Assembly (NCBI GenBank): GCA_025141015.1
Contig: CP081098.1
Location: forward strand, 4,098,501 to 4,162,500
Length of the DNA: 64,000 bases
Direction: 5' to 3'
Source of the DNA: Rhodobacteraceae bacterium M382
Lineage (GTDB): Bacteria > Pseudomonadota > Alphaproteobacteria > Rhodobacterales > Rhodobacteraceae
The translations under genes and the position numbers were made by a program. Below, one piece after another: positions 1 to 64,000 of the stretch; position 1 is the first letter of the stretch; every line of letters starts with the position of its first letter. Below the pieces are notes generated by a model. That model had not been told where the DNA came from and ran no database searches. It saw nothing but the letters and a program-made list of their open reading frames with translations.

Positions 1-966
1 AGGGGCGCGCATTTTGATCTGGCACATCAATTGATGCCGCAGGCCGCGCGTTATGCATCACCGCTGCGTCGCTTTGCGATACCATACCTGATAGGTCCTC
101 TCGGGGGGGCTTTGGAAACGCCTGCGGGCTTTCGATCCGAAGCTGCCAGCGCGCCAGTTTTTACCCGTTTACGACAGTTGGATCGACTGCGGTTCAAATA
201 TGACCCTTTCTTGCGTGATACCTATCAACGCGCGGCCTGTGTTCTGGGGGTGGCCCCGTATGTACAGGACGTTCTGGGGGATATTCCTTTACAACGATTT
301 GAACCGGTTCTGGAACTGGGCATCGATGATGTTGCACCGGTTCATCATCGCCCTATAAAAACCGGGCATTTGCGCGTATTGCACGTTGGACGGGGGGTGC
401 GGACCAAGGGCCTGCGCGACACGGTGCGGGCACTGGGGCGGCTCAAGGAAATGCCAGGCATCACGTTGACCAGCGCAGGGGATGGCGAAGAAATCAACCT
501 TTGCCGTGCCGAGGCGGCGCGTTTGGGTGTTACAGACCGTGTGCGTTTTCTTGGCAGGATCCCGCGCAGTGAGGTTGAGGCGCTCTATGCCTCTCACGAC
601 GTTTTTTGTTTCCCTTCATTCCGCGAACCTGCCGGTGGCGTGCTGTATGAAGCCATGCGGCACGGTTTGCCCACCGTCACCGCAAATCGGGGCGGACCTG
701 GGTGGATCATTGATGATGCGACGGGCATCCGAATTCCGGTGAAAACACCAGATATGTTCGCGCAGGACATCGCAGAATCGCTGCGTACTTTGGCAGAAAA
801 CCCCGCGCTTCGAATTCAGCTGGGCGAGGGTGCGCGCCGCAAGGTTCTGCACGACGGGCTGTGGAACAACAAGGCAGACAAGCTGGTCGCGCTCTATGGG
901 TCGGTTGTGCATCGCCCAAGGGTCACAGGTCTACCACTTAAGGATAGCTACGCATTTCCTTTGTGA
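1..966 (+). CDS. Glycosyltransferase family 4 (group 1), 5' end outside window
   Basis: Retaining GT-B glycosyltransferase that probably adds one sugar to a lipid-linked exopolysaccharide precursor at the cytoplasmic face of the inner membrane. The frame is open from base 1, so the true start lies upstream and only about 320 C-terminal residues are seen. The C-terminal nucleotide-sugar domain is clear: GRIPRSEVEALYASHDVFCFPS, then EPAGGVLYEAMRHGLPTV, the E-x7-E motif typical of GT4, then GGPGWIIDD. It is the first of a run of same-strand polysaccharide genes ending with the initiating transferase at 5024. The family call is firm; the sugar and acceptor cannot be read from sequence. Confidence 0.9.
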   Translation, partial: RGAHFDLAHQLMPQAARYASPLRRFAIPYLIGPLGGALETPAGFRSEAASAPVFTRLRQLDRLRFKYDPFLRDTYQRAACVLGVAPYVQDVLGDIPLQRFEPVLELGIDDVAPVHHRPIKTGHLRVLHVGRGVRTKGLRDTVRALGRLKEMPGITLTSAGDGEEINLCRAEAARLGVTDRVRFLGRIPRSEVEALYASHDVFCFPSFREPAGGVLYEAMRHGLPTVTANRGGPGWIIDDATGIRIPVKTPDMFAQDIAESLRTLAENPALRIQLGEGARRKVLHDGLWNNKADKLVALYGSVVHRPRVTGLPLKDSYAFPL

Positions 967-1057
967 CCTCAATCAACACTTTTACACATTAACATCAAAC
1001 ATTTAAGTGGGGGTATTCTGTTTTCAGAACCAGTCGTCTGAAAGTGGAACATCCAAT

Positions 1058-1525
1058 ATGCCCTCCAAAAAAAGAACTGAACCCGTTGTCCTTGCCGTTT
1101 CGTCGGGCGGTGGTCACTGGACACAAATGCAACGTTTGGCGCCAGCGTTTTCCGGGGCCGAGATCCATTATGCCACAACTGACGCGTCTGCGTCCGAGCA
1201 GGTTGGCGGGCGAAACTTCCATGTTTTTCCGGATGCCAACAAGGACACGCCGGTGCGCCTGCTTCTGTGTGCACTTTCACTGGCATGGATCGTTGTGCGT
1301 GTGCGCCCGGACGTGATCGTTTCAACGGGTGCTGCGGGTGGATTTCTCGCGATCAGGATCGGGCGACTTCTCGGTGCACGCACCATGTTTATCGACTCGA
1401 TCGCGAATGCGCGCAGCCTGTCGGTTTCCGCGCGATTGGCCCTGAACGTTGCCGATCGTGTGCTGTCCCAATGGCCTGGCGTCGCGTCCAAGGCCGGGGC
1501 CGAGTATCGCGGCGCGGTCATCTGA
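1058..1525 (+). CDS. Alg14/PssD-like membrane subunit of a split glycosyltransferase
   Basis: About 155 residues. The N-terminus has the glycine-rich stretch SSGGGHWTQM seen in Alg14/EpsE/PssD proteins. It is followed by a hydrophobic segment (LLLCALSLAWIVV) and DVIVSTGAAGGFLAI, also typical of the family. In this family the protein recruits the catalytic Alg13-like subunit to the membrane to make one GT28-type enzyme that acts on an undecaprenyl-linked sugar. The partner is the next gene, 26 bases downstream. An earlier GTG at 1007 is in frame, but the ATG at 1058 begins the conserved part. Family call strong; specificity unknown. Confidence 0.85.
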   Translation: MPSKKRTEPVVLAVSSGGGHWTQMQRLAPAFSGAEIHYATTDASASEQVGGRNFHVFPDANKDTPVRLLLCALSLAWIVVRVRPDVIVSTGAAGGFLAIRIGRLLGARTMFIDSIANARSLSVSARLALNVADRVLSQWPGVASKAGAEYRGAVI

Positions 1526-1551
1526 TTTTCACGCAAACCTGGGGGAATGCC

Positions 1552-2094
1552 ATGATCTTCGCCACTGTCGGAACACAGCTACCTTTTGATCGACTGCTAA
1601 CTGGTCTGGACCGTTGGGCACAGCAGAACTCTCATGTGCCGGTGTTTGCCCAATGCGGGGAGAGCGCGGCCAAGGTCACGAGCATCGAAACGGCCAGCAT
1701 GCTGGGCATGTCCGAATTTCACCGACGTTTTCAAGCCGCCTCTCTGATCGTTGCCCACGCCGGGATGGGTACCATCCTGACAGCGGCAGAGCTTGGCAAA
1801 CCGGTGATCCTTATGCCTCGGCTCGCGCGTTTTGGCGAACATCGCAACAACCATCAGCAAGACACCGCACGCGAGATGTCGCGGTTGTCCAATGTCACGG
1901 TTGTTCAGGATCAGGACGGGCTACACAACGCCTTGGATCTCGCCATGTCAGGGCAAACAGGCGGCGCTCACTGCGCCGGGGCACCTCAAGCGGCCGAACT
2001 CGCCCCTCTGATCGAGGTCATTCGAGAATTTGTGTGGGCGGACGCCTCGGAGAAGGCGGTGGACACCTCTCAGCGAAGGAGGTCAGCGGCGTGA
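1552..2094 (+). CDS. Alg13/PssE-like catalytic subunit of a split glycosyltransferase
   Basis: 180 residues resembling the C-terminal GT28 domain (MurG/Alg13). It begins MIFATVGTQLPFDRL and carries the nucleotide-sugar motif HAGMGTILTAAELGKPVI followed by an R-x3-GEHRNNHQ stretch. It should form a heterodimer with the Alg14-like protein encoded just upstream. The ATG at 1552 follows a GGGGA ribosome site; a longer upstream frame overlaps the previous gene and lacks conserved residues. Its stop overlaps the GTG start of the next gene by four bases (GTGA), pointing to one operon. Confidence 0.85.
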   Translation: MIFATVGTQLPFDRLLTGLDRWAQQNSHVPVFAQCGESAAKVTSIETASMLGMSEFHRRFQAASLIVAHAGMGTILTAAELGKPVILMPRLARFGEHRNNHQQDTAREMSRLSNVTVVQDQDGLHNALDLAMSGQTGGAHCAGAPQAAELAPLIEVIREFVWADASEKAVDTSQRRRSAA

Positions 2095-2936
2095 CCGAAG
2101 CAACCATCCTTATCCCAGCCCATAACGAGGCGGCGGTCATCTGGCGCACCTTGCAGCACCTGTCGCGTGGTTTGCCGCTGGACAGGTTTCGTATTGTCGT
2201 CATTGCAAATGCTTGTACTGACGGCACTGTGGGTCGAGCCTTGTCAGCCCAACCACAAGCGACCGTTCTTGAAACCGATACGCCGGGTAAATGCAACGCA
2301 CTCAATCTTGGCTATCAAGTTGCCGCCAAGGACATACCGGTTGTCTGCCTGGACGCCGATCTGGACGTGACCTCGGAAAGCCTGACGGCACTGGTCACCG
2401 CATTGAACGGTGATGCGATCCAGGCAGCCTGCGGACAAATGGAAGTTCAGGCCACCGAAGCCTCTGCGGTCGTGCGCGCCTATTACAAAGGCTGGCGGAA
2501 GAACCCCTATTTTGACAATGGGAAATTCGGTGGTCTGTTTGCTCTTTCATCACAAGCCGCAGCACAGATATTCCCCTTGCCCCACATCACGGCCGATGAC
2601 GAATACATTCGTCGCAGTATCCCCAAACAAAACATCGCTTTTGTGCCGGAATGCCGGTTTACGGCGCGCGCGCCGAAGACTGTCCGCAGCCTGATCGCCG
2701 TTCGGCGGCGCAGCCTGCGCGGTGCCCGTGCGGTGACATCCATGGGCCTGCCAAGCCCCGAGACCGGAAGCCCCGGCACAGTGATCAAGCGGGCAGTCCG
2801 GAATCCTGCATTGGCGTTGCCGCTTTCTGTCTATGCCTGCGTCAATGTCTGGTCTCGGGTATCCATGTCATGGAGCAAAACAAGACCCGGTGCAGAACAG
2901 TGGGAGCGGGATCTGACAACCCGTTCAGCGGGGTGA
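2091..2936 (+). CDS. Glycosyltransferase family 2
   Basis: 281-residue GT-A fold transferase. The start is GTG at 2091, four bases inside the previous stop, with an AAGGAGG site at 2076-2082. The N-terminus TILIPAHNEAAVIWRTL is the usual GT2 opening. VVCLDADLDV holds the DxD metal and nucleotide-sugar site, and ITADDEYIRR holds the catalytic-base region. No multiple transmembrane helices are evident, so it is likely a peripheral enzyme adding a sugar during repeat-unit assembly. Acceptor and sugar are unknown. Confidence 0.85.
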   Translation: MTEATILIPAHNEAAVIWRTLQHLSRGLPLDRFRIVVIANACTDGTVGRALSAQPQATVLETDTPGKCNALNLGYQVAAKDIPVVCLDADLDVTSESLTALVTALNGDAIQAACGQMEVQATEASAVVRAYYKGWRKNPYFDNGKFGGLFALSSQAAAQIFPLPHITADDEYIRRSIPKQNIAFVPECRFTARAPKTVRSLIAVRRRSLRGARAVTSMGLPSPETGSPGTVIKRAVRNPALALPLSVYACVNVWSRVSMSWSKTRPGAEQWERDLTTRSAG

Positions 2937-2940
2937 TGTA

Positions 2941-4998
2941 ATGGTCAGCGTCGCCGCAATAAACTCTGATGAGGTGTTCGAAGCTCAGGCCGCTGTAACC
3001 GAAGAGCCGGTGCAGGCAAATCCCTTCGCAGCTGTCGCGCGCGCAATGCGTGGACGGTGGATCAAGACAGTTGCGCTCGGCGCGTTCCTGTCGCCTGCCC
3101 TTGCAATTATTGGCTACATTTCCGGTACGCAACTCTTTGAATCTCAAGCGATTTTGCGTGTCTACCCGCAAGAATCAAACATCCTCTATGCGACTGGAGA
3201 AGACTCGGTCCTGAAGATTTTTTCCAGCTTCGTAAAGGCCGAAACGACCTATGTGGCCTCGCATCCAGTCATGGAGCGGTCGGTTCAAAAGCTGTCGGTC
3301 ACCCGCCCCGATTTGGCTGACGGGTTGACGGCAACCGATATGGCACGCTCGGTGAACATCAGACGATCCGACAGCCTGATTGTACTCAAGACGCTCAGCA
3401 AGGACCGTGTGTTTGCGGCCCAGAAGCTGGACGCGGTGATTGCCTCGTATCTGGCCCTGAAATCCGAGGCCGAAGAGGCACGCTCGATGGTGCGATTGTC
3501 CGAACTGCACGCGCGGGAAATGGATCTAATCGAACGGCTTGCGGCATTGCGCGCGAACCAACTGGAAACCGGCGGAGAGTTTGGGCTGAACGCCTTGGCC
3601 AAAGCGCATATTGAAAAGATCGCCCAGGTCGATGCACTGGCCGCCCGCAAGTCGGAAGTGACCGCCACGCTTGCAGCGCTTGAGACCGAAGACATATCTT
3701 CATCGGCGGATACGTCGGACCAGGAAATCATGCGCGCGACCCTGTTGGACCGGGCCATGGCCGACCTCAGCTTTGAGCGCGCAAAGCTCAAAAGCCACTT
3801 GGCCGGATTTCGCGCGGGCTATGGCGACAAGAGCAACCTGCGGTTCCAGCGCAAGATCGCGTCAAAAATCGACGAGATCGCGGTCATTGAACTGGCGATG
3901 TCAAATCGCCGCGACCAGATCCGTGTTCTGGGCCAAACCGGAGCCCTGACCGCAGCCAGCAACACTGGCGAAGACACCACACTTGCCGAAATCAGATCCC
4001 TGCTCGTAAAAGTATCCAAACAATTGGACAACGCCCGTCGGGAAGCCAGAGACCTCAATCGACGCCGTATCGACCTGGACGGGATCGAAACAGAGATCAC
4101 CGCCGCCGAACGGCTTTTGGAAGAAACCCGTCGGGCGCTGGAGGTGATCCGGCTTGAATCCGGCCGTGCCCTACCGGGGTATGCAGTTGTGATGTCTCCG
4201 CCATCGCGCACTTTGGAGCCCGCAGAAGACACCCGAAAGATGATGATGGCCACCGGGTTTGCCGGCGGCATTGGGGTGGCGCTGGCTGTTATGCTCGTGC
4301 TTGGGTTCAGTGATCGAGGCGTGCGGTTCGCCGAGAGCCTCTTGCCTGTCAAAAAGCAGCTACCGGTTCGTCAAGTGTCGGATGCGGGTGCCGATGACTC
4401 CCATGCCGCCGATCTACTGCGCAACGAATTGCAGATGCAATGCCTGAGAAAACCACGGTTGGTGGGGGCGGCACCTGTCATCGCGGTCACCAGTGTTCAT
4501 TCGGGCCCGTCGACGGACTGTGCACGCGCACTTGCGGAAAGCTTTGCGCGCGCTCGGATGAAGGTTCTGTTCATCGATGCGGATATTGCAAATGCAAGCA
4601 GGGGAGATGGAACAACAGGATGGCGTGACCTGTTGCTGGGCTCCAAGATCAAACTGCACAGGACCGACGACAAGCCAGGTCTGGTGTCTATTGGCAAGGG
4701 GTTTGCCGATCAGCTGGACGACACAGCCGTGTCGGTCACGATGGTTCGGTCCGCTTTAACCCGGGCAGCAAAACCGTTTGACGTTGTCGTTGTCTCGACC
4801 GGCGGAATGCAGGATTGCCTGTCCGCCCGGTTCGTCCTGTCAAATGCCGATGTTGGCGTTCTTTTCGTCACGCCCGACGTCACCCGCGCAACCGTTCTGA
4901 ACCTGGTCGACCAGCTCGACCATTTACCTGCCAACGGCAGCATTGCGGTGATGCGTCACGCCTTGCCTGGTGATCCCTGGCTGGCGGTGCGCACCTGA
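2941..4998 (+). CDS. Wzz/GumC-type exopolysaccharide chain-length protein with degenerate BY-kinase domain
   Basis: 685 residues. A first membrane helix lies near residues 40-60 (VALGAFLSPALAIIGYI), followed by a Wzz periplasmic domain and long coiled-coil helices (about 180-400). A second helix is near 435-455 (MATGFAGGIGVALAVMLVLGF), then a cytoplasmic P-loop domain. Such PCP-2a proteins control length and export of exopolysaccharide and normally autophosphorylate. Here the Walker A region reads HSGPSTDC and lacks the invariant lysine, while the Walker A' DAD motif (VLFIDADIA) is kept and no C-terminal tyrosine cluster is seen. It probably works structurally without kinase activity. It starts four bases after the GT2 stop, so it is in the same operon. 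Confidence 0.88.
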   Translation: MVSVAAINSDEVFEAQAAVTEEPVQANPFAAVARAMRGRWIKTVALGAFLSPALAIIGYISGTQLFESQAILRVYPQESNILYATGEDSVLKIFSSFVKAETTYVASHPVMERSVQKLSVTRPDLADGLTATDMARSVNIRRSDSLIVLKTLSKDRVFAAQKLDAVIASYLALKSEAEEARSMVRLSELHAREMDLIERLAALRANQLETGGEFGLNALAKAHIEKIAQVDALAARKSEVTATLAALETEDISSSADTSDQEIMRATLLDRAMADLSFERAKLKSHLAGFRAGYGDKSNLRFQRKIASKIDEIAVIELAMSNRRDQIRVLGQTGALTAASNTGEDTTLAEIRSLLVKVSKQLDNARREARDLNRRRIDLDGIETEITAAERLLEETRRALEVIRLESGRALPGYAVVMSPPSRTLEPAEDTRKMMMATGFAGGIGVALAVMLVLGFSDRGVRFAESLLPVKKQLPVRQVSDAGADDSHAADLLRNELQMQCLRKPRLVGAAPVIAVTSVHSGPSTDCARALAESFARARMKVLFIDADIANASRGDGTTGWRDLLLGSKIKLHRTDDKPGLVSIGKGFADQLDDTAVSVTMVRSALTRAAKPFDVVVVSTGGMQDCLSARFVLSNADVGVLFVTPDVTRATVLNLVDQLDHLPANGSIAVMRHALPGDPWLAVRT

Positions 4999-5023
4999 GT
5001 TTTTCCCGTACGGAGGTTTCCCA

Positions 5024-5668
5024 ATGACCATGATGACCGTGAATTCTGTCTGCTCGAAACCCAAAACACGCGGTTGGCGACACAAGCGACTGTTGGACCT
5101 CGTGTTGTGCGCGATTGCCCTACCGGCCTTGGTTCCGGTTCTGTTTTTCATCGGCCTTGCGGTAGTGGTCACATCGCGAGGACCTGCGTTCTTTGTGCAA
5201 ACGCGGGTGGGGCTGGCGGGCGATACCTTTAAAATGTTGAAATTCAGGTCGATGTACGTGGATGCGGAAAGCCGTCGTAACGAGGTTGGGCACCTCAGCG
5301 ACCGTCAGGGCATTTGCCTAAAAGTGAAGCACGACCCTCGGATCACGCCCATTGGTCGCTTCCTGCGCCGCTGGTCTTTGGACGAACTACCGCAGGTGAT
5401 CAACGTCCTCAAGGGAGACATGTCGTTTGTGGGGCCGCGGCCGGGGTTACCCTGCGAGGTGGCGCAATATCCAGAGGCGGCGCATCAGCGTCACGATGTA
5501 TTGCCGGGAATTACTGGGTTGTGGCAGGTTTCGGGGCGCGCTGAGATTGGATTTGACGAAATGATCGAGCTGGATTTGGAGTATGTTCGGCAGATTTCGC
5601 TGTGGATTGACCTGCGCATCCTATTTCGAACAGTGCGTGTGGTGATGGGCGGCCAGGGCGCATACTGA
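5024..5668 (+). CDS. Undecaprenyl-phosphate sugar-1-phosphate transferase (ExoY-like)
   Basis: 214-residue bacterial sugar transferase (PF02397). It puts the first sugar-1-phosphate on undecaprenyl phosphate and so starts repeat-unit synthesis. The one N-terminal hydrophobic segment (LLDLVLCAIALPALVPVLFFIGLAVVV) is the reentrant helix of the short, monotopic class. Signature stretches KFRSM, LRRWSLDELPQ, GPRPGLP and PGITGLWQVSGR are intact. Start ATG 5024 follows CGGAGG. It closes the exopolysaccharide operon; no flippase or polymerase lies inside the window, so those genes should be upstream or elsewhere. Confidence 0.93.
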   Translation: MTMMTVNSVCSKPKTRGWRHKRLLDLVLCAIALPALVPVLFFIGLAVVVTSRGPAFFVQTRVGLAGDTFKMLKFRSMYVDAESRRNEVGHLSDRQGICLKVKHDPRITPIGRFLRRWSLDELPQVINVLKGDMSFVGPRPGLPCEVAQYPEAAHQRHDVLPGITGLWQVSGRAEIGFDEMIELDLEYVRQISLWIDLRILFRTVRVVMGGQGAY

Positions 5669-5725
5669 GAGCCATGGCCACTATGGAGCAAAGCAAATTA
5701 GGGCACCGATTCTGGCGTGTTGAAG

Positions 5726-6394
5726 TCAAAGCAGGTTCTGATCCCGCGCAATCATGGCCGCATGAGTACGGTTGCGCGCCTCGAGTTTCCGGCACAACGT
5801 CTTCACGTGAAGCTTGATCGTCGCCTCCTGCAAATCCAGATTGCGTGCGATCTCCTTGTTCGACAGCCCATCACATAAACCGCGCAACACTTCGGTTTCG
5901 CGTGTGCTTAGGTTGCCAGCTGCGGAATCCGGTTCTTGCATGAAATTGTAGGGCGCAAAAATCTCCCCCGCGATCATGAATTTCACCGCGTTGCTCAGAG
6001 ACATTGAGGCGATGGTTTTGGGAACAAAACCGGCCGCGCCCTGGTTGATCGCATCCTGAACCGCAGCACGGGACATGTTGCCCGACAAAAGCGCAACAGG
6101 TTTGCCGTCGTTGGCAGCCTTCATTCTGGCCAACCCTTCCAGACCATTCATGCCGGGCATTTTGTAATCAAGAAGGACCAGATCGAATGCGCCGCGTTGT
6201 TCGACTTGTGCAATCGCTTCACCCAGATCCGAGACTGTTTCGACAGCTTCGAATCCTTCCTGCATCAACAAAGACGCAATCGCTTCTCGAACGAGATCGT
6301 GATCATCGGCAATAAGTACCCGCATCGTCAATTTACCTGATTGGCGCGCTTGAGACTGTACGCGTGGAGGGTTTTGAATTTGTAAATTATGCAT
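5726..6394 (-). CDS. NarL/FixJ-type response regulator (REC + LuxR helix-turn-helix)
   Basis: An N-terminal receiver domain (MRVLIADDHD, phospho-acceptor in LVLLDYKMPGMNG, conserved K in PKTI) is joined to a C-terminal LuxR-type helix-turn-helix (LSTREVLRGLCDG-like opening, LSNKEIARNLDLQEATIKLHVKTL). It is a DNA-binding regulator controlled by phosphorylation. The start at 6394 has an AGAGGA site seven bases upstream; the alternative ATG at 6325 begins exactly at the conserved receiver sequence and gives the usual 199-residue length. It is transcribed away from the molybdopterin-fold protein and hybrid kinase at 6624-9739, which makes that kinase a plausible partner, though this is inference. 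Confidence 0.9.
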   Translation of the reverse strand: MHNLQIQNPPRVQSQARQSGKLTMRVLIADDHDLVREAIASLLMQEGFEAVETVSDLGEAIAQVEQRGAFDLVLLDYKMPGMNGLEGLARMKAANDGKPVALLSGNMSRAAVQDAINQGAAGFVPKTIASMSLSNAVKFMIAGEIFAPYNFMQEPDSAAGNLSTRETEVLRGLCDGLSNKEIARNLDLQEATIKLHVKTLCRKLEARNRTHAAMIARDQNLL

Positions 6395-6623
6395 AACCAG
6401 TCCTCTGCCAATTTGCACTCAATTGAGGTTTTTTAGAAATTTTTCTCAACAAAGGTGTAACAGATGTGATTTTCGCATTCTCCCGATCAAAAGGCGGCGA
6501 TTTCGGCGATTTTGCCCTAGCTCCTATACCAAAGTAGAGTGTGAACCGACCTATGCGCCTGTGACCTGCACAGATGTCCATGGCATTTTCAGGGCCATCA
6601 AAAAATGGCCCAAGAGGTGAACA

Positions 6624-7115
6624 ATGGGATATCTAACGCAATTTACAGCAGCCGTCGCGCTCCTGTTCTTTTCCACCATTCCTGCAATGGCAAGCGACAC
6701 CGTTTTGACAGTGTCCGGGGTTTCAACATCCACTGAGACCACAGCCACGTATGAGTACGCATTTTCGGACCTTCGGGGTGACGGCGAGGTAACTTTTACC
6801 ACGACGACACCGTGGACCGAAGGGGAACAGACATTCACGGGCGTCCCCTTGTCATCGTTTGTATCCTCGCTCGGCATCAAGACGGGTAAGTTGAGGGCGA
6901 CGGCCGTCAACGACTACTCGGTCGAGATCCCGATCTCCGATGCTCTATTGGAAGGACCGATTATCGCGTTCCTGAGAAACGACGAACGCATGTCAGTGCG
7001 CGAAAAGGGACCTCTATGGATTGTATACCCCTACGATTCCAACGCCAAATTTCGCACCGAGATTGTGTATTCCCGCAGTATTTGGCAGCTTGATCGGATT
7101 GTGGTGAGCGAATAG
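6624..7115 (+). CDS. Secreted molybdopterin-binding-fold protein (sulfite-oxidase-like domain)
   Basis: 163 residues with a Sec signal peptide (TQFTAAVALLFFSTIPAMA, cut near residue 23). The mature part resembles a small oxidoreductase molybdopterin-binding (SUOX-fold) domain: TVSGVS, TFTGVPLSSFVSSLGI, ATAVNDYSVEIPISD, and KGPLWIVYPYD. No cysteine is visible in the mature protein, so the usual Mo-ligating Cys is missing and catalysis is doubtful. It may bind a ligand or act as a periplasmic sensor. It directly precedes the hybrid histidine kinase with a 38-base gap, which supports a shared signalling role. RBS AAGAGGTG. Confidence 0.65.
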   Translation: MGYLTQFTAAVALLFFSTIPAMASDTVLTVSGVSTSTETTATYEYAFSDLRGDGEVTFTTTTPWTEGEQTFTGVPLSSFVSSLGIKTGKLRATAVNDYSVEIPISDALLEGPIIAFLRNDERMSVREKGPLWIVYPYDSNAKFRTEIVYSRSIWQLDRIVVSE

Positions 7116-7153
7116 GCACATTTGCCGCCCCCTGGTCAAAGGCGCATTGAAAT

Positions 7154-9739
7154 TTGAAAAATACCCTTTCCACTCTTCCAATTCGCGGCCTCCAAGGCGC
7201 AGGTCTGTTTGCGTCGACCGTTGCTATTGCGGTCATTGGGATCATGATATTTGTTGTTGCGGGAAGCCTGAGACAGGAAATCGACGATCAGGCGACCGCC
7301 ACTGCGGATACGACGCAATGGTCGCTTGCCCAAACCGAAGTTGACCTGCAGCGGCTTCAAAACGCCGTTTTGGTGGCATCGCGTGATGAAAACACCGGGC
7401 TACAGAACCTACGCAACCGTTTCGATATCTTTTACAGCCGGGTCCTCACAATCTCTGATGGCCAGCAATTCCAGGACATTCGCAAAAAGTCGGATGCACA
7501 GGCCGCGTTGGACGCACTGACCGATTTTTTGGACAGTTTTGCACCCGTATTTGATGGCGACGATGCGCAACTGCGCCAACGATTGCCTGACATCGAAGCG
7601 ACCTTGATGGATATCGCACCAAAAGCACGGCAGTTTTCCCTGACCGGCATGGGCGAATTCGCAGCCGGTGCCGATGCACACAGAAACTCCGTTGGTTCCC
7701 TGCTGGGGCAGATCGCATTTTTGACCTTGGCGCTGGTGACGATCTTTTTTGTGGTGGTCCTTTTCCTACTCAAGCTCGTTCAACGGAGTTCATTGGCTGA
7801 GAATTCGGCCGCAGAGTCCCGCAATCTCATTCAGGAAGTCATCTCCACGTCGATCGATGGCATTCTAACCATCGACACGGAGGGGTGCATCATTGACTAT
7901 AACGGGGCCGCTGAGCGGATCTTTGGCTACACCCGCCAAGAAGCCATTGGTCAGCTGATGAGCAGGCTTGTTGTTCCCGAACATTTGCAGGTTGCCCACG
8001 AAGCAGGAATGGCACGCTATCGTGAGACCGGAGAACATCGCGTAGTTGGGCAGGGTCTCTTGCTGCTGGAGGCCAAACGAAAGGACGGCACCGTTTTTCC
8101 CGTGGAATTGTCCATTTCATCAGCAACGGTAAATGGAAAAACGATTTTTGTGTCCTACCTGCGCGATATATCCAAGCGTTTTGAGGTCGAACAGGAATTG
8201 ATTGAGGCACGGGACAAGGCGATAGCCGGAGAGAAAGCCAAGGCCGACCTGATCGCGGTGATGAGCCATGAAATGCGCACGCCGCTGAATGGGCTTGTCG
8301 GAACGATGGAGCTGATGGGCGGCACGCGTCTGGATGCCTCTCAAAGCAAATACCTGTCGGGAATGGAGACATCGGCCAACCTGCTATTGCACCACGTCAA
8401 TGGCGTGCTGAGCATTTCACGTGCTGACTCCGGGCTTATGGAAATCGAAAATACAGAACTTGAACCCAGGGCCTTTTTGGAAGAGCTGGTCGAGAGCCAG
8501 CGCCCTGCATTTGAGGCAAATGGCAACACGATCAGATACGACGCCAAACATGCGCCCCTTCGAATTTGGGTCGATCGGGTCAAGCTTTTGCAAATTGTCC
8601 TGAACCTTGTTGCCAACGCGAACAAGTTCACAAAAAACGGAGAAATCTCAGTCGATTGTGATCAGATGTCTGACGGTGAAACCATCGAGTTCCGCGTGTC
8701 TGACACCGGCATTGGAATCGCGTCAGAGTATCACGACACCATATTCGAAGATTTTCGGACTCTGGATTCCAGCTATGGCCGGATTGCAGAAGGCAGCGGT
8801 CTTGGCCTTGGGATCGCACGGCGAATTGTCACCGCGATGGGCGGCACCATTGGGCTGGAAAGTGAAGAAGGGGTCGGCAGCATCTTTTGGATCAGATTGC
8901 CGGTTGGACACCCTATGTCCATAGAAGCGGATCAAAGAACCGATCAGGAAGATGTTTCGGAAGCTTCGCAAACAGATACCGACTTTTCTCCGCTGCAAAT
9001 TCTGGTTGTAGAAGATAACGAGATAAATCGATTGGTCGTTATGGATATGCTTGAGAAAATTGGGCATTTTCCCAAAGTTGCCGTAGACGGGGCCGAGGGC
9101 GTGCGCATGGCAAACACACGCGCCTATGACCTTATCTTGATGGACATCAGTATGCCGGAGTTGGATGGATTAGAGGCAACTGGAATAATTCGCAGCGGTT
9201 CAGGGCCTAATCGCGGCACCCCCATACTCGCCTTAACGGCCCACGCGCTCCCACAAGATAAAGACCGGTTTAGGAGTGCGGGTATTTCGGAAACCGTTGT
9301 CAAACCGCTGACCTCCGACGTGTTAATGCGGGCAATCCAAACACATGCTGGTTCCGCATCCACGTCGAATGCGCGATCTACGCATGAGTTGAAAGCGGTG
9401 TTAGACGTCCTTTCGGCGAATAAGGGACCAGAGGCAGCCCGCGCACTTGTCACCGAATTTATCGCCAGTATGGATCTTGTACTTTCGAGGATTTCAAACC
9501 CGACGCTGACATCGCCAGAGCACGCTGAACTCGCGTCGCTCATACATAAATGTGCCGGCTCTGCCGCAATTCTTGGATGCGAAACAGTCTCACAAATACT
9601 TGGTCAACTGGAGGACGGCGTGCAGTCGGGATCATCTGACCTCAGCCAGCTGGGCCAGGAATTGGATTTCGAATGGGCAAGTGAAAAAATGCGGTTAGAT
9701 CAACATTTGGCTGCTCCTGGAAAAACGGATTTGACCTAA
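7154..9739 (+). CDS. Hybrid sensor histidine kinase (PAS-HisKA-HATPase-REC-Hpt)
   Basis: 861 residues. Transmembrane helices lie near 17-37 and 184-206 and enclose a periplasmic sensor loop. They are followed by a PAS domain (about 221-340), dimerisation domain with His372 (MSHEMRTPLNG), ATPase domain (NLVANANKFTKNG, DTGIGI, GSGLGLGI), receiver with Asp664 (LILMDISMPEL) and a C-terminal Hpt domain with His798 (LIHKCAGSAAIL). This is a full phosphorelay in one chain, needing an outside regulator such as the one at 5726-6394. Start is TTG at 7154, the first possible start after an in-frame stop at 7148. It follows the secreted molybdopterin-fold protein, which could deliver the signal. Confidence 0.9.
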   Translation: MKNTLSTLPIRGLQGAGLFASTVAIAVIGIMIFVVAGSLRQEIDDQATATADTTQWSLAQTEVDLQRLQNAVLVASRDENTGLQNLRNRFDIFYSRVLTISDGQQFQDIRKKSDAQAALDALTDFLDSFAPVFDGDDAQLRQRLPDIEATLMDIAPKARQFSLTGMGEFAAGADAHRNSVGSLLGQIAFLTLALVTIFFVVVLFLLKLVQRSSLAENSAAESRNLIQEVISTSIDGILTIDTEGCIIDYNGAAERIFGYTRQEAIGQLMSRLVVPEHLQVAHEAGMARYRETGEHRVVGQGLLLLEAKRKDGTVFPVELSISSATVNGKTIFVSYLRDISKRFEVEQELIEARDKAIAGEKAKADLIAVMSHEMRTPLNGLVGTMELMGGTRLDASQSKYLSGMETSANLLLHHVNGVLSISRADSGLMEIENTELEPRAFLEELVESQRPAFEANGNTIRYDAKHAPLRIWVDRVKLLQIVLNLVANANKFTKNGEISVDCDQMSDGETIEFRVSDTGIGIASEYHDTIFEDFRTLDSSYGRIAEGSGLGLGIARRIVTAMGGTIGLESEEGVGSIFWIRLPVGHPMSIEADQRTDQEDVSEASQTDTDFSPLQILVVEDNEINRLVVMDMLEKIGHFPKVAVDGAEGVRMANTRAYDLILMDISMPELDGLEATGIIRSGSGPNRGTPILALTAHALPQDKDRFRSAGISETVVKPLTSDVLMRAIQTHAGSASTSNARSTHELKAVLDVLSANKGPEAARALVTEFIASMDLVLSRISNPTLTSPEHAELASLIHKCAGSAAILGCETVSQILGQLEDGVQSGSSDLSQLGQELDFEWASEKMRLDQHLAAPGKTDLT

Positions 9740-9814
9740 GGCTTGGAAACCGGCGACTTTGCCACCGGCCCCTGCAACACGAAATAGGTTTTTGCGATCT
9801 TGTCCGTTGTCGCG

Positions 9815-9934
9815 CTATGCGGTGATATCCTGCTGCGACGGGGGTCGGCTCCACCTTCTGATGAAGGGGTAGAGCAGAGTTTCATTGGCGATCGCGGCGA
9901 CATCCGCCGCGCAAACGTCCCCAAGAAAAACCAT
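9815..9934 (-). CDS. Possible small gene, 39 residues
   Basis: A short frame (begins MVFLGDVCAADVAAIANETL) directly downstream of the E1-like gene on the same strand, with an AAAGGA site seven bases before its ATG. Composition looks protein-like, but no family is recognised and it could be the relic of a longer gene. The rest of 9740-9953 shows no other convincing gene. Confidence 0.25.
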   Translation of the reverse strand: MVFLGDVCAADVAAIANETLLYPFIRRWSRPPSQQDITA

Positions 9935-9953
9935 GCTGTGTCCTTTCAATTGA

Positions 9954-12338
9954 TCAGACGACAGACTGCAAGGGAACACGCCGCCCCACCGTAAGCCCCT
10001 CCACAGCAGTCAGGATGCCCCGCCGATCGATGCCGTAGTGGCGATAGAGATCTTGGATCGACCCCGTCTGGCCGAAGTGTTCTACGCCGAGTGAGATGGC
10101 GCGGTGACCTGCAACAGACCCCAGCCAACCGAGCGTGGCAGGGTGACCGTCCATCACTGTGACAATCGAGCAGGAGTTCGGCAAATCCCCCAGCAAGGTT
10201 TCGATATGGGATTGCGCAGACGCGTTACCACGCGCCCGGTCTCGCTGCGCCGCCGTCCAACCCGCGTTCAGCCGGTCCGCAGACGTCACGGCCAGGACAC
10301 CTACATCACGGCGCGCTTCAGACAATTGTCCAGCAGCTGCGATCGCCTCTAGGGCCACAGCCCCTTGATAGGCGATAACAACATCGCAACTCGGCCCCGG
10401 CCTGCGAAGCCAATAGGCCCCATCAACTGCCCCCTGCCGAAACGAGTCATCCACGCGTTTTCCAGGTTGTTCAAGCGGTGCGGTCGTCAAACGCAGATAG
10501 ACAGAGCCGCCCGTTTCATCGCGCAGCCATGTGCGCTCATCGGGATCGCCGTCACCATCCCGCTGCATGTAATCGAATGCCCATTCCATGATGACCGCCA
10601 GTTCATCGGCAAACGCAGGCTCGAAACTGGCCAACCCATCTTGGGCCATGCCTGTCAGAGCCGTGCCGATGGATTGGTGCGCGCCACCCTCTGGTGCCAG
10701 GGTCACGCCCGATGGCGTACCAACGATCATGAACCGTGCATCCTGATAACAAGCATAGTTTAGCGCATCGAGGCCACGGTGAACAAAGGGGTCATAGACG
10801 GTACCAATGGGTATGATCCGCTTGCCAAACAGAGAATGGGACAGGCCCGCAGCCCCCAGCAACAGAAAGAGGTTCATCTCTGCGATGCCCAGTTCCACAT
10901 GTTGGCCGTCGGGCGCAAAGTTCCATTTCGCGGTCGATGGGATGCGGTGTTCAATGAAGGCGTCTGCCTGTTCCGAACGTGAGAAGAGCTTGCGCCGATT
11001 CACCCAAGCCCCCAGACCCGTTGTGCCCGTGACATCCGGCGATGTGGTCATGATGCGGGCGGCCAGCGCACTGTCCACTTTGCCCAAATCATTTAGGATT
11101 TTTCCGAACGCGGCTTGGGTCGAAATCTCTCGATCAGCGGCAAAGTCGATCGTTGGAACCGGTAGTTTTGCGTCCGCATATCGCCGCGTTCCTTTGGCAA
11201 AGAAGGGGGTCTTGTCCAAAAAGGATTGCAAAGCGGATGTGTCTTTCACCGCCGCAAACGGTTCCCATTCCTGACCTTCGGGCACGCCCATTTGGGCCTG
11301 CCATCCCGCCATCTGCGCCTTGGTCATCAGACCACCGTGGTTGTCTTTGTGTCCGGCAATCGGCGTGCCCCAACCCTTGACGGTATAGGCAAGAAAACAA
11401 ACCGGCTGATCATGGTCGATGCTGGCAAATGTCTCGGCCATCGTCTCAACACAGTTGCCACCGAGGTTTTCCATCAGCGCGGCAAGCTCATCATCGCTGC
11501 GTTTGTCCAAAAGCGCAGTCACAGAACCCTGATCGCCCAGATCATCCATCAGCCGTTGCCGCCAAACGGCACCGCCTTGATAGGTCAGCGCAGAATAATC
11601 CTGATTGGGGCAATCATCGATCCAACTGCGCAAGGCATCACCGCCAGGCTCATTAAAGGCCGCACGTTGCAAGGTGCCATGTTTGACCCGCACAACTTGC
11701 CAGCCGAAGGCGTCAAAGATCTTCTCTACCCGCTCGAACAGGCCGCCGCGCACGATCCCATCAAGGGATTGACGGTTGTAGTCAATGATCCACCAGCAAT
11801 TGCGCAGATCATTTTTCCACCCTTCCTGCAGGGCCTCGTAGATATTGCCTTCGTCAAGTTCGGCATCCCCAACAAGCGCGACCATGCGGCCTTGGATGAT
11901 ATCCCTGCCCCACGCCTTGGCTGCGATATAGTCCTGCACCAGAGAAGCGAGCGAGGTGATTGCCACGCCCAGCCCGACAGAGCCGGTGGAGAAATCCACA
12001 TCGTCAACATCCTTGGTGCGGCTTGGATAGCTCTGAACTCCGCCAAACCCACGGAAATTCTCCATTCGCTCGCGATCCATATTGCCCATCAGGTATTGGA
12101 TCGCATGGAACACCGGGCTTGCATGGGGCTTGACCGCCACACGATCCTGGGGTTTGAGAGCCGAGAAATACAGCGCCGTCATGATCGATACCATCGACGC
12201 AGAACTGGCCTGATGTCCCCCCACCTTGATGCCATCTGCCTTGGGGCGGATGTGGTTGGCATTGTGGATCATCCAGTGCGACAGCCAAAGCAGCCGCTGT
12301 TCGATCGTTTTAAGGTGTTGTGCCTGAATATGTGCCAT
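9954..12338 (-). CDS. Thiamine-dependent 2-oxoacid dehydrogenase E1-like / transketolase-like protein
   Basis: 794 residues resembling homodimeric AceE-type E1 proteins but shorter (AceE is near 890). The N-terminal domain has the substrate and TPP pocket pattern KVGGHQASSASM and the TPP-Mg motif GDAELDEGNIYEAL...IIDYNRQS. The central and C-terminal domains follow transketolase order (EMNLFLLLGAAGLSHSLFG; VGTPSGVTLAPEGGAHQSIG). E1 enzymes decarboxylate a 2-oxoacid and pass the acyl group to a lipoyl E2; no E2 or E3 is next to it. The substrate may be 2-oxobutyrate, the keto acid released by the MegL encoded two genes upstream. That link is inference from position only. Confidence 0.75.
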   Translation of the reverse strand: MAHIQAQHLKTIEQRLLWLSHWMIHNANHIRPKADGIKVGGHQASSASMVSIMTALYFSALKPQDRVAVKPHASPVFHAIQYLMGNMDRERMENFRGFGGVQSYPSRTKDVDDVDFSTGSVGLGVAITSLASLVQDYIAAKAWGRDIIQGRMVALVGDAELDEGNIYEALQEGWKNDLRNCWWIIDYNRQSLDGIVRGGLFERVEKIFDAFGWQVVRVKHGTLQRAAFNEPGGDALRSWIDDCPNQDYSALTYQGGAVWRQRLMDDLGDQGSVTALLDKRSDDELAALMENLGGNCVETMAETFASIDHDQPVCFLAYTVKGWGTPIAGHKDNHGGLMTKAQMAGWQAQMGVPEGQEWEPFAAVKDTSALQSFLDKTPFFAKGTRRYADAKLPVPTIDFAADREISTQAAFGKILNDLGKVDSALAARIMTTSPDVTGTTGLGAWVNRRKLFSRSEQADAFIEHRIPSTAKWNFAPDGQHVELGIAEMNLFLLLGAAGLSHSLFGKRIIPIGTVYDPFVHRGLDALNYACYQDARFMIVGTPSGVTLAPEGGAHQSIGTALTGMAQDGLASFEPAFADELAVIMEWAFDYMQRDGDGDPDERTWLRDETGGSVYLRLTTAPLEQPGKRVDDSFRQGAVDGAYWLRRPGPSCDVVIAYQGAVALEAIAAAGQLSEARRDVGVLAVTSADRLNAGWTAAQRDRARGNASAQSHIETLLGDLPNSCSIVTVMDGHPATLGWLGSVAGHRAISLGVEHFGQTGSIQDLYRHYGIDRRGILTAVEGLTVGRRVPLQSVV

Positions 12339-12356
12339 GTTGCTGGACCTTTCCGC

Positions 12357-13469
12357 TCAGACGAAGGGGAGTTCGGAGAGTTTGGCGGAGTATTCCATCG
12401 ACCCCACGCCAACGCAGAGCGGTTGGTCGGTGCCTACCAGATCCGCGCGCATCAGGCCCACGCCGATAGTCGCGCCAAGCCGCTTGGAAAAGGCAAACTC
12501 ACTGACGTAACCGACCTCATCCCCGTTCAGCCGGAGGGGCACTTGATGGCCCGGCGGTGTCGGATGGCCGTCGATGACCAGCCCTATTCGGGCGCGGACA
12601 ACACCTTCTTCTGTAATCCGCGCCAGCGCGGCCTTGCCGACAAAATCGTGACCGCCAGTCAGATCAACCAACGCGCCCATCCCCATCTCGAACGGATTGG
12701 CACGATGTGTCTGCAAACGCATATCTGCACCATAGGAAATCAGACCGCTTTCCAGACGCTCGGTGTCATTCGGGGCTCCTGGGCCGATGTCGAATTCCCG
12801 ACCCGCCTCTTTGACCTTGTCCCAAAGGGCGTTACCGTGCCGGCTGTCTTGCAGATACAGCTCGAACCCGCCCTGTTTCGACCACCCAGAGCGTGCCAGA
12901 ACCAGCGGGATGCCGTCCAGCACTGTCTGGGCAAAGCCGAAATATTTGAAATCCCGGATGTGTGGGCCAAAAAGCTTGGCGGTCACATCCTCGGCCCGTG
13001 GTCCCTGTATCGCGAGCGGTGAAACATCGGGCTCGCTCACGTCGACATCCCATCCGCGCTCCCGCCCGATGGCGGCGGTCCAAAGATGAATGTCGCTGTC
13101 TGCCACAGACAACCAATAGAGATCTTCCTTCAGTTTCAGCAGGACCGGGTCGTTGATCAGCCACCCATCATGGTCGCAAAGCGGCACATAGCGACCCTGA
13201 CCGATCTTTGTCTTGCTCAGTTTGCGTGGCGTCAGATACTGCGCCAGCTTACCCGCATCGGGCCCCTGCAGTTGCACCTGCCGTTGTGCCGCGACATCCC
13301 ACATGGCGACGCCGTTCAACAGGCGGTCATATTCCGCTTCCGGATCACCAAAGTGACCCGGGATGAGCATGTGGTTGTAGACCGAAAAGCTGCGCACGCC
13401 ATCGCGCACGGTCGCGTCAAAATACGCTGATTTGCGCAGGTTCGGGCCGATGCCGATGTGATGTGTCAT
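12357..13469 (-). CDS. DmdA-like GcvT-family (tetrahydrofolate-dependent) demethylase
   Basis: 370 residues of the GcvT/DmdA family. Conserved stretches: SFSVYNHMLIPGHFGD, VAMWDVAAQRQVQLQGPDA, RYVPLCDHDGWLINDPVLLKL, WLSVADSDIHLW, DVSPLAIQGPRAEDV and SGWSKQGGFELYLQD. These fit dimethylsulfoniopropionate demethylase and its close relatives better than classical GcvT. Authentic DmdA moves a methyl group from DMSP to tetrahydrofolate, but the family has several clades with other or unknown substrates. Start ATG 13469 follows GGGAGGA. It lies between megL and the E1-like gene on one strand with short gaps, suggesting a methylated-sulfur or methionine-related pathway. Confidence 0.7.
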   Translation of the reverse strand: MTHHIGIGPNLRKSAYFDATVRDGVRSFSVYNHMLIPGHFGDPEAEYDRLLNGVAMWDVAAQRQVQLQGPDAGKLAQYLTPRKLSKTKIGQGRYVPLCDHDGWLINDPVLLKLKEDLYWLSVADSDIHLWTAAIGRERGWDVDVSEPDVSPLAIQGPRAEDVTAKLFGPHIRDFKYFGFAQTVLDGIPLVLARSGWSKQGGFELYLQDSRHGNALWDKVKEAGREFDIGPGAPNDTERLESGLISYGADMRLQTHRANPFEMGMGALVDLTGGHDFVGKAALARITEEGVVRARIGLVIDGHPTPPGHQVPLRLNGDEVGYVSEFAFSKRLGATIGVGLMRADLVGTDQPLCVGVGSMEYSAKLSELPFV

Positions 13470-13521
13470 AGGGGTCCTCCCGCAAGGGTGTTTTTCTCGG
13501 TAATTATGACGAAGAGCAGTA

Positions 13522-14718
13522 TCAGACTGCCTTGGCCACGCGCCGCAAGGACAAGGCCTGATCCAGATCGTCGAGAATATCCTCGGGGTCTTCCAACCCA
13601 ATGGACAGACGCACCAATCCGTCACTGATTCCATGAGCGCTGCGTTCTTCTGGTGAGTAGGTCGAGTGTGTCATTGATGCCGGATGCTGGATCAATGTCT
13701 CGGCATCCCCCAAAGATACCGCCCTCTGGATCATTGTAAGACCATTCATCAGGGCCCGCCCCGCTTCGATCCCGCCTTTCATCTCAAAAGCGATCATGCC
13801 ACCGGGCAAGGACATCTGTTTTTGAGCAATGTTATGTTGCCCAAATGACGGCAGGCCCGGGTAGCTGACCACACCCACATCCGGGTGGCTTTCGAGCCAA
13901 TTGGCAACCTGAATTGCCGTAGCCGAATGCCGTTCCATCCGCAGCGCCAGCGTCTTAAGACCGCGCTGGACCAGCAAGGCATTAAACGGTGCCATGACGG
14001 CCCCTGTCATATCCTTCATGCCAACCAAACGGATCTCGGAAATCTGCTCTGCTGTACCCACGACAAGTCCCGCCACCAGATCTCCGTGCCCGCCCAGATA
14101 TTTGGTTGCCGAATGCAGCACAATATCCGCGCCGTGATCAATCGGGCGCGTGATGTAGGGCGTCGCATAGGTATTGTCGACGATCACGGTGGCGCCGCTG
14201 GCATGCGCGACTCTGGCAACAGTTTCAATGTCCACCAGCCGCATGTTGGGGTTGGCCGGCGTCTCGAAATAAACGATCCGGGTTTTGCTGCTGATGGCCT
14301 TGGTAAGGTTCTCCGGGTCGCTCAAATCCACATGGGTAACCTTGATCCCGAACTTGGCCAGCCCATGGTTCATGAATGCAAACGTGCAACCGTAAAGCGT
14401 CTTGTCGACGATCAATTCGTCACCGGGGCTGAGCAACGTCCAAAGCGTTGCCGTGATCGCACCCATGCCCGAGGCCAAGGCAAGCCCCGCTTCGGCCCCT
14501 TCAAGCGACGCGATGCGCTGTTCCAAAAGGTCAAGCGTAGGGTTCGAAATACGGGAGTAGAAATACCCCTCACGCGCTCCGGCGAAAATCTCGCCGCCTG
14601 CTTCGGCGGTCTCGAACGCAAAGGTCGAGGCCAGATGCAATGGGGGGGTCAACGCACCTTCGTTATCTTTTGGATCATATCCCAGGTGGATGGCACGGGT
14701 TGCAAATCCTTGAGTCAT
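13522..14718 (-). CDS. megL: Methionine gamma-lyase
   Basis: 398-residue PLP enzyme of the Cys/Met metabolism family that splits methionine to methanethiol, ammonia and 2-oxobutyrate. The internal aldimine lysine is Lys206 in HSATKYLGGHGD. The motif LYGCTFAFMNHG holds Tyr109 and Cys111; that cysteine marks methionine gamma-lyases against cystathionine enzymes. NPTLDLLEQRIASLEGAE, PANPNM and SLGDAETLIQHPASMTHS also match. Start ATG 14718 has AAAGGAGA upstream; an earlier in-frame ATG runs into the promoter region. It is divergent from an Lrp/AsnC regulator at 14809, the usual local control for such genes. Confidence 0.93.
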   Translation of the reverse strand: MTQGFATRAIHLGYDPKDNEGALTPPLHLASTFAFETAEAGGEIFAGAREGYFYSRISNPTLDLLEQRIASLEGAEAGLALASGMGAITATLWTLLSPGDELIVDKTLYGCTFAFMNHGLAKFGIKVTHVDLSDPENLTKAISSKTRIVYFETPANPNMRLVDIETVARVAHASGATVIVDNTYATPYITRPIDHGADIVLHSATKYLGGHGDLVAGLVVGTAEQISEIRLVGMKDMTGAVMAPFNALLVQRGLKTLALRMERHSATAIQVANWLESHPDVGVVSYPGLPSFGQHNIAQKQMSLPGGMIAFEMKGGIEAGRALMNGLTMIQRAVSLGDAETLIQHPASMTHSTYSPEERSAHGISDGLVRLSIGLEDPEDILDDLDQALSLRRVAKAV

Positions 14719-14808
14719 TTTGGCTCTCCTTTGTTCTGGTGACTTTACCAAGACGCAAAGAGCAAAAGTCGCCAAATATGGCTTGTTTTTCTCAATCTTT
14801 AGCAGATT

Positions 14809-15279
14809 ATGCCAAGAATGAGCAATTTAGATAACAAAGATCGCCAGATTATCCGCGCCCTTCAAAGGAATGGCCGGATTACGAACCAAGATCTCGCCGA
14901 GGCGGTCAACCTCTCCCCATCGCCCTGTCTGCGGCGGGTGAAGAACCTTGAAAAGGCTGGAATTATCCGGGGATACAGTGCCCGGGTGGATGCCAAAGCC
15001 TATGGGCTTGCTGTGACGGCCTTTGTGAACGTCCGGCTTGAAAGGCACGACGAGGACACCGTTAATCGCTTTGAAGGCGAAGTCATGCGAATGGATGAAG
15101 TGCTCGACTGCCATGTCATGGCTGGCCAAGCGGATTATCAATTGCGCGTCGCCGTGGCCGATCTGGAGCGGTACGAGCACTTCGTCCGCGACAGGTTGCA
15201 GCGCATTGGCGGTCTGGCCTCTATCGATACGCGATTTGCCTATGGCGTTGTAAAAGAAGCAGCCGCATTTCCGATTTAG
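14809..15279 (+). CDS. Lrp/AsnC-family transcriptional regulator
   Basis: About 156 residues. Winged helix-turn-helix at the N-terminus (LDNKDRQIIRALQRNGRITNQDLAEAVNLSPSPCLRRV), followed by an RAM/AsnC ligand domain (GLAVTAFVNVRLERHDEDTVNRFE, VLDCHVMAGQADYQLRV). Such proteins sense amino acids as octamers. It is divergent from megL with about 90 bases between, so methionine or a product is a likely effector. The second ATG at 14818 may be the true start. The gap holds an interrupted palindrome GCCA-AATA-TGGC at 14771-14782 that could be part of an operator, but this is weak. Confidence 0.9.
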   Translation: MPRMSNLDNKDRQIIRALQRNGRITNQDLAEAVNLSPSPCLRRVKNLEKAGIIRGYSARVDAKAYGLAVTAFVNVRLERHDEDTVNRFEGEVMRMDEVLDCHVMAGQADYQLRVAVADLERYEHFVRDRLQRIGGLASIDTRFAYGVVKEAAAFPI

Positions 15280-15847
15280 ATGAAGCTCCCGAATAAGGTA
15301 GCTGTTGATCTACCATGCCACTGCAGCAAGGCTCGGCATTTGTCGAAGTGACACGAGCAACGCAATGGTCTTGCAGGATAGGTCGGCCCGCAAAAAAGAA
15401 CGACCTCTTTAGTGTTATAATCTCTGGCTTAGCATCAGTGACTCTGCACCTACGACCATATGCTGCGTTAGCGATCGCGGCAGATGCACAAGTCCGCTTT
15501 GTCCGCATAGCAGGCTGTGGTTCAAATCACGGCGAACGGCCGGAGTCCGCCTTTTCTCAAAATCGTGCAGGCAATTCAGCGCTCTGGTCGTGTCTACTTG
15601 GGTTTGGGGGAGCGCCCCCTCCCAGTCGAAATGGCAGCAAGCGATCTCAAGACATGGCTCTCATCTCCAAATTGCAGCAAGGCTCTCAAAACCTGGGTCA
15701 GTTGAACAGCTTCTTGGAGACTTGTCGAAACGCAACCTCAGAAGGTCCATTCTTTGGCCGATAACACGGCGACAAATGTCCGCCCAATCTATTGTTTTAA
15801 AATATTTTACCGTTGTGCACGATCTGACATTGCGAACTGGTGATCCA
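15280..15847. other. Gene-free region of about 570 bases
   Basis: Frames here are short, lack ribosome sites and show no recognised protein. No tRNA, clear terminator or insertion sequence end was found. It lies between the Lrp gene and the hydrolase, which run toward each other. Confidence 0.5.
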
Positions 15848-16714
15848 TCACGCCTGCGGAATCAACGTGGGCCACAGAGAAGCGGAAGCACGGGCAAAAG
15901 CCCCCATATGGCCGATTTTGGACAGACCAAAATCCGACGGCACAACGGTCGTACACTTGGTTTTTTCGGGGCCATATACATCCTGCAGGCGGGCAACACA
16001 TTTCGGCGGAATCGTTTCGTCATCGTCAAAGGCAAATAGCGAGACCGGCGCACCTGACCGGGACCAATCAGCGACCGGCAACCCTTGCCCCATTTCTGGC
16101 AAGTAACTCTTGGGTTTCGTGCACCACCTGCGCCACTGCCAATAGACACCCGATGGAAGGTCCACGTTGAAACCGACCACCCGCCCCGGCAGGTACCCCA
16201 GCATCTTCACCAGCATTGGCGCATGTCCAAACCAGAACAACCGGGCAAACAGCTGATACGGCCAGGGGTGGTCCGTGTGGCGCACCAGGCCGCTGGCGAC
16301 ACCGATCATGCGCTGCACATCCTCAAGCCCGTCTTGCAAAGGCATCAGCATCGCCCCCAGTGAATGTCCCACCACCCAAATTGGCACGCCAGGCAGCAGA
16401 TCGCGCATGGCATTCCGCGCCGCGGGTTGATCAACCAACGCCCAATCGGACATCGTCGCATCCGAATCTCGCGGATGCCGCGTGGCCGAAGCCCCAAAAT
16501 CCGAGTAATCATATGTCAGACAGGCCATATTGCGGTCCGTAACCAACCAACGGGCAAAATGTCGATAAAAGCCATGCGGTGCGCCGGTCGCCGGGTTCAG
16601 GACAACGGCGGCAACAGGATCGCCCTTGGGGCGGAACAAGGTGCCGTGCAGGCGTTTTGAACCGGCATCAAAACTGACATCTTGTTCCATGACATCAGGT
16701 TGCAAATCTCGCAT
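15848..16714 (-). CDS. Alpha/beta-fold hydrolase
   Basis: 288 residues. The nucleophile elbow GHSLGAM is intact, preceded by YRHFARWLVTDRNMACLTYDYSDFGAS, which carries the oxyanion and strand pattern of serine hydrolases. A late Asp (FAFDDDETI) and His (KIGHMGAFA) complete the likely triad. No signal peptide, so it is cytoplasmic. The substrate is unknown; an ester or lipid-like compound is plausible. It is divergent from a TetR repressor at 16795, and two matching inverted repeats sit in the 80-base gap, so the TetR protein very likely controls it. Confidence 0.85.
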   Translation of the reverse strand: MRDLQPDVMEQDVSFDAGSKRLHGTLFRPKGDPVAAVVLNPATGAPHGFYRHFARWLVTDRNMACLTYDYSDFGASATRHPRDSDATMSDWALVDQPAARNAMRDLLPGVPIWVVGHSLGAMLMPLQDGLEDVQRMIGVASGLVRHTDHPWPYQLFARLFWFGHAPMLVKMLGYLPGRVVGFNVDLPSGVYWQWRRWCTKPKSYLPEMGQGLPVADWSRSGAPVSLFAFDDDETIPPKCVARLQDVYGPEKTKCTTVVPSDFGLSKIGHMGAFARASASLWPTLIPQA

Positions 16715-16734
16715 CTTCCACCCCGCTTTCGAAC

Positions 16735-16775
16735 TAGACCGTTTGGTCTACTCACTCTCTGGACCAATCGGTCCA
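16735..16775. promoter_or_regulatory. Paired TetR-type operators
   Basis: Two inverted repeats with the same design: TAGACC-GTTT-GGTCTA at 16735-16750 and TGGACC-AATC-GGTCCA at 16760-16775. Arms are perfect and centres are 25 bases apart. They lie between the divergent hydrolase and TetR genes and resemble known TetR-family sites (TAGACC-N4-GGTCTA). Confidence 0.75.
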
Positions 16776-16794
16776 GTTCTGTCAAGCTGGCACC

Positions 16795-17376
16795 ATGACT
16801 GACGTTACGCCGCCAAAACCGCTATCGACCAAAGATCGCCTGATCCGAGCTGCGGCCAATCTGTTCCGCAACAGGGGCTATCATGGCGTTGGATTGAATG
16901 AATTGCTGGTCGAAGCAAAGGCACCCAAGGGATCGCTGTATCACCACTTTCCCAACGGCAAGGCCGACTTGGCGTTGGCGTCGGCCACCTGGGCATCCGA
17001 CCAGATGTTGCGGTTGATCGCCAGCAGTTTTGACCCTGCGGATACATTTGCAGCGGGGGCCACGACTCTGTGTCACAAGCTCGCCAAATTGTTTGATAGC
17101 GCCGGAAAGTGGAGCGGTTGCCCGGTCTCTGCAACCCTGTTCGAAGGGCCGGAAAACGAAGATTTTCACACCCACGCAGCACATCTGTTTCAGGGCTGGA
17201 TTACCGAGGTCGAACAACACGCCCTGCGTCTGGGACAATCCCCCGAACAGGCGCACCGATCAGCTGAGAACCTGTATTTGCTGATGCAGGGTGGCTGGCA
17301 ATTGGCTCGGGTCCAACGCGATTCGGATATCCTGCGCCGCCTCCCAGACCAGATGTGCCACTTCGAATCCGCTTGA
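16795..17376 (+). CDS. TetR/AcrR-family transcriptional repressor
   Basis: 193 residues. N-terminal helix-turn-helix: TKDRLIRAAANLFRNRGYHGVGLNELLVEAKAPKGSLYHHF, a textbook TetR DNA-binding domain. The C-terminal domain (about 80-190) is the ligand and dimer region and resembles LmrA/YxaF-type members (GCPVSATLFEG). It is divergent from the alpha/beta hydrolase gene. The two operators between them suggest autoregulation and repression of the hydrolase, relieved by a small, possibly lipophilic, ligand that is not identifiable here. Confidence 0.9.
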   Translation: MTDVTPPKPLSTKDRLIRAAANLFRNRGYHGVGLNELLVEAKAPKGSLYHHFPNGKADLALASATWASDQMLRLIASSFDPADTFAAGATTLCHKLAKLFDSAGKWSGCPVSATLFEGPENEDFHTHAAHLFQGWITEVEQHALRLGQSPEQAHRSAENLYLLMQGGWQLARVQRDSDILRRLPDQMCHFESA

Positions 17377-17401
17377 CGCTGCGGGGTCGCAGGCATTAGC
17401 G

Positions 17402-17600
17402 ATGAACCCGATGGTTCCCGCGTTGCTCACGTGGCCGGGATGAAAAGGGAATGTGGTGCGGCCCCGAAAAGGGCCCAGTCCACGACTGCCCCCGCAACTG
17501 TAGGCGGCGAGCGACCCCGAATGATCACCACTGCGCCAGATCCGGCGTGGGAAGGATCGGGGAAGTTTTGACCCGCAAGTCAGGAGACCTGCCATCGGAA
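17402..17600 (+). promoter_or_regulatory. Cobalamin riboswitch
   Basis: Conserved parts occur in the right order: the 5' GATGGTTCCC region near 17410, GGGAATGTGGTGC near 17447, the central ACTGCCCCCGCAACTGTA near 17484-17501, CCACTG followed by GGGAAGG near 17550, and a full B12 box AGTCAGGAGACCTGCC at 17578-17593. Coenzyme B12 binding should lower expression of the gene that follows at 17714. It begins just after the TetR stop codon, with about 120 bases between its end and the next start. Confidence 0.92.
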
Positions 17601-17713
17601 CTGAAACTTGTACCTGGACGGGGTGTCTGGGCAGGGTTCGATGATGGCACAACGCGCCAATACCACATCGCAACACCTGTCAGGTCCACCCGTTCAACTG
17701 CGCGGAGGGCGCT

Positions 17714-18118
17714 ATGATCTGGACTGACAAAACGTATTCTTATGCTGCAACCTTGTGCCAGCACACCGGACGCCCTTGTCCGGCAGCTGCGCGGATCGTC
17801 AAACGACTGACCCAGGCGGTACATCGCGCCGGAGCAGCCACATCGCCTGATTTTGAAATCGACGGTTCTGCGGATGTCCAAGGCTGCGATCGTGTCTGTA
17901 CGGCACGTTTTGTGGCGACACAGGGCCAGATCCGGTTGTTTTGCGGGGTCTCGGGCGATACCGCGAACGCCACGCTTGATCGCTTTGCCGATGCATTGTT
18001 TGACATGACCGGTGCGATGGCCTCCCCCGGTGCGGCGCATACACCCTGCGCCATGCTTCAGGCGCGAACCCGACCGGCTCAACCCGCAACGCCCGCTCTC
18101 TCGGTGGCGGTTCCCTGA
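17714..18118 (+). CDS. Small Cys-containing protein under B12 riboswitch, DUF1636-like
   Basis: 134 residues. An N-terminal CQHTGRPCP and a later GCDRVCTARF give two cysteine pairs, followed by IRLFCGVSGD and a helical end (TLDRFADALF). This layout resembles the DUF1636 metal-binding family often found with cobalt and cobalamin genes, but the match is by eye and moderate. A B12 riboswitch directly upstream supports a role in cobalt or cobalamin handling. GGAGGGCGCT precedes the ATG. The C-terminal 30 residues (rich in Ala and Pro) look unstructured. The downstream phosphatase runs the other way, so this gene seems to be transcribed alone. Confidence 0.6.
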   Translation: MIWTDKTYSYAATLCQHTGRPCPAAARIVKRLTQAVHRAGAATSPDFEIDGSADVQGCDRVCTARFVATQGQIRLFCGVSGDTANATLDRFADALFDMTGAMASPGAAHTPCAMLQARTRPAQPATPALSVAVP

Positions 18119-18124
18119 CGCCTG

Positions 18125-18673
18125 TCAGGTCGGAGCGTGGGGCAACCTGCGCTCCCCATACGCCCAATTCATTTGCTCGGTGGTTTCCACCGCACACGGG
18201 CGCACTGCGCGCAGCCGGGCCAGTGCATGGGCCGGGACCTCTCCCGATTCAATCATCAACCGCAGTGCAACCATGCCGGACCGGCCGCACCCACCCTTGC
18301 AATGCACCAGCACGCGCCCCCCACCGACCAGCGCCTTGCGGGCCATATGGCTGATCTCGGGCCAGCGGGCCAGAAAACCGGGGCCCGGCGCACCGAAATC
18401 TTCGACCGGAAGATGCGCCCAGCGACTGGCTGCACGCTGCACGTCCTGCCCCAGGGCCGACGCCCCGACCGCCTCCATTTCCGTATAAGTGGTCATTGAA
18501 ATCACCAGGCCCGGTCTCCATTCACGAATATGGTTCATATCGGTCTGGTAACACCCCGAAGCCCCTGGCAGCTGGGTGATCGCAAGAATCCCATCTGCGA
18601 CCGAAATCGCATGGATGACCAGCCCTGTGTGGCCAGCATCCGGGGAACCGTCTTGACTGTCCTGTGCCTGCAT
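18125..18673 (-). CDS. Protein-tyrosine/dual-specificity phosphatase-like protein
   Basis: 182 residues from ATG 18673 (GAGGCG just upstream; a longer start at 18739 is possible). The catalytic P-loop VHCKGGCGRSG gives the C-x5-R signature. A likely general-acid Asp lies in HLPVEDFGAPGP, at the expected distance before it. The fold is that of compact cysteine phosphatases acting on phosphotyrosine or small phosphates; the substrate is not evident. Its 3' end meets the riboswitch-controlled gene tail to tail, with six bases between. Confidence 0.82.
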   Translation of the reverse strand: MQAQDSQDGSPDAGHTGLVIHAISVADGILAITQLPGASGCYQTDMNHIREWRPGLVISMTTYTEMEAVGASALGQDVQRAASRWAHLPVEDFGAPGPGFLARWPEISHMARKALVGGGRVLVHCKGGCGRSGMVALRLMIESGEVPAHALARLRAVRPCAVETTEQMNWAYGERRLPHAPT

Positions 18674-18850
18674 GTGTCGCCTCAAGCCTGCTATCGCCTC
18701 CTTGGGAGCCAATAGTGCAGCAGCTTTGCGAGATCCCAAAGAGAAATCGGCGGACCGGGCATTTGGCCCCTATGACCGGTGGACGTCACGGGCCTACCGC
18801 CGTACCCTGAGCGGCGACCCTGACCTCACGAATCCCGGCGCGAGCATTGC

Positions 18851-20632
18851 ATGACTGATCACACCGCCAGCCAGTACCAAGTGCTGGCCCGCAAATACCG
18901 CCCTGAAACCTTTGCCGACCTGGTCGGACAAAGCGCGATGGTGCGCACACTCAAGAATGCCTTTGCTGCGGACCGGATTGCCCAGGCATTCATCATGACC
19001 GGGATCCGGGGCACCGGCAAAACCACGACAGCACGGATCATCGCCAAGGGAATGAACTGTATCGGTCCCGATGGGACCGGCGGCCCGACAACCGAACCCT
19101 GCGGACAATGCGAACATTGCACGGCGATCATGGAAGGACGCCATGTCGACGTCATGGAAATGGACGCTGCCAGCCGCACCGGTGTGGGCGACATCCGTGA
19201 GATCATTGACTCGGTGCGGTATCGCGCGGCCTCGGCTCGCTACAAAATCTATATTATCGACGAAGTTCACATGCTGTCGACCAGCGCGTTCAACGCGCTG
19301 CTCAAGACGCTGGAAGAGCCCCCTGCGCATGTAAAGTTCATCTTTGCCACCACCGAAATCCGCAAAGTCCCCGTCACGGTGCTCTCGCGGTGTCAGCGGT
19401 TCGACCTGCGTCGCATCGAACCCGAAGACATGATCGCCCTGATGCGCAAGATCGCCGCCGCAGAAAAAGCCGAGATCGCAGAAGATGCGTTGGCGTTGAT
19501 CACGCGGGCCGCCGAAGGTTCGGCCCGAGACGCGACATCGCTTCTGGATCAGGCCATTTCACATGGAGCTGGCGAAACCTCTGCCGATCAGGTCCGGGCC
19601 ATGCTGGGGCTGGCCGACCGGGGCCGGGTGTTGGACCTGATGGATATGATCCTACGCGGCGATGCTGCCGGGGCGCTTACTGAACTGGGGTCGCAATACG
19701 CCGAAGGGGCCGACCCGTTGGCAGTGCTGCGGGATCTGGCCGAAATCACCCATTGGGTGTCTGTGGTCAAAATCACCCCAGATGCCGCCGAAGATCCCAC
19801 GATCTCTCCCGACGAACGCGCCCGGGGCGGCCAGATGGCCGAAGCCCTGCCCATGCGGGTTCTTACACGGATGTGGCAGATGCTGCTCAAGGCCCTGGAG
19901 GAAGTCGCCGCTGCGCCGAACGCCATGATGGCAGCTGAAATGGCGGTGATCCGGCTGACCCATGTGGCCGACCTGCCCAGCCCCGAAGAGCTGATCCGCC
20001 GACTGCAGGACACGCCTCCGCCCCCGCCGAATCCAGGTGGCGGCATGGCTGCACCTGGGGGCAATGGCGGATATTCCTCCCCGTCTGCGATGGGCAACCT
20101 GCAGGCCGGCGGACCCGCAGCAACCGGTGGCACACCTGTCGCCTCTGGATTGGGCGCACCTACGGCGGAATTGGCGGGCGATCCGGCCTTGGCTCTGGCC
20201 CGCTATCCCACCTTCGAACATGTCATCGAATTGATCCGCAAACATCGAGATGGCGTATTGCTGGCCCAAGTCGAAAGCTATGTGCGTTTGGCCTCGTACC
20301 AGCCCGGCCGCGTAGAATTTCAACCTACCGAAGATGCCCCTGCTGATCTGTCACAAAGGCTCGGGGCACAGTTGCAACGATGGACTGGAAACCGCTGGGC
20401 TGTCATCGTGGTCAATCAGGGCGGTGGTGACACCATTCGCGAACGCGAAGACGCCGCTGAAAACGCGTTGCGCGCAGAAGCTGAAGAACACCCGCTAGTG
20501 CAGGCCGTTCTGGTCAACTTCCCCAAGGCCCGGATCAAGGAAATTCGATCCGCACAGGACATTCTGGCCGAAGTCGAAGCCGAAGCCCTGCCCGAAGTCG
20601 AAGACGAATGGGACCCCTTCGAGGACGGGTAA
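18851..20632 (+). CDS. dnaX: DNA polymerase III subunits gamma and tau
   Basis: 593-residue clamp-loader ATPase. Near the N-terminus are YRPETFADLVGQ, Walker A GIRGTGKTTTA (about 51-61), a four-cysteine zinc site (C...EPCGQCEHC), Walker B IYIIDEVHML and sensor SRC motif (VTVLSRCQRFDLR). A Gly/Pro-rich linker near residue 390-430 leads to the tau C-terminal part. It loads the beta clamp and couples replicase to helicase. The usual alphaproteobacterial order dnaX-ybaB-recR is kept here but with a dioxygenase gene inserted after dnaX. No obvious A-rich slippage heptamer was noticed for making gamma. Confidence 0.96.
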   Translation: MTDHTASQYQVLARKYRPETFADLVGQSAMVRTLKNAFAADRIAQAFIMTGIRGTGKTTTARIIAKGMNCIGPDGTGGPTTEPCGQCEHCTAIMEGRHVDVMEMDAASRTGVGDIREIIDSVRYRAASARYKIYIIDEVHMLSTSAFNALLKTLEEPPAHVKFIFATTEIRKVPVTVLSRCQRFDLRRIEPEDMIALMRKIAAAEKAEIAEDALALITRAAEGSARDATSLLDQAISHGAGETSADQVRAMLGLADRGRVLDLMDMILRGDAAGALTELGSQYAEGADPLAVLRDLAEITHWVSVVKITPDAAEDPTISPDERARGGQMAEALPMRVLTRMWQMLLKALEEVAAAPNAMMAAEMAVIRLTHVADLPSPEELIRRLQDTPPPPPNPGGGMAAPGGNGGYSSPSAMGNLQAGGPAATGGTPVASGLGAPTAELAGDPALALARYPTFEHVIELIRKHRDGVLLAQVESYVRLASYQPGRVEFQPTEDAPADLSQRLGAQLQRWTGNRWAVIVVNQGGGDTIREREDAAENALRAEAEEHPLVQAVLVNFPKARIKEIRSAQDILAEVEAEALPEVEDEWDPFEDG

Positions 20633-20740
20633 TCACCCCCGCGCGCCTCTGGATCAGCCCATTCTGGCCTTGCCTCGAATTTGGGCTTGGTCGAATCGAC
20701 GTCCTGGCGAATAGTTCTCGAAAAGACAGGGTTCAGAATC

Positions 20741-21610
20741 ATGCATACCACGCCGCTTCATCCCCGTTTCGGGTTGGTTTTTCATGACGTCAATCTATCA
20801 GACGTTACCGCCGACCACCTGTTTCCAGAAATTCGCCAGGCCTTCGAAACCCATTCGGCCCTGCTGTTTCGTGGGCAGGATCTGTCAGACGCGGAACACA
20901 CGCGGTTGGGGCACCTGTTTGGCCCGCTGGAAAACCGCGAGTCGATGGCCTTGGGTACAGATGTGGCTTTTGAGGTCTCGGCGCTATCAAACCGCACGGC
21001 CAAAGGCTTGCGCGAAGCTCACGACCTACGATTGCTGGATTTGCAGGCCAACATGTTGTGGCACACCGACAGCACTTTTTTGCCGATCCCATCGCTGGTC
21101 AATATCATCACCGCCAAAGTCGTCCCGGACACCGGTGGAGAGACCGAAATCGCTTCGACACGGGTTGCTTGGGCCGAGATGCCCGAAGAATTGAAAGCGC
21201 AATTGCGGGACGCCGTGATCTGGCACCGCCTATCGCATTCCCGATCGCGCATCTCTGAAAAGCTGGCAACCCTGCCCCGCATGACACGTTGGCCTGACCG
21301 CCCTTGGCGTGCCGTATGGCCAAACCCGGTGACCGGCGAAGAAGCCCTGCTCATCGCGAGCCACGCCTTTGCCATCGAAGGCTGTGGACTGGCACAAGGA
21401 CAGGCGCTGATCGACAGGGCCATCGCCCATTGTACTCAGGCCGACTATGTTTACAGCCACAAATGGCAGGTCGGCGATGTCCTGATCTGGGACGAACGCG
21501 CGACGATGCATCGGGGCAGGCCCTGGGATTACGCGCAGGAACGCAGCCTCAAAAGCCTGTGTTGCTCTGCCACGGACGCCGACGGAGTCCCATCTGTGCG
21601 AGTAGTCTAG
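20741..21610 (+). CDS. TauD/TfdA-family Fe(II)/2-oxoglutarate dioxygenase
   Basis: 289 residues. The iron site is visible as MLWHTDSTF (H-x-D) and a distal His with the 2-oxoglutarate Arg in ERATMHRGRPWDY. LLFRGQDLSDAEH near the N-terminus and GGETEIASTRVAW also fit the family. It hydroxylates a small substrate, often starting cleavage of sulfonates, phenoxyacids or similar compounds; the substrate here is unknown. ATG 20741 is chosen because conservation begins there. It sits between dnaX and ybaB, on the same strand, about 110 bases after dnaX. Confidence 0.88.
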   Translation: MHTTPLHPRFGLVFHDVNLSDVTADHLFPEIRQAFETHSALLFRGQDLSDAEHTRLGHLFGPLENRESMALGTDVAFEVSALSNRTAKGLREAHDLRLLDLQANMLWHTDSTFLPIPSLVNIITAKVVPDTGGETEIASTRVAWAEMPEELKAQLRDAVIWHRLSHSRSRISEKLATLPRMTRWPDRPWRAVWPNPVTGEEALLIASHAFAIEGCGLAQGQALIDRAIAHCTQADYVYSHKWQVGDVLIWDERATMHRGRPWDYAQERSLKSLCCSATDADGVPSVRVV

Positions 21611-21818
21611 CTGCGCTTGTATGCGGCCAAGTTGAGCGGCTCGAACCACTTTCACCCCTGCACAAAATCGGCTTTGTCTTCCTCGGATATCGAACGATCG
21701 ACGGGAGCCCAGCGCCGCCCAGCTTTGCCGACGTTCTGCCTGAGGACGCGCAGAACACTTGTACATCAGGCCGCCTGCCCGTATCTAATCGGCAACCTAA
21801 TTTTGACGGAGTGACCCA

Positions 21819-22163
21819 ATGCTAAAAGGTCTCGGTGGACTTGGCGACATGGCCAAGATGATGAAATCGGCCCAGGAGCTGCAAACCAAAATGGCCCAGA
21901 TGCAGGATGAACTGCATAATGTCATGGTTGTCGGCGAAAGCGGCGCGGGGTTGGTCAAAGCGACAGCCAGCGCCAAAGGCGAGCTCAAAGGTCTGGACAT
22001 TGATCCTTCGATCTTCAACGGCGACGACAAGGAGGTTGTCGAAGACCTGATCCTGGCCGCAATCAAAGACGCACAGTCAAAAGCGGCAGACAAAGCACAG
22101 GAAGAAATGACACGCCTGACCGAAAGCATGGGGCTGCCGAAGGACATCAAGCTTCCCTTCTGA
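21819..22163 (+). CDS. YbaB/EbfC-family nucleoid-associated protein
   Basis: 114 residues: MLKGLGGLGDMAKMMKSAQELQTKM, then a basic middle and MGLPKDIKLPF at the end, all typical of YbaB/EbfC. The dimer binds DNA and is nearly always encoded between dnaX and recR, as here. Start has GGAGTGA upstream. The 200 bases before it, after the dioxygenase gene, hold no gene that can be supported. Confidence 0.95.
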   Translation: MLKGLGGLGDMAKMMKSAQELQTKMAQMQDELHNVMVVGESGAGLVKATASAKGELKGLDIDPSIFNGDDKEVVEDLILAAIKDAQSKAADKAQEEMTRLTESMGLPKDIKLPF

Positions 22164-22199
22164 TCAAGGCTGACTTGTGCATTTGCAGGATTGAACGGC

Positions 22200-22219
22200 C
22201 CTGGCCCTGATGGGCCAGG
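22200..22219 (+). terminator. Hairpin after ybaB
   Basis: Perfect 8-bp stem CCTGGCCC-TGAT-GGGCCAGG beginning 37 bases after the ybaB stop. There is no strong T-run after it, so termination is possible but not certain. Confidence 0.35.
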
Positions 22220-22338
22220 CTGAAACCTGGAAGGCCAACCGCCCGTGTCTTCATGATTAGCGTTTTGGCCAATGTCGATGTCCGTGTCGACCAATTGCGC
22301 GGGATTGCGGTTGGATGACTTAGGGAGGGCCAAGCCTG

Positions 22339-22620
22339 CTACGCATGTTTCCCATTCAGAGACAGGCGCAGATCGGCTTTTGGCGGTTCTTCTGGACCCA
22401 GGCCGGGCCCAGGAAATCCCGGGAAATATTTGGACGGAAGCGCATCGCTCATCTGATCCGTCAGACGCTTCCCCAGGTGCGCGGCAATATCCGCCAGCGA
22501 TACAAGCGTGGTATCATATCACCCAAGCCCCGATGATCCAGCGCAACCCATTTCCTTTGTCACGCAATCAAGCCATGATCAAAAAAGCCCAACCCGATCA
22601 CGACGTGCGGTGATCGTCAT
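22339..22620 (-). pseudogene. Possible decayed coding sequence between ybaB and recR
   Basis: On the minus strand one frame begins with ATG at 22620, is broken by two stops, then stays open through a well-ordered stretch including LVSLADIAAHLGKRLTDQ and a tail ending LSLNGKHA before TAG at 22339-22341. The composition is protein-like, but no family was recognised. It could be a relic of a gene once convergent with ybaB, or chance. No plus-strand gene is supported in the 475 bases between ybaB and recR. Confidence 0.3.
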
Positions 22621-22638
22621 GCCTCAGGAGACTTTTGG

Positions 22639-23235
22639 ATGAGCGGTTCGACCGACGAGATCGAAAACCTGATTGCCCTGATGGCCAAGCTTCCCGGATT
22701 AGGCCCCCGATCAGCCCGGCGTGCGGTGCTTCATCTCATTCGAAAGCGCGCTTTGCTGCTAACACCGCTCGCAGACACCATGAGCCAAGTCGCAATCAGC
22801 GCGCGCGAGTGCCTGAATTGTGGAAACGTCGGGACTTCGGAAATTTGCGATATCTGCGAAGACCCCAAACGCGCAACGGGCGAACTCTGCGTCGTCGAAG
22901 ATGTGGCCGACCTATGGGCCATGGAACGGTCCGGGGTATTCAAAGGTCGGTACCACGTGCTTGGTGGGACCCTGTCGGCACTGGATTCAGTCGGACCAAA
23001 CGAACTGCGGATCCCCCGATTACTCGACCGGGTCATCTCCGAAGATATCTCCGAAGTGATCATGGCACTGAATGCAACCGTCGACGGACAGACCACGGCA
23101 CACTACATCGCGGATCAACTGCAATCCCAGGTTCGCCTGACATCTCTGGCTCAGGGCGTGCCCATCGGCGGCGAGCTCGACTATCTGGACGATGGCACAA
23201 TCACCGCAGCTCTCAGAGCCCGAAAAGAGATTTGA
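22639..23235 (+). CDS. recR: Recombination mediator protein RecR
   Basis: 198 residues. Helix-hairpin-helix near the start ([24 protein letters not shown]), a C4 zinc finger ([16 protein letters not shown]) and a Toprim domain ([17 protein letters not shown]...YHVLGG) ending with the Walker-B-like C-terminus. RecR works with RecF/RecO to load RecA on gapped DNA. It is the last gene of the dnaX-ybaB-recR block. Start ATG 22639 follows CAGGAGA. Confidence 0.97.
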
Positions 23236-23352
23236 CCTCAGCTGGGTTTGGTGCGCACCCATTGCCGGAAAACCTGTAACCTGCCCCCCGCCAACGCGCT
23301 CCCGCGCCCTGACGCAGCATCAAAGATGCGTCGTCGCTGGTCTTGGGCCACG

Positions 23353-23390
23353 CCGGGCGCTTTGCGGGGCTTGCCCCGCAAAGCGCCCGG
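23353..23390. repeat. Perfect 18-bp inverted repeat between recR and threonine aldolase gene
   Basis: Left arm CCGGGCGCTTTGCGGGGC (23353-23370) and exact complement at 23373-23390 with a TT loop. A second short hairpin, GGTTCC-N4-GGAACC, follows at 23406-23421. The two flanking genes converge on this spot, so it may act as a two-way terminator, or be a dispersed repetitive element; no T-run is present. Confidence 0.7.
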
Positions 23391-23525
23391 CCCAACGGGA
23401 GGAGAGGTTCCGACAGGAACCCGACGACGGGCGGGAGCCCCAGTTTGCCAAATTTCCCGTCCAAATGATGCCTGGCACCACTTATACGTACCTTTCACAC
23501 TGGCCATCAACCAGCGCATCCACGC

Positions 23526-24578
23526 CTATGCAAAAAATGCCCGCAGGCCGTCTTCGACCCGTTCCATTGCCACGTCGTCAATATCCTTGTGGAAAACCAT
23601 ACGAATTGCCCCGTTTGAACCACCTCCCAACACAACACCCTGCTTGGCCAGCTGCGCACGCAGTGGGTCGTTCGTACCGTCTGTCGGGGTGAAGAACACC
23701 ATGTTCGTGGCCTGTGTCACAGTCCCGACCTTCAACTCTCGAAGTGTTTGAGCAATGCGATCGGCCCGCGCGTGATCCTCACTCAAACCTTCCACATTGT
23801 GTTTCAATGCATACAACCCCGCTGCCGCCAGAACACCGGCTTGGCGCATCCCGCCACCCAGCATCTTGCGCCAGCGACGCGCTTGCGCAATCAGATCCTG
23901 AGGCCCAACCAAAACGGATCCCGCCGGTGTGCCCAGACCTTTGGAGAGGCAGATTGACACGGTATCAACCAACCCGGCCAATTCCGTCTCACGACACCCA
24001 AGCTGCGCAATCGCATTGAAGAAACGGGCTCCGTCCAAATGCACTGACAATCCATGTGACCGTGCGGTTCGGGCTGACGCCGACATGTCGGCCAATGGGA
24101 CAACCAAACCATTGTGCGTGTTTTCCAGGGACACCAAGCGACTGACCGCCAGATGGGAATCATCATCCCGGACTGCGCCGGAAATCACCGCGGGATCCAA
24201 CGCCCCATCTGCCCGAACCGGCACCGGGCAAAGGGCAATCCCGCCCAGCACCGACGCCCCCGCGGCCTCGTAGGCATACACGTGGTACCCAGTGCCGACG
24301 ATAATCTCCTCTCCCCGTGCGCAATGGGCCAGCAATCCAACCAAATTGCTCATCGTCCCGGTTGGCAGGAACAGACCGGCCTCCTTGCCCAGCCTTTCGG
24401 CCAACTCGGTTTCCAGCCGATTGACCTGCGGATCTTCGCCATAGACATCATCCCCGAGCTCGGCCTCGTACATGGCTTGACGCATCCCTGCATCCGGTTG
24501 TGTCACCGTATCACTGCGCAAGTCACAGACCGGTGCGTTGCCCCGGTCTGTTCGGGTCATTCCCGCGTATTGGTTCAT
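23526..24578 (-). CDS. ltaE: Low-specificity L-threonine aldolase
   Basis: 350-residue fold-type I PLP enzyme: DLRSDTVTQPDAGMRQAM opens the conserved part, LENTHNG, HLDGARFFNA (PLP-binding Asp) and SICLSKGLGTPAGS with Lys213 as the aldimine lysine. It splits L-threonine or allo-threonine to glycine and acetaldehyde, and similar beta-hydroxy amino acids. Its ATG overlaps the stop of the upstream oxygenase gene by four bases, so the two are co-translated. That pairing suggests work on a hydroxylated amino acid, which is inference. Confidence 0.92.
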   Translation of the reverse strand: MNQYAGMTRTDRGNAPVCDLRSDTVTQPDAGMRQAMYEAELGDDVYGEDPQVNRLETELAERLGKEAGLFLPTGTMSNLVGLLAHCARGEEIIVGTGYHVYAYEAAGASVLGGIALCPVPVRADGALDPAVISGAVRDDDSHLAVSRLVSLENTHNGLVVPLADMSASARTARSHGLSVHLDGARFFNAIAQLGCRETELAGLVDTVSICLSKGLGTPAGSVLVGPQDLIAQARRWRKMLGGGMRQAGVLAAAGLYALKHNVEGLSEDHARADRIAQTLRELKVGTVTQATNMVFFTPTDGTNDPLRAQLAKQGVVLGGGSNGAIRMVFHKDIDDVAMERVEDGLRAFFA

Positions 24579-25252
24579 TCCGTCACCTGATCATAAGCCA
24601 ACGCCGCTACGATATGCACACGCTGGGTTTCACCACCATTCAGCGCGGTATGATAGCCGCGTGTGTCGGTAAAATACACGGACCCATCCGCTGGCAAATG
24701 CGTCACATGATGGTTGACGATGAACAGCGATCCAGGGTTCGAAATGATCGGGATGTGCAGGCGCGGTTCCGGGTCTCGATGCCAGGAATTGCAGTTGTAC
24801 AACCCCTTTGACAGGATCCGGGTCCGCCCGATAGGAAAGCGTTTGCTCAGCTCCTGGTGAACGTGCTCGAAATAGGTTCCCGCAAATTTTGGATTGAACT
24901 CGGAAAAATCGATCTCGGGCACCAGATCCTCACGGGGCTCTTCGACATAGCGATCGTCTCCACGCAGCCAGTATCGCCCCGACAAATCATTGGTGGTCCA
25001 TTCGGATTGCCCCGGGCGTTGGGTCAGCGGCAGGGCAGCAAATCCCTGATCCTGCATATGCCCCATCATCGCCTCGCGCCTCTGACATTCCTCCAGCGCA
25101 CCGCGCAACTTTTCGATATCGAATTTCAGCTCCAGCCGCTCGATCCCGGGGCCAGGTTTGAAATGGGCAACCGATTGGGTTCCCGGCATGGTGGACATTT
25201 GGCTGGCGATCATGTCGACATCAGCGTCGCGAATTGTGGGAACAAAAGTCAT
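24575..25252 (-). CDS. Aspartyl/asparaginyl beta-hydroxylase-like 2-oxoglutarate dioxygenase
   Basis: 225 residues from ATG 25252. The core YNCNSWHRDPEPRLHIPII resembles the PF05118 family: His158-x-Asp160 as iron ligands, with a later His and Arg (VYFTDTRGYHTALNGGETQRVHIVAAL) for the third ligand and 2-oxoglutarate. It should hydroxylate a protein side chain or a free amino acid or derivative. Its stop overlaps the threonine aldolase start (ATGA), and a LysR regulator is divergent upstream. A longer frame up to 25432 lacks conserved sequence and enters the LysR gene, so it is not used. Confidence 0.75.
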   Translation of the reverse strand: MTFVPTIRDADVDMIASQMSTMPGTQSVAHFKPGPGIERLELKFDIEKLRGALEECQRREAMMGHMQDQGFAALPLTQRPGQSEWTTNDLSGRYWLRGDDRYVEEPREDLVPEIDFSEFNPKFAGTYFEHVHQELSKRFPIGRTRILSKGLYNCNSWHRDPEPRLHIPIISNPGSLFIVNHHVTHLPADGSVYFTDTRGYHTALNGGETQRVHIVAALAYDQVTE

Positions 25253-25373
25253 GCTTAAAGGCTCCGGCCCTTTGGGTTTTGCGTTACATGACAAAATACT
25301 CACAAATAATGTGGAAAAAAGTCGAGAATTTGCATAACTTATTGCAACAAACGCAACAACTGACCGAATTCCC

Positions 25374-26264
25374 ATGCGACGCAAAATCCCACCTATCACC
25401 GCGTTGCTGTGTTTCGAAACAGCAGCCCGCACGGAAAGCTTTACCCAGGCAGCCCAGATGTTGAACCTGTCGCAAAGCGCGCTGGGGCGACAAATCCAGT
25501 CGCTTGAGGCGCAGGTGGGCCAAACCCTGTTTCATAGGGTGCGCCAGCGGGTCAGCCTGACAGATGCCGGTCAAATGCTGCTGGGCGAATTGTCGCCTCA
25601 GCTCGAAGCTTTGGAAGCCACGTTCTATCGACTGCGCACGCGGGACAACCCGGACGGCGCATTGAACATCGGCACCTACCCGACTCTGGGCAGCCGCTGG
25701 TTGATGCCGCGCCTTGCCGGTTTGGCGCAAACCCAACCGCGACTGACCGTCAACACGATCACTTATCTGAACAACGCCGGAGTGGATGCAGGCGTTGTCG
25801 ATCTTGCCATCGTGCAGGGCGATCCGCCCTGGCCAGGGTTCCGGGTGGATTTCCTGATGTCAGAAAGCCTGATTGCGGTGGCCGCCCCCAGCCTGCTGTC
25901 AGCCCCGGCAAAAGACCCCTTTGATCTCTTGCATTTCCCGGCACTGTTGCACCGCACGCGCCCGTTAAGCTGGGATATCTGGTTCAGGGACCAGGGAACC
26001 GAATTGCCTGCTCCGCCGACCGGCCCCCTGTTCAGCCAGTTCGAGATGTTGATCGACGCGGCCTGTTACGGGCATGGTGTCGCAATCCTGCCGGAAATCC
26101 TGGTCCGGCGAGAGTTGGACACCGGACAGCTCCATCGTGTTCACCCCCATGTCAGCCACCCCGCTAGCGCGTATTACCTATTGACCCCACAGGCCAAGGT
26201 CGGGATCAACCGGATCGAAAAGACCCGGAGCTGGCTGCTGGCGCAGGGATCCGAAACGTCATGA
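25374..26264 (+). CDS. LysR-family transcriptional regulator
   Basis: 296 residues. Winged helix at the N-terminus (PITALLCFETAARTESFTQAAQMLNLSQSALGRQIQSLE) followed by the two-lobed effector domain (GALNIGTYPTLGSRWLMPRL). The pattern is closest to GcvA-type LysR proteins. It is divergent from the oxygenase-threonine aldolase pair with about 120 bases between, so it probably activates that operon in response to an amino acid. Its 3' end overlaps the end of ubiX by six bases on the opposite strand. Confidence 0.92.
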   Translation: MRRKIPPITALLCFETAARTESFTQAAQMLNLSQSALGRQIQSLEAQVGQTLFHRVRQRVSLTDAGQMLLGELSPQLEALEATFYRLRTRDNPDGALNIGTYPTLGSRWLMPRLAGLAQTQPRLTVNTITYLNNAGVDAGVVDLAIVQGDPPWPGFRVDFLMSESLIAVAAPSLLSAPAKDPFDLLHFPALLHRTRPLSWDIWFRDQGTELPAPPTGPLFSQFEMLIDAACYGHGVAILPEILVRRELDTGQLHRVHPHVSHPASAYYLLTPQAKVGINRIEKTRSWLLAQGSETS

Positions 26265-26825
26265 GCCCCAGCTGCGCGCCAAAGGCGGGGCCAGCCCCAA
26301 CAGGTCGATGGCACGCGCTGCGATCTGGTCCGTTATCTCCTGCACCGATAGCGGACCCAGATAATAGGCCGGGACCGGCGGCAGAATGATAGACCCCAGT
26401 TCGGTTGCCGACGTCATGTTGCGCAGATGTGCCAGGGTCAGCGGTGCCTCGCGTGTCAACAGGATCAGGCGACGCCGCTCCTTCAGTTGCACCCCGGCGG
26501 CGCGTGTCAAAAGGTTATCGTCCAACCCATTCGCAATGGCGGCCAGACTGCGCATTGAACACGGGGCCACGATCATCCCGGCGACCGGAACTGAACCCGA
26601 GGCGATCGACGCCCCTACATCGCCCGCAGGATGCAGCCGGGCGACGCAGTCTCGCAATTTTTCAAAACTTCCGTCCCCACATTCCAGAGCAATTGTGCGC
26701 CTGCCAGCCGGGCTGATCACCAGCTCAGTTTCTACATCCAGCCCCGCCAGTTGTCGGGCAACAGAGAGACCCAGCGCCGCCCCCGACGCACCAGAAATGC
26801 CCAGAACAACCCGTATTGCTGTCAT
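26259..26825 (-). CDS. ubiX: Flavin prenyltransferase UbiX
   Basis: 188 residues. GISGASGAALGLSVARQL is the FMN-binding N-terminus; APCSMRSLAAIANGLDDNLLTRAAGVQLKERRRLILLTREAPL is the signature region of the family. It makes prenylated FMN, the cofactor for UbiD-type decarboxylases. Its start overlaps the ubiD stop by four bases (ATGA), matching the functional pair. Within this locus it serves ubiquinone synthesis. Confidence 0.95.
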   Translation of the reverse strand: MTAIRVVLGISGASGAALGLSVARQLAGLDVETELVISPAGRRTIALECGDGSFEKLRDCVARLHPAGDVGASIASGSVPVAGMIVAPCSMRSLAAIANGLDDNLLTRAAGVQLKERRRLILLTREAPLTLAHLRNMTSATELGSIILPPVPAYYLGPLSVQEITDQIAARAIDLLGLAPPLARSWGS

Positions 26826-28330
26826 GATCCGATCCCCGGCAAAACGCGTGCCACCAAATCGGCGGCAAAATTCGCATCGCCATCGCCAGTTTTCATTACC
26901 CTGCCCCAGACCCGGTTGGTTTCACTGCCGATCTTGGTCGTGGCATCAATGCCCATCTTGCCGGCCAACCCCGGCTGCGGAGACGCAAAATCGAGGTAAT
27001 CCATAGGGGTGCGCTCCAACAGGGTGACATCCTGTCCTGGATCCATCCGCGTGGCCAACGCCCAGGCCACGTCCTCCCAATCGGTCGGGTCGATATCTGC
27101 ATCCACCACGATGATCATCTTGGTATAGCTGAACTGTGGCAACATTCCCCACAACGCCATCATCACCCGTTGCGCCTGACCGGGATATCGTTTGTCGATA
27201 CTGACAATCGCCATGCGATAGGAACAAGCAGCAGGCGGCAACCACAGTTTGCGGACCTCTGGGATCTGCGCCTGTATGGTGGGCAATGCCAACGTGTTGA
27301 ACACTTCGCCAATGATCGCGGGTTCATCTGGCGGGCGCCCCGTATAGGTGGACAGGTATAACGCGTCCTTGCGGTGCGTGATTGCCGTCACCTGCATAAC
27401 CGGGAAAGGTTCGGCCGGATTGTAATAACCGGTATGATCGCCAAAGGGGCCTTCGGGGGCGGTTTCCGTAGGGGAAACCCAGCCCTCCAAAACGATCTCG
27501 GCCTCTGCCGGGACCAGCAACGGAACCGTCTTGGCCGGGACCAGGCGGGGCCGACACCCGCTGAACGCACCACTGAAGGACAGTTCCGACACGGTTTCCG
27601 GTAATGGCAACGCCGCTGACAGCAGGGTCGCCGGATCAGCCCCCAAAACGATGGCCACCGGGGTCGGTTCATTCGCCCGGGTCCAACTGTGATGGTGTTT
27701 GGCACCACCACGATGCGGCAACCAACGCATGATGATCCGGTTCTCGTCCCAAACCTGCGCCCGGTAGACACCAGCATTATAAGTCCCCACATCTTGCGCC
27801 TGGGTCCCATGCGGGCGTGTGATCACAACAGGCCAGGTGATCAACGGCCCTGCGTCACCAGGCCAATGAGTCTGGACCGGGAGTGCGCTCAGGTCGACCT
27901 GATCACCGTCATGCACCACCTGTTGCACCGGTGCGCTGGAAACGATCTTGGGCCGGGTGGTTAATGCCGCCTTGAGCATCGGCCAGCGCGACAGCGCATC
28001 CCGCACGCCTTCGGGGGGAGAGGGTGATCGCAGGTCTGCCAGAAAGGCCCCAAGATCCTCCAGCCTGTCAAATGTCACCCCCAACCCGGCGGCCACCCGT
28101 TCCTTGGTTCCAAACAGGTTGGCAATCACCGGAACGTCGGCGCGCGCGCCACCGTCCAGCACCGGGTGCGCGAATTCCAGAACAGGGCCCGATTTTTCCA
28201 ATACCGCCCGATGCACCGCTGTCATCTGATGACGCACCGAAACAGGTTCATCAATCATGCAGAATTGCCCACTCTCGCGACACCAGTCGAGATAGCTGCG
28301 CAGGCTGGGAAAAGCAGGATAGTCGCGCAT
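26822..28330 (-). CDS. ubiD: UbiD-family 3-octaprenyl-4-hydroxybenzoate decarboxylase
   Basis: About 502 residues. The N-terminus MRDYPAFPSLRSYLDW and NLFGTKERVAAGLG, then GPLITWPVVITRPHG, GTYNAGVYRAQVWDENRIIMRW, HRGGAKHH and EGPFGDHTGYYNP, are classical UbiD motifs, including the Glu/Arg pocket around prenyl-FMN. It removes the carboxyl group of the polyprenyl-hydroxybenzoate intermediate. Start ATG 28330 has GGAG eight bases before it; three extra N-terminal residues from a GTG are possible. It is divergent from ubiT, sharing a gap that holds an FNR-like site. Confidence 0.95.
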   Translation of the reverse strand: MRDYPAFPSLRSYLDWCRESGQFCMIDEPVSVRHQMTAVHRAVLEKSGPVLEFAHPVLDGGARADVPVIANLFGTKERVAAGLGVTFDRLEDLGAFLADLRSPSPPEGVRDALSRWPMLKAALTTRPKIVSSAPVQQVVHDGDQVDLSALPVQTHWPGDAGPLITWPVVITRPHGTQAQDVGTYNAGVYRAQVWDENRIIMRWLPHRGGAKHHHSWTRANEPTPVAIVLGADPATLLSAALPLPETVSELSFSGAFSGCRPRLVPAKTVPLLVPAEAEIVLEGWVSPTETAPEGPFGDHTGYYNPAEPFPVMQVTAITHRKDALYLSTYTGRPPDEPAIIGEVFNTLALPTIQAQIPEVRKLWLPPAACSYRMAIVSIDKRYPGQAQRVMMALWGMLPQFSYTKMIIVVDADIDPTDWEDVAWALATRMDPGQDVTLLERTPMDYLDFASPQPGLAGKMGIDATTKIGSETNRVWGRVMKTGDGDANFAADLVARVLPGIGS

Positions 28331-28381
28331 AGAGACCACTCCAAAAGTTTTCCAGCGCCTATCAGCAATTTCCGCCAGCCT

Positions 28382-28399
28382 AATTGACGATCGTCAATT
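28382..28399. promoter_or_regulatory. Perfect FNR/Dnr-type palindrome
   Basis: AATTGACGATCGTCAATT is an exact 18-bp palindrome with core TTGAC-N4-GTCAA, the form bound by FnrL/Dnr/NnrR-type CRP-FNR regulators. It lies 52 bases before ubiD and 70 before ubiT, so a single site could serve both directions. That fits genes for O2-independent ubiquinone synthesis and nitric-oxide response. Confidence 0.75.
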
Positions 28400-28468
28400 C
28401 CGGACGGTGCGGACCTGCTTAAGACCAATGATGGAACGCGCAGCTCCCGCGACCCGAAAGGATTCGTA

Positions 28469-29011
28469 TTGCCAGACCCCGCCATGCCGATTCCGGTCTT
28501 TCCGCAATTGCCCAGCCGGGTGTTGCGATTGCTGCCGCTTGCCCCGCTGTCGCTGTCTCTGACCGCCTATGCCAAATCTGTGGCCAAACATCACCCCGGT
28601 CTGTTTCGCCGTCTGGGAGAGCACGCCAACGCGCGGTTTTTGCTGGACCCAACGGATCTGCCCTTTGCCATCTTGCTGGAACCACGACAGGGCAGCCCCA
28701 AGGTCACCGTAACCCGGAAATCCGGGGGAGAGGATGCAAAGATCGCCGGGCCAATGGCGGCCCTGCTGGGGTTGGTCCACGGGGCCTATGATGGGGACGC
28801 TTTGTTCTTTTCACGGGACCTCGTGGTCCAGGGCGATACCGCTGCCGCGTTGGCGCTGCGCAATGCGGTCGACGATGCAGAATTGGACATGACCCAGGAG
28901 CTGTCCAATCTGCCCCGCCCCCTTGCCCAGCCTTTGAAACAATTGGCGGCCTTTGCTGAACGACGCACCGGCGTTTGCCTGTCCCGCCCCGAGGAGAGTC
29001 TGGCATGGTGA
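28469..29011 (+). CDS. ubiT: UbiT, SCP2-domain accessory protein for O2-independent ubiquinone synthesis
   Basis: 180 residues with an SCP2 sterol-carrier-like domain (ANARFLLDPTDLPFAILLEP, LFFSRDLVVQGDTAAALALRNAVDDAE). UbiT binds the lipid ubiquinone precursors during anaerobic synthesis. The TTG start at 28469 has AAAGGA seven bases upstream; the ATG at 28484 has none at a good distance. It overlaps the ubiU start by seven bases. The UbiT name rests mostly on the gene order ubiT-ubiU-ubiV plus the domain. Confidence 0.88.
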   Translation: MPDPAMPIPVFPQLPSRVLRLLPLAPLSLSLTAYAKSVAKHHPGLFRRLGEHANARFLLDPTDLPFAILLEPRQGSPKVTVTRKSGGEDAKIAGPMAALLGLVHGAYDGDALFFSRDLVVQGDTAAALALRNAVDDAELDMTQELSNLPRPLAQPLKQLAAFAERRTGVCLSRPEESLAW

Positions 29012-29988
29012 TGGAAATCGTCTGTCCGGCGGGAACCCCAGCCGCCCTGCGCGCCGCGGTCAAGGCAGGCGCACACACAATCTATTGCGGCTTTGCGGAT
29101 GAAACCAATGCACGCAACTTTCCAGGACTGAATTTTGATCACGCCGAGATGCGCGAAGGGGTGGCCTTTGCCCATGGGCACGGGGCCAAGGTGTTGGTGG
29201 CGATCAACACCTACCCCCGCGCAGGTGCCGAACAGATCTGGCACGCCGCCGTCGCCGATGCCGAATCCTGCGATGCAGATGCCGTGATCCTGGCCGATGT
29301 GGGCCTGTTGGATCACGCTGCGCGCAATCATCCGAACCTGCGACGGCATCTGTCGGTTCAGGCAGCAGCGGCCAATGCTGACATCATAAACTTTTACGCG
29401 GACACATTCGGCGTCAAACGGGTGGTCCTGCCCCGCGTTTTGTCAGTGCAGGAAATCAAGGCCATCAATGCCGAAACCAAAGTCGAAACCGAAGTCTTTG
29501 TCTTTGGTGGGCTGTGCGTGATGGCCGAGGGGCGTTGTTCTTTGTCCTCCTATGCCACCGGGTTGTCCCCAAACATGAATGGCGTGTGTTCCCCTGCCAG
29601 CCACGTGGAATACCACGAAAAGGCCGGCGTGCTGGACGCCGAGCTGGGCGGATACACCATCCACCGTGTCGGCAAAGACGAACCCGCGCCCTACCCGACA
29701 CTGTGCAAGGGCTGTTTCAGTGCAGGCGAAAAGACCGGTCACCTGTTCGAAGACCCGGTCAGCCTGAACGCCGAACATCTGATCCCTCAACTGCAAAAGG
29801 CAGGGGTTACAGCGTTGAAAATCGAAGGCCGACAAAGGTCACGGTCCTATGTGGCGCAGGTTGTGCGCAATTTCCGTCAGGCTGTGGATGCGCTGGACGC
29901 GGGCCTGCCCCTGCCAGAAGGCATGTTGGCACGCCTGTCAGAAGGCCAGGCCACCACGGCCGGTGCTTATAAAAAGACTTGGAGATAG
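29005..29988 (+). CDS. ubiU: UbiU, U32-family iron-sulfur protein of O2-independent ubiquinone hydroxylation
   Basis: 327 residues of the peptidase-U32 family: MEIVCPAGTPAALRAAVKAGAH, then GGLCVMAEGRCSLSSY and GVCSPASHVEY, then LCKGCFSAGEK. Cys171, Cys178, Cys195 and Cys234 have the same spacing as the four [4Fe-4S] ligands known for E. coli UbiU. With UbiV it hydroxylates the quinone ring without oxygen, using prephenate as oxygen donor in the studied system. ATG 29005 has GAGGAG eight bases before it. Confidence 0.95.
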   Translation: MVMEIVCPAGTPAALRAAVKAGAHTIYCGFADETNARNFPGLNFDHAEMREGVAFAHGHGAKVLVAINTYPRAGAEQIWHAAVADAESCDADAVILADVGLLDHAARNHPNLRRHLSVQAAAANADIINFYADTFGVKRVVLPRVLSVQEIKAINAETKVETEVFVFGGLCVMAEGRCSLSSYATGLSPNMNGVCSPASHVEYHEKAGVLDAELGGYTIHRVGKDEPAPYPTLCKGCFSAGEKTGHLFEDPVSLNAEHLIPQLQKAGVTALKIEGRQRSRSYVAQVVRNFRQAVDALDAGLPLPEGMLARLSEGQATTAGAYKKTWR

Positions 29989-29992
29989 CGGC

Positions 29993-30889
29993 ATGGAATT
30001 GACTGTCGGACCCATTCAATACTTTTGGAAGGCGGACCATTGGTCTGAATTCTATCAGGGCCTTGCCGGGGCTCCGGTTGACCGCGTCGTCCTGGGCGAA
30101 TTGGTCTGCTCCAAGCGGCTACCCTATTTTCAAGACCGGATCGAAAACGCGATCACCATCCTGTTTGAGGCGGGCAAGAAGGTATCTCTGACCAGCTTGG
30201 CCCTGATCACCCTGAAACGTGAACGCAAATTGATGGCCGATCTGGTCGACATGGGCATCGAAATCGAAGTCAATGACCTGACCGCTCTGGCCTATATACC
30301 GCAGGGGATCGATTTTGCCGTCGGCCCATTGGTCAATGTCTACAACGAAGGCACCCTCGCCTGGCTGGCATCGCGTGGCGCAACTCAGATCTGTCTACCG
30401 CCCGAACTTCCCCTGGGTTCGGTTCAGGCGTTGTGTGATGCGGCCCAGAAACTGGGTGTGACGGTTGAGATTTGGGGACATGGCCGATTGCCGCTGGCCA
30501 TATCCGGCCGTTGCTATCACGCCCGCCTGCATGGGCGGACCAAGGACAACTGCCAATTCGCCTGCGAAGATGACCCAGACGGACTGGACGTCAAGACGCT
30601 GGATCACAAACCATTTCTGACCATGAACGGGGTGCAGACCTTGTCCGACACCTACGCCTGTACCGCCCACCAGATCGAGACGCTGAAGCAAGCCGGGGTC
30701 AGTGCTTTGCGCCTGTCACCACAGTCCAAAGGGTTCGCCGACCTGTGCCGGCTCTATCGGCAACGGGTCGATGGTCAGATCGAGGCCGATGCCCTGATTG
30801 CCTCGGTTCGCTCTGTCGATCCAGGCATTCGATTGAGCGATGGGTTTTTGACGGGTGCCACCGGTGTGGAATTCTCTGGATCCAGTTAA
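29993..30889 (+). CDS. ubiV: UbiV, partner of UbiU
   Basis: 298 residues, U32 family. MELTVGPIQYFW opens the protein; Cys39 (LGELVCSKR), Cys174 (SGRCYHARLHG), Cys187 and Cys191 (DNCQFACE) have the spacing of the iron-sulfur ligands of E. coli UbiV. It forms a heterodimer with UbiU for anaerobic ring hydroxylation. It starts four bases after the ubiU stop and is followed after six bases by an NnrS gene, so it is part of one transcript with respiratory-stress genes. Confidence 0.95.
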   Translation: MELTVGPIQYFWKADHWSEFYQGLAGAPVDRVVLGELVCSKRLPYFQDRIENAITILFEAGKKVSLTSLALITLKRERKLMADLVDMGIEIEVNDLTALAYIPQGIDFAVGPLVNVYNEGTLAWLASRGATQICLPPELPLGSVQALCDAAQKLGVTVEIWGHGRLPLAISGRCYHARLHGRTKDNCQFACEDDPDGLDVKTLDHKPFLTMNGVQTLSDTYACTAHQIETLKQAGVSALRLSPQSKGFADLCRLYRQRVDGQIEADALIASVRSVDPGIRLSDGFLTGATGVEFSGSS

Positions 30890-30895
30890 ACGGTT

Positions 30896-32119
30896 ATGAC
30901 ACGCGATCCTGCCCAAATCGGTCCATTCAAACACTTTTGGGCTGCGCCGCACCGCCCCTTGTTTCTCGCCGGGATTATTTGGGCCCTGATCGCCATCATC
31001 TGGTGGCCCTTGCTGCAAGCCCCCGTCGGGTTGGCGACACCATCGCTGTGGCACGCCCACGAGATGCTCATCGGGTTTGGCGGGGCCGCGGTCGCCGGAT
31101 ACCTGTTGACCGCGCTGCCCAATTGGACCGGCACAGAACCGTTGCAAGGTCGCCCCTTGCAGGCCCTTTTGATCCTCTGGGTGTTGGGGCGCCTGTCCAC
31201 GACACTTGCAATCCCACCCGTGCTCCAAGTCGTGGTGAACTCGGCTTTCTTCCTCTATCTTGCAATGCTCATCGGCCTGCCAATTCTGGCCGCCCGAAGC
31301 TTTCACAAGCTGGGTTTTGTGGCAGCAATACTGGTTTTTGGTCTGGGGGATGCAATATTTCTAAGCAGAATGGCCACAGCGGATCTGTGGGAAGGGAAGA
31401 TCGCCGCACAGGCAGGGGCAATTGCCTTTGCGTTGCTGATCACGACCATTGCCAGCCGCGCCATTCCGGGCTTTACTCGGAACGCATTGCGGAAACGGGG
31501 CAACAGTCTTTCTGACGATGACTTGACCTCACGCTGTTGGCGGCCGGCACAGGTCTCGTTGGCCGCATCGCTGTCGTTCCAGATTTTTGAGTTGCCCAAC
31601 TGCGCCGGGGCTCTGTTGGGCCTGTCTGCTCTCCTGATGCTGGGCGGGATTCATCAATGGCGAACCCGCGAAACCCTTCACGACCCCTTGCTTCTCATGC
31701 TGCATGTGAACTTTTTCTGGGTTCCGCTGGGGTGCGCGATTGTGGGCTTTGCCCTGTTGGATCTAACCCCATACCCCATCGCCGATGGCCTGCATGTTCT
31801 GACCGTTGGTGCAATGTCCGGTTTGATCATGGCCATCTCGGCCCGTGCCGCTGCAACACTGCGCGACGATCGGCTGAGCGTTGGTCGCTGGTTCTTGATT
31901 GCTTTTGCGTCGCTGTGGGCCACGCTTGTTGTCCGGCTCCTGGCCCCGCTTGCTCCAGATCAATACATGGCGTTCATTGCTCTGTCAGGATTGCTCTGGT
32001 GTCTCAGCTGGGCAGTGTTCATTTTTGGATTTCGCGCGGCCCTGACCGGACCACCGCGGCGTCCGGTTCTGAGTGGGCGCAAAACAAATCCGGCCCAAAT
32101 TCTGCGCCCGAAAGTTTGA
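30896..32119 (+). CDS. nnrS: NnrS-family membrane protein
   Basis: 407 residues, about 12 transmembrane helices, with the family openings HFWAAPHRPLFLAGIIWAL and WHAHEMLIGFGGAAVAGYLLTALPNWTG; the WHAHEM and later HVLTVGAMSG histidines are the likely metal ligands. NnrS is a haem- and copper-containing membrane protein that protects cells from nitric-oxide stress in denitrifiers and relatives. Position right after ubiV, downstream of the FNR-type site, fits expression under low oxygen. Confidence 0.92.
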   Translation: MTRDPAQIGPFKHFWAAPHRPLFLAGIIWALIAIIWWPLLQAPVGLATPSLWHAHEMLIGFGGAAVAGYLLTALPNWTGTEPLQGRPLQALLILWVLGRLSTTLAIPPVLQVVVNSAFFLYLAMLIGLPILAARSFHKLGFVAAILVFGLGDAIFLSRMATADLWEGKIAAQAGAIAFALLITTIASRAIPGFTRNALRKRGNSLSDDDLTSRCWRPAQVSLAASLSFQIFELPNCAGALLGLSALLMLGGIHQWRTRETLHDPLLLMLHVNFFWVPLGCAIVGFALLDLTPYPIADGLHVLTVGAMSGLIMAISARAAATLRDDRLSVGRWFLIAFASLWATLVVRLLAPLAPDQYMAFIALSGLLWCLSWAVFIFGFRAALTGPPRRPVLSGRKTNPAQILRPKV

Positions 32120-32131
32120 AAGGAGATCCTC

Positions 32132-32629
32132 ATGAAACTCGCATGTGTCAGCGCCGAAGGTCGCGGAGAAACCGACCGCATTCTGGCCCAAACGGCTGCG
32201 TTGCTCGAACGGGACGGGATCCGCACCTCTGGGATCGTCAAGGTTCTGGACCACGAAAGCGCCTTTGCCAACGGCTGTGACATGGTGGTGCGGGTCCTGC
32301 CGGACGGCCCTCAGATCAAGATCACCCAGTCCCTCGGAGAAGGGTCTGACGCCTGTCGGTTGGACCCTGGTGCAATTGCCCAGGCGGTTTCCACTGTCGA
32401 GAACGCCGAACTGGACGAAGCCAGCGTTTTCATTCTGAACAAATTCGGCCCTGAAGAGGCGGCAGGACGTGGATTCTGTGCAGTCATCGGCAAGGCCTTG
32501 GAACGCGGCATCCCTGTTCTGGTCGGCGTCGGTGCCAGCCGGGCGAATTTTGACAGTTTTGCCAGCGGACTGGCCACCGATCTACCGGCCGACCCGAATG
32601 CAATCCGCGCCTGGTGTCGCGGGGATTGA
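32132..32629 (+). CDS. DUF2478 protein
   Basis: 165 residues: LACVSAEGRGETDRILAQTAALLERDG at the start and SVFILNKFGPEEAAGRGF in the middle fit DUF2478, a family often near molybdate and nitrate-respiration genes. Its biochemical role is not established. It begins 12 bases after nnrS with AAAGGAG before the ATG, so it is the last gene of the ubiT-ubiU-ubiV-nnrS run. The gene on the other strand converges on it. Confidence 0.8.
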   Translation: MKLACVSAEGRGETDRILAQTAALLERDGIRTSGIVKVLDHESAFANGCDMVVRVLPDGPQIKITQSLGEGSDACRLDPGAIAQAVSTVENAELDEASVFILNKFGPEEAAGRGFCAVIGKALERGIPVLVGVGASRANFDSFASGLATDLPADPNAIRAWCRGD

Positions 32630-32654
32630 CCGGAACAGGTCCACCCGGTTTCCA

Positions 32655-34901
32655 TCAGGCCCTGAGCAATCGCAGCGCATTGGCCACCACGGCCAATGAC
32701 ACACCGACATCAGCCGCGATCGCACCCCACATCGACGCCAAACCCAAGGCCGTCAGACCAACAAAGATGGCCTTGGTCACCAAGGCAACACCAATATTCT
32801 GGTGAATGATCGCCATTGTGTGGCGCGAATGATTCACCAACCACGGCAGTTTGGTGATGTCATCGCTCATCAACGCAATGTCAGCAGTTTCAATGGCCGC
32901 ATCCGACCCGACTGCACCCATGGCAATGGCAAAATGCGCGCGCGCCATCGCCGGGGCATCATTGACTCCGTCCCCGATCATCGCCACCACGTCATGCCCG
33001 GCGGTCAGCTCTTCAATGGCCGCGACCTTATCCTGCGGCAGCAATTCGGCACGCACCTCGTCTATGCCGATCTGATCTGCAACAGCCTGGGCGGTGCGCG
33101 CATTGTCGCCGGTCAGCATAACGATCTTGTCGATGCCTTGCGCGTGCAGTCGAGCCACGACTGCTTTTGCATCTGGACGGACCCGGTCCCGCAACTCCAG
33201 AATTCCCAACAGGCGGTCTCCTGTGCCAACAGCAACCAAGGTGCTGCCCGCCTTTTCAATTCCGTCGCGCACATCGATCGGCAAAGTCGCCCGTTTTTCT
33301 GTAGCAAACCGATCCGACCCCAGCCAGACAGCTTGACCATCGACCAGACCCTCGACCCCTCGACCCGGAACGATACATGTTTCCTTGGCTGCGGGAACAT
33401 GGCCTGCTCGGGCCAGGATGGCCCGCGCCAGCGGGTGGGAGGAACGCGCCTCCAGCGCTGCCGCCACAGTCAACAGGGAACTTTCGTCGGTCCCCAGCGG
33501 GAAAATGTTTGCGACTTCGGGCTCACCTTCGGTCAGCGTGCCGGTTTTATCCATGGCCAAAGCGGTCAGCCGACCTGGAATTTCGACATAGGCCCCGCCT
33601 TTGATCAGCACCCCATTGCGGGCAGAGGACGCCAAGGCAGCCACGATCGAAACCGGTGTGGAGATAACCAACGCACAGGGACAGGCGATCACCAGCAATA
33701 CCAGTGCGTTATAGATCCAATTCGCCCATTCCCCCCCAAACAGGATCGGGGGAACCACCGCGATCAAAATCGCCAATCCCATGATAGCCGGAGTATAGAT
33801 GCGGGCGAACCGAGTTACCCATTGTTCAACCTCGGCCCGACGGGAATGGGCTTCACTGACCATGCGGATGATGCGGGACAGCACCGTATCGGTTGACGGT
33901 TTGGTTGCGCGAACGATCAAGGTTCCCTCTCCATTGATCGTCCCTGCAAACACGTCGTCTCCAGGCTCTTTGGCGACCAGCGCGCTTTCCCCTGTGATCG
34001 GAGCCTGATCAACCGCCCCTGCCCCGTCAACAACCTGGCCGTCCAGCGGAATACGATCGCCACCACGCACCACGAAACGATCCCCCACACCGACCTGCAC
34101 AGCAGGTACATCCTGTTCTGCGTCGTCCGGTCCGATCACACGCGCCGTCGGGGGGGCAAGATCCAATAACGCCGACACGGCAGTGCGCGCGCGCCCGACA
34201 CTCCAGCTTTCAAGCGTCAGAGACAGAGCAAAGAAGAACGCAACGGTTGCAGCCTCGAAATATTCGCCCAGAACAATGGCTCCGATCACGGCGACAATCA
34301 TCAACAGGTTCATGTCCGGCGACAGACGCCGCGCAGCAGACCACGCCTTGGGTGCCACCAACCAGGCCCCAAAAACAACCGCCAACAGGAACGCCCCGAT
34401 TTCGGGCAGAGGCATGGGGGTGTTGCCATGGCCCGAAAAAATCCCCACCACCCCGGACACCCCGGTTTCGACAACATGGTACCCAAATCCAAACGCCCAA
34501 AACGCGGCGGACAGTCCGGTGAACCATTTCTGACGCGCCAAATGCGCGGCGTGATCTGCCTCGGCGCTGGTGGCATCCCACAGTTTGGCTGACAGCCCTG
34601 TTGTCGCCACCAACCGCAAGACGTCTGTATCCGTCATTGGCTCAGCGCTGTCGAGAATGGTCATTCGGGCGTTCAGAACATCAAAAGTCAGGTGTTCTTC
34701 TCCGCCCAATCGCGGTACCAGGACCTTGTTCAGAACCGCGACTTCTTCGGCGCAATCCAACCCGTTCACCCGAAAGCTGCGGCCAGTTCCAAGCGGCGGG
34801 GCCTGATTGGTGACCGGAGCAGCAGTGCCACAACACCCACCAGCTGCCGACTGGGTTGCATGGGGCTGCGGCGGGGTTTGTAAACTCGTGTCGTGCGGCA
34901 T
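32655..34901 (-). CDS. Heavy-metal P1B-type ATPase (Zn/Cd/Pb class)
   Basis: 748 residues. A soluble N-terminus with adjacent cysteines (GGCCGTAAP) and a heavy-metal-associated-like domain that has lost one cysteine of CxxC (NGLDCAEEVAVLN). Then the translocation core: metal-site CPC near residue 406 (VIACPCALVISTP), phosphorylated Asp near 448 (MDKTGTLTEGE), SSHPLA and MLTGDNARTA, GDGVNDAPA. The order and the CPC site fit ZntA/CadA-type exporters of divalent zinc, cadmium or lead. A MerR-type promoter stands upstream at 34932-34962, supporting metal induction. Confidence 0.93.
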   Translation of the reverse strand: MPHDTSLQTPPQPHATQSAAGGCCGTAAPVTNQAPPLGTGRSFRVNGLDCAEEVAVLNKVLVPRLGGEEHLTFDVLNARMTILDSAEPMTDTDVLRLVATTGLSAKLWDATSAEADHAAHLARQKWFTGLSAAFWAFGFGYHVVETGVSGVVGIFSGHGNTPMPLPEIGAFLLAVVFGAWLVAPKAWSAARRLSPDMNLLMIVAVIGAIVLGEYFEAATVAFFFALSLTLESWSVGRARTAVSALLDLAPPTARVIGPDDAEQDVPAVQVGVGDRFVVRGGDRIPLDGQVVDGAGAVDQAPITGESALVAKEPGDDVFAGTINGEGTLIVRATKPSTDTVLSRIIRMVSEAHSRRAEVEQWVTRFARIYTPAIMGLAILIAVVPPILFGGEWANWIYNALVLLVIACPCALVISTPVSIVAALASSARNGVLIKGGAYVEIPGRLTALAMDKTGTLTEGEPEVANIFPLGTDESSLLTVAAALEARSSHPLARAILARAGHVPAAKETCIVPGRGVEGLVDGQAVWLGSDRFATEKRATLPIDVRDGIEKAGSTLVAVGTGDRLLGILELRDRVRPDAKAVVARLHAQGIDKIVMLTGDNARTAQAVADQIGIDEVRAELLPQDKVAAIEELTAGHDVVAMIGDGVNDAPAMARAHFAIAMGAVGSDAAIETADIALMSDDITKLPWLVNHSRHTMAIIHQNIGVALVTKAIFVGLTALGLASMWGAIAADVGVSLAVVANALRLLRA

Positions 34902-34931
34902 TGCGTGGGCTCCGGTTTCTGAGACACGCCC

Positions 34932-34962
34932 AAGATAGGATCTACAGTTCCTGTAGCTTCAA
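34932..34962 (-). promoter_or_regulatory. MerR-family promoter with 19-bp spacer
   Basis: Read on the minus strand: -35 TTGAAG, then a 19-base spacer with the dyad CTACAG-GAA-CTGTAG, then -10 TATCTT. The overlong spacer with a central dyad is the hallmark of promoters that MerR, ZntR, CadR or PbrR regulators untwist. It is about 30 bases before the P-type ATPase start. No merR-like gene is adjacent, so the regulator is encoded elsewhere. Confidence 0.8.
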
Positions 34963-35060
34963 GAGGTATTTTCGATTTTTTTCAACCCAGACGCTCAGCT
35001 CCTGTTGCGCCTTAAGCGCCCACCGAAATGGCGTTGTTTTCAGGGCCCCAATAGGGGCTC

Positions 35061-36383
35061 TTATTCCCAGGTTGCGCCATCTCGGCGCAACGGGCCGGCC
35101 GGGTATCGCCATGTTGGCCCCACACCCGCCACCGTCAGCGGAAATTTCACCCGGTATGCCGTGCCCCAACCGGTGTATTCGACATCCTGGCTCAGATCGG
35201 CGTCCATCTCCGCTCCAATCGTATCCGTGCTGAACGTTCGCGCGCCCGTCCCGGTCAACAAACCCGCCGTCCGAGCCAGTGACAGCCGCGCCGACGCGCC
35301 ACCCCGGCCGTGATTGCGCCAGCTCAACGCTCTTAACCCGGCTGCGGCCATCAAATACCCGGTGGCGTGGTCAAGCGCCTGAACAGGGAGCGGAACAGGG
35401 CGCTCAGCACCCGCTCGCATCATACCTTCGGCTGCGATGCCGCTGCTCATCTGAACCAGGCTATCAAACCCACGCCGCCCCGCCATTGGCCCGGTCCAGC
35501 CATAGGCGCACAGGCTGACGTCGATCAGCCCCGGCGACAACCGCTGCAAATCCAGCGTATCATAGCCCAGCCGGGCGAGCGCACCAGGACGATAACCGTG
35601 GATCAAAATATCCGCCTGGCCCAGCAGTCTTTCAAACGTCGTGCGATCATTCCTGTCCCGCAGTTCCAGTCCGGCGCAGCGCTTGCCCAGGGTAACTTCC
35701 GGTTCAACCCCTGGTTCGCCCCAGGACGGGGGATCAATTCTCAGCACTTGCGCACCAAAACCGGCCAGAAACCGGGTGGCAACCGGGCCTGCCAACACCC
35801 GTGTCAGATCGAGCACTTTGACATCTGACAAGTCGGCCACGGCCGCCCGTCCGTGTTCATGCGTCTCCCACGCAACCAAAGGTTCCCTGGCAACGGCCTG
35901 TCCCTGCGGATGGGCCACCCAGTGATCCAAGGTATGCATGGCCGCGCTGCACCCGCCCGCAACTGCCACAGCCTGTTCCAGATCAGCCTTGTCCCAGCAC
36001 AACACCGCCCGAGCCACAGAATCCCGGTCTGGTGCGCACCCCAAAACCTCCAAGGCCGCATCCCGGTGATGAGGTGCATTCGTGTGCAGGCGAACCCAGC
36101 CATCAGCTGCCTGATAGTCCCCGGCAATCGGATCCCACGCGCTTGGTATTGTCCACCCGGACGGGCGCAAAGTCATATCAAACCATTTCAACGCCAACCG
36201 TCTGTCGATTTCGACACCGGATACACCGGTCAAAGCCGCCAAAGCGCGGGCGGCGGCAGACAGCGACTCGAGGGCGAGTTCATCGGTTGCAAAACAGGAG
36301 GCGAATGCCGCTTCACCCCGCATCTGCACTGCGATCCGATCCGGTACGGGGCCTCTCAAGTTCTGGTCGATTTCAACTCTCAC
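35061..36383 (-). CDS. Class III CoA-transferase (CaiB/BaiF-like), rearranged domain order
   Basis: 440 residues from a GTG at 36383 with AGAGGGG seven bases upstream. The canonical family opening, VLDLTRVLAGPVATRFLAGFGAQVLRIDPP, appears only at about residue 190. The 170 residues before it (DGWVRLHTNAPHHRDAALEVLG and HWVAHPQGQAVAREPL) look like the usual C-terminal part of such enzymes. A catalytic-type Asp is present in RRGFDSLVQMSSG. The family moves CoA between organic acids; substrates unknown. It is on the same strand as the GDP-fucose genes but 88 bases after them, so a shared role is not implied. Confidence 0.82.
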   Translation of the reverse strand: MRVEIDQNLRGPVPDRIAVQMRGEAAFASCFATDELALESLSAAARALAALTGVSGVEIDRRLALKWFDMTLRPSGWTIPSAWDPIAGDYQAADGWVRLHTNAPHHRDAALEVLGCAPDRDSVARAVLCWDKADLEQAVAVAGGCSAAMHTLDHWVAHPQGQAVAREPLVAWETHEHGRAAVADLSDVKVLDLTRVLAGPVATRFLAGFGAQVLRIDPPSWGEPGVEPEVTLGKRCAGLELRDRNDRTTFERLLGQADILIHGYRPGALARLGYDTLDLQRLSPGLIDVSLCAYGWTGPMAGRRGFDSLVQMSSGIAAEGMMRAGAERPVPLPVQALDHATGYLMAAAGLRALSWRNHGRGGASARLSLARTAGLLTGTGARTFSTDTIGAEMDADLSQDVEYTGWGTAYRVKFPLTVAGVGPTWRYPAGPLRRDGATWE

Positions 36384-36471
36384 TTGCGATCCCCTCTTCC
36401 CGCTCAGCTTGTGCTTTATACCAGTCTTGCAATCTACAATCTGGCGCGAATGCAAATGCGGCGCCTCTCGG

Positions 36472-37446
36472 TCACTTCGCTCTGAGGTCCTGCAAATTTT
36501 GTGCCTTGAACCACTCGTATGTTTCACGAACACCTGTTTCGAGCGGTGTTTGGGCGGTCCAGCCAAGGCGAGCGAGGCGCGAAACGTCCATCAATTTGCG
36601 CGGGGCTCCGTCGGGCTTGCTGGCATCAAAGGACAGTTGTCCCTGGTAGCCGGTCACACGGGCCACAATTTCAGCCAGTTCGCGGATGCTGACATCTGTG
36701 CCCGAACCGACATTGATGTGACTCAGCATTTCCTGGGTTTCGCGTTGATAGGTTTCGGTATCCAGACCCAGCACAAACAGCGATGCCGCCGCCATGTCAT
36801 CGACATGCAGGAATTCGCGCATCGGCGTACCGGTACCCCAGATCACCACTTCGGAGACCTCGTCCTGTACTGCCTGATGGAACCGGCGGATCAACGCCGG
36901 CAACACGTGGCTGTTTTCCGGGTGAAAGTTATCTCCCGGCCCATACAGGTTGGTCGGCATGACCGAACGATAGTCGGTGCCATACTGCCGGTTATAGCTT
37001 TCACACAGCTTGATCCCGGCAATTTTTGCCACCGCATAGGGTTCATTGGTCGGCTCTAGCGTGCCGGTCAACAGCGCGTCTTCGCGCATCGGCTGGTCCG
37101 CCAACTTGGGATAGATGCAAGAACTGCCCAGCTGCAGCAGTTTCCGCACACCCGCGTCAAACGCCTGATGGATCACATTGCATTCGATCATCAGGTTTTC
37201 ATAGATGAACTGCGCCGGATAGCTGTTATTGGCGACGATGCCACCCACTTTGGCCGCAGCCAAAATCACCTGATCGGGCTGTTCGGCCTGCATGAACATC
37301 CGCACCGCAGTCTGGTCGGTCAGGTCCAGTTCGGCACTGGTTCTGGTGATCAGCTCCAGATTCTCGCCCGCATCCCGGCGCGCCTGCAATTGGCGCAGGA
37401 TAGCACCGCCGACCATGCCCCGATGACCTGCCACATAGATCTTCAT
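36472..37446 (-). CDS. fcl: GDP-L-fucose synthase
   Basis: 324-residue extended SDR. NAD(P)-binding [18 protein letters not shown], the GSSCIYPK serine site and the catalytic Tyr-x3-Lys in [18 protein letters not shown]. It epimerises and reduces GDP-4-keto-6-deoxymannose to GDP-L-fucose. It follows gmd by six bases, giving the complete two-step route from GDP-mannose. The product would feed surface polysaccharide; the exopolysaccharide genes at the start of the window are one possible user. Confidence 0.96.
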
Positions 37447-37452
37447 CGTCTG

Positions 37453-38574
37453 TTACCCTTCGACCGAAACCGGTAAATCCATGCCGTGATCCTTGAGCAG
37501 CGCATGGCGTTTGGCTGTCTTGAGATCCTCGATCACCATTTCGGCACACATTTCCTGAACAGTGATCTCGGGTGTCCAACCCAGTTTGTTCTTGGCTTTG
37601 GATGGATCCCCCAACAGGGTTTCCACTTCGGCAGGGCGGAAATAGCGCGCATCAATACGCATAACCACGTCGCCGACCTTCAGCGCTGGGGCCTTGTCCC
37701 CGTCGATTGCGGCGACGGTGGCAATTTCGTTCACACCTTCACCGGTGAATTCCAATGTCACACCCAGTTCTGCCGCCGACCAGGTGATGAACTGTCGAAC
37801 GGAATATTGCACCCCGGTCGCGATCACGAAATCCTCGGCCGCGTCCTGTTGCAGCATCATCCACTGCATACGGACATAGTCCTTGGCGTGGCCCCAATCG
37901 CGCAAGGCATCTATGTTGCCCATATACAGGCAATCCTCGAGCCCAAGGGCAATATTGGCCAGACCCCGAGTGATCTTGCGCGTAACGAAAGTTTCGCCGC
38001 GGCGTGGGCTTTCGTGATTGAACAGGATCCCGTTGCAGGCATAAATTCCATAGGCTTCACGATAGTTCACCGTGATCCAATAGGAATAAAGCTTGGCCAC
38101 CGCATAAGGGGAACGCGGGTAAAACGGTGTCGTTTCCTTCTGTGGTGTCTCCTGCACCAGGCCATAAAGCTCGGATGTTGACGCCTGATAAAAACGGGTC
38201 TTTTTCTCCAGCCCCAGGAACCGGATCGCTTCAAGCAGGCGCAGGGTGCCCATCCCGTCCACATCCGCCGTGTACTCCGGGCTCTCAAAGCTCACCGCCA
38301 CATGGGATTGCGCACCGAGATTATAGACCTCGTCTGGCTGAACTTCCTGAATAATCCGGGTCAGGTTCGAACTGTCTGTCAGATCCCCATAATGCAGCTT
38401 GAACCGGGCATTGTCTGTGTGCGGGTCTTCGTAAATATGGTCCACCCGCTGGGTATTGAACAGCGATGACCGGCGTTTGATACCATGAACCTCATACCCC
38501 TTTTCCAGCAGAAATTCCGCCAGATAAGATCCATCCTGACCGGTCACCCCGGTGATCAATGCGCGCTTTGTCAT
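37453..38574 (-). CDS. gmd: GDP-mannose 4,6-dehydratase
   Basis: 373-residue [31 protein letters not shown] at the start, [21 protein letters not shown] and [15 protein letters not shown] with the catalytic Tyr and Lys. It makes GDP-4-keto-6-deoxy-D-mannose, the substrate of the Fcl encoded six bases downstream. Length and motifs are normal. Confidence 0.97.
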
Positions 38575-38937
38575 GTTAAGGCTTTAATCCTTGTCCAATA
38601 TTCGCCCCTCTTGAAAAAAGGGTCTGCCCCGTTCGAGCTTCTTTCACTCGCTCAAACTCGTATCATGTTGGCCCAGATATAGACCCATCACAGCCATTTG
38701 CCCAGATTGCGCGGGCCATCTCGCGGCAAATCCTGATGTGTGCCATGCCAAAGGCATTTGTTCCAGGGAAGGGATCAAACTTTGCATGGCCCCGGACACG
38801 GGCCCAAAGGCAGCGTTCTGGTCCCTGTGCCGGATGTCTGGTCTGATGAACGGGTGGGCACCATCTCGGCACATGGTACGACATCGGACAGCCATTGGGC
38901 TGCCCGGTCGGAAATTGCAGTTGTCTGAAACCTGGCC
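38575..38937. other. Gene-free region between gmd and trpA
   Basis: About 360 bases with no gene that can be supported. A plus-strand stretch near 38810-38927 translates without stops into a protein-like segment (GSVLVPVPDVWSDERVG...), but it has no start or ribosome site; it may be the tail of a lost gene. Confidence 0.4.
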
Positions 38938-39729
38938 TCAGGCGGAGTGCGCACCGTCCGCCAGAGTTTTCACAAAGCTCAGCACATCTGCGACGCTATC
39001 CCCAGCGCCGATCTTGGCGACGATGGCCGATCCGACAACGGCACCATCGGACACGCTGGCGATGCCACGGGATTTTTCGGGAGTGTTGATGCCAAATCCG
39101 ACGATGACAGGCAGATCGGTTTGCGATTTGATTCGGGAAACTTCGGGGCCGACATCGGTGGCTTCCGCTTCGGCAGCGCCGGTGATGCCTGTGATCGAAA
39201 CATAATAAACAAAGCCTGACGTGTTCTGAAGCACGCGCGGCAAGCGTTTGTCATCCGTAGTCGGGGTTGCGAGGCGGATAAAATTCAACCCCGCATTTTG
39301 GGCTGGAATGCAAAGTTCATCATCTTCTTCGGGCGGCAGATCCACGACGATCAGCCCGTCAATCCCGGCGGCCTTGGCATCCGACAGGAAGGTTTCTACG
39401 CCACGGTTGTAGATCGGATTGTAATAGCCCATCAGCACAATCGGGGTCGTGTCATCGGTTTTGCGAAATTCGGTCGCCAGCTCCAAAGTGCGGCTGAGCG
39501 TCATCCCCGCTTCGAGCGCACGCTGACCGGCCAGCTGGATGGTCGGACCGTCGGCCATTGGGTCGGTAAACGGAAGCCCCAGTTCGATAATGTCGACACC
39601 GGCAGCGGGCAAACCTTTGACAATGTCCAATGAGGTTTCGAAATCCGGATCGCCGGCCATCACATAGGACACAAATGCCTTTTTGTTGGCTGTTTTCAAC
39701 TCGGCAAACTTTGCATCGATACGGGTCAT
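38938..39729 (-). CDS. trpA: Tryptophan synthase alpha chain
   Basis: 263-residue TIM barrel: [48 protein letters not shown] holds the catalytic Glu and Asp, with [22 protein letters not shown] and VGFGINTPE following. It splits indole-3-glycerol phosphate to indole, passed on to TrpB. ATG 39729 has AGGAGAG upstream. trpB is not in the neighbourhood visible here, so the trp genes are at least partly scattered; the next upstream gene is ychF on the other strand. Confidence 0.97.
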
Positions 39730-39961
39730 GGTCGGGTCTCTCCTGTGATCCGCCTTGGTGTGCCGAAACTTGGACCGGAAATCAATCCCGGCCGAACGGC
39801 GGATCGGGTCTTTACAGCAAAATTCGGGATTCTTCACGTTCGCAAGATACCCCCAGACCGCATGACCCGTCACAGCAGGGCATGTCAGCACCGGTGTCGG
39901 CGCTTGCGTCAGCGGCAATTGCTGCCTAGAAGCGGCCTCTGATAGGCATCAGGAGGCCGAG

Positions 39962-41059
39962 ATGGGCTTTAAAATGGGAATCGTGGGCCTGCCCAATGTG
40001 GGTAAGTCGACCTTGTTCAACGCATTGACCAGAACCGCAGCTGCGCAGGCTGCGAATTTTCCGTTCTGCACGATCGAACCCAATGTGGGCGAAGTCGGGG
40101 TTCCGGACGCGCGTCTGGACAAGCTGGCCGCGATTGCAAGCTCCAAGCAGATCATCCCGACGCGCATGACATTCGTCGACATCGCCGGTCTGGTCAAAGG
40201 TGCCTCCAAGGGCGAAGGGCTGGGCAACCAGTTCCTGGCCAACATTCGCGAAACCGACGCCATTGCCCATGTGTTGCGCTGTTTCGAAGATGGCGACGTG
40301 ACCCATGTCGATGGGCGTGTTGACCCGGTGGCAGATGCTGAAACCATCGAAACCGAGCTGATGCTGGCCGATCTGGAAAGTATTGAAAAACGACGTGCGA
40401 ACCTGGTGCGCAAACTCAAGGGCAACGACAAGGAAGCCCAACAGCAGGACCGTTTGCTGGCAGCAGCGCAGGCGGTGCTGGAAGATGGCAAACCCGCACG
40501 CCTGGTCGAGATCGATGACGAAGACGCCAAAGCCTGGAAGCTGTTGCAACTGCTGAGCACCAAGCCTGTCCTCTATGTCTGCAACGTGGGCGAAGCCGAA
40601 GCTGCCGACGGGAATGAGCATTCTGCCAAGGTGGCGGAAATGGCCGCAAGCCAGGGCAACAGCCACGTCATCATTTCAGCCCAGATAGAAGAAGAGATCA
40701 GCCAGCTGGAAGACGAAGAGGCCGAAATGTTTCTCTCTGAAATGGGGTTGGAAGAAGCGGGTCTCGACCGGTTGATCCAGGCTGGCTATGAGCTGTTGCA
40801 TCTGGAGACTTACTTCACGGTCGGCCCCAAAGAAGCCCGCGCCTGGACCATTCGCCAGGGCACGGCAGCACCACAGGCTGCCGGAGTGATCCACGGTGAC
40901 TTCGAAAAGGGGTTTATCCGGGCCGAAACCATCGCCTATGACGACTACATTGCGTGCAATGGGGAACAAGGGGCCAAAGAAGCGGGTAAAATGCGCGCCG
41001 AAGGCAAAACGTATCTGGTCAAGGACGGTGATGTTCTGCACTTCCTGTTCAACACCTGA
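39962..41059 (+). CDS. ychF: Redox-regulated ATPase YchF
   Basis: 365-residue Obg-related P-loop protein: [38 protein letters not shown], a helical hairpin and a C-terminal TGS domain ([19 protein letters not shown]...[14 protein letters not shown]). YchF prefers ATP, binds ribosomes and affects oxidative-stress response. GGAGGCCGAG precedes the ATG. Confidence 0.96.
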
Positions 41060-41071
41060 TCGGGTGCCGTC

Positions 41072-41989
41072 GTGAAGCTGGTCATTGATACAGATCCCGG
41101 CATCGACGATGCAATGGCCATTTTCTATGCCGCTGCCGCGCCGGAGATAGACCTGATTGGTCTGACCACAGTGTTCGGCAATGTCACGACGCCAATCGCG
41201 ACCCGGAATGCGTTGCGGTTGGTCGAGGCGGCTGGGTTGAATATTCCGGTTGCCGCAGGCGCAGATCAACCTTTGATGCTCCCTCCGTTTCCCCCTTCTT
41301 CTCAGGTACATGGAGATCAGGGGTTTGGTGCCATTCCCGCAGCTGACCCTCGGGGAACACCTGTGGCGCAAAATGCTGTGGACTTTCTCAGCCAGGTAAC
41401 ACGAGAACACCCGGGCGAGATCACGGTTTGCGCCATTGGACCGCTAACAAATATCGCCATGGTCCTGCAAAAGGACCCGGATTTCGCGCGGAACGTATCC
41501 CAGATCGTGATCATGGGCGGGTCCATCGAAGAAGGTGGTAATATTACACCCGATGCCGAGGCGAATATCTATCACGACCCCCATGCTGCGGACGTCGTGA
41601 TGGCTTCGGGCGCAAATGTGGTGCTCGTAGGTTTGGATGTCACGCATATGATTCTGTGCACGCCGCGCGATTTCGCTGCGATTGCGGATCGTGCACCTCG
41701 CCTGGGCGGGATGTTGGGCGATATGGCCGAATTCTATCTTGCGTTTTACAAAAGCGTCGGGAAATTCGATGGGTGCTCATTGCATGATCCAGCCGCGGTG
41801 ATCGCCTGCACCCATCCGGAATTGTTCGACATCCGTGATATGGTCATTTCAGTGGATTGCGAGGGATCCACCGCAGGCCGCACGATCACAGCACAAAATC
41901 TGGACCGATCCGCCATTCAGGTTTGCATGGATGTGAAATCTGACGCGGTCAAACAGCTCTTTTTGGACCGTTTGGCGTTGCTGGACTGA
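41072..41989 (+). CDS. Inosine-uridine-preferring nucleoside hydrolase
   Basis: 305 residues. The calcium-binding N-terminus KLVIDTDPGIDDAMAI is the family signature; VFGNVTT, GPLTNIAMVLQKDP, IVIMGGSIEEGGNITPDAEANIYHDPHAA and a late SLHDPAAV complete the active site. It splits nucleosides to ribose and base for salvage. It starts with GTG 12 bases after ychF and is probably co-transcribed with it. Confidence 0.92.
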   Translation: MKLVIDTDPGIDDAMAIFYAAAAPEIDLIGLTTVFGNVTTPIATRNALRLVEAAGLNIPVAAGADQPLMLPPFPPSSQVHGDQGFGAIPAADPRGTPVAQNAVDFLSQVTREHPGEITVCAIGPLTNIAMVLQKDPDFARNVSQIVIMGGSIEEGGNITPDAEANIYHDPHAADVVMASGANVVLVGLDVTHMILCTPRDFAAIADRAPRLGGMLGDMAEFYLAFYKSVGKFDGCSLHDPAAVIACTHPELFDIRDMVISVDCEGSTAGRTITAQNLDRSAIQVCMDVKSDAVKQLFLDRLALLD

Positions 41990-42539
41990 CTGTCCGACTG
42001 GTGTCTTCAGGACCACGGTCACATTTCGCCGTGGCTCCGAAGACGTCGGTCTCACACCGGTCACACCAATTTCATCCTGCCTCGATCGCTGACTGGAACT
42101 GCACGCGATCCAGAACCTGGGCGTTTTTGTTTTCCCCGCAAAATTTCTCTTCCTCTGGCAACGGGTGGTGCGACAGCATCAAGCCCACAGAGATATGTTC
42201 GCGAAGTATCGCAGGAAGGCCTTTTGGGAAGACTGTGTGCATTGATGGTTCGGCACTTGGCCTCGGGCTTTCGGCCAGAAAGGGCCTGGCATCGTGCAAG
42301 TCTGAATGGCGACGTGTGACCAGCTATCCTGTCCCTGCATTGCACAAAGGCGACTCGGTAATTGCAGGCACCACGGCGTGCCAAGTCGGTGCAAAAACAT
42401 GTCCGTGACTTATTCGGGATCGCTCTCTGTCTATCCGGTTTTGAGTAATTTCAGGAGGTTCTGCGTTCTCAAAGAAAAATCAAAATCCCTAGAGAATCGA
42501 CCTTGTCTTTCCGTTGCTTGCGAGGATATACCCGTCAGC
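41990..42539. other. Gene-free region upstream of tRNA-Ser
   Basis: 550 bases with only short frames lacking ribosome sites. A minus-strand frame at 42072-42299 with a TTG start is somewhat protein-like (ILREHISVGLMLSHHP) but unsupported. The promoter of tRNA-Ser should lie at the right end. Confidence 0.45.
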
Positions 42540-42629
42540 GGAGCTGTGGCCGAGTGGTCGAAGGCGCTCCCCTGCTAAGGGAGTAGGCGAGGAATCGTCT
42601 CGAGGGTTCGAATCCCTTCGGCTCCGCCA
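42540..42629 (+). tRNA. tRNA-Ser (anticodon GCU), CCA encoded
   Basis: Acceptor GGAGCTG pairs with CGGCTCC (one G-U). D-arm GTGGCCGAGTGG, anticodon stem-loop CTCCC-CTGCTAA-GGGAG with anticodon GCT, a long variable arm (TAGGCGAGGAATCGTCTCG) as in serine tRNAs, and TpsiC arm AGGGTTCGAATCCCT. The 3' CCA is in the DNA at 42627-42629. Its 3' end is the integration site of the element that follows. Confidence 0.97.
42616..42629 (+). repeat. Left attachment-site core (attL)
   Basis: CTTCGGCTCCGCCA, the last 14 bases of tRNA-Ser including CCA, repeated exactly at 50876-50889. The full tRNA stays intact on this side. Confidence 0.85.
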
Positions 42630-42688
42630 GAAATCCTAAATTTTCTCAACCAATACAGATATTTGGGGCTTCTTGCCGTCTTTACATC

Positions 42689-42712
42689 CCCCAATTTGAC
42701 CCCCAGTTTGAC
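42689..42712 (+). repeat. Tandem 12-mers near attL, likely integrase arm sites
   Basis: CCCCAATTTGAC (42689-42700) is followed at once by CCCCAGTTTGAC (42701-42712). They lie 60 bases inside the left core and resemble arm-type binding sites of tyrosine integrases. Confidence 0.5.
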
Positions 42713-42858
42713 TTTGATGACTCGCTAGTTTGATGCGAAGCCTTTGAAACGGGCTGTTCTCGAAATTATAAATAGCCGCTTCGATCTTTTCCCGTCTCAG
42801 AAAGGCACGCGGGCCAGCGCATTGGCTTGCGTCTTTGGTTATTGTCGATGTGGCGTCT

Positions 42859-43734
42859 CTATCCGACTCGTGCAATCCGCGCACGTTCGGTAAGGTCGCG
42901 GAACAAGTCTTGGTGCGCCTTAAAGTCTTTGTCGGTAAAGCGAATGCGGTACATGCCCCAGCGCGAATTGTATTCCAACGCATCTACGCCTGCGTCTTCG
43001 AGCAAGACATCGACCTCATCAGTGCGCGGCAACTTTGGTTCAAAAAGAACAAACGACTTTTTGGGGCGAAAGGTGACGTAGTTGTGGGCGCGTCCATCTT
43101 TGATAAGACCAACGTAGAACTTATTGTACTTGAGTTCGCTTGTCGGGTCGCTCTCCTTCACAATCTCAAACATGCGGTCCATGAGGCCAACAGTCTTAGG
43201 CGTCCCCTTGTCCGTCTCCCAATAGGCGCGGTCGGTTGGTGCGCTGATGGCGTCTTCGTCTTCATCCACAAGGCCCCGTTGAACCTCGTCCAGTACCTTG
43301 GTGAAAACAAGCGTGACGTGTTCACCGACTTGAAAGGCCTGCATCTGGATGGCGACAATCGGCAATGCACCGTTGAACAAGGACACGACGTTTAGAAAAC
43401 GGCTGGTGATATTCTCGGCCACAATAACAGCGCAATGCTCATATTGGGGATAGCGCTTGCGCTCAATGTCCCAGTATTCAATTGTGCGGATGATGTGGGT
43501 CTCGTCCGTTGCCCCTAGCTGCAACTCGACCTCATAGCGCTTGTAGGTGTCGGGGTCTTGCAGCAGCAGGTCCAACCGCCCAGCGCGGACTTGGACACGT
43601 TCGCGGTCGCGCAGGACAAGGTCGCCAAGCCCCAGAACGGAGGGGTCTTCTGCGATGATGTCCTGAACCCAGTTCTCTGAGAGGGTCGGATGGTTTTTGA
43701 GCGAGATTGGCTTTGGGCGTGTGTATGCGGTCAT
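42859..43734 (-). CDS. Nuclease-like companion of the MmeI-type enzyme (PD-(D/E)xK-like N-terminus, DUF5655-like C-terminus)
   Basis: 291 residues, no firm family. The N-terminal half has the layout of DUF91/NucS-like PD-(D/E)xK folds: VQVRAGRLDLLLQDPDT then KRYEVELQLG, giving Asp55 and Glu70-x-Gln72, with Gln in place of the usual Lys. The C-terminal part (KFYVGLIKDGRAHNYVTFRPKKSFVLFEPKLP, then a GMYRIRFTDKDF end) resembles DUF5655. Its ATG overlaps the stop of the restriction-modification gene by four bases, so the two are made together. It could be an accessory nuclease, a specificity or regulatory subunit, or a DNA-end binder; activity is unproven. Confidence 0.6.
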   Translation of the reverse strand: MTAYTRPKPISLKNHPTLSENWVQDIIAEDPSVLGLGDLVLRDRERVQVRAGRLDLLLQDPDTYKRYEVELQLGATDETHIIRTIEYWDIERKRYPQYEHCAVIVAENITSRFLNVVSLFNGALPIVAIQMQAFQVGEHVTLVFTKVLDEVQRGLVDEDEDAISAPTDRAYWETDKGTPKTVGLMDRMFEIVKESDPTSELKYNKFYVGLIKDGRAHNYVTFRPKKSFVLFEPKLPRTDEVDVLLEDAGVDALEYNSRWGMYRIRFTDKDFKAHQDLFRDLTERARIARVG

Positions 43735-46670
43735 TTCTTCGCCTTTGTTTTCTTTTTGGGCTTTTTAGCTTTTTCGGCCACTTTAGCCTCTGCCATTGCC
43801 CGCTCTTGGTTGAGCTTGAACAGGCGGGACAGGATTTCATCCTCTGATAGCGTGCCTGCGCGCCAATCATCGCCCCAGCCGTAGGCCTCTGCCACAGCTT
43901 CATCCAGCGCCTTGTGGGCGTGGTCGAGCCATGCGGGGCGGGCGTTGTAGAGGTTGGTGAGGGTGCGTTTCTTGAGTTCCTTGGCGGCGGTATCGTCTTT
44001 TGGCAGGATGCGGTCGGGGTAGCCTTCGACCACTTCGGGGACACGGGTGACAAGGTCGGCGGGGTTGAGCCAGTTTTCCCGCAGCTCATTCAGACGCGCG
44101 GCGGCGGTGGCGATTTTGATCGCGCGCGGGTCGGTGGCATAGTCGGCGGCGGGGATGTTGGGGGTGAGACCTTCGGGGAAAGGAAAAGTCGCGAATACAC
44201 TTCCCGCATTGTAAACTGGATCGTTGCCAGCCCCGTGCCAAGAGCATGTTTTTGACGTCCATAATTCATGGAATTTGGATGAGAGCATCCCAAATGATGT
44301 GTCGTCGTCACGGCAAATAATCATAAGTCTTTGGTCTGGAAGAACGCTTACAGGCATCCAGCAAAATAGCCTATGCTTAGAAACCATTGGCGTCACTAAT
44401 ACACGCTCCATAGAAGCCATGGACTTTCGGAGTGCTGGCACCGTTTCTCCGTGTTTCCACCAACGCTCCCGCCTTATTGCCCGACGGTTTGTGTCTCGTA
44501 TAGGTTTGACCAGCCGAAAAATATGTTCATACGGAACGTCAAAAAATGCTGCTTCCCGTTCAGACATATCAGCAAAATCTACAATCCACCTGTCGCTCGG
44601 TCTCCGAACGATGTCGTTGGCAATCCATAGTGGCCGTAAGACGTTCGAGTTCGGTTCTCCATTTGGATTTAGGGGTAATTTGAGCCAAGCACGGGCTGTC
44701 TCGCCTTCGATGTCAAATGGGCCAATTTTTGGTGGCCCTCGGAAAATGACATCGGCTTGTCCTTGCAGCTTTGCTGCATCGAATGATTGAGCTGTCAGTG
44801 AAGGGGAAATTTCGTCAACTGGATTACCATCCAATTGCTTCTGTATTGAGGCTGATTGCCCTGCACAGAAGATTGAGACTCTTACGGCTGCACCCTCGAC
44901 AACCCATGGCAAATCAGACCAAGCGTTAAAGATTGGGAAGCGACTACTTAGCGTTGAGAATGGAATATTACTTGAAGAAGACCGAATCGAATTTGTGGCA
45001 ACTAGACCGACCCGTCTAAGGCTTTTTCCCTGCAGAAATGCTTGAGCAAACCAATAGGTCACTAGGTCTGCGCTTTCAGGCACGCTTCCCTTATAAGCCG
45101 CACGCAGTTGGATTGTATATTCGTCACCAAGTTCCCTAAGGTGTCGCCCTGCACCCAAAAACGGCGGGTTCCCAATCACTACATCCGCTTTAGGCCACTT
45201 CGACCGCGTTCCATCCGGCGCAAGCACCGCATCCCTGTTGTCGATTGTGTCTACGCCGTCTGCGTCTTTCAGAGTCCGCAAAATCGGGTTCTTGGCCGCT
45301 TCAAATCCATTCCGCCGCATCCATTGGATTTCGCCGATCCAGACAGATACCCGCGCCAGTTCCGCCGCATAGGAGGACAGCTCAATCCCCAGCACCACCT
45401 CAGGTCCCAGTTGCGGAAAGCCGCGTGGCAGGCCCAGCGCCTCTGCCTCTAGGTTGACGCGGTGTTCGATGTTTTTTAGCTCTAACAAGGCGATATAGAG
45501 GAAGTTGCCAGACCCGCAGGCCGGGTCCAGCGCACGAAACGCTTTGAGCCGCTCGACAAAGCCAAGGTGCAGCTTTTCCGCCTTAACCAGCGCGCGGGTA
45601 GCAGCCGATTTTTCTTTGGTGCTGAGCAGCTTTGTCTTGGTGGCCTTGGGTGCTTTGTCCAGCTGCACCTCAATCTGGGCTTTCACCTCTGCCCATTCCG
45701 CCAACAGCGGCTCCACAATCACCGGGTTGACGATTTGCATGATTTTTTCGCGGTCGGTGTAATGCGCGCCAAGCTGGCTGCGTTTGGCAGGGTCCAAGCC
45801 GCGTTCAAACAAGGTGCCAAGGATAGAGGGGTCAATATCGGACCAATCCAGCGTGGCGGCGCGAATGAGGTCGTCAATATCTTCCCATTCCAGAGGCAAC
45901 ACATCGTCACTGTCAAACAAGCCGCCGTTGAACCATTCAACCGTTTCAAAACCCACCAAGCCGCCCGTTTTCATCGCACCAAACAGCGCCTTGGCATGGA
46001 TGGCGAACGTCTCGGGCTTGGGGCGGGCGGTCTTAATCATCCGCTCAAACATCTTGTTCGGCAGCAACTCCACATCCTCAGCGAACATGCAAAACACCAA
46101 GCGGTTGATGAAGTGCGCCACCTCTTGCGGGTCGTGGCCGCGTTCGCGTAGGCGCTGAGCCATATTGGCAAAGTTTTGCGCGGCCTCTTCAGTGACCAGT
46201 TGGCGGGTCTTGGTCGGCTTGAGCTTGTCAGGATCAAGGAAGGCATTGCGCAACAAATCGCGGTTTGCCGCATCCGTCAGGTCGTCCAAGTGGATTGTGT
46301 GGACGTTCTGGACGGTGTTAGTCCAGTTGGTGTGGATGCGGATTACATCCATATCCGACACAATGAGGAGCGGCGGGTTTTCCAGCGCGATTGCATATTG
46401 CAAAAGCTGGTCAAACGCCTTGTCAAGGTTGGCGCGCTTGCCCTTATACTCCCAAGCAAAGCAATTTTTTCGCCAAACGTCCGCCCAACCGTCACCACCG
46501 CTGGTCTTTGACGCGCCTTTCTCGAAAGTGAACCATTCGCCCTTACTATCCGCAGTGGTCGGGTCTTCAATGTCCAACAATTTACAAAGGTCGATGAAAT
46601 GGGACTGAGAGGCAGATCGCTCTTTGAGTTCGTTATTTTGCCACTTTTTAATAAATGCTTGGGGCGTCAT
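43731..46670 (-). CDS. MmeI-like type IIL (IIG) restriction-modification enzyme
   Basis: 979 residues joining endonuclease, methyltransferase and target recognition in one chain. The N-terminal nuclease site is Asp64-x9-Glu74-x-Lys76 (ADVWRKNCFAWEYKGK), exactly the D-x9-ExK motif described for MmeI. The gamma-class N6-adenine methyltransferase follows: DPACGSGNFLYIAL near 382-395 (motif I) and VIGNPPF near 498-504 (motif IV). The later part (about 600-850) should hold the target-recognition domain; the tail is lysine-rich. It methylates host DNA and cuts unmodified DNA. ATG 46670 has AGGA seven bases upstream. The gene is coupled to the companion at 42859-43734. Confidence 0.9.
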   Translation of the reverse strand: MTPQAFIKKWQNNELKERSASQSHFIDLCKLLDIEDPTTADSKGEWFTFEKGASKTSGGDGWADVWRKNCFAWEYKGKRANLDKAFDQLLQYAIALENPPLLIVSDMDVIRIHTNWTNTVQNVHTIHLDDLTDAANRDLLRNAFLDPDKLKPTKTRQLVTEEAAQNFANMAQRLRERGHDPQEVAHFINRLVFCMFAEDVELLPNKMFERMIKTARPKPETFAIHAKALFGAMKTGGLVGFETVEWFNGGLFDSDDVLPLEWEDIDDLIRAATLDWSDIDPSILGTLFERGLDPAKRSQLGAHYTDREKIMQIVNPVIVEPLLAEWAEVKAQIEVQLDKAPKATKTKLLSTKEKSAATRALVKAEKLHLGFVERLKAFRALDPACGSGNFLYIALLELKNIEHRVNLEAEALGLPRGFPQLGPEVVLGIELSSYAAELARVSVWIGEIQWMRRNGFEAAKNPILRTLKDADGVDTIDNRDAVLAPDGTRSKWPKADVVIGNPPFLGAGRHLRELGDEYTIQLRAAYKGSVPESADLVTYWFAQAFLQGKSLRRVGLVATNSIRSSSSNIPFSTLSSRFPIFNAWSDLPWVVEGAAVRVSIFCAGQSASIQKQLDGNPVDEISPSLTAQSFDAAKLQGQADVIFRGPPKIGPFDIEGETARAWLKLPLNPNGEPNSNVLRPLWIANDIVRRPSDRWIVDFADMSEREAAFFDVPYEHIFRLVKPIRDTNRRAIRRERWWKHGETVPALRKSMASMERVLVTPMVSKHRLFCWMPVSVLPDQRLMIICRDDDTSFGMLSSKFHELWTSKTCSWHGAGNDPVYNAGSVFATFPFPEGLTPNIPAADYATDPRAIKIATAAARLNELRENWLNPADLVTRVPEVVEGYPDRILPKDDTAAKELKKRTLTNLYNARPAWLDHAHKALDEAVAEAYGWGDDWRAGTLSEDEILSRLFKLNQERAMAEAKVAEKAKKPKKKTKAKK

Positions 46671-46740
46671 GATAATTCCTAGGCGTACCATTTTCCAGCA
46701 ATAGAGGCGGTTGATTGGGCAAGGTCAACTGTCGGTCGTG

Positions 46741-47400
46741 CTAGTGGTCCTGATTTAACTGTTCACCGAAATACATTTCGCGTTCTCCTAAGCTGAGAAG
46801 ATGGGCATATTTTGCTATGAAAAGCTGATTTGCATTGTCCTCGCACCACTCAATCTCAAACCGTTTTCGCTGGTAGGTCCGTTGCCACATGCCTTTGGGC
46901 TTAGGCGCTATCCAATGGGCTGAACCCGGTTCGCCGCCCAGCGCCATGCGCAGCTTGTTGGCGCGGCGCAACATGCGGTCGTAGCGGGGTTCTGACTGGC
47001 TGGTGTAGGCGACGCTGTAGCAATGGCGGCATAGAAAGTATCGCCCGCCTGCGTACAGTTTCGCCACACGCCGCCCGCAGTGCTGGCCATTCACGATGCC
47101 AGGGCAGCGAAAATACGGGCGTTGGCCACCGTAGTAGCAGCTAGTATGTTCTAACGGCACCCGCTGAGTTACAGGCTCCCAGTCGCCCCCATATTGGCTG
47201 ATGCGATAGCTTAGAACTATGCGCCCTGTTTCCGAACGAAAGCCAATTCGTGCAACTTCTTCACCGTCACGAGACCAAGTCCAATTCCCCCGCCAGCCAT
47301 TGTTTAGGCATCCTTCACGGTGCATTCGGTTCACATCTAAAGTGCGGCAACCCTCGGCCTTCTGTTTGTGGCTGGGCCTTCCTGATCCATACCCCCCCAT
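46741..47400 (-). CDS. Zinc-ribbon protein of mobile elements, function unknown
   Basis: About 219 residues beginning MGGYGSGRPSHKQKAEGC. Two cysteine pairs, FRCPGIVNGQHCGRR and YFLCRHCYSVAYTSQSEPRYDR, make a zinc ribbon; the RRANKLRMALGG stretch after it is basic. Proteins of this pattern recur in alphaproteobacterial integrated elements, with no established role; DNA or RNA binding is plausible. It lies 70 bases upstream of the restriction-modification gene on the same strand, so it could be transcribed with it and might control it. Start choice among ATG 47400 and a GTG nine bases earlier is open. Confidence 0.65.
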   Translation of the reverse strand: MGGYGSGRPSHKQKAEGCRTLDVNRMHREGCLNNGWRGNWTWSRDGEEVARIGFRSETGRIVLSYRISQYGGDWEPVTQRVPLEHTSCYYGGQRPYFRCPGIVNGQHCGRRVAKLYAGGRYFLCRHCYSVAYTSQSEPRYDRMLRRANKLRMALGGEPGSAHWIAPKPKGMWQRTYQRKRFEIEWCEDNANQLFIAKYAHLLSLGEREMYFGEQLNQDH

Positions 47401-47528
47401 CAGAACCACCCCGGATTTTTTCCGAAATCATTAGGCAAGTCTTGGGTCCGCCGGTTCTTCGAGGTTGGCTGTTCCATTGTTCTGATTGGTCTCTGCATTC
47501 TGCATTCCTTCCGTGTGAGTGGTTATTA

Positions 47529-48044
47529 TTAGTGTCCCGCCTGAGTACCCAAAGGCGTGCCAGAAACGTCTCTGACGGGTTCTGTGGTGGACCCAGATCG
47601 AGCGTTTGGGTTTCCGAGTGGACCCATCGGCGCGGGTGATGGGTACTCTGATGGACCGCTTTTTGATTTTGCCCGCCAGTGCCGCCAATCATTGGTCGCA
47701 ACCTCTGCCCCCTTGGCGGTCTGCATCCGTTTTGTTGTCAGCCGCCATTCATGGGCGCGCCGGTTATACCAGTTGCCGGGGTTGTGCAGCGCAACGAAAC
47801 CCTTCTCCTCCAGTTCAACAAAGGCGCGCTGGGCGGTGCCTTTTGATATGCCCAGCGCCTTGACCGCTTCATTCATCGACAGGCGCACATTGCCGTTGTT
47901 GCCGCCGTTGAACCGCGTGTGAAGTTCCAGCCAGACTTTGACAGCGGCCCCAGATAGGGACCGCCATGCTTCTGATTTGAGTTGGGCATAAGGCAGCGTC
48001 ACATACTGACCTTCTGCGTCGCGCCGTTTTCCTTTTGACGCCAT
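47529..48044 (-). CDS. Helix-turn-helix protein of the island
   Basis: 171 residues from ATG 48044 (AAGGGG eight bases upstream). Residues 15-100 form a winged-helix-like domain: YVTLPYAQLKSEAWRSLSGAAVKVWLELHTRFNGG, then LSMNEAVKALGISKGTAQRAFVELEEKGFVAL and a beta wing. The C-terminus is polar and probably unstructured. The pattern resembles replication or regulatory helix-turn-helix proteins common in small Rhodobacterales elements. Exact role unknown. Confidence 0.65.
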   Translation of the reverse strand: MASKGKRRDAEGQYVTLPYAQLKSEAWRSLSGAAVKVWLELHTRFNGGNNGNVRLSMNEAVKALGISKGTAQRAFVELEEKGFVALHNPGNWYNRRAHEWRLTTKRMQTAKGAEVATNDWRHWRAKSKSGPSEYPSPAPMGPLGNPNARSGSTTEPVRDVSGTPLGTQAGH

Positions 48045-48219
48045 CAGCGATGCCCCTTGCGCAGTTCGTTGTTTGTGCGAAGCCAATGGTCCGGCAGGCT
48101 GTGTTTGCGTCTCAGGTGACGTTCAAATGGGCTGGGCGGGTTTATCTGGGCTTTGGGGTTGGCAGTCACTGTTTTTCCTCCCCATTACTGTGGCCCAGCA
48201 CAACGGAACTCCGCAGCCG

Positions 48220-48456
48220 TTATCTGGCGTGATAGCCGGGATATGCGCCGCCATGCGGCTCGATTTCGGTGTCAATCTCAAAGCCCATTTCGCGCAGGGA
48301 ATGGATATGAGCGGCAAGACGGATTGCTGGGTTCTCTAGCGAGGTGATACCTTGCCGCTTTGCTTGCATCAGATGATGCATGGTTTGGCCGATGCGCCCC
48401 GATAGAGTGAACATAGGGGGGCATTCGCCGCCCAGTAGGGTGACGTTCAGTTTCAT
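48220..48456 (-). CDS. Small winged-helix protein
   Basis: 78 residues: PMFTLSGRIGQTMHHLMQAKRQGITSLENPAIRLAAHIHSLREMGFEIDTEIEPHGG. This is the short winged-helix form seen in phage and island proteins, where a recognition helix around AAHIHSLREMG is followed by a wing. It could act as an excisionase partner or a repressor. TGAGGT precedes the ATG. Confidence 0.7.
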   Translation of the reverse strand: MKLNVTLLGGECPPMFTLSGRIGQTMHHLMQAKRQGITSLENPAIRLAAHIHSLREMGFEIDTEIEPHGGAYPGYHAR

Positions 48457-48553
48457 TTTGACCTCATTGATTTGAGAGGCGCGAAGCGATAGGTCTGTAG
48501 TTGCTTAGACTACCCAGCGCCCGCACCGGTTTCATTGCCGTGTGGGCGTTGTC

Positions 48554-48748
48554 TTATCCAGCCAGCGGTTTGGTGGTTGGTCTATTGGAAAGCCAATCTG
48601 CGATTGCGCTTTCGGGCCAAGCAACGGCACGCTTGCCGATCCGGACAGGTCGGGGGAAGTCCCCCTTATCCATCATATAGTAGATGCTTGAGCGACTGAG
48701 GCCAGTGACGGCTTCAACAGCTGGGCGGCGCAGGTGATGTTGGGGCAT
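48554..48748 (-). CDS. AlpA-family regulator / excisionase-like protein
   Basis: 64 residues: LRRPAVEAVTGLSRSSIYYMMDKGDFPRPVRIGKRAVAWPESAIADWLSNR is a full MerR-like helix-turn-helix of the AlpA (PF05930) type. These proteins switch on integrase genes or help excision in P4-like satellites and islands. AAAGGG precedes the ATG at 48748; a longer frame upstream is not conserved in style. Confidence 0.9.
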   Translation of the reverse strand: MPQHHLRRPAVEAVTGLSRSSIYYMMDKGDFPRPVRIGKRAVAWPESAIADWLSNRPTTKPLAG

Positions 48749-48845
48749 ATCGTTTCCCTTTGGATCAGTAAGTAACGACTGAGAACCTAACGGGATATGG
48801 CCTTTGAAATAGGTGTCACGAATAAGAAACCGTTTCGATTCAGTG

Positions 48846-49535
48846 TCACGATTTCGGCTTTTTCGGTTTTCGTCCGGGTTTGGAAATGTCTGGCCTTCGC
48901 TCCCGAGCAAGGTTCCAAGCAAAACGAAAGCCGCGCACACTCACTTCGTCACCTAGTAGAGATTTCGCATCTTGAAACTTCGGCAAGGCACCTAGATCAA
49001 CTAACCTGACTATTTCATCAGACAGGGCCTTGGGTGACTTAGCTTTTTCCGGAGGAGAGTCGTTTGCTCCTTGAGAGCGCTGATCGACATCAGCAGTGTT
49101 TTGCGTGCGGGGCGTTAGAAACGCTGGAACATCGGCTTCTAGTTCATTCAAGAAATCAATGAAATCATCGTGTGGGAATATCAGCGGCAGGTGAAGAAAG
49201 GGCCCGTATCGTCGCTGAAGCTCTCGCTCGTCGGGAGGCTCATTCAAGTGATTTGGCGACAGTGCAGAGCCGACAGTTCCAACCATGATGTCGATATGGT
49301 CGTTGAGATTGTCATACGGGTCAAATGTGAAAGTTAGAAAGCGTGATGCAGGTAAAGCCTCACCATTAGCTAAACAAACCGCGACCTCACTACTTTCTTG
49401 CATATACAGCCAAGTGACTTCGAAGTTCTCATCGCCAAAAAATTCTATGTCACCTATGCGGCCTTCCTCGTCAAAGATGGCAGATATCGAGAGGAAAATC
49501 TCATTTAGGCTAATCCAACCTTTTGGAGCAAACAC
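48846..49535 (-). CDS. Hypothetical protein translationally coupled to the integrase
   Basis: 229 residues, no family recognised. The N-terminal two thirds are acidic with alternating beta-like stretches (WISLNEIFLSISAIFDEEGRIGDIEFFGDENFEVTWLY). A low-complexity acidic/polar linker (DVDQRSQGANDSPPEKAKSP) leads to a basic C-terminus (GRKPKKPKS). Its GTG start shares one base with the integrase TAG stop (TAGTG), and GAGG lies eight bases before it, so it is made with the integrase. A role in integration control or island maintenance is possible. Confidence 0.6.
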   Translation of the reverse strand: MFAPKGWISLNEIFLSISAIFDEEGRIGDIEFFGDENFEVTWLYMQESSEVAVCLANGEALPASRFLTFTFDPYDNLNDHIDIMVGTVGSALSPNHLNEPPDERELQRRYGPFLHLPLIFPHDDFIDFLNELEADVPAFLTPRTQNTADVDQRSQGANDSPPEKAKSPKALSDEIVRLVDLGALPKFQDAKSLLGDEVSVRGFRFAWNLARERRPDISKPGRKPKKPKS

Positions 49536-50755
49536 TAGGCAAGCCTCACAATTTCAGAATCAAGTTCGCAAATGAATTTTCCCCACCCATCCATCAACGT
49601 CCTACGCTTGTCAAAGAAGTCCGACCGAGCATAGGCCGCCTCTGCCTTATCCTTCACGGTATGTGCCAACGCTGCCTCAGATACATCACGCGGGGAGTTG
49701 GTGCGTTCCTGCGCCCAAGTCTTGAACGAGGTGCGGAACCCGTGCACGTCCACATCATAGCCCAGCGCCTTGACCAACTTTGAAAGGGTCATGTCAGACA
49801 ATGGCTTCCCCTGTTTGGTGCCGGGGAAAACCAGCCCTTGGCCAACGTCTAGTTTCCGGGCCTCTGATAGCACCTCCAGAGCGCGGGACGACAACGGGAC
49901 GCGATGCTCTTTCTTGGCCTTCATGCGCAGCGCTGGGCGGGTCCAGACAGCGTTTTCTAGATCAAACTCCGACCATTCAGCCAAACGCACTTCTCCAGAC
50001 CGAGACGCAGTCAGGATAAGCAATTCCAGCGCCAGTTTAGTAGCAGTTCCAGCATTTGAAGATTTCAGGCTCTCAAGAAAGTCGGGAACCTTGTTATAAG
50101 GTAACGCCTTACGGTGGGTTTGGGTTTTTTCCTGTTTGGGTAGCGCGGATGAAATCGTTTCAGCAGGATTGTCCTGTCGCCAGCCATTCGCTACCGCCCA
50201 TTTCATCACAGTACCGATGCGCTGCCGAACGCGCCGCGCAGTTTCGGGTTTTTCCAGCCAAATGGGCTGCAACACTGCCAGCACATCAGCCGTAGTGACT
50301 TCGGATACCTTTAGTTTGCCAATACGGGGGAAGGTGTAGGTTGCGAGCGTAGAAATGAACTGTGCGGCGTGTTTCTTGTTGCGCCACGTTGGTTCGTGGA
50401 TCTTGTGAACCTTTCGCGCGGCCTCTTCAAACGTGAGCAAAGCCTCAGCGGTGCGTTTGGCTTGCAGTGGGTCGCCGCCAGCCCTCGCCAGCTTTCGGTT
50501 CTCTAACGCGGCTTCACGGGCCTCTGCTAAGCTCACAAGGGATGCAGATCCCAAGCCAATCTCAGTACGCTTGCCGCGAATAACAATACGCTGAACCCAG
50601 CGACGTGCACCTGATGTATCCACCTTAAGGAGCAAGCCGTGCCCATCGAAATATTTTCCGGGTTTAGATGCCGTTCGAACAAACGCCGCCGAAAGCGCTT
50701 TTTCTTGGCGCTTGCGCGGTACGTTGTCGTTGATGCCGCTTTTTTCGTCCGCCAT
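49535..50755 (-). CDS. int: Tyrosine-type integrase with DUF4102 arm-binding domain
   Basis: About 406 residues. N-terminal arm-DNA-binding domain (GKYFDGHGLLLKVDTSGARRWVQRIVIRGKRTEIGLGS), SAM-like core-binding region, then the catalytic domain: Arg near 250 (TASRSGEVRLAEW), HGFR near 338 (VDVHGFRTSFKTW), and the nucleophile Tyr near 373 (AAYARSDFFDKRRTLMDGW). This P4-type integrase targets tRNA 3' ends, consistent with the tRNA-Ser repeats. It sits about 120 bases from the right repeat. The ATG at 50755 is preceded by GGGGGA. Confidence 0.95.
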   Translation of the reverse strand: MADEKSGINDNVPRKRQEKALSAAFVRTASKPGKYFDGHGLLLKVDTSGARRWVQRIVIRGKRTEIGLGSASLVSLAEAREAALENRKLARAGGDPLQAKRTAEALLTFEEAARKVHKIHEPTWRNKKHAAQFISTLATYTFPRIGKLKVSEVTTADVLAVLQPIWLEKPETARRVRQRIGTVMKWAVANGWRQDNPAETISSALPKQEKTQTHRKALPYNKVPDFLESLKSSNAGTATKLALELLILTASRSGEVRLAEWSEFDLENAVWTRPALRMKAKKEHRVPLSSRALEVLSEARKLDVGQGLVFPGTKQGKPLSDMTLSKLVKALGYDVDVHGFRTSFKTWAQERTNSPRDVSEAALAHTVKDKAEAAYARSDFFDKRRTLMDGWGKFICELDSEIVRLA

Positions 50756-50875
50756 TCCGTCCCCCATTGATAACAGGAATATGGGGGACGACATTGGAAC
50801 GTTCAAGAACTTAAAGGTGATTAACTGTCTGTTTTATAGCACTTTATGGAACATTTCGGAATCTAGGCAGGCGGA

Positions 50876-50889
50876 CTTCGGCTCCGCCA
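50876..50889 (+). repeat. Right attachment-site core (attR)
   Basis: CTTCGGCTCCGCCA, exact copy of the tRNA-Ser 3' end at 42616-42629. Only this short piece of the tRNA is present here. Confidence 0.85.
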
Positions 50890-50934
50890 CCACCCATTGA
50901 TATCATTGGGAAAAATTGGCAAATAAAACTCTCA

Positions 50935-50958
50935 CCCCACTTTGTACCCCACACAGTA
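50935..50958 (+). repeat. Tandem 12-mers just outside attR
   Basis: CCCCACTTTGTA (50935-50946) then CCCCACACAGTA (50947-50958), 46 bases beyond the right core and in the same orientation as those beyond the left core. They may mark the left end of a second, lost tandem element. Confidence 0.4.
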
Positions 50959-51180
50959 AAACTGCTTGGCGTTGCTGCCCATTTGCCCATTTTGAGCTGG
51001 GTCGTGCGCGCTTAATAGCTAACTGTACGGATGGCGTGACCCACTACCCGGCAGACAATCTGCAGCACGTGACCAAAACACTGGCCATTGTCCACTCGGA
51101 AAGCGGCGACCGTAGACTGGTAGCGATTGCAGGCGAACGCGCAGCTGCGGCAATCTAATACGGTCGATGGGCCTAGCGGA

Positions 51181-51905
51181 TCACCCGGCCCGGAACGCTG
51201 CTGGGGTTGTGCCGCATTTCCATTTGAAATGCGGTCCAAACCGACTGAAATCCGGGTAGCCCGCGCGCCAGGTAATTTCGGCGACGGTGAGCTTGCTGGT
51301 CTTTAGCAGGACCGTGACCATCTCCAGCCGCGCAGAGATCACATCCTGCAGCGGAGAGACGCCCTTTGCCGCATTGAACGCTTTTAAGAAATGAGGCGCG
51401 CTTATCGCGGCCAGACGTACCATCGCGGTCAGGGACAGGTTCGCGCCTAGATTGTCGTGGATGAAATCCATAACGCGGCGCAGACGCGTATCGTCGGCCC
51501 CCCGGTGCCAATCCGGCGGGGGCTGCATCGACTCATTTTCCAGAATGCCGCCACCCATTGCGGTGCTGATGGTCAGGCAGAGGTTCAGCAGCTGCGGATC
51601 GATGTCGCCGACAACGGGCGCAAAGTCGAACCCTTGGCCAATGCCGAATCAACCCAGATTGCCATTGCTCAAATTGACCATGACAAATTCCAGTTCGTCA
51701 TCCCATCAACAGATCCCGTCGCCACCGGCAGGCAGGATCCCCCCTTGATTTGTCGCCATTAGTTTATCGGCCGCCTGTCGCTGCCAAGGACAAAGCGATG
51801 CGATGGCTGGTCGGTCAGAAAATTCCGACTGACAGTCTGGGAAGTTCAAAGGAACCTCCGCGCGCATGCAAACTGGTCTTGGTTGAAACAACATTGGACA
51901 TGGTC
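51181..51905 (-). pseudogene. Decayed AraC-family regulator
   Basis: The C-terminal double helix-turn-helix survives (LRRVMDFIHDNLGANLSLTAMVRLA ... LTVAEITWRAGYPDFSRFGPHF) in a frame open from about 51640, preceded by LLNLCLTISTAMGGGI. Upstream, pieces of the N-terminal domain occur in changing frames with stops (for example LHARGGSFELPRLSVGIF near 51870-51830), so the gene is broken by frameshifts and stops. The gap 50890-51180 to its right holds no supported gene. Confidence 0.7.
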
Positions 51906-51931
51906 CAGACCCAATCGCAGCCGCCTGAAAC

Positions 51932-52846
51932 TCAAACCTCGCCGCGCCGGAGGCAGGGTGAGCGTGCTTTCAGATGCTCCATGAACAGACGCAGCGGCAT
52001 CATCGTGCGGTATTCACGCGGGAAGTAGATATAGATGCCGGGCGTGGTGCTCAGGTGATCTTCCAGCACGGGGATCAGTTCGCCCGTTGCAATCCGGTTG
52101 GCTACGTAATCGCGAAAAGTGAAAACCAGCCCCAAGTTTTGCTGCGCAAGATCAATCGAAGCAGGAAGCGTATTGGTGATCAGGTTGCCCTGCACATCAA
52201 CGGTGTATTCACCTTCCGGACCGGTGAAGCTCCAGGGCGCAATCCGGCCGGCGGATTGAAACCGATATCGGATGCAGGTGTGATCCAGCAGATCGCGCGG
52301 TGTTGCCGGTGTGCCATGGGTCTCCAGGTATCCCGGACTGGCCACCACGGCCAGCTGCAAGGGTCCGGTCTGCCGCACGGCCACCATATCTTCGGCAATG
52401 CGATCACCCAGACGAAAACCTGCATGCAGTTCTTCCCCCAAGATGTCAGACAGGGCATCGGTCAGGGATAACTCCAGCTCGATCTCTGGGTAAGTCTGGC
52501 AAAAACTTTGCAAAATCGGGCTGACATAGAGGTGATAGACGAACTCTGGCATGACCAGCTTCAGAGTCCCGCGCGCCGCGTGCCCGGTGCTGCGGGCGCT
52601 ATCCACAGCCTCCGACAGCTGATCAAAGGCGGGGCCGGCACCACGGATCAGGGCGCGCCCGGCCTCGGTCAGGCTGACCGACCGCGTGGTGCGGATGAAC
52701 AGCGCCATGCCCAGCTGCGCTTCGAGAGATTTTAGCTGATGACTGACAGTCGAAGGTTTGAGGTCCAGCGCATCAGCTGCCGCGCGCAAACTACCGTGAC
52801 GGGCGATCGCGGTGAAAACTTCAAGATTGGTAAGAGGCAGACGCAT
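51932..52846 (-). CDS. LysR-family transcriptional regulator
   Basis: 304 residues from ATG 52846. LTNLEVFTAIARHGSLRAAADALDLKPSTVSHQLKSLEAQLGMALF is the winged-helix domain; the effector domain follows (GTLKLVMPEFVYHLYVSPILQSF, and a pocket around HAGFRLGDRIAEDMVAV). It is divergent from the SnoaL-SDR-NTF2-reductase operon beginning at 53096, with about 250 bases between, so it is the likely regulator. A longer frame to 52951 has no conserved sequence. Confidence 0.92.
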   Translation of the reverse strand: MRLPLTNLEVFTAIARHGSLRAAADALDLKPSTVSHQLKSLEAQLGMALFIRTTRSVSLTEAGRALIRGAGPAFDQLSEAVDSARSTGHAARGTLKLVMPEFVYHLYVSPILQSFCQTYPEIELELSLTDALSDILGEELHAGFRLGDRIAEDMVAVRQTGPLQLAVVASPGYLETHGTPATPRDLLDHTCIRYRFQSAGRIAPWSFTGPEGEYTVDVQGNLITNTLPASIDLAQQNLGLVFTFRDYVANRIATGELIPVLEDHLSTTPGIYIYFPREYRTMMPLRLFMEHLKARSPCLRRGEV

Positions 52847-53095
52847 GGCAACTCTCGTCAGGTCAGATGGCGAAACGAAACAGCTCAACGGGTTGAAGCA
52901 CCCCCCGCAAGCCTTTTGCGCCGAGGACAGAGTAGCACAATATTCGCCCACATTGTTCGATTTTATACATGAAAGAGGTGGGCAATGAGGGAATTATCAG
53001 CTCCTGCCCCATGGCATAGATGTTCGGTCAACAACGAAACAGCACACCGGATTGGCGCGCAAGCGTACTCCGGCAACGCCAGTACAGGACGCAAC

Positions 53096-53584
53096 ATGAA
53101 ATCGCTGATCGCACCCGTTCTTGCAATGACAATCGCCAGCGGCACCGCATTGGCCGGGACCCCGAATGAAAACACCAAGGTCGTGCAGGCCTTCTTTGCG
53201 GCCTATGGAGCGAACGACCTGGATGGCATCGCTGCCGTTATGGACGAAGATATCCGCTGGCACATCCCGGGTCGGCATCCTTTGTCGGGCACCAAACATG
53301 GGCGGGCGGAGGTGCTGGCCTTTTTTGCCCAGCTAGGTGCGGCGGGGTTCAAGGCAGAGCCGATCTATTTCGGCGCGGATGAAACCCATGTGGTCGACAT
53401 TCACCGCGGCTGGTCCAATGCCGAGGGCAAGCCCAACGTCGATACGATCTGGGCACTGGTCTACCGGATCAAGGATGGCAAAATCGTCGAAGCAACCAAT
53501 CTGAGCGCCGATCAGGATGCGGCCAACACCTTCTTCTGGGCGCAATACGATCTGGCCCCACTGCCCAACAGGCTGGCCGACTGA
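53096..53584 (+). CDS. Exported SnoaL/NTF2-like protein
   Basis: 162 residues. A Sec signal peptide (MKSLIAPVLAMTIASGTALA, cut near residue 20) precedes a SnoaL-like cone fold: VVQAFFAAYGANDLDGIAAVMDEDIRWHIPGRHPLSG ... GRAEVLAFFAQLG. Members bind or isomerise small organic molecules; the pocket ligand is unknown. It is the first gene of a four-gene operon and the only one with an export signal. Confidence 0.8.
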   Translation: MKSLIAPVLAMTIASGTALAGTPNENTKVVQAFFAAYGANDLDGIAAVMDEDIRWHIPGRHPLSGTKHGRAEVLAFFAQLGAAGFKAEPIYFGADETHVVDIHRGWSNAEGKPNVDTIWALVYRIKDGKIVEATNLSADQDAANTFFWAQYDLAPLPNRLAD

Positions 53585-53608
53585 CCCGAAGCTGACGAGG
53601 AGAGGCCC

Positions 53609-54265
53609 ATGAAACGCGCATTTGTAACCGGTGGCAACCGCGGTATCGGTCTGGCCATCGCCAAGGGCCTGATTGACCAGGGCTGCGAGGTGTTGATCGG
53701 ATCGCGAAACCTGCAATCAGGTGAGAAGGCGGCCCAACGGATCGGAGCCTCCGTCATCGCGCTTGACCTGTCCGATCCGCTCTCGATTACGCGCGCGGCA
53801 GAGCAGACCGGCCCGATCGATATTCTGGTGAACAACGCTGGCATTCTAGGGTCCGGCAGTTTGCTGAATGACCCGCAGGACTTTGCCGACAGCCTGGCCA
53901 TCATGGTGCATGGCCCCTACCTGCTGATGCATCACCTGACCTCGCATATGATGGCAAACGACTATGGTCGGGTAGTGAATGTCTCTTCGGGTTGGGGCGC
54001 GTTTTCGGACGGTGTGGCCGGGCCTGCAGGCTACGGCGTGGCAAAGGCAGGACTGAATGCGTTGACCGTGGCCGCCGCCCGCACCTTGCCCCGTTCGGTC
54101 AAGGTCAACGCCATGTGCCCCGGCTGGGTGCGCACCCGTATGGGCGGCCAAGGTGCCGACCGCGCCCCTCAAGAAGGCGCAGACACAGCAATCTGGCTGG
54201 CCACGCTGCCCGACACCGGCCCCACCGGCGGCTTCTTTCGCGACCGCAAACCCATCGCCTGGTAA
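53609..54265 (+). CDS. Short-chain dehydrogenase/reductase
   Basis: 218 residues: FVTGGNRGIGLAIAKGL (NADP site), IDILVNNAGILG, VVNVSSGWGAF (catalytic Ser) and GYGVAKAGLNAL (Tyr-x3-Lys). The form resembles carbonyl reductases of the SDR family, which reduce carbonyls of quinones or aldehydes. It lies 24 bases after the SnoaL-like gene and five bases before the next NTF2-like gene. Confidence 0.92.
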   Translation: MKRAFVTGGNRGIGLAIAKGLIDQGCEVLIGSRNLQSGEKAAQRIGASVIALDLSDPLSITRAAEQTGPIDILVNNAGILGSGSLLNDPQDFADSLAIMVHGPYLLMHHLTSHMMANDYGRVVNVSSGWGAFSDGVAGPAGYGVAKAGLNALTVAAARTLPRSVKVNAMCPGWVRTRMGGQGADRAPQEGADTAIWLATLPDTGPTGGFFRDRKPIAW

Positions 54266-54270
54266 ACCCC

Positions 54271-54669
54271 ATGACACACACAGATCACACCATAGTCCGC
54301 GCCTTTATCGCTGACTGGTTCGCCCGCTTTGACCGGCTGGAGCCCGTCGACGCCTTTCTGTCCGATCTTCACCCGCAGGTGGGCTGGGACATGATCGATA
54401 TAGACCGCACCCTGTCCGGTCATGACCGCGTGCGGTCCTGGTATCAGGGCGTGCTGAACACCTTCCAGGCCCCAACAGAGCATCACGTCAGCGACATCGA
54501 AATTGGTGAGGGGAAGGTGTCCTTTACCGTGCTCTTTCGGGCCAACACCTTCGACGGAACCACAGTCGAGGCAAATGTTCGCGAACATTGGCGTTTTGAC
54601 ACCCGGCCGGACGGCCGCCCGCTCATCACCACTTACACCGCCGAACTTTTGGAAAAGGCAACCGAATGA
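54271..54669 (+). CDS. NTF2/SnoaL-like protein (cytoplasmic)
   Basis: 132 residues: IVRAFIADWFARFDRLEPVDAFLSDLHPQVGWDM, then WYQGVLNTFQAPTEHHVSDIEIG and VREHWRF, a typical NTF2-like fold without a signal peptide. It may be a small isomerase or binding protein acting on the same compound as the neighbouring SDR. Its stop overlaps the next start by four bases (ATGA). Confidence 0.78.
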   Translation: MTHTDHTIVRAFIADWFARFDRLEPVDAFLSDLHPQVGWDMIDIDRTLSGHDRVRSWYQGVLNTFQAPTEHHVSDIEIGEGKVSFTVLFRANTFDGTTVEANVREHWRFDTRPDGRPLITTYTAELLEKATE

Positions 54670-55268
54670 AAACCCTTGTGCTGACCGCCCACCCGGAACT
54701 GGGCAAATCCCGTATCAACCGCGCCTGGTTTGAGGTGCTATCCAGGGCTGACACTGTGACCACCCGCGATCTCACCGCAATTGGCGGCACCGGGATGCAC
54801 TTTGACCTGGAAAAGGAACAGGCGCTGCTTTTGGCGCATGACCGGATCGTGTTCCAGTTCCCGTTTTACTGGTATTCTGCGCCTCCTGTGATGAAGGCCT
54901 GGATGGATCAGACGCTGAGCTATGGTTTTGCCTATGGACCGGGTGGCGACAAACTGAAGGGACGCGAGTTCCTGGTCCTGGTGTCGACCGGTGGCCCTGC
55001 AGACAGCTATCACGCGGGCGGCTATAACAATTTCTCGATGGATGAACTGTTGAAGCCGTTCCAGCAGACCGCGCTGCTGACCGGGATGACCTACCTGCGC
55101 CCCTTTGTGGCGCATGGTATGGCCGTGGCAACCATCGAGCAGATCGAAGCCAGCGTGCCAGAGATGCTGGCTCATCTCACCGATCCGGAACTGGACCCCA
55201 AGGTGAAGCAGGCCCTCCTCCTTAAGGCGCTGGCGGAGGATCCGGCGAAAGCAGCGGCTGTGAGCTGA
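54666..55268 (+). CDS. Flavodoxin-fold NAD(P)H oxidoreductase (KefF/MdaB-like)
   Basis: 200 residues: LVLTAHPELGKSRINRAW (FMN phosphate site), IVFQFPFYWYSAPPVMKAWMDQTL and LVLVSTGGPADSY, which match the NAD(P)H:quinone oxidoreductase flavodoxin fold. It reduces quinones or similar electron acceptors by two electrons. Last gene of the LysR-linked operon; the preceding gene overlaps it by four bases. Confidence 0.9.
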   Translation: MKTLVLTAHPELGKSRINRAWFEVLSRADTVTTRDLTAIGGTGMHFDLEKEQALLLAHDRIVFQFPFYWYSAPPVMKAWMDQTLSYGFAYGPGGDKLKGREFLVLVSTGGPADSYHAGGYNNFSMDELLKPFQQTALLTGMTYLRPFVAHGMAVATIEQIEASVPEMLAHLTDPELDPKVKQALLLKALAEDPAKAAAVS

Positions 55269-55479
55269 GGATGCCCGCAAAGGTCGTGCAAAGCAATGTC
55301 ACGAGAGGGGCAATAAGGACTCTCGGTTCGCCAAATTTGGCAACCAGTCTTTTGAAAAACCGCTTCGCAGCCTTAGCATTTCGGCGTGTTTGCGCAAGTA
55401 TATCGAAAGCCCTTCTGCCGCCGCATTTGGGTTGGAACGTTCATCAGTTTCCCATGCCCAGATCAGATGCGATCAACAA

Positions 55480-55581
55480 TTTGGCAATACCTCAGGCGAA
55501 AGCCGGTGTCCGAGCGCTTTTGTCAACGCAAGGCCAACGCCATGGTTGGTGCCGGTGACGAGGGCGGTTCTGCTTATCAAT
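55480..55581 (-). pseudogene. N-terminal relic of an SDR gene
   Basis: On the minus strand, directly downstream of the quinone oxidoreductase gene, a frame reads TALVTGTNHGVGLALTKALG, the NAD(P)-binding start of a short-chain dehydrogenase, then breaks off within about 35 codons. The rest of 55269-55587 holds no supported gene. Confidence 0.6.
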
Positions 55582-55587
55582 ACCTAC

Positions 55588-56583
55588 CTAGTCGATTGTC
55601 AAAACCAGCTTGCCCGTTGTCTCTCCGGCCTCTAGACGGCGATGGGCTTCAGCCGCTTCGCTCAAAGAGAGTGTCGTGACGTGCGGGTGCAGAACGCCTT
55701 GGTCGAGCAGATTGAAGACACGCACCAAATCAGAGTTGAACGCGTCGGGGCGACTGCCGAAGTAGGTGTAAATGTCGCTTACCCGTATTGCGACGGACTT
55801 CTGGAAATGCTTGACCAAATCTTCACCGAATGTGCCCGCTGGCGGGCCAGCCAGGAAGCCAAAGATCACCGTGGTGCCGAGCGGTGCGAGCGCGTCAAGG
55901 TCTGACTTGAGGGTGTCCCCGGAGATCGGGTTCAAGGTCAGATCAACCCCCCGCCCCTCTGTGATCTCCATGATCCGGGCGGTAAGGTTTTCCTTGCGGT
56001 AGTCGATCACATAATCTGCGCCCTGGTCTAGTGCATAGCCCAGCTTGTCCGTGCTGGCAGAGGCAATGATCGTCATGCCCAGATGCTTGGCGATATGCTG
56101 GATCATGGTGCCGACACCGCCAGCTGCAGCATGAACCAAGACGGATTTTCCGGCTGCCGCACCGCCTAGGTTAACCAGCATATGATATGCGGTCATTGCG
56201 TTCACAGGTACTGACGCCGCGAGGCTGAAATCGATGCCATCAGCGATCTTGGCTACATAGGGTGCTGAGATCACCGAATGCGTGCCATAGCCACCGGCAC
56301 CAATCGGACCCATCCAGGCCACACGGTCGCCAATAGCAAACCCCTCTACACCTTCGCCGAGCACCTCTATCACTCCAGCTCCTTCAACGCCCGGTACATA
56401 CGGTAGTTCGGGCATCATGCCTTCTGGCATCTCACCGCGCCGAATGATCGTGTCGATAAAATTGACGGCTGCGGCATGGTTGCGAATGAGGATTTGTCCT
56501 GAACCCGGCGCGGGCACAGTTCGATTTTTGCGTTCCAGAAACTCTGGACCACCCGTTTGCGTGATTTCGACGGTATATGACAT
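55588..56583 (-). CDS. NADPH:quinone oxidoreductase (zeta-crystallin-like MDR)
   Basis: 331 residues. The N-terminal domain (GSGQILIRNHAAAVNFIDTIIRRGEMP) lacks the zinc ligands of classic alcohol dehydrogenases. NADPH-binding AAAGGVGTMIQHIAKHLGMTIIAS, then DYVIDYRKENLTARIMEITEGRGVDLTLNPISGDTLKSDLDALAP, fit the QOR group. It reduces quinones or enones. A LysR gene is divergent with a 92-base gap. Confidence 0.92.
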   Translation of the reverse strand: MSYTVEITQTGGPEFLERKNRTVPAPGSGQILIRNHAAAVNFIDTIIRRGEMPEGMMPELPYVPGVEGAGVIEVLGEGVEGFAIGDRVAWMGPIGAGGYGTHSVISAPYVAKIADGIDFSLAASVPVNAMTAYHMLVNLGGAAAGKSVLVHAAAGGVGTMIQHIAKHLGMTIIASASTDKLGYALDQGADYVIDYRKENLTARIMEITEGRGVDLTLNPISGDTLKSDLDALAPLGTTVIFGFLAGPPAGTFGEDLVKHFQKSVAIRVSDIYTYFGSRPDAFNSDLVRVFNLLDQGVLHPHVTTLSLSEAAEAHRRLEAGETTGKLVLTID

Positions 56584-56675
56584 TTGAGACCTCTTTTGCG
56601 TTGTCCAGAAGGTAGCAAACTAGGGTATTCGCGATAATAGTTGAATTTAGGAAGTATAATCTCGAAAATAAGATA

Positions 56676-57512
56676 ATGATATACAACGACCTCGCCTTGT
56701 TCACGTCAGTCGCCCGGCATTTGAGCTTTTCCGAGGCCGCCAATGCGCTCGGCATACCGCTTAGCCGGGTTAGCCGTCGAATTGCCGAATTGGAGGACCA
56801 TTTGGGCGCAAAACTCTTTGAACGTACCACCCGGACAGTCCGGTTGACGGAAGAGGGGCGCAGACTGCTCGATCGCTGCCAGGAACCCTTCGAAGCCCTT
56901 CAGGATGTCGCAGGGTTCTCCGATGATGGTAAGCGTCATATGATCAGAATAACGGCTCCCCCCTTGGCCGCCCGCACCAGCATCGGGCCACGCCTTCTGG
57001 AGTTTGCCAAGCAGAACCCTGATGTGATGCTTGATTTGACAACGACCAACACAATGCTGGATTTCTTTCGCGATAACATTGATTTGGCGTTCCGGCTTGG
57101 TCCGCTTAATGACTCATCCTTGATCGCCAAACGACTTTGGTCCGTACCCTATTGCTTCGTTGCGGGAATTGGCTTCTTGGACCGCAATGGTTTGTGTAGC
57201 TCAGTGGACCTGCATCAGCTTCTTGAGTTACCTGCAATCACATCTGGCCAGCCATGGGTCCTAGCCGGCGGTGAAACGATTCAACCCAAGAAAGTAAGTC
57301 ACAGCCTGGATGATCTGGAAGTCGTCGCAGATGCGGTGCGTAAAAACCTCGGAGTAGCCATGTTGCCCAGAGACTTGGCCAGCGAAGGATTACGCACCTT
57401 AACGGTGAAAAACGCCGCTCCGATGTCCCGCGACATGTATGCTGTTTATCCAAGCCGTCGTCTGCTTCCCGTTCGAATAAGAAAGCTAATCGAGTTTTTG
57501 GGGCCTGCGTAA
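56676..57512 (+). CDS. LysR-family transcriptional regulator
   Basis: 278 residues: IYNDLALFTSVARHLSFSEAANALGIPLSRVSRRIAELEDHLGAKLFERTTRTVRLTEEG is a complete LysR winged helix, followed by the effector domain (RITAPPLAARTSIGPRLLEFA). It is divergent from the quinone oxidoreductase gene and probably controls it; the gap holds TATTCGCGATA at 56620-56630, which could be part of a site but is only suggestive. Confidence 0.9.
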   Translation: MIYNDLALFTSVARHLSFSEAANALGIPLSRVSRRIAELEDHLGAKLFERTTRTVRLTEEGRRLLDRCQEPFEALQDVAGFSDDGKRHMIRITAPPLAARTSIGPRLLEFAKQNPDVMLDLTTTNTMLDFFRDNIDLAFRLGPLNDSSLIAKRLWSVPYCFVAGIGFLDRNGLCSSVDLHQLLELPAITSGQPWVLAGGETIQPKKVSHSLDDLEVVADAVRKNLGVAMLPRDLASEGLRTLTVKNAAPMSRDMYAVYPSRRLLPVRIRKLIEFLGPA

Positions 57513-57853
57513 GGCCCGAGACTATACCGAAGTAACAACTACCGCGCATCGCGGTCATTGGTGTTCACTGTAGCATCGGCCAAAGTGGGCTCGCTGCAGC
57601 CTTGCGGCAGCGCTGATGTGATCGCGGAACGTCTCGGCAGTGACAGATCTACAATTTTTCTGCGAACTCCGCCGCAATCATTTTCAGGACGTCAAAAGGA
57701 TCGCAAATTGATCCGGTAATGTACTCAAGGCCAAGCGTCACTTCTGCTGTCAGGCTTTGTTCGATTCTAGCTGCCTTCCGGAAAGATGCTCAATTGAGAG
57801 ATTGAATCTCCTTTGCCCCCGCTAACCATAACGGGATAACAGACAATTTGGGC
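57513..57853. other. Intergenic region with a possible coding relic
   Basis: No intact gene. On the minus strand 57649-57792 is open without a start and reads ARIEQSLTAEVTLGLEYITGS...AEFAEKL before a TAG, which is protein-like and could be the tail of a lost gene. Confidence 0.35.
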
Positions 57854-59329
57854 TTAGCCCAAGGGCTGCGGATCACCTGCAAAGGGGTCGTTTACTGCTG
57901 GCCAGAATGGAATTTTTCTTTTTGTCAGGGGAATATTGTGGAAATTCGGCTGTGTGCCACCTGGTGTTGCAACTTGCAGCACAAGATCTGAGATTTGACT
58001 GAATGGACCATAGAAATGAAACAGCGATTTGACTGCTACGACCGTTTTCTCCGCTAAGCGGATGCCCATTTTTTCGAATGCCTCGGGGTGGTAAACCTGC
58101 ACACGCAAATCGTTTACCAGCAGGTCAATACCCTCTGGCAATTGCAGCCAAACGACTGTTCCCATCGGTTCAAGACCTGCTCCCAGATGTTGACCCAATC
58201 CTGATTGAATGTTGATTATCTTTGCAACGACATCAATCGGATCGCCGGACATTGGACCGGTCTTGCCCCCTAACCGAAGTTTGAGAGTGCATCCGACACC
58301 TGCGTCCTGGCAGATACGAACCACGCCGGGATCCCAAAATAGCCCGCTGGCGAAATTGGTCATCTTCTGAGCCAGCATTTCTTTTAGCAAAACGGCGGAA
58401 TCACCGGGAGCACCCCCCCCCGAATTGTCACCCATATCTGCCAGAACACACAGTTCACCGGTGTGCTCTTTGGCCCGCGACAACGCAGCCGCAACCGAAA
58501 GATAAGGAGTAACCACCTGCTCGCGCAGATCAAAAAACAAACGGCCCAATCGTTCTGCTTCTGATGTCGCCAAAGCCTGATCGCCATCGGCGACAACCAG
58601 CATACGCGCACCGACATCGGCCACATCGGCCCAGGGAAACCCATGACTAAGCGACGCCGAAAGAATGCCGAGCTGTTGTTCGCAGGCGTGCAGTTGCGAG
58701 ACAAATTTCTGCATCTCATTGGTTTTGGTCAGGTAGAGATTCACCATACGCGTGTCAAAATAGGCCATCTTGGGCCGGATCTCTCCTAGATGCGTCCGAA
58801 ACGCCAGATCGAACAATTCATCTGCCCGAGCTGTCGCGTCATCATGGGGGTATTCCTTGAACATCAGAATAATATCTGCCTCTTGCAGCATCTGATCGGT
58901 GAGGTGGCAATGAAGATCTAAAGAGACGCCAATCGTGGCCTTCGGGCATTGCGCTCGGACGCGGGCCAAAATATCGCCTTCGCAGTCTTCCAAGTGTTCG
59001 GCAACCATTGCACCATGCAACTGTAGAAGGATGACATCGGCACCGCCACAGGCCCGCAGGTCGGACAAGATCTCGCCAATCAGCGCTTCATAGCAGGTTT
59101 CCACGGTCCGCCCGGCTGGCTCAGCGATTGCTGAGAGGCTTTCAACAACGGTCCACCCCAAGGCTTCTGCCTTTCTCCGCCAAAGGTGCAGCGCCTCGGT
59201 CATCAGATTTGGCGGCTCTTGTGTGGCTGTTCCGTGACGCAGGTAATAGTCCCGATACCCTGACATGCCGGTCGGCATCGAACAGAATGTATTGGTTTCC
59301 GTTGAAAGCGTTGCAATGAAAAGCCGCAT
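57854..59329 (-). CDS. M81-family metallopeptidase (MlrC-like)
   Basis: 491 residues from ATG 59329. LFIATLSTETNTFCSMPTG is the family opening; LLQLHGAMVAEHLEDCEGDIL and VSLDLHCHLTDQML and FKEYPHDDATARADELF hold the zinc ligands (Asp and His). A late ADMGDNSGGGAPGDSAVLLKEML is also conserved. M81 proteins open or hydrolyse cyclic or unusual peptides (MlrC acts in microcystin breakdown), and many sit beside peptide ABC transporters. Here a peptide-binding protein gene lies just upstream, 107 bases away on the same strand. Confidence 0.9.
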   Translation of the reverse strand: MRLFIATLSTETNTFCSMPTGMSGYRDYYLRHGTATQEPPNLMTEALHLWRRKAEALGWTVVESLSAIAEPAGRTVETCYEALIGEILSDLRACGGADVILLQLHGAMVAEHLEDCEGDILARVRAQCPKATIGVSLDLHCHLTDQMLQEADIILMFKEYPHDDATARADELFDLAFRTHLGEIRPKMAYFDTRMVNLYLTKTNEMQKFVSQLHACEQQLGILSASLSHGFPWADVADVGARMLVVADGDQALATSEAERLGRLFFDLREQVVTPYLSVAAALSRAKEHTGELCVLADMGDNSGGGAPGDSAVLLKEMLAQKMTNFASGLFWDPGVVRICQDAGVGCTLKLRLGGKTGPMSGDPIDVVAKIINIQSGLGQHLGAGLEPMGTVVWLQLPEGIDLLVNDLRVQVYHPEAFEKMGIRLAEKTVVAVKSLFHFYGPFSQISDLVLQVATPGGTQPNFHNIPLTKRKIPFWPAVNDPFAGDPQPLG

Positions 59330-59436
59330 CGGCAGGTCTTTCTGAAACAATGTAATCATGGCTGCAATAGCCGCTCGGCCGTGAACAACGCGCGCCCAGT
59401 TTTGACCAGACGCGCGTGCCGTCGTGATAAGTCAGC

Positions 59437-61038
59437 CTAGTCTGCTTTCCACCAGCGTTCCATAAAGCTGCTGCCGTCGAGATCCAAATTGGACCCGAGC
59501 TGTTCTGGCATGCCTATGCTGGGGCGGGTGCCGAAAATGTAGGACGCGAACATTGGAATCGCAACGCCACCCTGATTGGCGACAATATCCTGCATCTCGC
59601 CATACATTTCCGCGCGCTTGGAGGTATCCAATTCGGCGCGCGCTTGTTCAAGCACACTGTCGAAATGTTCGTGGGTCCAGCGGGATTCGTTCCACGCCAC
59701 ACCGGATTTGAATGCCAGTGAAAACATCAGATCCTCGACTGGACGACCCGCCCAATAGCTGGCGCACCATGGTTTCTTGGTCCAGACTTCGGACCAATAG
59801 CCATCATTCGCAGTACGCTGAACGGTCACGTTGATTCCGCATTTTGCAGCAGAGTTAGAAATCAGCGTGGCGGCATCCACCGCTCCCGAGAAAGCAGCAT
59901 CAGCGGTGGTCAGCTCAACATCCAGAGTGGTCAGTCCCGCCTGCTTCAAAAAGAACTTTGCCTTGTCCGGGTCAAACGTTTTCTGCTCCAGTTCATTGTT
60001 GAAATAGCGCTGGCCGGCACCGATCGGATGGTCATTGCCCATGCGCCCGTACCCCAACAGAATTTTGTCGACCAGTTCCTGACGATCAATACCCCACTTG
60101 ATTGCCTGGCGGATGTTATTGTCATCAAATGGCGCGACATCGGTCAGCATCGGGAAAGAATAATGCTGAGTGCCTGCGACCGAATGTACGCTTACTGCCG
60201 GGTTGCGCCCGACCAGCTTGGCAGTTTTTGGATCAATCTTGTCTACAACATCCACGGCCCCGCTCATCAGCGCCGCCGAGCGCGACGTTGCATCCAAAAT
60301 CACCAGCAGACGCCATTCGTCCACATGTGCCACATCCGAATTCCAGTGATTGCCATGCCGTGTCAGATGGGCCGATACACCCGGCTGAAAGTCCTTCAGC
60401 TGATATGCGCCACATCCGATGCGCGACGCCCAGTCGATGCCGCTCTGTGTCGCGGGCAATATGGCAATGTGATAGTCGCTGAGAATTGCCGGGAAATCGG
60501 CATTGCCACTCTCCAGCTCGAAAACCACTGTTTGCGGGCCGTCTTTTCGAACATCTTTCAAACCCGCCAACAGCGGGGCTGCCGCAGAAGTTGTCCCTTC
60601 GCCTCTGTGATGGTTGATAGAAGCGATGACATCATCAGCCGACACGCTGCGGCCATTGTGGAATTCAACGCCTTTTCGCAAATTGAATGTCCAAACCGAT
60701 GCATCTGGCGAGGCCTCCCAGCTCTCGGCCAGCGAGGGTTGGACATTGCTGTTCGCATCAATCGCCGTCAGATAGCCATTCATACCCAATCCCAGCGGAA
60801 TCAGGAAACCCGCCGAAAACAGTCCCGGATCCAGCGTCTCGGTTGCCGAACCGTGTCCGATACCTGCCGTCAGCATACCGCCGCGCTTGGGTGTGGCGGC
60901 AAGAGCGCTATCCGCCAGCATCGTCGCAGCACTTGCGCCGATTCCCGTTGCCAGCACCCCCCGCATGAACGTCCGCCGATCCAGCTGACTAGATTGCAAT
61001 CGCCGCTGCATCTGCTGCAAATATTGCTGTTTATCCAT
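59437..61038 (-). CDS. Peptide/nickel-type ABC transporter substrate-binding protein, Tat-exported
   Basis: 533 residues, family 5 extracellular binding protein. The N-terminus has a twin-arginine signal (DRRTFMRGVLATGIGASAATMLADSALA). ETLDPGLFSAGF, VQPSLAESWEASPDASVWTFNLRKGVEFHNGRSVSADDVI and the later DNNIRQAIKWGIDRQELVDKILLG are classic DppA-like stretches. It captures a peptide or similar ligand for a permease not in this window. It is paired with the M81 peptidase and divergent from an XRE regulator. GGAGG precedes the ATG. Confidence 0.93.
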   Translation of the reverse strand: MDKQQYLQQMQRRLQSSQLDRRTFMRGVLATGIGASAATMLADSALAATPKRGGMLTAGIGHGSATETLDPGLFSAGFLIPLGLGMNGYLTAIDANSNVQPSLAESWEASPDASVWTFNLRKGVEFHNGRSVSADDVIASINHHRGEGTTSAAAPLLAGLKDVRKDGPQTVVFELESGNADFPAILSDYHIAILPATQSGIDWASRIGCGAYQLKDFQPGVSAHLTRHGNHWNSDVAHVDEWRLLVILDATSRSAALMSGAVDVVDKIDPKTAKLVGRNPAVSVHSVAGTQHYSFPMLTDVAPFDDNNIRQAIKWGIDRQELVDKILLGYGRMGNDHPIGAGQRYFNNELEQKTFDPDKAKFFLKQAGLTTLDVELTTADAAFSGAVDAATLISNSAAKCGINVTVQRTANDGYWSEVWTKKPWCASYWAGRPVEDLMFSLAFKSGVAWNESRWTHEHFDSVLEQARAELDTSKRAEMYGEMQDIVANQGGVAIPMFASYIFGTRPSIGMPEQLGSNLDLDGSSFMERWWKAD

Positions 61039-61171
61039 GATAATACCTCCATCCCTCATTGGCTTTCGACAAGAGCATGACAAAGGTCTTGCATCGCACA
61101 ACTACGCAACTTTATGCTATACTATGCTTGTTTAAGCTGTGCCTGATGATCCTGAGCCAAAAGCTGCCCCG

Positions 61172-61981
61172 ATGTCCCCAACACCTGACACCCTGTCGCA
61201 AAACCTGCGCTACCTATGCGCCGACCGGCCATCTGTTGCGTCCGTGTGTCGTGACATCGGCATGAATCACCAGCAATTCAGCAAATACCTGAGCGGCAAC
61301 ACGCGCCCCTCACCCAACAACCTGCGCCGAATTGCACGCTATTTTGGCGTCACCGAAGCCCAACTGCTTGGTCCGGCCTCAGAGCTGGAATTGCGCGCCC
61401 AGCGGACCAGTCGAACCGAAAGCGAACGCCGGCGTGATCCGTTGATAGACGTTTTTCCCGGCGATCTCGGGCGTATGCGCCCAATACTTGGCGCATATCA
61501 TGTCTATTTCCGCGCCCCATTTGATCCAACCAAGGTCGTCGTGAATGCAGCTTTCCTGGATGAACGCAATGGGGTCGTCTATAGCCGAATTATCGAAGCT
61601 TTGCGCCTGCCTCACATCGGCAGCAGACGATGGACCCGATGCGATGGTAAAGCCACACACCAGGCGGGCCAGATTTTTGTCATCGATTGTGAAAGAGGGT
61701 CCGAACCTGTACCGGGCTTTTATGCGCTCACCGTGCCTCATAGACAAAAAAGCCGATACCTTTTTGGCACCATGTCGTTTCTGGCATCCTTACCACGGCG
61801 AATCCCTGCTTCGTCGCCGGTGGTCTGGAAGCGGATCGACACTTTTCGGTCTGTGCGTGAAGTCTTTGAGGGCTGCGGTGTGATAGCTGGGACAGGTCAA
61901 CGGGTTGACAGCACAATCCGAGACTTTCTTTTTGGTCCCACCTCCGGAGACAAATGCCTGCCTGAGACAGGCGAGAACTGA
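61172..61981 (+). CDS. XRE-family helix-turn-helix regulator with sensor-like C-terminal domain
   Basis: About 269 residues. The Cro/XRE helix-turn-helix is VASVCRDIGMNHQQFSKYLSGNTRPSPNNLRRIARYFGVTEAQLLGP. The remaining 180 residues form a beta-rich domain of unknown ligand (GAYHVYFRAPFDPTKVVVNAAFL). It is divergent from the peptide-binding protein gene with a 130-base gap and probably controls the transporter and peptidase. The first in-frame start is GTG 61139; ATG 61172 is used because no ribosome site favours either. Confidence 0.85.
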   Translation: MSPTPDTLSQNLRYLCADRPSVASVCRDIGMNHQQFSKYLSGNTRPSPNNLRRIARYFGVTEAQLLGPASELELRAQRTSRTESERRRDPLIDVFPGDLGRMRPILGAYHVYFRAPFDPTKVVVNAAFLDERNGVVYSRIIEALRLPHIGSRRWTRCDGKATHQAGQIFVIDCERGSEPVPGFYALTVPHRQKSRYLFGTMSFLASLPRRIPASSPVVWKRIDTFRSVREVFEGCGVIAGTGQRVDSTIRDFLFGPTSGDKCLPETGEN

Positions 61982-62244
61982 AAACCGAACAGGTCTTTGT
62001 ATAGCTGAAATGAATGCGAACCGGACGGCTCGTTTGAACAGCACGGAACCCAATGGCTTTGTCTGCCCCAATTAGCGTGCTGCCAAGTGTGCCCATGATC
62101 GACTGTTGCGACAAAATTCGGCCTGGTCCAAGAGTGAGAGCCACCGGGCCAGACCAGAGCAGGAACTCTACCTGGATAGAGCGATATAGGGACTGACATC
62201 TGTTCGATCTCGTCCGACGCTTCATCATACTCCGCCTCGCCGTA

Positions 62245-62545
62245 TCACAGTGCGCCGAGGTCGGTGTCGGTGGTGATGTTCTGGTCCAGACGCTGTACGG
62301 CCGAGGGTACATAGCCCGAGTATCCTCCCACCACAGTGGATCGCCACCAGATCGGCCATGGATGGCAGACCATCCTAGCGTTGATCAGCGGCCAGCCAGC
62401 GATCGCATCGGCATGGAGTTGCGTGGACGGCCGGCGCGAATGGTCATCGATACAGACATGAACATATTCCAGCCGACCCCGCGTGTGTTGCCCTGCCCGG
62501 TGCGTTTTCGGGTGATGCAGTGGCCTGCGCGCAGTTGGCTCAGCC
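62245..62545 (-). pseudogene. IS481-type transposase relic
   Basis: The minus strand shows pieces of an IS481-family DDE transposase in two frames: HCITRKRTGQGNTRGVGW near 62480-62530, then EYVHVCIDDHSR near 62440-62475 in the next frame. The spacing matches the intact family segment, so a single frameshift splits it. Both ends of the gene are missing. The rest of the gap 61982-62244 shows nothing supported. Confidence 0.75.
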
Positions 62546-63034
62546 GGCTGACACAAGGATCAGAGTTCCCAACCCCCAGAGGGTCATCTGGTAGTGCGTG
62601 TTTTGCGCACCCTCGTGGCAGAACCAGTAGCAGAACCAATTACCTCCAACCAGAAATCCGGCCCAGACGCTGGTAAAGGCCAGCGCCCCGAGCACAGCCA
62701 ACCCCCGGGCTGTATCCGGATCAGTCAGACCTAGCAACGCCGTCACGAGGGCAACACAACCCACCCACAGCACCGCCGCCGCAAACACTTCCCACAGCAC
62801 AATCAGCCGGAACAAGTTCTTTTGCACGGTCGGGTTGCTGATCCGGCGATAGGCCACGTCCTGATAGGCTTCGGGGTATTCTTCGCGCATACGGGCCATG
62901 TCCAGCACCTCGGCTGTAAAGGTGCTGTTCAGGCTCGCGTGAATGAGGTTTTCAAAGACACCTGTGGTCAGCCAAGCCGCCAAAAAAAACACGGTTACGA
63001 CTTGAGACAAGAGGATCGCAGTTTCGAACATCAT
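62540..63034 (-). CDS. DUF2165 small integral membrane protein
   Basis: 164 residues with four predicted transmembrane helices (FETAILLSQVVTVFFLAAWLTTG; LFRLIVLWEVFAAAVLWVGCVALV; GLAVLGALAFTSVWAGFLVGGNWFCYWFCHEG; MTLWGLGTLILVSAG). The NWFCYWFCHEG and TH(Y)QMTLWG stretches fit DUF2165. Role unknown. It follows the peptide-binding protein gene on the same strand by 57 bases and may be part of that operon; the IS481 relic abuts its stop. Confidence 0.8.
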   Translation of the reverse strand: MMFETAILLSQVVTVFFLAAWLTTGVFENLIHASLNSTFTAEVLDMARMREEYPEAYQDVAYRRISNPTVQKNLFRLIVLWEVFAAAVLWVGCVALVTALLGLTDPDTARGLAVLGALAFTSVWAGFLVGGNWFCYWFCHEGAQNTHYQMTLWGLGTLILVSAG

Positions 63035-63091
63035 GGAAACACCCCAAGAAGAGATAACGTGGGGCGGCTATGCCGCCCCACCAGTACAGTC

Positions 63092-64000
63092 TCAGGTCCA
63101 ATGCAGTTGCGCCGGGCGGATTTCGAACGAGATATGATGAGCACCACCCATCAATCCCTCGCGCGTGTGGTTATAGAGCGACCGCCAATAAGGCTGAATG
63201 GTGACACCTTCGTCCTGGACCAGCTTTTCACCCTTGGCCATCAACGCCCTGCGGGCTTCGGTGTCAGGGGTGGCCAAGGCCTGTTCCAGAATCGCGTCGA
63301 ATTCGGCGTTGGCCCAGCCAAATTCGTTCCAGGCCTCACCAGACCGATAGGCCAGCGCCCAGATCTGTACACCCAGCGGGCGGTGGTTCCAGTTGGTCGA
63401 ACTGAACGGGTATTTGGCCCAGTCGTTCCAAAAGGTCGACCCGGGAAGAACCGTGCGCCGAACTTTGAACCCCGCATCGCGAAGTTGAGCAGCCACCGCA
63501 TCGGTCGTGTTCTTACGCCAGGCATCGTCAATCGAGATGATTTCATGTTCGAAATCCATCATCCCCGCTTCTTCCATCAACGCCTTGGCACCGACGGGAT
63601 CGTATTTCGGTTCGCCTACATCGGCAAATTCCGGGTGTGCTGGACCGACATGGTGGTTCTGCGCGGTCACACCCCGGTTGTCATAGCCCAGTTCCAGCAA
63701 GATGTCGTTCTTCACGGCCATGGCCAGGGCCTGCCGGACGCGTTTGTCGGCATAGGGCTTCATATCGTCAACTTCGGCCAACTGATTGGGACGGATTACG
63801 ATGCTCGCCATGGTGACGACTTCGTTTTGGACCCAGCCATCCATCGACGACAGGATGTCGATATATTCACCTTCGATGGTATAGAACATATCCACCTCTT
63901 CGGCATCAGCCGCCGCCACAAAGGCCGCTGGTTCCGTGCCGTAGTCGACATATTCGACCCGGTCTACCCAAGCACCATTACCTGCATTCCACCAGGTGTG
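63092..64000 (-). CDS. Second peptide ABC transporter substrate-binding protein, 5' end outside window
   Basis: At least 302 residues, open to the last base of the window, so the start and signal peptide are missing. It is a family 5 binding protein related to the one at 59437-61038: RQALAMAVKNDILLELGYDN, AKALMEEAG and the end WNEFGWANAEFDAILEQALATPDTEARRALMAKGEKLVQDEG align with matching parts of that protein. It is followed by a DUF2165 gene. The ligand is probably a peptide or similar small molecule. Confidence 0.92.
   Translation of the reverse strand, partial: HTWWNAGNGAWVDRVEYVDYGTEPAAFVAAADAEEVDMFYTIEGEYIDILSSMDGWVQNEVVTMASIVIRPNQLAEVDDMKPYADKRVRQALAMAVKNDILLELGYDNRGVTAQNHHVGPAHPEFADVGEPKYDPVGAKALMEEAGMMDFEHEIISIDDAWRKNTTDAVAAQLRDAGFKVRRTVLPGSTFWNDWAKYPFSSTNWNHRPLGVQIWALAYRSGEAWNEFGWANAEFDAILEQALATPDTEARRALMAKGEKLVQDEGVTIQPYWRSLYNHTREGLMGGAHHISFEIRPAQLHWT

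What the first reader, a model, noticed from the sequence alone, without database searches (positions are those of the whole stretch)
42859..46670. MmeI-type restriction-modification enzyme coupled to an uncharacterised nuclease-like partner
The single-chain enzyme has the complete MmeI signature D-x9-ExK plus DPACGSGN and NPPF. Type IIL systems of this kind normally need no second protein. Here the stop of the enzyme overlaps the start of a 291-residue protein with a PD-(D/E)xK-like D...ExQ layout and a DUF5655-like end. Strict coupling at the end of a tRNA-integrated island suggests a two-component defence module, with the second protein as effector, regulator or end-processing factor. This is the best candidate in the window for an undescribed system.
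Basis: partly seen in the sequence, partly recalled or inferred. Interest (0 to 1): 0.65.

Follow-up and report, generated by a model that had tools for sequence, protein, structure and literature searches.

The report
NucS-like companion nuclease behind restriction enzymes
A bacterial restriction enzyme overlaps a second gene that almost certainly encodes a DNA-cutting enzyme; that second gene is a widespread mobile family which usually travels alone, but whose closest relatives all sit directly behind restriction enzymes of quite different types, so it looks like an interchangeable companion rather than a dedicated MmeI partner.

Summary
In detail: a complete MmeI-like type IIL enzyme (43731-46691, minus strand) overlaps by 4 nt (ATGA) a 291-aa protein (42859-43734) at the tRNA-Ser end of an integrase island. 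The 291-aa protein is a PD-(D/E)xK nuclease of the NucS/EndoMS fold with an invariant D..ExQ site (59/59 homologues), followed by a DUF5655 / MotA-like double-wing domain.

The MmeI-specific two-component module is not supported. Five related MmeI genes whose 3' flank could be read lack the small gene. The small gene occurs in about 1-4% of genomes sampled across bacteria and archaea, and most copies stand alone.

Coupling to restriction-modification in general is real. In the supported clade holding the window protein, 7 of 7 members lie directly 3' of an R-M gene, and the partner type differs: MmeI-like, type ISP or type III. Over all family loci, 18/80 have an R-M gene nearby against 1/60 control windows. 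In one relative MmeI is deleted to a 98-aa stub while the nuclease is intact.

Best reading: an autonomous DNA nuclease of defence islands that one clade has turned into a generic 3' companion of R-M enzymes. Its activity, substrate and any defence phenotype are inferred, not shown.

The parts
43731..46691 (-). MmeI-like type IIL restriction-modification enzyme, 986 aa (alternative start at 46670)
46479..46481 (-). codon of D71, REase motif PD-(D/E)xK of the MmeI-like enzyme
   Evidence: MmeI D70 in PMC4833311
46443..46451 (-). codons of E81-Y-K83, ExK of the REase motif
45504..45527 (-). DPACGSGN, SAM-binding motif of the methyltransferase domain
45159..45170 (-). NPPF, catalytic motif of N6-adenine methyltransferase
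44172..44651 (-). target recognition domain (Pfam MmeI_TRD, sub-threshold 25.5 bits); 38-47% identical to L001 around here against 80-92% in the REase and methyltransferase parts
43731..43734 (-). ATGA overlap, stop of the MmeI-like gene and start of the small gene
42859..43734 (-). 291-aa companion nuclease: NucS-like PD-(D/E)xK domain plus DUF5655 double-wing domain
43570..43572 (-). codon of D55, aligned to the NucS catalytic Asp
43519..43527 (-). codons of E70-L-Q72, aligned to NucS ExK (Lys replaced by Gln in all 59 homologues)
42859..43233 (-). C-terminal DUF5655 / double-wing domain (about residues 168-290)
   Evidence: the Pfam match is on homologues, not on the window protein itself
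42540..42629 (+). tRNA-Ser(GCT), presumed attachment site of the island
   Evidence: tRNA-Ser also lies next to the small gene in L001, L002 and L005
49535..50806 (-). tyrosine integrase of the island
48554..48940 (-). AlpA-like regulator of the island

Best explanation
The 291-aa protein is a metal-dependent DNA nuclease: a NucS/EndoMS-type PD-(D/E)xK domain with a D55..E70-x-Q72 active site, joined to a DUF5655 double-wing domain that most likely binds DNA. The family is mobile, found across phyla and mostly stands alone, so it can act without a fixed partner. One clade has become the 3' companion gene of R-M enzymes. The R-M enzyme can be type IIL, ISP or III while the companion stays, so the companion does not depend on the R-M recognition sequence. 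Most likely mechanism (inferred): the overlap or close spacing couples its expression to the R-M enzyme, and it cuts foreign DNA as a second layer, through features read by the double-wing domain (unusual or modified bases, mismatches or branched ends) that the R-M enzyme misses or leaves behind. Shown: gene pair, fold and motif, distribution, partner exchange. Inferred: DNA cleavage, substrate, defence role.
For: AlphaFold2 model, pLDDT 89.7. Top PDB folds are EndoMS 5gke and NucS 2vld (E 1e-4, probability 1.00), with MotA C-terminal double wing, DUF1801 and YjbR further down. Profile-profile alignment to nine archaeal NucS proteins, E 0.002, places D55, E70 and Q72 on the NucS D and ExK (NucS catalytic D165/E179/K181 in PMC7343888). 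All 59 homologues keep D, E and Q. PD-ExQ sites are known in BglII and CoiA (PMC1189080). Clade of 7 (95/80 support) all directly 3' of R-M genes: window and L001 MmeI-like, L002 MmeI stub, L006 another MmeI-like, L004 type III Res, L005 and L016 type ISP. Clade 7/7 against 5/52 in the rest of the tree, Fisher 2e-6. R-M genes near 18/80 family loci (queries from the same locus excluded) against 1/60 control windows, p 1.6e-4. L002 keeps an intact nuclease with a 98-aa MmeI stub.
Against: No biochemistry, and no prediction of contact between the two proteins. The hhalign probability to NucS was low (13.8%) although its E-value was 0.002; the fold search is the stronger support. pTM is 0.54, so the domain arrangement is uncertain. 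The 80 loci are those most similar to the window protein, so they over-represent its clade; Fisher tests ignore relatedness, and the window itself prompted the clade test. Islands next to tRNA genes collect defence genes, which alone raises R-M proximity.
Confidence: 0.5

Rival explanations
1. Hitch-hiking cargo: the small nuclease and the R-M enzyme are independent defence genes loaded at the tRNA end of the same island type, with no functional link.
For: Most family members are not beside R-M genes; MmeI relatives do without it; in L001, L002 and L005 the gene lies, as here, beside a tRNA-Ser gene, where islands gather cargo.
Against: Five of the seven clade members share an exact 4-nt overlap with the upstream gene, with three unrelated partner sets (MmeI-like, a divergent MmeI-like, type ISP), and L040 repeats it with an Eco57I-type enzyme; random cargo would not repeatedly land in an operon frame.
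Confidence: 0.25
2. R-M-dependent end processor: the nuclease degrades or trims the ends or nicks made by the R-M enzyme so that cleavage of foreign DNA is irreversible.
For: Directly 3' of genes that carry endonuclease function in six of seven clade members (the seventh is a stub); NucS-type nucleases act on branched and mismatched DNA (PMC7343888, PMC8228993).
Against: Orphan copies are the majority; an intact copy persists beside a destroyed MmeI in L002.
Confidence: 0.17
3. Dedicated two-component MmeI module: the small protein is an obligate effector or regulator of the type IIL enzyme.
For: ATGA overlap in the window, L001, L002 and L006.
Against: The same clade pairs with type ISP and type III enzymes; MmeI homologues at 54-66% identity lack it; MmeI itself is active as a single chain (established knowledge).
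Confidence: 0.04
4. Repair companion of the methyltransferase, like Vsr beside Dcm: it removes mismatches or damage linked to methylation.
For: The NucS fold is that of a mismatch endonuclease.
Against: The MmeI-like partners carry N6-adenine methyltransferase motifs, which do not cause the C-to-T deamination that Vsr corrects; the domain that binds the mismatch in EndoMS (NucS N-terminal domain) is absent and replaced by DUF5655.
Confidence: 0.04

Closest known systems
NucS/EndoMS (Pfam PF01939, PDB 2vld, 5gke)
   Same: Nuclease fold (top PDB hits) and the position of catalytic D and E
   Different: No NucS N-terminal mismatch-binding domain; ExK is ExQ; a DUF5655 domain follows the nuclease; patchy mobile distribution instead of a housekeeping one
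NucS_C-DUF5655 proteins, probably COG3586, predicted PD-(D/E)xK nucleases (PMC1189080)
   Same: Same two-domain order; a canonical ExK member overlaps a distant homologue in L158; a COG3586 protein in a type I R-M cluster of Methanosarcina was noted in PMC1189080
   Different: The window family is a separate, tight subfamily (55-82% identity across phyla) with invariant ExQ; the COG3586 name is assigned from memory of the family and was not tested here
MmeI, type IIL R-M (PDB 5hr4)
   Same: REase D-x9-ExK, N6-adenine methyltransferase, helical spacer and a diverged TRD in one chain
   Different: Followed by an overlapping nuclease gene; MmeI needs none
PrrC in type IC R-M loci (PMC12707154)
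   Same: An accessory effector nuclease encoded inside an R-M locus
   Different: PrrC is an RNase that cuts tRNA-Lys and senses EcoPrrI inhibition; here a DNA nuclease fold, 3' of several R-M types

Membership tests
MmeI / type IIL R-M | Single chain with REase D-xn-ExK, MmeI methyltransferase motifs, TRD and C-terminal domain | tested here: met
   MmeI_TRD and MmeI_C are sub-threshold but in order
MmeI / type IIL R-M | Cuts about 20 nt from an asymmetric site and methylates one strand | not testable with these tools
   needs enzyme assay or methylome
NucS/EndoMS | PD-(D/E)xK nuclease domain of NucS fold | tested here: met
   Foldseek probability 1.00, E 1e-4; hhalign E 0.002 but probability 13.8%
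NucS/EndoMS | Catalytic D, E, K | tested here: not met
   K is Q in 59/59 homologues
NucS/EndoMS | N-terminal dimerisation and mismatch-binding domain | tested here: not met
   the nuclease domain begins near residue 8; no NucS-like N-domain
DUF5655 (PF18899) | C-terminal DUF5655 domain above the gathering score | tested here: inconclusive
   37/59 homologues match, best 1e-8; L080 25.6 bits against cut-off 24; the window protein itself gives no match
Dedicated two-component MmeI module | Conserved adjacency with MmeI-like genes in both directions | tested here: not met
R-M-associated companion (generic) | Enriched adjacency to R-M genes of any type | tested here: met
   7/7 in its clade; 18/80 against 1/60 controls

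The most novel reading that the evidence does not exclude
A new class of R-M accessory effector: a DNA nuclease whose double-wing domain, like the T4 MotA C-terminal domain, straddles or recognises modified bases, so that it cuts hypermodified phage DNA that the R-M enzyme cannot cut. It would be exchanged between R-M types as a ready-made cover for their common blind spot.
Probability: 0.15. Interest if true: 0.75.

Novelty: new variant of a known kind. Interest (0 to 1): 0.45.

Why it matters
Accessory genes of R-M loci are usually known from single cases. Here one nuclease clade keeps its place directly behind the restriction gene while the R-M system itself changes between types IIL, ISP and III. 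If the companion contributes to restriction, it points to a function that many R-M systems lack, independent of recognition sequence. It can be tested with one gene deletion and a small phage panel.

Tried and rejected
Pfam, NCBIfam and PDB sequence searches with the single protein found nothing, and a profile of 59 homologues found no PDB sequence. PADLOC hits PDC-S11 and PDC-M02A are weak and partial and not used. No phage record holds it; only four viral contigs do. A direct repeat marking island borders was sought and not found, and genus relatives gave only tRNA-sized matches there, so no empty site was obtained. NucS_C searched in seven host genomes found nothing useful; archaeal genomes were used instead. 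One R-M query (N6_L057_810) proved mislabelled and was dropped before the enrichment test. Vsr-like repair was considered and set low because the MmeI-like partners carry adenine-methyltransferase motifs. The plasmid hits read (four of 14) show the gene beside insertion sequences and hypothetical genes, in one case with a type I HsdR gene about 7 kb away. Paper searches found no paper naming DUF5655 and none on a NucS-like R-M companion; the library holds open-licence papers only.

Full report
What is there. On the minus strand a 986-aa ORF (43731-46691) ends in ATGA, where the stop overlaps the start of a 291-aa ORF (42859-43734). The large protein is an MmeI-like type IIL enzyme by Pfam, PADLOC and the MmeI structure. 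It has D71-x9-E81-Y-K83, DPACGSGN and NPPF; the MmeI residues D70, E80 and K82 are established as catalytic (PMC4833311). Beyond the small gene lies tRNA-Ser(GCT) at 42540-42629. An AlpA regulator and a tyrosine integrase lie at 48.6-50.8 kb, so the pair is cargo at the tRNA end of an island. No direct repeat of the tRNA end was found in the window.

What the small protein is. The protein alone matches no known family. Its homologues do: 359 stretches in one genome collection encode a relative, across many phyla and an archaeon, at 55-82% identity among the 80 kept. An alignment of 59 gave a confident model, pLDDT 89.7. The best folds in the PDB are EndoMS and NucS, with the MotA C-terminal double wing, DUF1801 and YjbR among lower hits; Bacillus phage G gp54 matches over the whole length among viral models. 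DUF5655 matches 37 of 59 members, at the C-terminal end. Profile comparison with nine archaeal NucS proteins places E20, D55, E70 and Q72 on the NucS invariant E, the catalytic D and the ExK motif. E20, D55, E68, E70 and Q72 are invariant in all 59. ExQ in place of ExK is known from BglII and CoiA (PMC1189080), so a working active site is plausible. Cleavage itself is not shown.

Is it tied to MmeI? No. Related MmeI enzymes in the same bacterial family (54-66% identity) were examined in six genomes. One is cut by the contig end; the other five have no small gene within 1.5 kb, nor in the larger stretches fetched for them. Conversely the small gene is beside MmeI-like genes only in the window, L001, L002, L006 and L018 of the loci examined, and most copies have no R-M neighbour. 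Prevalence was 3/101, 3/385 and 3/395 in sets of relatives, 6/296 and 12/294 in two other phyla.

Is it tied to R-M at all? Yes, in its own clade. The tree gives a supported set of seven (95/80): window, L001, L002, L004, L005, L006, L016. All seven have the gene directly downstream of an R-M gene: MmeI-like (window, L001, an internally deleted 98-aa stub in L002, a divergent MmeI-like in L006), type ISP (L005, L016) and type III Res (L004). Five of them share the exact 4-nt overlap. The sister group of six has none. Elsewhere in the tree an Eco57I-type enzyme (L040, again a 4-nt overlap), a type I gene (HsdS in L050, HsdM in L057), a type I HsdR region with Mrr (L010) and another MmeI-like gene (L018) recur next to it. 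By homology to R-M queries from other loci, 18 of 80 loci have an R-M gene nearby, against 1 of 60 control windows taken at spaced positions in family-member and related genomes. Limits: the 80 loci are the most similar ones, the tests ignore relatedness, and the window prompted the clade test.

What changes and what stays. Between the window and L001 the MmeI-like enzymes are 80-92% identical over the first 500 residues but 38-47% over residues 500-800, which include the target recognition region; the small proteins are 82% identical. Recognition sequence and even R-M type change while the companion is kept, so the companion is unlikely to depend on either.

Mechanism. Shown: gene pair, nuclease fold, conserved active-site residues, mobility, R-M association with partner exchange. 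Inferred: a DNA nuclease acting as a second layer of defence. The MotA C-terminal domain straddles DNA whose cytosines carry bulky modifications (PMC6755090), which makes cleavage of modified phage DNA an attractive but untested version; the same fold group also holds proteins with no such role. Accessory effectors in R-M loci have a precedent in PrrC (PMC12707154).

Verdict. The dedicated MmeI module is not supported; a generic R-M companion nuclease is the best reading, with hitch-hiking cargo the main rival.

Noticed in passing
L002:4036-4332: The MmeI-like gene is reduced by an in-frame internal deletion to 98 aa (N- and C-terminal ends joined) while the overlapping small gene is intact.
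   Followed up: partly
L158:6219-8002: A distant homologue of the small protein overlaps by 4 nt a 307-aa protein with NucS_C-like and DUF5655 domains and a canonical D..ExK: two related nucleases, ExQ and ExK, in one operon.
   Followed up: partly
L010:4212-9797: The small gene sits between HsdR plus a YgjP metallopeptidase and an Mrr-type restriction nuclease.
   Followed up: partly
L005:8876-9385 and L068:8914-9405: The small gene is followed in both loci by a short gene whose sequence looks nuclease-like by eye; the L005 protein matches no Pfam family and the resemblance was not tested.
   Followed up: no
BFVD G3MBC4 (Bacillus phage G gp54): A phage protein of 296 aa matches the model over its full length (E 3.5e-13, 11% identity), so the two-domain plan may also exist in a jumbo phage.
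   Followed up: no
window:46741-47409: 222-aa cysteine-rich protein of the island without a Pfam match; proteins of similar look lie upstream of the R-M gene in L001 (4232-4945) and L040 (3392-3910), which match each other.
   Followed up: no
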